Source of the DNA: a virus | Virus record (IMG/VR): IMGVR_UViG_3300046004_001904 | Coordinates: 1-20,976 of that record | Length of the DNA: 20,976 bases | Reading direction: 5' to 3' (one strand) | Shown: one piece after another, positions 1 to 20,976 of the stretch | Position numbering within the stretch: position 1 is the first letter of the stretch | Layout: each line of letters begins with the position of its first letter | Notes under the pieces: model-generated | The model's database searches: none | What the model was told of the DNA's origin: nothing | The model's input: only the letters and a program-made list of their open reading frames with translations | Made by a program: the position numbers and the translations under genes

Positions 1-2
1 AG

Positions 3-134
3 AAATCGACTGTATCGGAGATGACGGACGAACCCTTCAAAGTATATGTAGAGTCCCCCACAGAGGTTCCTACGACTACTGTGGAGGTATCCAAGGAACC
101 GGCGTGGCAACACGGTAGGCATTTTGGATACTAG
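3..134 (+). CDS. Partial C-terminal end of an unidentified gene (frame uncertain)
   Basis: The window opens inside an open frame that reads about 43 codons to a TAG at 132-134. The product is rich in Thr, Val, Glu and Pro and ends in WQHGRHFGY. A second frame (from base 2 to TAG at 116-118, about 38 codons, with several Cys and Gly) is also open, so the choice is uncertain. I prefer the longer frame because it runs almost to the promoter at 141 and lacks the clustered cysteines. The stretch looks more GC-rich than most of the window. No family is recognised and the upstream part is missing. Confidence 0.35.
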   Translation, partial: KSTVSEMTDEPFKVYVESPTEVPTTTVEVSKEPAWQHGRHFGY

Positions 135-140
135 TGCCCC

Positions 141-169
141 TTGACATTACTCAATGAATGAGTTATATT
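141..169 (+). promoter_or_regulatory. Strong sigma70-type promoter upstream of uvdE
   Basis: TTGACA at 141-146 is a perfect -35 box. TATATT at 164-169 is a five-of-six match to the -10 box. The spacer is exactly 17 bp. The promoter starts 7 bp after the preceding stop and lies about 27 bp before the uvdE ATG. A perfect 5-bp inverted repeat (ACTCA at 149-153, TGAGT at 159-163) fills most of the spacer. A second dyad (GGTAT at 172-176, ATACC at 179-183) covers the expected transcription start. Both could be operator sites. Recognition by the host polymerase, and hence early expression, is inferred. Confidence 0.75.
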
Positions 170-195
170 TAGGTATTCATACCAAGTGAGGTTAC

Positions 196-1101
196 ATGCC
201 ACATACTGTGGGTTATTGTTGTATTAATACTGTATTAAATAAACAAAAAATTACCACTGGTCGAGGCATGATTCAACGTACTTTCAAAGCACGTGGACTT
301 GCGTACGCATCTGAGTTGGCATTAGCAAACGCTATTGATTTAGTAAAAATTATTCGATGGAATGAAGATCATAATATTAAAGTATTCCGTGTAGGCTCTG
401 GTATTTTTCCGTGGGGAAGTGAATATAATTTACACGATTTACCTAATTATACAGAAATTGCCGATATGTTACGGCATGCTGGTAATTTGGCAAACAGTTT
501 TGGACAACGTATTACTGCTCACCCCGATCACTTTGTAAAACTTGGTTCAACTAAGCCTACTGTTGTTGAGAATTCAATCAAAGATCTTGAACTCCATTCT
601 ACCGTATTTGATCTTATGGGTCTTACGGCAACTCCGTATAATGCGTTAAACATTCACGTTGGAATGAATTTCTCCGAAGAAGTGGCGTCCCGTTGGATTG
701 CTGCGTATAATCGATTGTCTCCAAATTGTAAAGCACGACTCGTAGTAGAAAATGACGACAAAGCATCGTCATTCTCAGTTATACAGTTGTTTACTTACTT
801 ACATTCCGCTCTCAATATTCCTATTACGTTCGACTACTTCCATCACCAATTTCACCCAGATGGATTGTCTACACAAGATGCCGCCGAACTATCTGCAGGC
901 ACGTGGCCAGAAAATATAGTTCCATTGTTTCATTACAGTGAATCTAAAAATCTCAATGAAAATGTCACGGGCAATCCTCGCGCTCACGCAGATTATGTAT
1001 TCAATAAAATTGACGATTTTGGCATGACCCTCGACTTTGACCTGGAAGCAAAAGCTAAAGAACTTGCACTGTTCAAATACAGAGAAATTGCAAATGTCTG
1101 A
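196..1101 (+). CDS. uvdE: UV damage endonuclease, UvdE/UvsE family
   Basis: This is a 301-residue protein of the UvdE family, TIM-barrel metal-dependent enzymes that nick DNA 5' of UV photoproducts to begin alternative excision repair. The length is normal and the family signature runs end to end. It has the VGYCCIN start (residues 5-11), GSGIFPWGS (68-75), AHPDHF with H109 and H112, NIHVG with H154, VENDD with E185, FDYFHHQFHP with D213 and H216/H217, LFHYS with H246, AHADY with H264 and a LEAKAKELAL tail near 283-292. These His, Asp and Glu residues match the family's metal ligands. A GTGAGG ribosome site lies at 186-191. It is probably an early phage gene repairing phage DNA in sunlit water. 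Its last codons overlap the next gene by 8 bp. Confidence 0.93.
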   Translation: MPHTVGYCCINTVLNKQKITTGRGMIQRTFKARGLAYASELALANAIDLVKIIRWNEDHNIKVFRVGSGIFPWGSEYNLHDLPNYTEIADMLRHAGNLANSFGQRITAHPDHFVKLGSTKPTVVENSIKDLELHSTVFDLMGLTATPYNALNIHVGMNFSEEVASRWIAAYNRLSPNCKARLVVENDDKASSFSVIQLFTYLHSALNIPITFDYFHHQFHPDGLSTQDAAELSAGTWPENIVPLFHYSESKNLNENVTGNPRAHADYVFNKIDDFGMTLDFDLEAKAKELALFKYREIANV

Positions 1102-1381
1102 AAATAACGCATATGTGTATGGACATTATAAAGCTGATACCGGTGAATTATTTTATATTGGTAAGGGAACGGGTAAACGTGCGTGGCATAAATCTAACAG
1201 AAATGTATACTGGTATAATGTGGTTAATAAATATGGATACACTGTAAAAATATTACACGAAGGTTTATCAGAGGAAGATGCGTATAGCATGGAACGCAAA
1301 CTAATATTGGAAGTAGGTTTGGAAAATCTTACCAATATGACTGAAGGTGGGTACGGTCTTACTTCCGAAGCAGTAAAATAG
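1094..1381 (+). CDS. GIY-YIG nuclease domain protein, probably truncated by a frameshift
   Basis: The ATG at 1094 overlaps the uvdE stop (1099-1101) and gives a 95-residue product. It has the GIY-YIG fold order: YVYGHY (about residues 6-11) as the GIY part, FYIGKGTGKRAWH with the YIG triad and the conserved Arg, an A-x-x-M-E-x-x-L helix with the metal-binding Glu, and LTNMTEGGYG typical of phage GIY-YIG enzymes. An upstream in-frame ATG at 1037 would lie inside uvdE and adds residues unlike the family, so 1094 is preferred. The frame stops at TAG 1379-1381, but the sequence continues to look coding in the -1 frame up to 1524. It is likely a homing-type or free-standing DNA nuclease. Whether this copy is active is unclear. 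Confidence 0.8.
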   Translation: MSENNAYVYGHYKADTGELFYIGKGTGKRAWHKSNRNVYWYNVVNKYGYTVKILHEGLSEEDAYSMERKLILEVGLENLTNMTEGGYGLTSEAVK

Positions 1382-1524
1382 AATTTTATGAAAAGTATCA
1401 TTTCACAAGAAACACCCAGATAGAAAAAGACGAACTACGGCGTAAAGAAATAATACGTGAATTGAACTGTAAATTTATAATATTAACTGAAGAAACTATA
1501 TTTAACTGGAAAGAATTATTATGA
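1378..1524 (+). pseudogene. Out-of-frame C-terminal continuation of the GIY-YIG nuclease
   Basis: Straight after the TAG at 1379-1381, the -1 frame stays open for 48 codons (ATA at 1378 to TGA at 1522-1524). It encodes a charged segment starting IEFYEKYHFTRN and ending IFNWKELL. The segment contains KDELRRKEIIREL followed by CKFIIL-x-E, a helix-strand pattern typical of the C-terminal part of phage nucleases of this type. Its stop overlaps the next gene's ATG as ATGA, the usual coupling for a real gene end. The frame change can be placed at AAAA 1375-1378 just before the stop. It may be a -1 'shifty stop', a decayed gene, or a one-base assembly error. There is no separate good start codon for this piece. 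Confidence 0.6.
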
Positions 1525-2144
1525 TGATATCTTGGGCTATTACAACGCACAATGAAGGCGAATACATCCAGAATCTACTGAGCCAGTTGGTTCCATTTTG
1601 TGAGCTGACTGGAGATGAAATTGTGGTAGTTGATGATTACTCCACCGATGAATTTACAGTAGCATTGTTAGACGCATATGCAACTGGTGGTGAGATTAAA
1701 CTAATTAAACATGCCTTAAACAATAATTTTGCGGAACATAAGAACTTTCTGACAGAGCAATGTTCAGGAGATTACATTTTTCAAGTAGATGCCGATGAAA
1801 CCTTGCATACAAATTTATTGACGTATATTCATGACCTTATTGAACACAATCCGCAGATTGATTTGTTTGCTATTCCACGGGTCAACGTGGTGACGGGATT
1901 AACCGACGAGGATATTGCAAAGTGGGGATGGCAAGTCAATGATAAGGGATGGAATTGCTGGCCGGATTACCAGCACAGAGTTTACCGTAATCACGCAGAT
2001 ATCAAATGGGAAGGAAAGGTTCACGAACGTATTGTAGGATATAAAAATATGGCACCGTTGCCCGACGAAGAAGAATGGGCACTGTACCATATTAAGGATA
2101 TTGACCGTCAACGGCTGCAAAACGAGTTTTATAGCCAACTATAA
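1521..2144 (+). CDS. Glycosyltransferase family 2-like protein
   Basis: This 207-residue protein has the GT-A fold signature of family 2 glycosyltransferases: ISWAITTHNEGEYI at the start, VVVDDYSTDE (residues 35-44, nucleotide binding), and FQVDADET with the DAD metal motif at 90-92. The C-terminal half has a WEGKVHERI segment, common in small 'SunS/WaaE-like' GT2 enzymes. It is shorter than cellular GT2 proteins but normal for phage ones. The substrate is unknown. Phage enzymes of this kind may modify DNA bases, capsid or host surface glycans. ATGATG at 1521-1526 offers two starts, and the first overlaps the preceding out-of-frame segment as ATGA. A GGAAAG ribosome site lies at 1508-1513. 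Confidence 0.82.
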   Translation: MMISWAITTHNEGEYIQNLLSQLVPFCELTGDEIVVVDDYSTDEFTVALLDAYATGGEIKLIKHALNNNFAEHKNFLTEQCSGDYIFQVDADETLHTNLLTYIHDLIEHNPQIDLFAIPRVNVVTGLTDEDIAKWGWQVNDKGWNCWPDYQHRVYRNHADIKWEGKVHERIVGYKNMAPLPDEEEWALYHIKDIDRQRLQNEFYSQL

Positions 2145-2156
2145 ACCGAGAAATTT

Positions 2157-2690
2157 ATGATTAAAAAACTATTACCGCTTATAATTTTAATGTATGCAAT
2201 ATACGCAACAAATAAAATTCCAACATTCACAATGAACAAAGTCCCCAAATCACAACCCACACAAACAGAACTATTCATGGACAGAATTGCCCGTATTGAA
2301 AGTGGTGGGAACTATAAAGTAGTCAATCAATATGGAATGATGGGAAAATATCAGTTCAGCCCAAGTACAGTGCGCGCTTTGGGGTTTAGAATGACACCAC
2401 GACAATTCTTACAGAACGAAGATATTCAAGATACTGTTATGTTAGCGTACATGAAAGCAAACTATCGGGAATTAAAAAATCTTATTGACCGATACGACGG
2501 TAAAACTAAACACGGTATTAAGATTACCCGAGCAGGAATTCTTGCTGGCGCACATTTTGCAGGTAGTGGAGGTGTTGTTGCCTACTTGACTTCTAATGAT
2601 GAACATGGTATAATTGATGGTAACGGCACATCTATACAAAAATATATGTCATCGTTTAGCAATTTCAAATTGCCACCACTATCATTATAG
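2157..2690 (+). CDS. Lytic transglycosylase-like protein with N-terminal membrane anchor
   Basis: This is a 177-residue protein. Residues 3-18 are hydrophobic after KK and form a signal sequence or weak anchor. After a polar linker the catalytic domain (about 40-150) shows RIARIESGGNY with the likely catalytic E48, YGMMGKYQFSPSTVRALGF as in lysozyme-like transglycosylases, and AGILAGAHFAGSGGVVAYL near 126-144, a conserved helix of the fold. It should cleave peptidoglycan in the periplasm. The weakly hydrophobic N-terminus, without a clear signal-peptidase site, would suit a signal-arrest-release endolysin, but a virion or export role is equally possible. It may supply the muralytic activity that the gp5-like protein here lacks. 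A GAGAAA site precedes the start. Confidence 0.78.
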   Translation: MIKKLLPLIILMYAIYATNKIPTFTMNKVPKSQPTQTELFMDRIARIESGGNYKVVNQYGMMGKYQFSPSTVRALGFRMTPRQFLQNEDIQDTVMLAYMKANYRELKNLIDRYDGKTKHGIKITRAGILAGAHFAGSGGVVAYLTSNDEHGIIDGNGTSIQKYMSSFSNFKLPPLSL

Positions 2691-2698
2691 GATTACTT

Positions 2699-2968
2699 AT
2701 GTCAATATTCATAGTATGTGTATTACTACTATTATGTGCAGCAATGGGGTATATAATTTTTAATTTATCAAATAAAATTACCCTATACGAACAATCTATA
2801 CAACAATTTTATGAAGACACCAGTATATTATTACATACTATGCGTGTATTAGATGAAAAACAAATGTTTGAAACCGACGACGAAGTGGGCACATTGTTTC
2901 AGCAATTAACTGAAATAATAGGCACACTTCGTTCACTTTTATATGGAAATACTGATGACGAGAATTAA
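2699..2968 (+). CDS. Small single-pass membrane protein of unknown function
   Basis: This is an 89-residue protein with one strong N-terminal membrane segment (residues 2-22, IFIVCVLLLLCAAMGYIIF). An amphipathic, probably coiled-coil region follows, with an acidic DDEVGTLFQQLTEIIGTL segment near 60-77 and a TDDEN tail. From memory, similar short proteins with a DEVG-x-x-F motif occur in environmental T4-like phages, often near a sigma-factor gene, but I know no function. A spanin- or holin-accessory role is conceivable because of the transglycosylase gene just upstream. An AGGATT site lies 5' of the ATG. The 3' end overlaps the sigma-factor start by 14 bp. Confidence 0.7.
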   Translation: MSIFIVCVLLLLCAAMGYIIFNLSNKITLYEQSIQQFYEDTSILLHTMRVLDEKQMFETDDEVGTLFQQLTEIIGTLRSLLYGNTDDEN

Positions 2969-3725
2969 GAAAACTGATTTGGAAGTACGTCGGGCAAAAT
3001 TGGGAAAGATGTATTTCACCACCGACACAGAAAAGGCAATTGTTGAATATAATAAATCAACCGACCAGGATGAACGAAATACTATATTTAGAGAAAGAAT
3101 ACATGCACCAATTGATAAATTAGCAGAAAATATTATTAATCGGTTTAAATTTCCGTATATGAACGCCAACTTTGAAGATGTTAAAAATCAAGTGGTGTCT
3201 TTTTTAGTATTAAACCTTCACAAGTTTACGGAAGATAAAGGAAAGGCGTTCTCGTATTTCTCTGTGGTAGCAAAGAACTACTTGGTATTGCACAATAACA
3301 ATTCGTACCGTGATGAGTTACGGTCATCGTACTTAGTAGATTCATCCAACGACGAATCATTTATGTTGGAAGAAGTACTTACTACAAAACCCGACGCAGA
3401 AACATCCCGACGGGACACCAGCGATTTCGTAGAACTCTTAGTCCAGTACTGGGATTTTAATTTAGACCGTATTTTTAAGAAACAACGTGACCGTGAAATT
3501 GCCAACGCAGTCGTGGAACTATTAAAACGGGCAAACTCCATTGAAAATTTTAATAAAAAAGCACTGTACGTACTCATTCGTGAAATGACAAATAACAAAA
3601 CGGTTCATATTACGAAAGTTATTAATAAAATGAAAGTTCACGTACTAAAACAAATGAAAGAATACAGAAAATCTGGGTATTTAGTTGATCCCTCCATGCT
3701 TTTCGTGTATAACTCAGAAAAGTAA
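2955..3725 (+). CDS. RNA polymerase sigma factor for late transcription, T4 gp55-like
   Basis: This 256-residue protein resembles the gp55-like late sigma factors of T4-type environmental phages. It has an LEVRRAKLGKMYFTTDTE N-terminus, a region-2-like helical core (about residues 50-120) with INRFKFPYMNANFEDVKNQVVSFL and KGKAFSYFSVVAKNYL, and a basic C-terminal helix ending YLVDPSMLFV. T4 gp55 is about 185 residues, so this is a longer version. In T4, gp55 acts with gp33 and the sliding clamp to start late transcription. The ATG at 2955 is chosen over 2943 because GGAAA at 2945-2949 is well placed for it. The gene overlaps the membrane protein gene and lies immediately upstream of the virion cluster, which it would activate. 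Confidence 0.85.
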   Translation: MTRIKKTDLEVRRAKLGKMYFTTDTEKAIVEYNKSTDQDERNTIFRERIHAPIDKLAENIINRFKFPYMNANFEDVKNQVVSFLVLNLHKFTEDKGKAFSYFSVVAKNYLVLHNNNSYRDELRSSYLVDSSNDESFMLEEVLTTKPDAETSRRDTSDFVELLVQYWDFNLDRIFKKQRDREIANAVVELLKRANSIENFNKKALYVLIREMTNNKTVHITKVINKMKVHVLKQMKEYRKSGYLVDPSMLFVYNSEK

Positions 3726-3737
3726 CTATTTATGTAG
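3726..3737 (+). promoter_or_regulatory. Candidate late promoter box at the head of the virion cluster
   Basis: CTATTTATGTAG sits 1 bp after the sigma-factor stop and 25 bp before the ATG at 3763. A very similar box followed by the same AGACCT sequence occurs at 17901. Weaker relatives are at 6518 and 19840. T4 late promoters consist only of a -10-like TATAAATA element, so one AT-rich box fits the type. The assignment rests on position and recurrence only. Confidence 0.4.
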
Positions 3738-3762
3738 TAGACCTTTTCTCACAGACTATCTT

Positions 3763-4146
3763 ATGGCATTTGACGAAGTTATTTTTGAAGGAAAAACATT
3801 ATCAGATATGTTCTCTGATGTATATAAAAATACAAATACAAAGCGCGAGCAGATTAATAGCTTCGTGGCAAGTTTTGTAAAAATGATTCGTACCCCAGAG
3901 GATGCCGCAGTTATGGGACCAGTTATAAAAGATTTTCTGGAAGTAAATGTACGTAATGATGAACATATTGTACGATTGGTACAAATTGCCCAACGGTTAG
4001 TCGGTGTTTCTTCTAAGAACGCCGACACTGGTATGCTCACCGAAGAAGAAAAATCTCAACTGCTGAAGAATATTAAATCAGACTTTGAATCAGTACTGGC
4101 CGAACAAGATGATTTGGATATTACACTCTCTGGGATGAAGAAGTAA
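3763..4146 (+). CDS. Conserved T4-like phage protein of unknown function
   Basis: This is a 127-residue, mostly helical and acidic protein. The start at 3763 (MAFDEVIFEGKTLSDMF) is chosen because longer readings would begin inside the sigma gene or the promoter gap, and because the FEGKT-x-S-x-M N-terminus looks family-like. The middle has TPEDAAVMGPVIKDFLEVNVRNDEHIVRLVQIAQRLV, and TEEEKSQLL follows near residue 90. I recall similar proteins in marine T4-like phages beside baseplate genes but know no function. No good ribosome site is visible. The stop is 1 bp before the gp5-like ATG, so the two are probably translated together. A chaperone or assembly role is possible but not shown. Confidence 0.7.
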   Translation: MAFDEVIFEGKTLSDMFSDVYKNTNTKREQINSFVASFVKMIRTPEDAAVMGPVIKDFLEVNVRNDEHIVRLVQIAQRLVGVSSKNADTGMLTEEEKSQLLKNIKSDFESVLAEQDDLDITLSGMKK

Positions 4147-4147
4147 T

Positions 4148-5692
4148 ATGGCAGGAGATCGGTATGTTTATCGACGTAAACCTGAGGGATTGTTATCTAC
4201 GACGGATACTGCTGCATCTGCACGTCCACTTACTAGTGAATTTTACGAAGCAATCGTAGTTGATGTCATACTAGATCACCACCATCCTCAATATGCAAAA
4301 AAAGATGGGTATAATGTCGGTTGTATTAAAATTCGTATTTTTTCTGTTCACAATAGTAGAGATGACGATCTCCTTGATTGGGCGGACCCCATAGAATCTT
4401 CTATATTAGAAATGCCATTGATTGGTGAACTGGTAATATTACATAAAATTCTTGGAATTTTTTATTATACACGAAAAGTTTTTCTTGCACATAGAATACA
4501 AGAAAATGGTATGTTGCAATTAAATAATGCATTGAATAATAGAAGTGACAAACTTAAATCAAAGATTGCAACAACAAAACAAGAATTAACAGTAGAGGAC
4601 CATAAATTTGGAGAATATTTTAAACCAGACAGTCGTGTTCGTCCACTAAAACATTTTGAAGGTGATTTATTAATCCAAGGGAGAATGGGAAACTCTATTC
4701 GATTTGGATCAAGCCAAATGGAACTATCAAGTCCCGGCATGGCTCCAAATATTATATTACGTACTGGACAAGGAAAGGACATTGAAAAAACTGACGCCTC
4801 AAAAGAAAGTATCTTTGGTTTAATATTAGAAGATGTTAATAAAGATGCATCTTCTATATGGATGACATCTGACCAAAATATTCCATTTGAACCCATAACA
4901 ATTAATGCGGGGTCATTCAATCGGTCAATACAAGCGCCTCCACAAAAGTATGGTGGCGCACAGATTCTAATGAATTCTGATTCAATTGTGTTGGATGCTA
5001 AAAAAACGCATATATTAATGTATTCAAATGAAGAAATTTATTTGAATAGTTTTAAAAATACGGCAATAGATACCGACAGTAGTATTATATTAACCGCAAA
5101 CTTAGATATAGAACTGAAATCAAGTCGTCGTATTGATGTACACGCAGATTCTGATGTTACTATTATATCTGGAAATGATATATCGTTGACGGCCGAGGGC
5201 ACGATGTCATTACTTGCTAAAAAAATATATTTGGGAAGTTCGGCAAATGATGTAGAACCTATGGTGGGTGGTACAAGTTTATCAATGTGGTTAGCTAGAT
5301 TAATTCAGGCGTTAATGGGTGTAGGTATAACACCACCACAATTACCATACCAATTAACAGGTTCACCAATACCAACTACGGTAGTTCCACCACTAGTACC
5401 TGGTCCCGCTGCTATTGTTCACGGACTAATGGGGAGTATGCCAGTACAATTATCACAAGTTGTAATAGCAGGACTCACCGCATTATACGCTGAATTGATA
5501 CCACCAAATGCAGGTTCAATTAAAAAATTGCCATACTCCGGTGCACCATTTAATAGTTCTGATGTATTTGTGAACATGGGAAATGAAAATAGTACACTTC
5601 TCATTGAAAAAAATGAATTTAAGAAAGGTGAACAAATAAAAACAGAAAACAATAAATGGAAACTTTCTGATGACTATTATAAGGTATTATAA
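4148..5692 (+). CDS. Baseplate hub/central spike protein, gp5-like, without lysozyme domain
   Basis: This 514-residue protein matches the gp5/VgrG plan. The N-terminal OB-like part (about residues 30-115) has GCIKIRIFSVHNSRDDD and MPLIGELVILHK. A middle region has FEGDLLIQGRMGNSIRFGS, typical of gp5-like proteins of environmental T4-like phages. A repetitive beta-helix part (about 270-368) has short strands such as ILMNSDSIVLDAKK, EIYLNS and SIILTA. The C-terminal tail is Pro/Gly-rich and ends with a lysine-rich segment. T4 gp5 carries a lysozyme domain between OB and beta-helix. None is visible here. In the virion it would form the membrane-puncturing trimer at the tail tip. Confidence 0.85.
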   Translation: MAGDRYVYRRKPEGLLSTTDTAASARPLTSEFYEAIVVDVILDHHHPQYAKKDGYNVGCIKIRIFSVHNSRDDDLLDWADPIESSILEMPLIGELVILHKILGIFYYTRKVFLAHRIQENGMLQLNNALNNRSDKLKSKIATTKQELTVEDHKFGEYFKPDSRVRPLKHFEGDLLIQGRMGNSIRFGSSQMELSSPGMAPNIILRTGQGKDIEKTDASKESIFGLILEDVNKDASSIWMTSDQNIPFEPITINAGSFNRSIQAPPQKYGGAQILMNSDSIVLDAKKTHILMYSNEEIYLNSFKNTAIDTDSSIILTANLDIELKSSRRIDVHADSDVTIISGNDISLTAEGTMSLLAKKIYLGSSANDVEPMVGGTSLSMWLARLIQALMGVGITPPQLPYQLTGSPIPTTVVPPLVPGPAAIVHGLMGSMPVQLSQVVIAGLTALYAELIPPNAGSIKKLPYSGAPFNSSDVFVNMGNENSTLLIEKNEFKKGEQIKTENNKWKLSDDYYKVL

Positions 5693-5694
5693 TT

Positions 5695-6444
5695 ATGGTA
5701 TTTGACCCGTTAAAAAGTGCAATGGATGCCACAAAAGCAGCCGCCTCAAATTCTTCGGCCCCTAAAAGTGCGGCCGATGCAAACGCACTTGCTCAAGCAA
5801 CTACTGGTGCAGCTACTGATGCAGCGCAAGCAAAGTTAGATGAATTAGCAAAATACAAAGACCCGGAATTAATAAAAAAAGAAGCAGAAGCTAAAGCAAT
5901 GGCATTGGTGGCAGATAAGCAACAAGAAATATTAGCACAAAAAACTGAGATAGAAAAACAAGCCACAGAGAAGCTAACATCATTAACCAAGACGTTGGCA
6001 TTAGCATTAACTGCATATCTAGCGTTCCCACCAAAATTACCGGCAATTGATGTCAAAGCATTGGCAAAAAAAACACAAGCAAAGGAAAAAAAAGAATCAA
6101 GTGAATTAAAACAATCGGAAAGTAAGGAAAATTTAAAAAAAGGAAAAGAATTATTTAAATATCCGATAAAACCTACGCCATCGGAAGAACCAAAAATAGT
6201 AGAACTTCCAATGAAATCTACTACTCCATTTAGTATGAAATATTATATAGAAATAATAGATCGTAAGGGGGTGTGGGCAGTCGAAGTATTTGATGTTACA
6301 CAATCAAAATCGTATACTGAGACAGTAACGTATTCAAAAGCAAAGTATCCAAGTAAAAATGATATAATTAAACTAGTCACTGATTCAATCCGTAGTACAG
6401 GATATGCGGGGTTTCCACCCCAAAAAGATTATACATTTCCATGA
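5695..6444 (+). CDS. Unknown Ala/Lys-rich coiled-coil protein in the baseplate cluster
   Basis: This 249-residue protein has three parts. Residues 1-90 are Ala-rich and strongly helical with heptad-like spacing (DAAQAKLDELAKYKD, KKEAEAKAMAL). A short hydrophobic stretch at about 95-112 (LTKTLALALTAYLAFPP) could be a membrane-interacting or buried helix. A Lys/Glu/Ser-rich low-complexity stretch (125-155) leads to a compact C-terminal domain (about 175-249) with MKYYIEIIDRKGVWAVEVFDV and NDIIKLVTDSI. I do not recognise the family. It starts 2 bp after the gp5-like stop and is probably co-translated with it, so a hub partner, chaperone or tape-measure-like function is possible. A 95-bp gap follows, ending this sub-operon. 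Confidence 0.65.
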   Translation: MVFDPLKSAMDATKAAASNSSAPKSAADANALAQATTGAATDAAQAKLDELAKYKDPELIKKEAEAKAMALVADKQQEILAQKTEIEKQATEKLTSLTKTLALALTAYLAFPPKLPAIDVKALAKKTQAKEKKESSELKQSESKENLKKGKELFKYPIKPTPSEEPKIVELPMKSTTPFSMKYYIEIIDRKGVWAVEVFDVTQSKSYTETVTYSKAKYPSKNDIIKLVTDSIRSTGYAGFPPQKDYTFP

Positions 6445-6539
6445 AGTATGTAAAAGAACCATCGAAATAAAATACCAAAATCATAGTGTTAAAATCATCT
6501 TAAAGTTTAATTCATCACCATTTATATAGAGAGTGTTTT
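6445..6539 (+). promoter_or_regulatory. 95-bp gap with candidate late promoter box
   Basis: This AT-rich intergenic stretch contains CCATTTATATAG at 6518-6529, related to the boxes at 3726 and 17901, only 10 bp before the next ATG. A direct repeat of AAAATCAT occurs at 6477-6484 and 6491-6498. No GC-rich hairpin that would suggest a terminator is visible. Confidence 0.3.
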
Positions 6540-6872
6540 ATGGATAGACAATTACTTAAAGCATACATTCGTACAATCGTTGAGGAAGAAGTTACACGAA
6601 TTCTACCACAAATGTTGTCGGAAGCAGTGTCACAAGTTAAGCAACTGAAGGAAAGTGCGTCACCAGTACCAACAAAAAATGCACCAAAATTTGACCGTAA
6701 CCGACTGTCAGAGTTAATGGGTGTGTCATATGATGGTCATACGATACAAGCAACAACTAATAATTTACCGTCTCGACTTCCTGACAATGCGCCAGCAGAC
6801 GCAGACCCAGAAGTAGTGAAGGCAATTACTAGAGACTATTCAGCAATGATGAAGGCGATGAAATTAACCTGA
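6540..6872 (+). CDS. Small conserved phage protein of unknown function
   Basis: This 110-residue protein has a helical N-terminus (MDRQLLKAYIRTIVEEEVTRILPQ) of a type I recall from environmental T4-like phages. A Pro/Ala linker follows, then RNRLSELMGVSYDGHTIQATT, and a helical end (DPEVVKAITRDYSAMMKAMKL). It lies directly upstream of gp25, separated by a GAGATAAG ribosome site. The long N-terminal helix could make coiled-coil contacts. A role in baseplate assembly is inferred from position only, and I know no function for the family. Confidence 0.68.
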   Translation: MDRQLLKAYIRTIVEEEVTRILPQMLSEAVSQVKQLKESASPVPTKNAPKFDRNRLSELMGVSYDGHTIQATTNNLPSRLPDNAPADADPEVVKAITRDYSAMMKAMKLT

Positions 6873-6880
6873 GATAAGAT

Positions 6881-7261
6881 ATGACACAAGCAATTGGTAT
6901 TACACTACCAATACAGATTGGAAACATGGGATATTTTCAACAGTCATTTGATACATTAACTCAAGTTAAATCAAATTTTATAAATTTGATACTTACTAGA
7001 AAGGGAGAACGTGTCCACCAACCAGAATTTGGATGTGGTATTCACGATTATTTATTTGAACAACTTACTCCAGAAAATATTGAAGGGGCCCGACTCTCAG
7101 TAGTAAATGCAGTAGAACGTTGGATGCCATTTTTAGAACTGGTACAATTTGAACTCAATGCGTCACCAAACGACTTGGATAATAATAGACTTCAGTTATA
7201 TGTTGGTTACAGATTACGACAGAATCCAAATATCAGAGACACTATTATTCTAACGTTTTAG
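6881..7261 (+). CDS. gp25: Baseplate wedge subunit gp25
   Basis: This 126-residue protein belongs to the GPW/gp25 family (T4 gp25 is 132 residues), a baseplate wedge component resembling a lysozyme-fold sheath-initiator in contractile injection systems. The family core is clear: KSNFINLILTRKGERVHQPEFGCGIHDYLFEQLTPENI (in part, residues 32-68), where HQPEFGCGI replaces the usual EP-x-FG turn, followed by AVERWMPFLELVQFEL and a YVGYRL strand. The gene has a GAGATAAG ribosome site and is followed after 10 bp by gp6, the same order as in T4-like marine phages. Confidence 0.93.
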   Translation: MTQAIGITLPIQIGNMGYFQQSFDTLTQVKSNFINLILTRKGERVHQPEFGCGIHDYLFEQLTPENIEGARLSVVNAVERWMPFLELVQFELNASPNDLDNNRLQLYVGYRLRQNPNIRDTIILTF

Positions 7262-7271
7262 GAGATAATCA

Positions 7272-9257
7272 ATGGCAGTAAATCAATCCATTACAAAAAA
7301 ATTTAATCCAAACTTCAAGGACGTTAATTATTTAGCAAAAAATTTCTCTGAATATCGACAGAATTTAATAGAATTTGCTAAATCATATTATCCCAATACG
7401 TATAGCGATTTTAATGAAGCATCTCCTGGTATGATGTTTGTGGAAATGGCGGCATACGTTGGTGATGTCATGTCTTTCTACATTGATAATCAATTTAAGG
7501 AAAATTTATTGTTGTTTGCAAAAGAAAGAAATAATGTAGTAAATATATCACAGGCGTTGGGATACAAACCTAAACTCACAGCAACGGCAACAGTTGAAGC
7601 AGATATATATCAAATGGTTCCCGCACTTGGCGTAGCATTTAATTACGAACCGGATAAAAAATTCTTTTTAAAAATATTGGCAAATTCAAAATTTTCTACT
7701 AATACTCCACCCACTCAAAATTTTCGATCAATTGACAATGTAGATTTTTCCGATTCCACCAATAGAAATATTCGTGTATTGGCGCGCGATGGTTCAAATG
7801 CACCAACGATGTATGTAATTTCTAAGAAGATAAAATTGGTATCGGCAGACGTAAAAACTGCAACATTTTCATTTGGGTCGGCGCAGAAATTTACTAAGAT
7901 AGAATTAGTAGATTCTAATATAATTTCTATTATAAGTGTGCAAGATTCTGATGGCAATTCTTGGTACGAAGTAGATTATCTAGGTCAAGATTTAGTTATG
8001 GAAGATCGTACTATAGCAACTAGAGGGTCTGATGGATTCTTTACATCAGAAACTATGCAGTCTGGATCGCTATCTCCCGCAAAACTTGCAGTATTTCGTA
8101 AAAAACCAAGAAGATTTGCAACGCGAATTAATTCTGGCATGAAATTAGAATTATTGTTTGGATCAGGCACAGGCGACACCAGTGATGAATTGGTAACATT
8201 AAACTCCACACAGATAGCAAATTCAAAATATAATCAAGCTATTAGTAATTCATCGCTAGACCCTTCCGATTTTATATCAACTGACACATTTGGCCTTGCC
8301 CCTGCAAACACCACATTGACCGTAACTTATTTAGTAGGTGGTGGGATACAATCAAATGTTGCATCCAACACGATTACACAAGTAGATTTTGTAAATATTG
8401 CAAATGATGCAACAAGTTATACCTCTGCAGAACAAGGATTATATAATCAAGTAGTATCAAGCGTTGCAATTCTCAACGAAGAACCGGCTCGCGGTGGTGG
8501 AAATGTCGAATCAGTCGAAGAAATACGACAAAATGCGCTAGCGTTCTTTAATGCACAAAATCGAGTAGTAACAGATAAAGATTATTTAGTAAGAAGTTAT
8601 GCAATGCCTTCGCAATTTGGACAGATATCAAAAGTATTTGTCGTTCGTGATGAACAGATTAATGCAATTGGACGAGAAGACTCCGGATCATTAGAATTGA
8701 ACAATGATGAAAATCCGTATAATAATAGAAAATATGTAGTAGACCCCGTAGCACCAAACGCAATTAATTTATATGTTCTTGGGTATGATGAAAACAAAAA
8801 TTTAGCAACATTAAATACCTTGGTTAAAAGGAATCTTGCAAAATACTTAGAACAATACCGAGTACTTACCGATGATGTAAATATTTTAGATGCGTTTGTG
8901 GTAAATATTGGGGTACAATTTCACATTGTTGTATATCGTAATTACAATATGAATGATGTTATTGCACGGTGTATTGATGCAATCAAAGATTTTTTTGAAA
9001 TTACAAAATGGCAAATTAATCAGCCAATTAATATGAATGACCTTAGATTGACAATTGGCTCAGTAGATGGTGTACAAACGGTATCTGACGTAATTATTAG
9101 TAACAAATATAGATTCCAAGATGGTCGTGATTACTTTGAACATCGGTATCCAATTGAAGAGGCAATGGTTGATGACATTATATATCCATCGTTGGACCCA
9201 TGTATATTTGAAATACGGTATCCAGAAACCGATATTGTTGGATTTGCTCGTCAATAA
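7272..9257 (+). CDS. gp6: Baseplate wedge subunit gp6 (baseplate J-like)
   Basis: This 661-residue protein is almost the length of T4 gp6 (660). It forms the dimeric iris that ties baseplate wedges together. The N-terminal region has NYLAKNFSEYRQNLIEFAKSY and EASPGMMFVEMAAYVGDVMSFYIDNQ, a hallmark of gp6/baseplate J proteins. The middle has the J-like core with REDSGS and VVTDKDYLVRSY (about residues 430-440), and the end has DLRLTIGSVDGVQTV before a proline-containing C-terminus. A GGAGATAA ribosome site precedes the ATG. It follows gp25 as expected and is the most conserved gene of the window. Confidence 0.95.
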   Translation: MAVNQSITKKFNPNFKDVNYLAKNFSEYRQNLIEFAKSYYPNTYSDFNEASPGMMFVEMAAYVGDVMSFYIDNQFKENLLLFAKERNNVVNISQALGYKPKLTATATVEADIYQMVPALGVAFNYEPDKKFFLKILANSKFSTNTPPTQNFRSIDNVDFSDSTNRNIRVLARDGSNAPTMYVISKKIKLVSADVKTATFSFGSAQKFTKIELVDSNIISIISVQDSDGNSWYEVDYLGQDLVMEDRTIATRGSDGFFTSETMQSGSLSPAKLAVFRKKPRRFATRINSGMKLELLFGSGTGDTSDELVTLNSTQIANSKYNQAISNSSLDPSDFISTDTFGLAPANTTLTVTYLVGGGIQSNVASNTITQVDFVNIANDATSYTSAEQGLYNQVVSSVAILNEEPARGGGNVESVEEIRQNALAFFNAQNRVVTDKDYLVRSYAMPSQFGQISKVFVVRDEQINAIGREDSGSLELNNDENPYNNRKYVVDPVAPNAINLYVLGYDENKNLATLNTLVKRNLAKYLEQYRVLTDDVNILDAFVVNIGVQFHIVVYRNYNMNDVIARCIDAIKDFFEITKWQINQPINMNDLRLTIGSVDGVQTVSDVIISNKYRFQDGRDYFEHRYPIEEAMVDDIIYPSLDPCIFEIRYPETDIVGFARQ

Positions 9258-9269
9258 TTGAGATAATAT

Positions 9270-10310
9270 ATGAGAACTTTTCTACCAACATCACAAGACG
9301 CGACCATTTACGAACGATATCCAACATTAAATACTGGACTCGACGAAATTATTGAAGTAGGAAAAATAATAAAATTTTTAGATGGCCCCAATCAATATGC
9401 CTCGGGTTCAACGAGAATGTTGATACAGTTTGACATTCCTTCATTACAACAATATCCAACGTCTTCAAAATACTATTTAAATTTACGAATTGCTAATGCA
9501 ACAAATGTGAATCGGTATCAAAAGTTAGAAGTATATCCAGTATCACAAAGTTGGGTGGAAGGAAGTGGATATTTTTATCAAGATGTGCAGAATGCAAAAG
9601 ATGGTGTAACCTGGATTGATAGAAGTACTACAGCTGCGTGGGCAACTTCAGGTAGTAATTATACGACAATAATCTCTGCATCATATACTTTTTCAAACGT
9701 TCCCATTGAAGATGTAAAAGTTGATGTTACTAATTTAATTGCACCGGTTGTATCTGGTTCAAATATAACTCCGTGGAATGGATTAATACTAAAGTTTCCT
9801 ACCACGGACGAATTAGATTCTACTAATATTGGTAACATTAAGTTTTTTTCGGGAAATACACATACTATATTTGCTCCAAAACTGGAAATTGTACAAATAG
9901 ACCAGACATTTGTCACGGGTAGTTTAAAACGAATTCCCAACGGAAATGTTACCATCGTACCAAAAAATATAAAAGAAGCATACACTCTAGGAGAAATAGA
10001 CAAGGTATATTTGGTGGTGCGAGAACCATATCCCGATAGAAAATTTGACTCAACGAGTCGATATAGAAATGTGTATTACCTGCCATCTGAGTCGTATTAT
10101 AGAGTACGAGATCAAGTAGCAGATATGGTATTATACGAGTTTGACCAGTACTCTGCTATAAATTGTGACAGTTCGGGGTCGTATATTCTACTAGACACAT
10201 CGGGATTGGAAGTTAACCGATATTATACATTGGATTTAAAGGTAAAATCGAACGGGTTAGTATTCTTCCCAGAATTTAATTACACCTTTAAAGTAGACAG
10301 TGATGCTTAA
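9270..10310 (+). CDS. DNRLRE-like structural protein in the outer baseplate wedge position
   Basis: This 346-residue protein begins with a pattern like the DNRLRE domain of secreted and cell-surface beta-sandwich proteins: residues 3-20 (TFLPTSQDATIYERYPTL), a STRMLIQFDIP strand (47-57), YYLNLRIANAT, and VYPVSQSWVEGSG (88-100). The domain probably covers residues 1-205. The rest (about 235-346) has YYLPSESYYRVRD and an ending like NYTFKV that I recall from other environmental phage baseplate proteins. It sits directly after gp6, where T4 has gp7/gp8. A structural wedge role is inferred from position and the beta-rich make-up. A carbohydrate-binding role is possible. A TTGAGATAA ribosome site is present and the 3' end overlaps the next gene by 8 bp. 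Confidence 0.72.
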   Translation: MRTFLPTSQDATIYERYPTLNTGLDEIIEVGKIIKFLDGPNQYASGSTRMLIQFDIPSLQQYPTSSKYYLNLRIANATNVNRYQKLEVYPVSQSWVEGSGYFYQDVQNAKDGVTWIDRSTTAAWATSGSNYTTIISASYTFSNVPIEDVKVDVTNLIAPVVSGSNITPWNGLILKFPTTDELDSTNIGNIKFFSGNTHTIFAPKLEIVQIDQTFVTGSLKRIPNGNVTIVPKNIKEAYTLGEIDKVYLVVREPYPDRKFDSTSRYRNVYYLPSESYYRVRDQVADMVLYEFDQYSAINCDSSGSYILLDTSGLEVNRYYTLDLKVKSNGLVFFPEFNYTFKVDSDA

Positions 10311-10677
10311 TATACTTAATTCATATATCCCAAAATTTTTAGTTGATCTTAAAAAAAATAACGAAGACATTATTACGGTCACCACAAAATATTTTTCTCC
10401 AGAAGGAGACATATATGAATTAGATGTCCGTACACTATCTCCAAATTTAATACAAACGACACAATCGTTACAAGAACTCCGGCCAGAAATTTCAACGGTA
10501 TATCCGTTTAAAATTGTAACACCATTAGACTTCGATGGTTCAACAATATTACAAAGTCCAAGTATGACGACACAGCCCACGGCCTCACAGGGATATTACG
10601 CACCCATTTACTTTGAACGATATAACGCAGATGTTATTAGAAATATAGACACGCGATTTACTGAGTTGAGTATCTAA
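10303..10677 (+). CDS. Small structural protein of unknown function
   Basis: This 124-residue protein starts at the ATG at 10303, overlapping the preceding stop as ATGCTTAA. A GTG at 10300 is an alternative one codon upstream. The protein has an N-terminal LNILNSYIPKFLVDLKK helix, a beta-hairpin-like VTTKYFSPEGDIYELDVRTL, and a polar Thr/Ser/Gln-rich middle with QSPSMTTQPTASQGYY. No family is recognised. It is co-translated with the DNRLRE-like gene and followed after 1 bp by the next gene, so it is probably part of the same baseplate sub-assembly. Confidence 0.65.
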   Translation: MLNILNSYIPKFLVDLKKNNEDIITVTTKYFSPEGDIYELDVRTLSPNLIQTTQSLQELRPEISTVYPFKIVTPLDFDGSTILQSPSMTTQPTASQGYYAPIYFERYNADVIRNIDTRFTELSI

Positions 10678-10678
10678 T

Positions 10679-11542
10679 ATGCCAAATCAAGCAAATTTTA
10701 GAAGTAATATCACTACCCAAACTGAACCACGATTTGCCGCGTCAAGAATCGTAAGTAATCCAAGTGAACTAATTCTATTTGAAGAAGTTCCTGCAAGTTT
10801 TGCATTTGATGCGCAAGATAATGTGGAAGTACATTTTTATACAATTCTTGAAAATCAATTATTACTAAGTACGACTATTACATTAAATGATAATATTATT
10901 AAATCACACATCGTTGCATATAGCGATAACTCATATAAAAATTATATTAGGATAGATTTCACAAAATTATTTGTTGATAAGAATTTAGTACTAGTTCCTG
11001 GTGATTATAAGTTAACACTAAACTTCTTTTCAGATGAAATTGGTAGTTACACAGATAGACGACTAACTATAGATACGATATCACCAACACGAACGGAAGT
11101 ACAATTAACATTTAATAATGTAATTGATGAGGTAACACGTAGAGAAAATCAATATTTACTCAAAGAATTTATTGAACCATCATTTACTAAGGCAGATGCA
11201 GTTGGAGTTGCAGAAAAAATATTTAAATCCGGCGTGGAACTGGATGATTCAACAGAAGGCGTTACGGCGGATACCATAGTAGAAAATATAGCAATTCCAG
11301 AAATAAACCAGACCTATGCAAATACTATAGCGCGCATTGATAGATTAAATTTACGCGAATCTTTCGACGCACAGGTGAATGATTTTCTCCTAGAACTGTA
11401 CTCTTTTATACGTGAAGAAATAGTTATTAATGGGGATGATAGAATACAACAAGATGAATACGAACAAATCATTCGTTCGGTGGTAGAAAATAAAATACGA
11501 TTTCTATATCAGTCAATAGACTCGCGAATCACGGCACGCTAA
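10679..11542 (+). CDS. Structural protein with beta-rich N-terminus and helical C-terminus
   Basis: This 287-residue protein starts 1 bp after the preceding stop. Residues 25-135 are strand-rich, with FEEVPASFAFDAQDNVEVHFYT, KNYIRIDFTKLFV and GDYKLTLNFFSDEIGSY, like an Ig- or jelly-roll-type domain. Residues 150-287 are helical and acidic (DEVTRRENQYLLKEFIEP, IDRLNLRESFDAQVND, YEQIIRSVVENKIRFLYQSI). I recall similar proteins between gp6 and gp7-like genes in marine T4-like phages, but the function is unknown. A 98-bp gap with a possible gene remnant follows, marking the left edge of the accessory block. Confidence 0.65.
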   Translation: MPNQANFRSNITTQTEPRFAASRIVSNPSELILFEEVPASFAFDAQDNVEVHFYTILENQLLLSTTITLNDNIIKSHIVAYSDNSYKNYIRIDFTKLFVDKNLVLVPGDYKLTLNFFSDEIGSYTDRRLTIDTISPTRTEVQLTFNNVIDEVTRRENQYLLKEFIEPSFTKADAVGVAEKIFKSGVELDDSTEGVTADTIVENIAIPEINQTYANTIARIDRLNLRESFDAQVNDFLLELYSFIREEIVINGDDRIQQDEYEQIIRSVVENKIRFLYQSIDSRITAR

Positions 11543-11640
11543 TATTAGCACTGCCAACAAATAGTTTAATAAAGCTTGGGGACATTTCTGGTTACATGAT
11601 GTTGGTGCTGGGATAACTTTAAATTAATGGATAATTACGT
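11543..11640 (+). other. Gap with possible remnant of a structural gene and an imperfect hairpin
   Basis: This non-coding stretch carries an open reading from about 11545 to TAA at 11614-11616. It reads LALPTNSLIKLGDISGYM and resembles the ALP-x-S-x-I-x-L-x-D-I start common in phage tail and baseplate proteins, but the initiating ATG would have to be the TTA at 11545. A 10-bp imperfect stem is possible between AGCAC (11547-11551) plus CAACA (11555-11559) and TGTTGGTGCT (11600-11609). No U-tract follows, so it is not a clear terminator. Confidence 0.3.
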
Positions 11641-12891
11641 ATGGCAACACTTATACTTAGTGCCTTCCGCGGCACCGTAACGGGTGCAGGTTTAACAGCT
11701 GAAACTATTAGTGGGGGCCCAGTAATATCCCCGCTGAATCAGCCCGGAGAATATCAGTTTGACGCAACGCCCGATCAAGGGTGGCAATTTGTTAGGTGGG
11801 ACACTAATATGGAGATTATTGGGGGGTCAGCCACTACTCGTAGTATAACAGTATTTGTGAACGCACTTGCGGCCGCCAGCACCACGAATTTCGTCCTTAC
11901 TGGAGTTTTTAGCCCTATCCCGACGGGAGCTCCCGTCAGTGGCACTCCCGCAACGACAACCGACAGTGGTACTCCCGCAACGGCAACCGGCAACACCACA
12001 CCGCCGGCAAACATCGACATTATAGTTGAAGGAGGGTTAGGAACTATAAACGGTCCCGGCGGCCCCGTGACGCTAGACTCTTCATATACTGGTGTGTTCG
12101 GCCGCACGGCAGGCACACGTGTATCGCTCAATATTGGTAGTGAATATGAGTTTACCGCAACGGCTGATGACGGATACTATTTTGAGGGATGGAGTACTAA
12201 TCTGGAAATTGTCAGTGGATATTTAACTAATAATTCCATAAGAGTCTTAGTAACACCCGGCTCCAGTACCATTAGTGGAACGTTTCGCAGAATAAGTACG
12301 CAACCACCACCAGTAGAGGAAGACTTCTTCGCACCACTGCCAAGTCCAAGTCCAACGCCATCGCCAAGTCCAACGCCTCAACTTTCACTAACCCCAACTC
12401 CAAGTACAAGTACAAATCCAATACTTCCGGCACCAAGTCTGAGTCGGACGCCATTACCGTCAACTACACCAATACCATCACGAATAGTAATTACATATCG
12501 AGATTGTATCAGTGGAGTTTTAAACGAAGGTCTTGCCCCACGAGAGTATCGTGAAGTAGCATATGCTGGCGCAGGTGGAGGAACCTGTTGGGAACCTAGT
12601 ACAATAGTTGGATTTCAACCGAGTTTATCGGAGGCACTAACGTTTACGTATCAACGAGGTGGCAGTAATCTCCCACAACCTAAACCAATTACCGCAAATA
12701 ATCCGTCATACGGAGTCTCATACAGAATAACTATGAGAACAAATCCAGATATAATTGTGCAACCGAGCAGTTTTACGATAAGTCCCAGAAGTAGTCAACA
12801 ATTTTTTGTAAACGTGACGCCGACATTATTAGATAAATTGGGTGACGGCACATCTACGATTGAAATGTTAGTAGATATCACAGAAGTTTAA
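11641..12891 (+). CDS. InlB-type repeat protein with Pro/Ser linker and Ig-like C-terminal domain
   Basis: This 416-residue protein has two divergent InlB B-repeat-like modules: A at about residues 36-91 (GEYQFDATPDQGWQFVRWDTN) and B at about 167-215 (EYEFTATADDGYYFEGWSTN), each with the typical A-x-x-D-x-G-W/Y-x-F-x-x-W core. A 9-residue tandem SGTPAT repeat joins them. Residues 232-280 form a Pro/Ser/Thr-rich linker. The C-terminal part (281-416) has paired CISG...GGTCWEP segments and a FTISPRSSQQFFV strand of an Ig-like domain. It may display binding modules from the baseplate. The first two thirds look more GC-rich than the flanking genes, and T4 has no counterpart, which suggests acquisition. 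It starts near a GGATAATTACGT leader with a weak ribosome site. Confidence 0.75.
   Translation: MATLILSAFRGTVTGAGLTAETISGGPVISPLNQPGEYQFDATPDQGWQFVRWDTNMEIIGGSATTRSITVFVNALAAASTTNFVLTGVFSPIPTGAPVSGTPATTTDSGTPATATGNTTPPANIDIIVEGGLGTINGPGGPVTLDSSYTGVFGRTAGTRVSLNIGSEYEFTATADDGYYFEGWSTNLEIVSGYLTNNSIRVLVTPGSSTISGTFRRISTQPPPVEEDFFAPLPSPSPTPSPSPTPQLSLTPTPSTSTNPILPAPSLSRTPLPSTTPIPSRIVITYRDCISGVLNEGLAPREYREVAYAGAGGGTCWEPSTIVGFQPSLSEALTFTYQRGGSNLPQPKPITANNPSYGVSYRITMRTNPDIIVQPSSFTISPRSSQQFFVNVTPTLLDKLGDGTSTIEMLVDITEV
11938..11991 (+). repeat. Two-copy 27-bp in-frame tandem repeat
   Basis: Two adjacent 27-bp units (11938-11964 and 11965-11991) encode SGTPATTTD and SGTPATATG. They differ at a few bases. 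They form the linker between the two InlB-like modules and could change in copy number by slippage without shifting the frame. Confidence 0.8.
12334..12480 (+). repeat. Pro/Ser/Thr low-complexity linker
   Basis: Short CCA-AGT and CCA-ACG codon repeats encode a PSPSPTPSPSPTP-type linker (residues 232-280 of the InlB-like protein). Such stretches usually form extended, flexible stalks between displayed domains. Confidence 0.75.
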
Positions 12892-12893
12892 TT

Positions 12894-13415
12894 ATGCCAA
12901 TAAAAAACTATACCACTGGAACTATTTCATCCTTAGTAAAATATGAACCGTATAGTTACCCTACTGACACAACTGCATGTTATGATATTGCTGATATGGT
13001 ATCGGTAGATTTACAACCATTATTAACTCCAACCAATATATCTTATTATGTTGGTGCAGAATCAACGTATAATCTTACTATGACGGTTAAGAATTTGACA
13101 TTAAATGCAACATTACGAGTAAGAATGCCATTTAACGACCAAGTATTTTTAGTTGATGGGAGTGTCAAATTACCATCAACAGTAGGAGGTCCAAATAGAA
13201 CTACGTTGGATTTTACGTTAACTCCTCGCGAATCACGTACAATACAAATTGAATTAAATAAATCTACATTAAACGGAAATTCAAATTCTAATCTTGAAAT
13301 TACATTGCCATTGAATATACAAAATGTAGTAGTTGAGGGACTGACAGTATTAAAAAATACCTCAACGCAACCATTGTTACCAATATACCTTCCCCAAAAT
13401 ATAGTGGTGCAATAA
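12894..13415 (+). CDS. Small Ig-like beta-sandwich structural protein
   Basis: This 173-residue protein is strand-rich throughout, with a TYNLTMTVKNLTLNATLRVRMPF region and LDFTLTPRESRTIQIELNKSTL (about residues 103-124). It resembles Ig-like domains such as those in tail-displayed proteins. The TPRES-x-x-I segment matches the C-terminal motif of the preceding protein (TISPRSSQQF) and the later 212-residue one (TITPRDVTTV). The start is 2 bp after the preceding stop and the stop is 1 bp before the gp7-like ATG, so the three are probably translated as a group. Function is unknown. A decoration or connector domain of the baseplate is inferred. Confidence 0.65.
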   Translation: MPIKNYTTGTISSLVKYEPYSYPTDTTACYDIADMVSVDLQPLLTPTNISYYVGAESTYNLTMTVKNLTLNATLRVRMPFNDQVFLVDGSVKLPSTVGGPNRTTLDFTLTPRESRTIQIELNKSTLNGNSNSNLEITLPLNIQNVVVEGLTVLKNTSTQPLLPIYLPQNIVVQ

Positions 13416-13416
13416 C

Positions 13417-16400
13417 ATGGCAATGATTAGAGTACCAATATACATACAAATATTACCTGCTAAAGTTCCCACAGTGGGAGTTGCGTCAATTAAGGTTATT
13501 ATATCTCCTGAACAAACGCAACTTCAACGGTTAACTACCAATTATACGTTCAATATAACTACGGTGCCAATTGAAATAAACCTGGCATCTCCATTAATTA
13601 CATCTGCACTACAATTCCTCCAGACAGCAGTAGATACCTATGTAGACGAAGATCGTACGTTAAAAACATTGTTAAATTACGGTGAAGATAGGCAATCGGT
13701 AGCATTGGCATATCGGTATGGTCCCGCTGATGAAAATAACATACAACGTGTACAATTAAAACTATTACAGCCAGTACCAGATGACATTACTGTTAGTTCT
13801 TCTGTATTTATAAGTCGAGAAGTTACCAAAACATTAATTGATAAAGTTCGTGTTCGGTTTGCGCCCGAATTGGATGCTACCCCATATCTACGTCCAAAAA
13901 ATTTAGCAGCACAAACTGACCTCGACCTCGGAAAGTCGTTAAACAATATGACTTTACAGAAATTGTCATTACAATCAGGATCAGTTGGCATAACCGATAA
14001 TTACCAAAATAAAACTTTTGAAGACGAAATTTTTAGACAGTGGTATTCCTATGATTTTAATTCATCTGAGTTAAATATAGACTTCACGAATTATAATAAT
14101 TTTATGTTTTATGGGTCTGCCGCAATGCGACTTGAAACATTTAAACAAAAAGTTGCTCAATTAGAAACATTAGAATCTAAACGTATACAATTTTTAGCTA
14201 ATTACGCAGTAAATACGGCGTCAGTGGGATTAATCTATCTACAAGACCAGTCTGCCACATTCTCAAAACAGCAAGAAGATATCATCCGTGGATTTGACCG
14301 ATATGAACAATATTTGTATTTTACACCATCTGGTTCTAATAGTCCGTACTCTGCATCCGCATACTACGCCGACACTGGCCAAGAGTACAATTCAATTGGA
14401 TATTGGCCAAAATCGGGAAGTGCTTTATGGCCAGTGAGCAGTATCACCGTTGAAAATTGGTATGAAACGCAAAGTTTAATTGCACAAAGATTTGATGAAT
14501 TTAACGAAAATAATTTAGTTAATACCATCCCATCTCATTTACGAGAGGATGATACATCGGGTGCATATATTACATTTGTTTCTATGATGGGACATTTCTT
14601 TGATACGATTAAACCATTCGTAGACCAATTTCCTAACATCTACAGTAGAAATTTAAATCCAAACGAAGAACTGTCCAAAGATTTAGTCAATGAAATTGCA
14701 GAGTCTATTGGATTTAGACTTCCTACGTTAAATTCTATATATAATTTATCAGATAATATTCTTGGAACCAACTCAGAAGTTCCACGCCGTGATATGACTG
14801 CGGAAATTTATAAAAGATTATTACATAACTTACCGTTCTTTGCAAAGGCAAAAGGTACAAAAACTGCATTAGAAGCGTTCCTAAAAACATTTGGAATTAC
14901 ACCCCAATTAATTAGCGTAAAAGAAACGGGCACACCGGTTACGAGTTCATATCATGTATTTGATGAGTTCAGTACGGGGTTAGATTTTGATACGACAAAA
15001 ATTTCATATTTACGATTACCAATATCGGCATCTGCTAGAAATCCAACAACCTTACAGTTTAATTGTACGGTGGCAGAAAATAAAACAATGACGTTATTGA
15101 CGGGTGATGATAAATGGGCATTAAATGCGGTGGTACATCCTACCAATATAAATTTAGGACGGTTTGAAATTGCCTCAGGTAGTAGTAATACAACGATATT
15201 ATCCAGTAGTTATCATGAAATTTTTGGTGATGAACTTATTAATATTACAATACAAAATTATCTATCGACGGCATCACTATACGTAACGCAAGTAGAAGGA
15301 GAAGATTTAGTATTTAGTTCAATTGCTAACGAATCATCTAAATTTATTTCATTATGGCAATCTACGCAATATGTGTATGTAGGTGGAGCAGGTCCACAAG
15401 TTGTAGCACGATATAATGGAACTATAGACGAACTACGATTGTGGAATACAACATTATCAGATGAAATTGTTTTAAATACTGCATATGATGCAGGATCTAA
15501 TGCAGGGGACACATATTCTGCAGCAGCAGATAATTTATTAGTACAATTATCGTTCAACAATCTGAATACGGCATTATTAATAGCATCATCGTCGGTATTA
15601 AATGAAAGTCCATATAAAAATAAGACTGTTTCTCCGACATTGGATACAATATTTACATCTAATGTAGTTGAAGCAGATTTTGTACGATACAATAGAAGTA
15701 TTCGTCAAGATATGTCGGTTGTGGGATCTTCGGGATATCTGACCAGTAAAATTAAAGTAGCACCGGCACCAATATTCATAGATAACACCAACGGTTCACG
15801 ATTGTATAGAACGAAGAGTATAGTACAACCGCAAGTAAAACGACTTCAAGCTGGCCGTAATAAGGTGATACTGTCTATGTCACCAACAGAAATTATCAAT
15901 CAAAATATTATCCGTAATCTTGGATTAGAAAATATTAATGCAGTATTAGGGTCACCAACTACATTATATACCACGTTTGATAAGTCGCTGGAAACATTAA
16001 AACGACACTATCAACAATATCATTACGTAACGGTAAATACAAACCGATTTATCCGAATAATATCCGATCTTGCGTCAGTCATAGATCAAGTTGTTGAATA
16101 TTTTATTCCATCCAAAGCAACGTTATTAAAAGGTATTGTTATAGAACCTAATATTTTGGAGCAAGTAAAAATTGCTCCTGTAAAAAATATGAGATTGTAT
16201 GGAAAAAATGCAAAGAAAACGTTAAATGCTGCAAATTCTTTGACGGGTAGTAAGGCAGATTATGGAGCAACATTTAATGTGTCCGATAGCATTGACGCGT
16301 TAAGTAATACAACAGTTGATGCAAGTTACCAAACATACACGGCCCAAGAATCATTTAATACCATACTAGTTAGTGCAGATACGCATAATTACACAAGCTC

Positions 16401-17886
16401 TATTGAACAATCAACTACAATTATTGGTAGTTACTCATCACTGAACACACAGGTAGAGAGTATTCTGCAGTTAATATCGAGTGGAACTGTACAACAATTA
16501 ATGGCGCCTAGTATTGATCTTTCGAACAACATACAATCCAATTATACAACTTATAATATAAAACATGAAGATTGGAACTTTGCAAGATCCAGTTCTAATA
16601 GTCCATCACGCCCTTCAAATATTAATTTACAACTAAATAATATGAACAAGGTTGTGTACAATGATGTTAATAAAGGTAGTGTTGGGGCAGAACCATACAA
16701 CAGAATATACACACGAAAATTGTTTGATTTTGAAATTGATACCACACGAATTGGAGGAATTAAAAGTACGTACATACCAGCATTATACGACATTCCACCA
16801 TCGGCAGACTTTAGAGATTTTGGAGTATATACATACTTTGACGACCCAGAAGGTATTTACACATTTCCATATACAACAAAAACCCCAGTATATCCTCGAC
16901 CATTAAATCAAACATGGAACGAGACAACTCAGACGTTTCAAGGAATTACTACATGGTCACTTGGAAGTAGATATAATATTAATGATGTTGTGTATCAAAC
17001 TTCGTCGGTAAAAAATGCTGGAAATTATTACGTGTTTACGACACGTGCATCCTACACCGCCTCAGTGGACGGCACGGCATTTTATAGTGGGTCGGTGCCA
17101 TCGTATACGCCACCATCGCTTGATAGAGAAAATTGGGAAATATTACGATTTAATCCGATACAACGACAAATACAGAAACGTATAATATTTGACACATACA
17201 CTACATTAGACCCCGCGTTAAATAACTTTAAAACAACTACAATTGACATTAATAAAATTATTGACATACCAGACCGATATGTAGATTTATTTCAGTTTGA
17301 ATCAGTACAAGCAAATTCATATAGTACTGGTGAACTTTCTATTCAAAACATAGCATTATTATTTGCAATACAATCAAGTATTAGTGGGTTACGATTGCGA
17401 TTATATAGAACACCTGATGCACGGGATGCAGATTTAACAAGACCAATAGAAACCCGTCCAACTGGTGATGCGGGGGTTCTGGTAGATTTGTCTATATCAA
17501 CGACGACTGCATTAGAAATAACTAATCCAATTGTTACACTGGTAGCGGACAGCTTACCGCCAGCTGGAAAATTATTTTACACATTAGATAACTTGGAAAA
17601 TGTGGCAAAAATATCAATTACAATGTTATTATATTATTTCACGATTGAAGTAGAAAAACGAATTCCGTTTGGTTATTTACGGAAACATTATAGATTTTTT
17701 AGAGACAATTCTACCGCAACCAAACGAAGAAATTATGTAGGGTGCTTAAATACTATCGATACGACCATCGACGGATTGCCGCCAGTACAAGTATTCTTGA
17801 GCGAAGGAACGGACTTTGTGGTGTCACCGACACAAACAAATGAAGAAATTATTACGGGTGGCGGTGGACAATTAAATGTAACGTAA
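13417..17886 (+). CDS. Very large baseplate wedge protein, gp7-like, with lectin-like modules
   Basis: This 1489-residue protein is longer than T4 gp7 (1032) but sits where gp7 is expected and is the largest gene of the cluster. Around residues 469-494 it has LHNLPFFAKAKGTKTALEAFLKTFGI, a motif I recall from phage baseplate and tail proteins. Residues 540-690 look like a LamG/concanavalin-type jelly roll ending in GTIDELRLWNTTLSDEIV. Residues 1178-1243 (WSLGSRYNINDVVYQ to NWEIL) resemble a CBM5/12 chitin-binding-type module. The N-terminal 130 residues are beta-rich, and 950-1060 is Ser/Thr-rich and helical. It probably anchors peripheral baseplate parts while touching glycans on the cell surface. 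The gp7 assignment rests on size, motif and position. ATG 13423 is an alternative start. Confidence 0.78.
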   Translation: MAMIRVPIYIQILPAKVPTVGVASIKVIISPEQTQLQRLTTNYTFNITTVPIEINLASPLITSALQFLQTAVDTYVDEDRTLKTLLNYGEDRQSVALAYRYGPADENNIQRVQLKLLQPVPDDITVSSSVFISREVTKTLIDKVRVRFAPELDATPYLRPKNLAAQTDLDLGKSLNNMTLQKLSLQSGSVGITDNYQNKTFEDEIFRQWYSYDFNSSELNIDFTNYNNFMFYGSAAMRLETFKQKVAQLETLESKRIQFLANYAVNTASVGLIYLQDQSATFSKQQEDIIRGFDRYEQYLYFTPSGSNSPYSASAYYADTGQEYNSIGYWPKSGSALWPVSSITVENWYETQSLIAQRFDEFNENNLVNTIPSHLREDDTSGAYITFVSMMGHFFDTIKPFVDQFPNIYSRNLNPNEELSKDLVNEIAESIGFRLPTLNSIYNLSDNILGTNSEVPRRDMTAEIYKRLLHNLPFFAKAKGTKTALEAFLKTFGITPQLISVKETGTPVTSSYHVFDEFSTGLDFDTTKISYLRLPISASARNPTTLQFNCTVAENKTMTLLTGDDKWALNAVVHPTNINLGRFEIASGSSNTTILSSSYHEIFGDELINITIQNYLSTASLYVTQVEGEDLVFSSIANESSKFISLWQSTQYVYVGGAGPQVVARYNGTIDELRLWNTTLSDEIVLNTAYDAGSNAGDTYSAAADNLLVQLSFNNLNTALLIASSSVLNESPYKNKTVSPTLDTIFTSNVVEADFVRYNRSIRQDMSVVGSSGYLTSKIKVAPAPIFIDNTNGSRLYRTKSIVQPQVKRLQAGRNKVILSMSPTEIINQNIIRNLGLENINAVLGSPTTLYTTFDKSLETLKRHYQQYHYVTVNTNRFIRIISDLASVIDQVVEYFIPSKATLLKGIVIEPNILEQVKIAPVKNMRLYGKNAKKTLNAANSLTGSKADYGATFNVSDSIDALSNTTVDASYQTYTAQESFNTILVSADTHNYTSSIEQSTTIIGSYSSLNTQVESILQLISSGTVQQLMAPSIDLSNNIQSNYTTYNIKHEDWNFARSSSNSPSRPSNINLQLNNMNKVVYNDVNKGSVGAEPYNRIYTRKLFDFEIDTTRIGGIKSTYIPALYDIPPSADFRDFGVYTYFDDPEGIYTFPYTTKTPVYPRPLNQTWNETTQTFQGITTWSLGSRYNINDVVYQTSSVKNAGNYYVFTTRASYTASVDGTAFYSGSVPSYTPPSLDRENWEILRFNPIQRQIQKRIIFDTYTTLDPALNNFKTTTIDINKIIDIPDRYVDLFQFESVQANSYSTGELSIQNIALLFAIQSSISGLRLRLYRTPDARDADLTRPIETRPTGDAGVLVDLSISTTTALEITNPIVTLVADSLPPAGKLFYTLDNLENVAKISITMLLYYFTIEVEKRIPFGYLRKHYRFFRDNSTATKRRNYVGCLNTIDTTIDGLPPVQVFLSEGTDFVVSPTQTNEEIITGGGGQLNVT

Positions 17887-17900
17887 TAAAACAAACAATA

Positions 17901-17912
17901 CTATATATGTAT
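17901..17912 (+). promoter_or_regulatory. Candidate late promoter box
   Basis: CTATATATGTAT, followed by a spacer and AGACCT at 17916-17921, closely matches the box and the AGACCT at 3726-3744. It lies in the 58-bp gap after the gp7-like gene and 32 bp before the ATG at 17945. The assignment is based on recurrence and position. Confidence 0.4.
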
Positions 17913-17944
17913 ATCAGACCTCTTATTACTTGGAGTTATTATTT

Positions 17945-18583
17945 ATGGGATATTTAAATAAAGCAACGGTCACCGTTGACGCTATTTTAACAAAAAAAGG
18001 ACGGGAACTACTTGCAAGAGGCCGTTCCGCATTTGCCATCACACAATTTGCCGTAGGTGATGATGAAATTGATTATGGTCTATACGACCCAGCGCATCCC
18101 CTTGGCACGGAATATTATGGTTCGGCAATTGAAAATATGCCCATCGTAGAAGCGTCCCCAGATGAAACACAAAATTTACGGTATAAATTAGTAACACTAC
18201 AACGAGGGACAAACTTAATTCCCACTATACAAACAGGTATCTCATCAATTACATTAACTTATAATAACACACAAAACCCCGTTACTACTGTTACGCCAAC
18301 AACCAGTCAGGGATTAAATGTGTTACCGTTTGGATATACTGCAATTTTATATGACCGTGAAGCTGCTCTATTGACAAGTAATGGACTAGCAGGATCGGCA
18401 ACCGTACCAGTGTTTATTGGAGATTCTGTATCACAAAATGCAGTTGTAGTACGTGGAACTACATTTACAATAACCCCACGGGATGTTACCACGGTTACAC
18501 AAACACAATTAGTAATTATCGGAAATCAAACCGGTGCATCTGTGACCATTCCGATAACAATCAATCCAGCCACTGTCATTTAA
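17945..18583 (+). CDS. Structural protein with conserved N-terminus and Ig-like C-terminus
   Basis: This is a 212-residue protein. The ATG at 17945 is preferred over the TTG at 17930 because GGAG at 17932-17935 lies 9 bp upstream and MGYLNKATVTVDAILTKKG is a start I recall from environmental T4-like phages. Residues 1-85 form the conserved part (GRELLARGRSAFAITQFAVGDDEIDYGLYDPAHPLG, in pieces, and SAIENMPIVEASPDE). The C-terminal 90 residues are beta-rich with FTITPRDVTTV (near 170) and look Ig-like. It probably belongs to the tail or baseplate periphery. The exact role is unknown. Confidence 0.7.
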   Translation: MGYLNKATVTVDAILTKKGRELLARGRSAFAITQFAVGDDEIDYGLYDPAHPLGTEYYGSAIENMPIVEASPDETQNLRYKLVTLQRGTNLIPTIQTGISSITLTYNNTQNPVTTVTPTTSQGLNVLPFGYTAILYDREAALLTSNGLAGSATVPVFIGDSVSQNAVVVRGTTFTITPRDVTTVTQTQLVIIGNQTGASVTIPITINPATVI

Positions 18584-18598
18584 CAATAGGAAACGCAT

Positions 18599-19804
18599 AT
18601 GAGTATTTATACAGGGTTTACTCCGGACGATATAGTAGAAGCTAATCCGACAGTAGTAACCACAGGACTATGGTCAAATGATACCGGGTCATACGAGAGT
18701 GCATTTTTTGTAAACACCAACACTGGTCAACAAGTAGGAACTAGTGCAGAGTATTATTTAGATTTATATGGGGCAAATCCCACTAGTAATACATTAGCAG
18801 AAGTTCAATTTTCCATTGCATATGGGCATATCAACGGCGGCGGCTCTCCTACTCTCACGGAAAATGAGTTAGCAACGCTTCCTACAAAAGCAATTTATAG
18901 TCAATATAAAAATTTGTTACTAGATCCTGCTGATACAAGATTTAGTTTTCAAGGAGTAGATTCCGACCACATTTATGTTATTAATTTTCAACGTGCACGT
19001 ATCCGTGAACAACTTGATCCGGGTAATTGGGAACTTCCATTATCTGGAACAAAGGGTATTTTGACGTTTATTGACGACAGTGGACAGACGTTGGGAGCAT
19101 TAACAGCAAATAGTAAAGCGGGAAGAGTGTTTAATGTTGTTTCAGGTGCATTATCTACGGTATCTGGTTCAATTTCATCATCAACCAACGCTACTACGTG
19201 GGGAACTGGTGGACCTGGATATGGATTAGTATATCCTGATTTGGGTGTCATTGTATTGAATCCGAATGCAATTGGTCCGGCGGTCGGATTTTATGTAACA
19301 TCGTCAACACTTAATGCAAATTCAGGATCAGCTGCTAGTGGGTCCAATGTAGTTCCATTCTACACAACCAGTGATGTAAGTACAGCTAACGGCCCGTCAG
19401 CGGGACCATATGCAGCAGTAACACATTCATTGACCGAAACAGCGTGGGGAGGTAGTAAATCTGCATACAATCACTTTTCATTATTTACGGCAATTAATAA
19501 AGCTACTTCTGCTACATCATACGATAATGGATTTCGAGCACGATCGGCGGAGACAATTTCTTCTACGCATTACTTTGTAAGACTTCGCAATAAACAATAC
19601 AACTATTCAAATAATCCAACGTTCTATAACCCAGACAATGGGGCATTAGTTCAGTCTGATTTTAAGAATAGTCCACAGGTATACGTGACAACAATTGGAT
19701 TATATAACGCGGAAAATGAATTATTGGCAGTTGCAAAGTTAAGTAAACCCGTAAGAAAAAGCTTCGATGAAGAAGTTTTGTTGAGGGTAAGATTGGATTA
19801 TTGA
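18599..19804 (+). CDS. Tail/baseplate structural protein with shared C-terminal module
   Basis: This 401-residue protein has an AGGAAAC ribosome site. Its N-terminal half contains IYSQYKNLLLDP and HIYVINFQRARIREQLDPGNWEL (about residues 100-145), a block I recall in structural proteins of environmental myophages. The middle is Gly/Ser/Asn-rich (about 185-290), probably loops or beta-rich. FVRLRNKQYNYSNNPTFYNPD leads into the last 43 residues (359-401), which hold YVTTIGLYN and ELLAVAK and are about half identical to the end of the next gene's product. The family function is not known to me. The gene is followed by a hairpin terminator. Confidence 0.7.
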   Translation: MSIYTGFTPDDIVEANPTVVTTGLWSNDTGSYESAFFVNTNTGQQVGTSAEYYLDLYGANPTSNTLAEVQFSIAYGHINGGGSPTLTENELATLPTKAIYSQYKNLLLDPADTRFSFQGVDSDHIYVINFQRARIREQLDPGNWELPLSGTKGILTFIDDSGQTLGALTANSKAGRVFNVVSGALSTVSGSISSSTNATTWGTGGPGYGLVYPDLGVIVLNPNAIGPAVGFYVTSSTLNANSGSAASGSNVVPFYTTSDVSTANGPSAGPYAAVTHSLTETAWGGSKSAYNHFSLFTAINKATSATSYDNGFRARSAETISSTHYFVRLRNKQYNYSNNPTFYNPDNGALVQSDFKNSPQVYVTTIGLYNAENELLAVAKLSKPVRKSFDEEVLLRVRLDY

Positions 19805-19833
19805 CGGTTAAGAATATGAGGTTTTAGTATAGG

Positions 19834-19875
19834 AATCCCCTATTTATAGATATTACTATAATAGGGGATTTTCTA
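19834..19875 (+). terminator. Rho-independent-like hairpin terminator
   Basis: A perfect 10-bp stem pairs AATCCCCTAT (19834-19843) with ATAGGGGATT (19861-19870). Inner TATAG (19845-19849) and CTATA (19856-19860) extend it across a one-base bulge, leaving a 6-base loop. A T-rich run follows (TTTTCTATTGTT, with its first two T in the stem). It lies about 30 bp after the preceding stop. TATTTATA in its left arm resembles the candidate late-promoter boxes. Confidence 0.75.
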
Positions 19876-19901
19876 TTGTTATATTATCGGGTCTTTAATA
19901 T

Positions 19902-20831
19902 ATGAAAACATTTGGTACAGTGGAAGCACAGGATTACACCGTTGATGAAATGTACGTATCTGCTCCTATGTCATGGCAACTTACATCTTCGTCATTGGGC
20001 ATTAATGTTGTTTCAACCGACAGTCTTGATGGGGCAGTAACTATAGAAAATGCCGCAAATGATTTAACCGATTTCTTTGAAAACGAACAACCCAGAGTTA
20101 ATATGGACTCGGGAACATACGAGTATATATTATATCGGTCTGTAAAACATTTATTTTATAACAGTGGATATTTCTATAGTGGATCTACTTTGGGTCCATC
20201 TAGTTTAGCAGGGTTACCAAACGAATCCTATGTACTTAGTATCGGACAAAATTTTTATGGTGACCGGGTAAAACCGGGGTCATTTGAATTAACGACGGAT
20301 ATAGCAAATAAAACAATATATGATGATGATATGGGAAATTTATATTATCTTGCTGGATTAACCAAATCATATATCGGTAACGTTTTTTATGATAAAGGCA
20401 TTGCAGTCATTAAGCACGATACTGGGTCAGCAATTACATCCATAAGTGCTGCTGGATTAAAAATAGTTGACGGCACAAATATTTATGTTGATTATAGTAG
20501 TGATGTAAAATTACATCGTCACGAAATAAAAGCAACGTTAGAACCAACCGATTTTAATTTTTCTCCGTTCAACCCATCAATACTATCTACCTATACGGCT
20601 ACAACAGGAAGTGTTACACAATCATTCAATCAAATGAACATTAAACCATCGAGTGGAAGTTCTACATGGAATTTATATAATTTGATGGGTGCAAATGTTA
20701 TTAAACCATACGTTACCACAATTGGGTTATATAATGATAAATATGAATTGTTAGCAGTTGCAAAAACAAGTGAACCAATTCAGAGAACTTTTGATGTTAA
20801 CCAGATATTTATAGTTAGGTTTGATACCTAA
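19902..20831 (+). CDS. Structural protein, paralogous C-terminus to upstream neighbour
   Basis: This 309-residue protein starts with KTFGTVEAQDYTVDEMYVSAPMSW. It is beta-rich, with SYVLSIGQNFYGDRVKPGSFEL near residues 107-128 and YDKGIAVIKHDTG near 160. Its last 43 residues (267-309) hold YVTTIGLYN and ELLAVAKTSEP and match the end of the 401-residue protein upstream in 23 of 43 positions by my count. The rest of the two proteins does not obviously align. It probably occupies an equivalent or adjoining site in the virion through the shared module. Function is not known to me. No strong ribosome site is seen, and the gene follows a terminator and a possible late-promoter box. Confidence 0.7.
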   Translation: MKTFGTVEAQDYTVDEMYVSAPMSWQLTSSSLGINVVSTDSLDGAVTIENAANDLTDFFENEQPRVNMDSGTYEYILYRSVKHLFYNSGYFYSGSTLGPSSLAGLPNESYVLSIGQNFYGDRVKPGSFELTTDIANKTIYDDDMGNLYYLAGLTKSYIGNVFYDKGIAVIKHDTGSAITSISAAGLKIVDGTNIYVDYSSDVKLHRHEIKATLEPTDFNFSPFNPSILSTYTATTGSVTQSFNQMNIKPSSGSSTWNLYNLMGANVIKPYVTTIGLYNDKYELLAVAKTSEPIQRTFDVNQIFIVRFDT

Positions 20832-20846
20832 TACTTGGAGATTTTT

Positions 20847-20976
20847 ATGGACTTATTAAAGCGATACGAAGCCGCCACCTCACCGACTATAGTACAGGTC
20901 AAAACTATAGGCACTGCAGCTTCACCTGGAGTAAATTTCTGGGACGGTGGGCCACGAACACGAACTCCTTCCGTTC
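20847..20976 (+). CDS. Partial gene, N-terminus only, unknown
   Basis: The ATG at 20847 follows a TTGGAG ribosome site like that of the gene at 17945. The frame is open for 43 codons to the window edge, starting MDLLKRYEAATSP and including ASPGVNFWDGGPRTRTPS. It lies in the virion cluster 15 bp after the previous stop, so it is probably another structural gene. Too little is present to assign a family. Confidence 0.65.
   Translation, partial: MDLLKRYEAATSPTIVQVKTIGTAASPGVNFWDGGPRTRTPSV

Follow-up and report, generated by a model that had tools for sequence, protein, structure and literature searches.

Does the gap between a UV-damage endonuclease gene and a glycosyltransferase (GT) gene in a T4-like phage hold one nuclease read across a shifty stop codon, or pieces of different genes? 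The sequence analyzed here, called the window, is a 20,976-base IMG/VR virus fragment represented by a single metagenome contig, and its ORF list reads as including T4-like tail genes. In the gap, the start ATG of a 95-codon ORF at position 1094 overlaps the stop TGA of the UvdE-type gene (1099 to 1101). The ORF ends at TAG 1379 to 1381, directly preceded by AAAA (1375 to 1378). From position 1378 the −1 frame is open for 48 codons (IEFYEKYHF...NWKELL), and its stop TGA (1522 to 1524) overlaps the GT start ATG at 1521 as ATGA. The original prediction had described the TAG after AAAA, the 48-codon −1 frame and the ATGA overlap at the correct coordinates, and it had interpreted them as a GIY-YIG nuclease split between two frames. 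Our analyses strongly favor another explanation: positions 1080 to 1520 are very probably what remains of two free-standing homing endonuclease genes (HEGs), a deletion or recombination scar rather than one frameshifted enzyme (Table 1).

Table 1. Features of the window in and around the endonuclease slot
Feature	Coordinates	Strand	Remarks
UvdE-type UV-damage endonuclease gene	196..1101	+	Left flank of the slot; Pfam UvdE, 6.5e-50
Foreign insert between backbone genes	1080..1520	.	Absent or replaced in relatives; boundaries from blastn
GIY-YIG homing endonuclease, N-terminal 95 codons	1094..1381	+	Catalytic domain kept, C-terminal DNA-binding region missing
Junction region GTAAAATAG	1372..1381	+	GIY-YIG similarity ends and EDxHD similarity begins (alignments)
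EDxHD/Vsr-like homing endonuclease 3′ stub, 48 codons	1378..1524	+	−1 frame; EDxHD profile, E 1.1e-10
Family 2 glycosyltransferase (GT) gene	1521..2144	+	Right flank of the slot; Pfam Glycos_transf_2, 2.1e-17

The 95-codon ORF encodes a GIY-YIG domain without its C-terminal region

The GIY-YIG domain is genuine, as had been proposed. The segment matches the homing endonuclease family phrog_314 (1.7e-10, PHROGs), and 62 phage records match it. In an alignment of 18 sequences, residues Y9, H11, F20, Y21, I22, G23, G25, R29, E67 and I71 are invariant and N81 is nearly so; all are present in the window ORF. The predicted structure of the 95-residue ORF has a mean pLDDT of 85, with low confidence for residues 84 to 95, and its top fold matches are PD-T4-3, UvrC N-terminal domains and R.Hpy188I. 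In its catalytic domain and the conserved residues Y, Y, R, E and N, the ORF thus resembles free-standing GIY-YIG HEGs such as the T4 Seg proteins and I-TevI-like members of phrog_314. The free-standing HEGs of T4 are likewise intergenic and overlap the upstream gene (PMC2988022).

Unlike its intact relatives, however, the window ORF lacks the whole C-terminal DNA-binding region. Most GIY-YIG relatives have 188 to 291 residues, with C-terminal repeat or NUMOD-like regions that are missing from the window ORF, which ends at residue 95. The closest relative, L002, is 75% identical over residues 1 to 92 and is an unbroken ORF of 291 residues; another, L006, is 62% identical and also unbroken (209 to 214 residues). 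Both occupy the same slot between the UvdE-type and GT genes. Short or broken GIY-YIG ORFs were found in L014 (84 residues), L020 (106 residues) and L149 (73 residues). The last of these, at L149:463-684, is a short fragment near an intact EDxHD endonuclease gene, beside a baseplate gene, and is perhaps another broken endonuclease.

Among the GIY-YIG homologues we found no unbroken form of 143 residues, the length that the two frames together would give. The C termini of the intact homologues are unrelated to the 48-residue tail, which scored 0.5 bits, i.e., no match, against a model of intact GIY-YIG relatives. The proposal of a roughly 143-residue enzyme thus finds no counterpart among the homologues compared.

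The −1 frame encodes the C terminus of an EDxHD-type endonuclease

The 48-residue tail had no match in Pfam, PHROGs or NCBIfam. An early best match was the C terminus of a 334-residue ORF from an uncultured huge phage, and the region around it was used to seek further relatives in other phages and viral contigs. An apparent match to L021 was dropped as a chance KDELRRKE stretch within an unrelated protein of 1,198 residues. The domain, which is of the EDxHD type, is common in viral contigs, where it was found in 344 stretches that share the motifs QHAENGGE...GYWVDGYD...IEYDExxH...KDxxRQxEI...LKCKFIR. It is C-terminal in ORFs of 160 to 440 residues whose N termini are NUMOD3 or zinc-finger-like. 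NUMOD3 was recognized in the L022 ORF, which is related to that of L083. In the EDxHD proteins tested (among L124-L203, L022, L083 and L074), Pfam and NCBIfam recognize only the NUMOD-like parts.

We built an EDxHD profile from 63 domains and searched it against the 572 six-frame segments of the window. The tail matched with an E-value of 1.1e-10 over model positions 56 to 96 of 101, and the alignment starts exactly at base 1378, the first residue of the tail. The −1-frame residues WVRSYFRSSK, encoded ahead of 1378, were considered as an extension of the EDxHD part and dropped because the profile alignment begins at 1378. The other six-frame segments gave no significant match to the profile. 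The tail scored 35.5 bits and the best of 2,000 shuffled sequences 8.8 bits. Given this difference and the E-value among 572 segments, the homology is far above chance. By these sequence comparisons, the tail represents the last 48 residues of a homing endonuclease of the EDxHD/Vsr-like family and not the remainder of the GIY-YIG enzyme. The original prediction was thus right that the tail derives from a nuclease, but not that it continues the same one.

The family assignment of the EDxHD domain comes from fold comparison, as searches of PDB sequences with the domain found no related entry. The modeled domain (L083/L124; pLDDT 90) matched the catalytic domain of I-Bth0305I (3r3p) by Foldseek with a probability of 0.97 and TM of 0.59 to 0.61, at high ranking and with a modest E-value (0.09). 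It also matched 3hrl, a putative endonuclease (probability 0.97 to 0.98 for 3hrl/3r3p, TM about 0.6). I-Bth0305I typifies the EDxHD homing endonucleases (PMC3943268), whose nuclease fold is Vsr-like. Residues E35, D44, H61 and D70 are conserved within the family and probably correspond to the E, D, H and D of the EDxHD motif.

The tail corresponds to the second half of the nuclease domain and has its conserved residues E, E, H, D, C and F. Ten positions of this retained part are invariant or nearly so in the family, and the tail keeps 9 of them. Of the four residues of the putative motif, it has the H and the second D. In contrast with intact EDxHD HEGs, the stub consists of these 48 residues only. 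The first half of the nuclease domain, and hence the conserved E35 and D44, is gone, as is the DNA-binding N terminus.

Intact counterparts of both parts occupy the same slot in other phages

The UvdE-type gene is a conserved neighbor across about 85 related loci. The gap between it and the GT gene is 0 to 34 bases in 34 of 55 distinct related loci, and 15 others have a spacer of 155 to 158 bases, with a small ORF in L057 and L059, the two examples looked at. Larger inserts occur in few loci: 640 bases in L006 (one GIY-YIG HEG), 1774 in L002 (two GIY-YIG HEGs in tandem) and 2668 in L083 (an EDxHD HEG plus other genes). The insert of the window measures 423 bases. In blastn comparisons with the nearest relative (L116/L023), similarity stops at position 1079 and resumes exactly at 1521. 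The slot is thus empty in most relatives and holds HEGs in L002, L006 and L083, a presence/absence polymorphism expected of homing genes.

The EDxHD ORF of L083 is intact, with 294 residues, and lies in the same UvdE-GT slot. It ends NWKATIQRELII, ...DNWKATIQRELII, with an ATGA overlap onto the GT gene; in the window, the tail finishes with ...FNWKELL and overlaps the GT gene in the same way. Together with L002 and L006, L083 shows that each half of the window composite has an intact same-slot counterpart in other phages. In none of the relatives was a GIY-YIG segment followed by this tail found.

Some further features of the neighborhood vary among the relatives. In L083 (4900-6800) the slot also holds a small ORF and, by eye, an RtcB-type RNA ligase-like gene beside the EDxHD gene. 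In L074 (5703-6545) an EDxHD endonuclease gene is located one gene further on, between the GT gene and an IMP dehydrogenase-like gene. A gene that by eye resembles IMP dehydrogenase/GMP reductase also lies between the GT and transglycosylase genes in L002 (4502-5530) and L006 (4259-5299), and it is absent from the window (2144-2157). The match to L041 is only about 70% over positions 1521 to 2500 of the window, which cover the GT gene and the beginning of the transglycosylase gene, compared with roughly 82 to 96% for most of the UvdE-type gene and of the sequence beyond about 2500. L116 matches the right-hand side of the window at about 87%. These values suggest that the segment from 1521 to 2500 was exchanged as a block, with the endonuclease slot at its left edge.

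Frameshifting and other explanations of the junction

At the junction the GIY-YIG similarity ends with SEAVK, comparable to SDLAK or SDDAK in relatives. Programmed −1 frameshifting, one of the explanations first offered, would have the lysine tRNA on AAA slip back at the UAG to yield a protein of ~143 residues with a functional tail. In favor of such a slip, AAA would re-pair perfectly with AAA, no stop interrupts the −1 frame over 48 codons, and the stub retains residues at positions conserved in its family. However, the site reads A GTA AAA TAG, and GTA-AAA does not form the tandem X XXY YYZ slippery heptamer. No stimulatory RNA structure was found in the 89 downstream bases, which are no more structured than shuffled sequences (z = +0.61; 147 of 200 shuffles fold as well or better). 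Comparative support is also absent, in that the two-frame arrangement is conserved in no GIY-YIG homologue found. Taken alone, an open −1 frame behind a shifty stop is unremarkable, as 8 of the 20 AAAA+stop sites in the window are followed by at least 30 open −1 codons. Moreover, a frameshift product would have no obvious use, because its tail amounts to half of a different nuclease domain, truncated so that the conserved E and D are missing. We therefore regard programmed frameshifting as very improbable. The clean 48-codon −1 frame and the good conservation of the stub do leave some room for some use. A low-level −1 slip at AAAA-TAG might produce a chimera of the GIY-YIG domain and the EDxHD half that is kept for a new role, which we consider extremely improbable. 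If true, frameshifting would have merged two selfish nucleases of unrelated families.

A natural in-frame fusion of GIY-YIG and EDxHD domains, whose middle and reading frame were later lost, would account for the presence of both domains in the right order and on the right strand, and HEGs are modular. However, among 5,073 ORFs from 203 loci, 32 of them GIY-YIG and 88 EDxHD, no ORF contains both domains, and the EDxHD ORFs have N-terminal zinc-finger or NUMOD-like regions of their own. Tandem separate genes were found instead, with EDxHD and GIY-YIG HEGs side by side and 67 bp apart in L195, and such an ancestral fusion seems highly improbable. A sequencing or assembly error is somewhat easier to envisage, be it a miscalled base in the A-run or a wrong join of phage variants carrying a GIY-YIG and an EDxHD HEG. 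The sequence is a single metagenome contig, and related phages have either HEG in this slot. A scan of other viral contigs with the A-run length left free found no second copy of the junction, which thus rests on one contig. Nevertheless, a miscalled base would leave the two-family chimera as it is: even in a single frame the sequence would join halves of two genes, so that a one-base error does not rescue the split-enzyme reading. The backbone flanks are continuous on both sides, and the variants would probably have only a few junction bases in common, not enough for a k-mer assembler to join them. The junction could be a rare variant, an assembly join is less likely, and error as a whole appears improbable. 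Finally, the 95-residue protein might be kept as a functional small nuclease, e.g., a domesticated non-homing one, with the tail serving as a 5′ leader of the GT gene. All conserved GIY-YIG residues are present, the fold is predicted, and the ORF is intact without other damage. Yet nearly all relatives have a long C-terminal region, and only short or fragmentary counterparts were seen (L014, L020 and L149), which makes this explanation unlikely.

Proposed origin of the scar

The two-HEG relic is thus the explanation that we favor, and it agrees with one option of the original prediction, that of a recently dead gene. Two HEGs would once have occupied the gap between the uvdE-like and GT genes of a T4-like phage, either in tandem in one genome or brought together by recombination between two phages. 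A deletion or illegitimate recombination would then have fused GIY-YIG codon 95 to the last 48 EDxHD codons, out of frame. As no relative has the undeleted tandem of both HEGs in this exact slot, the deletion is inferred. The break is probably fairly recent, to judge from the stub, where 9 of 10 strongly conserved positions remain. Ribosomes starting at ATG 1094 would most likely stop at TAG 1379 and release a 95-residue catalytic domain without its DNA-binding and targeting region, with presumable loss of homing, and the EDxHD stub would not be translated as a nuclease. Its 3′ end would persist probably because its last bases supply the translation start region of the GT gene.

A parallel is I-TevIII of T4, an HNH homing endonuclease that lost its activity through a large deletion and whose intact form is found in a relative (PMC2988022). 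The window similarly shows a phage HEG broken by what appears to be a deletion, with intact forms in relatives; it differs in combining the remains of two HEG families, and in that these lie in an intergenic slot and not in an intron. The promoters embedded in T4 HEGs, which favor HEG retention (PMC2988022), represent a related case to a stub that carries the GT start region. Nuclease genes also mark exchange boundaries between phages (PMC10448857), with which a slot at the edge of an exchanged gene block is consistent. HEG decay by deletion and HEGs at exchange boundaries are both known, and a slot scarred by two families adds a new case.

For annotation, the locus is a trap, in that an open frame past a shifty stop mimics frameshifting and yet is the stub of another gene. 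The scar is ordinary in kind and the mosaic slot mildly informative: it documents HEG turnover at one phage intergenic slot, which is found empty, with a single GIY-YIG HEG, with tandem GIY-YIG HEGs, with an EDxHD HEG or, in the window, with what is very probably a two-family scar.
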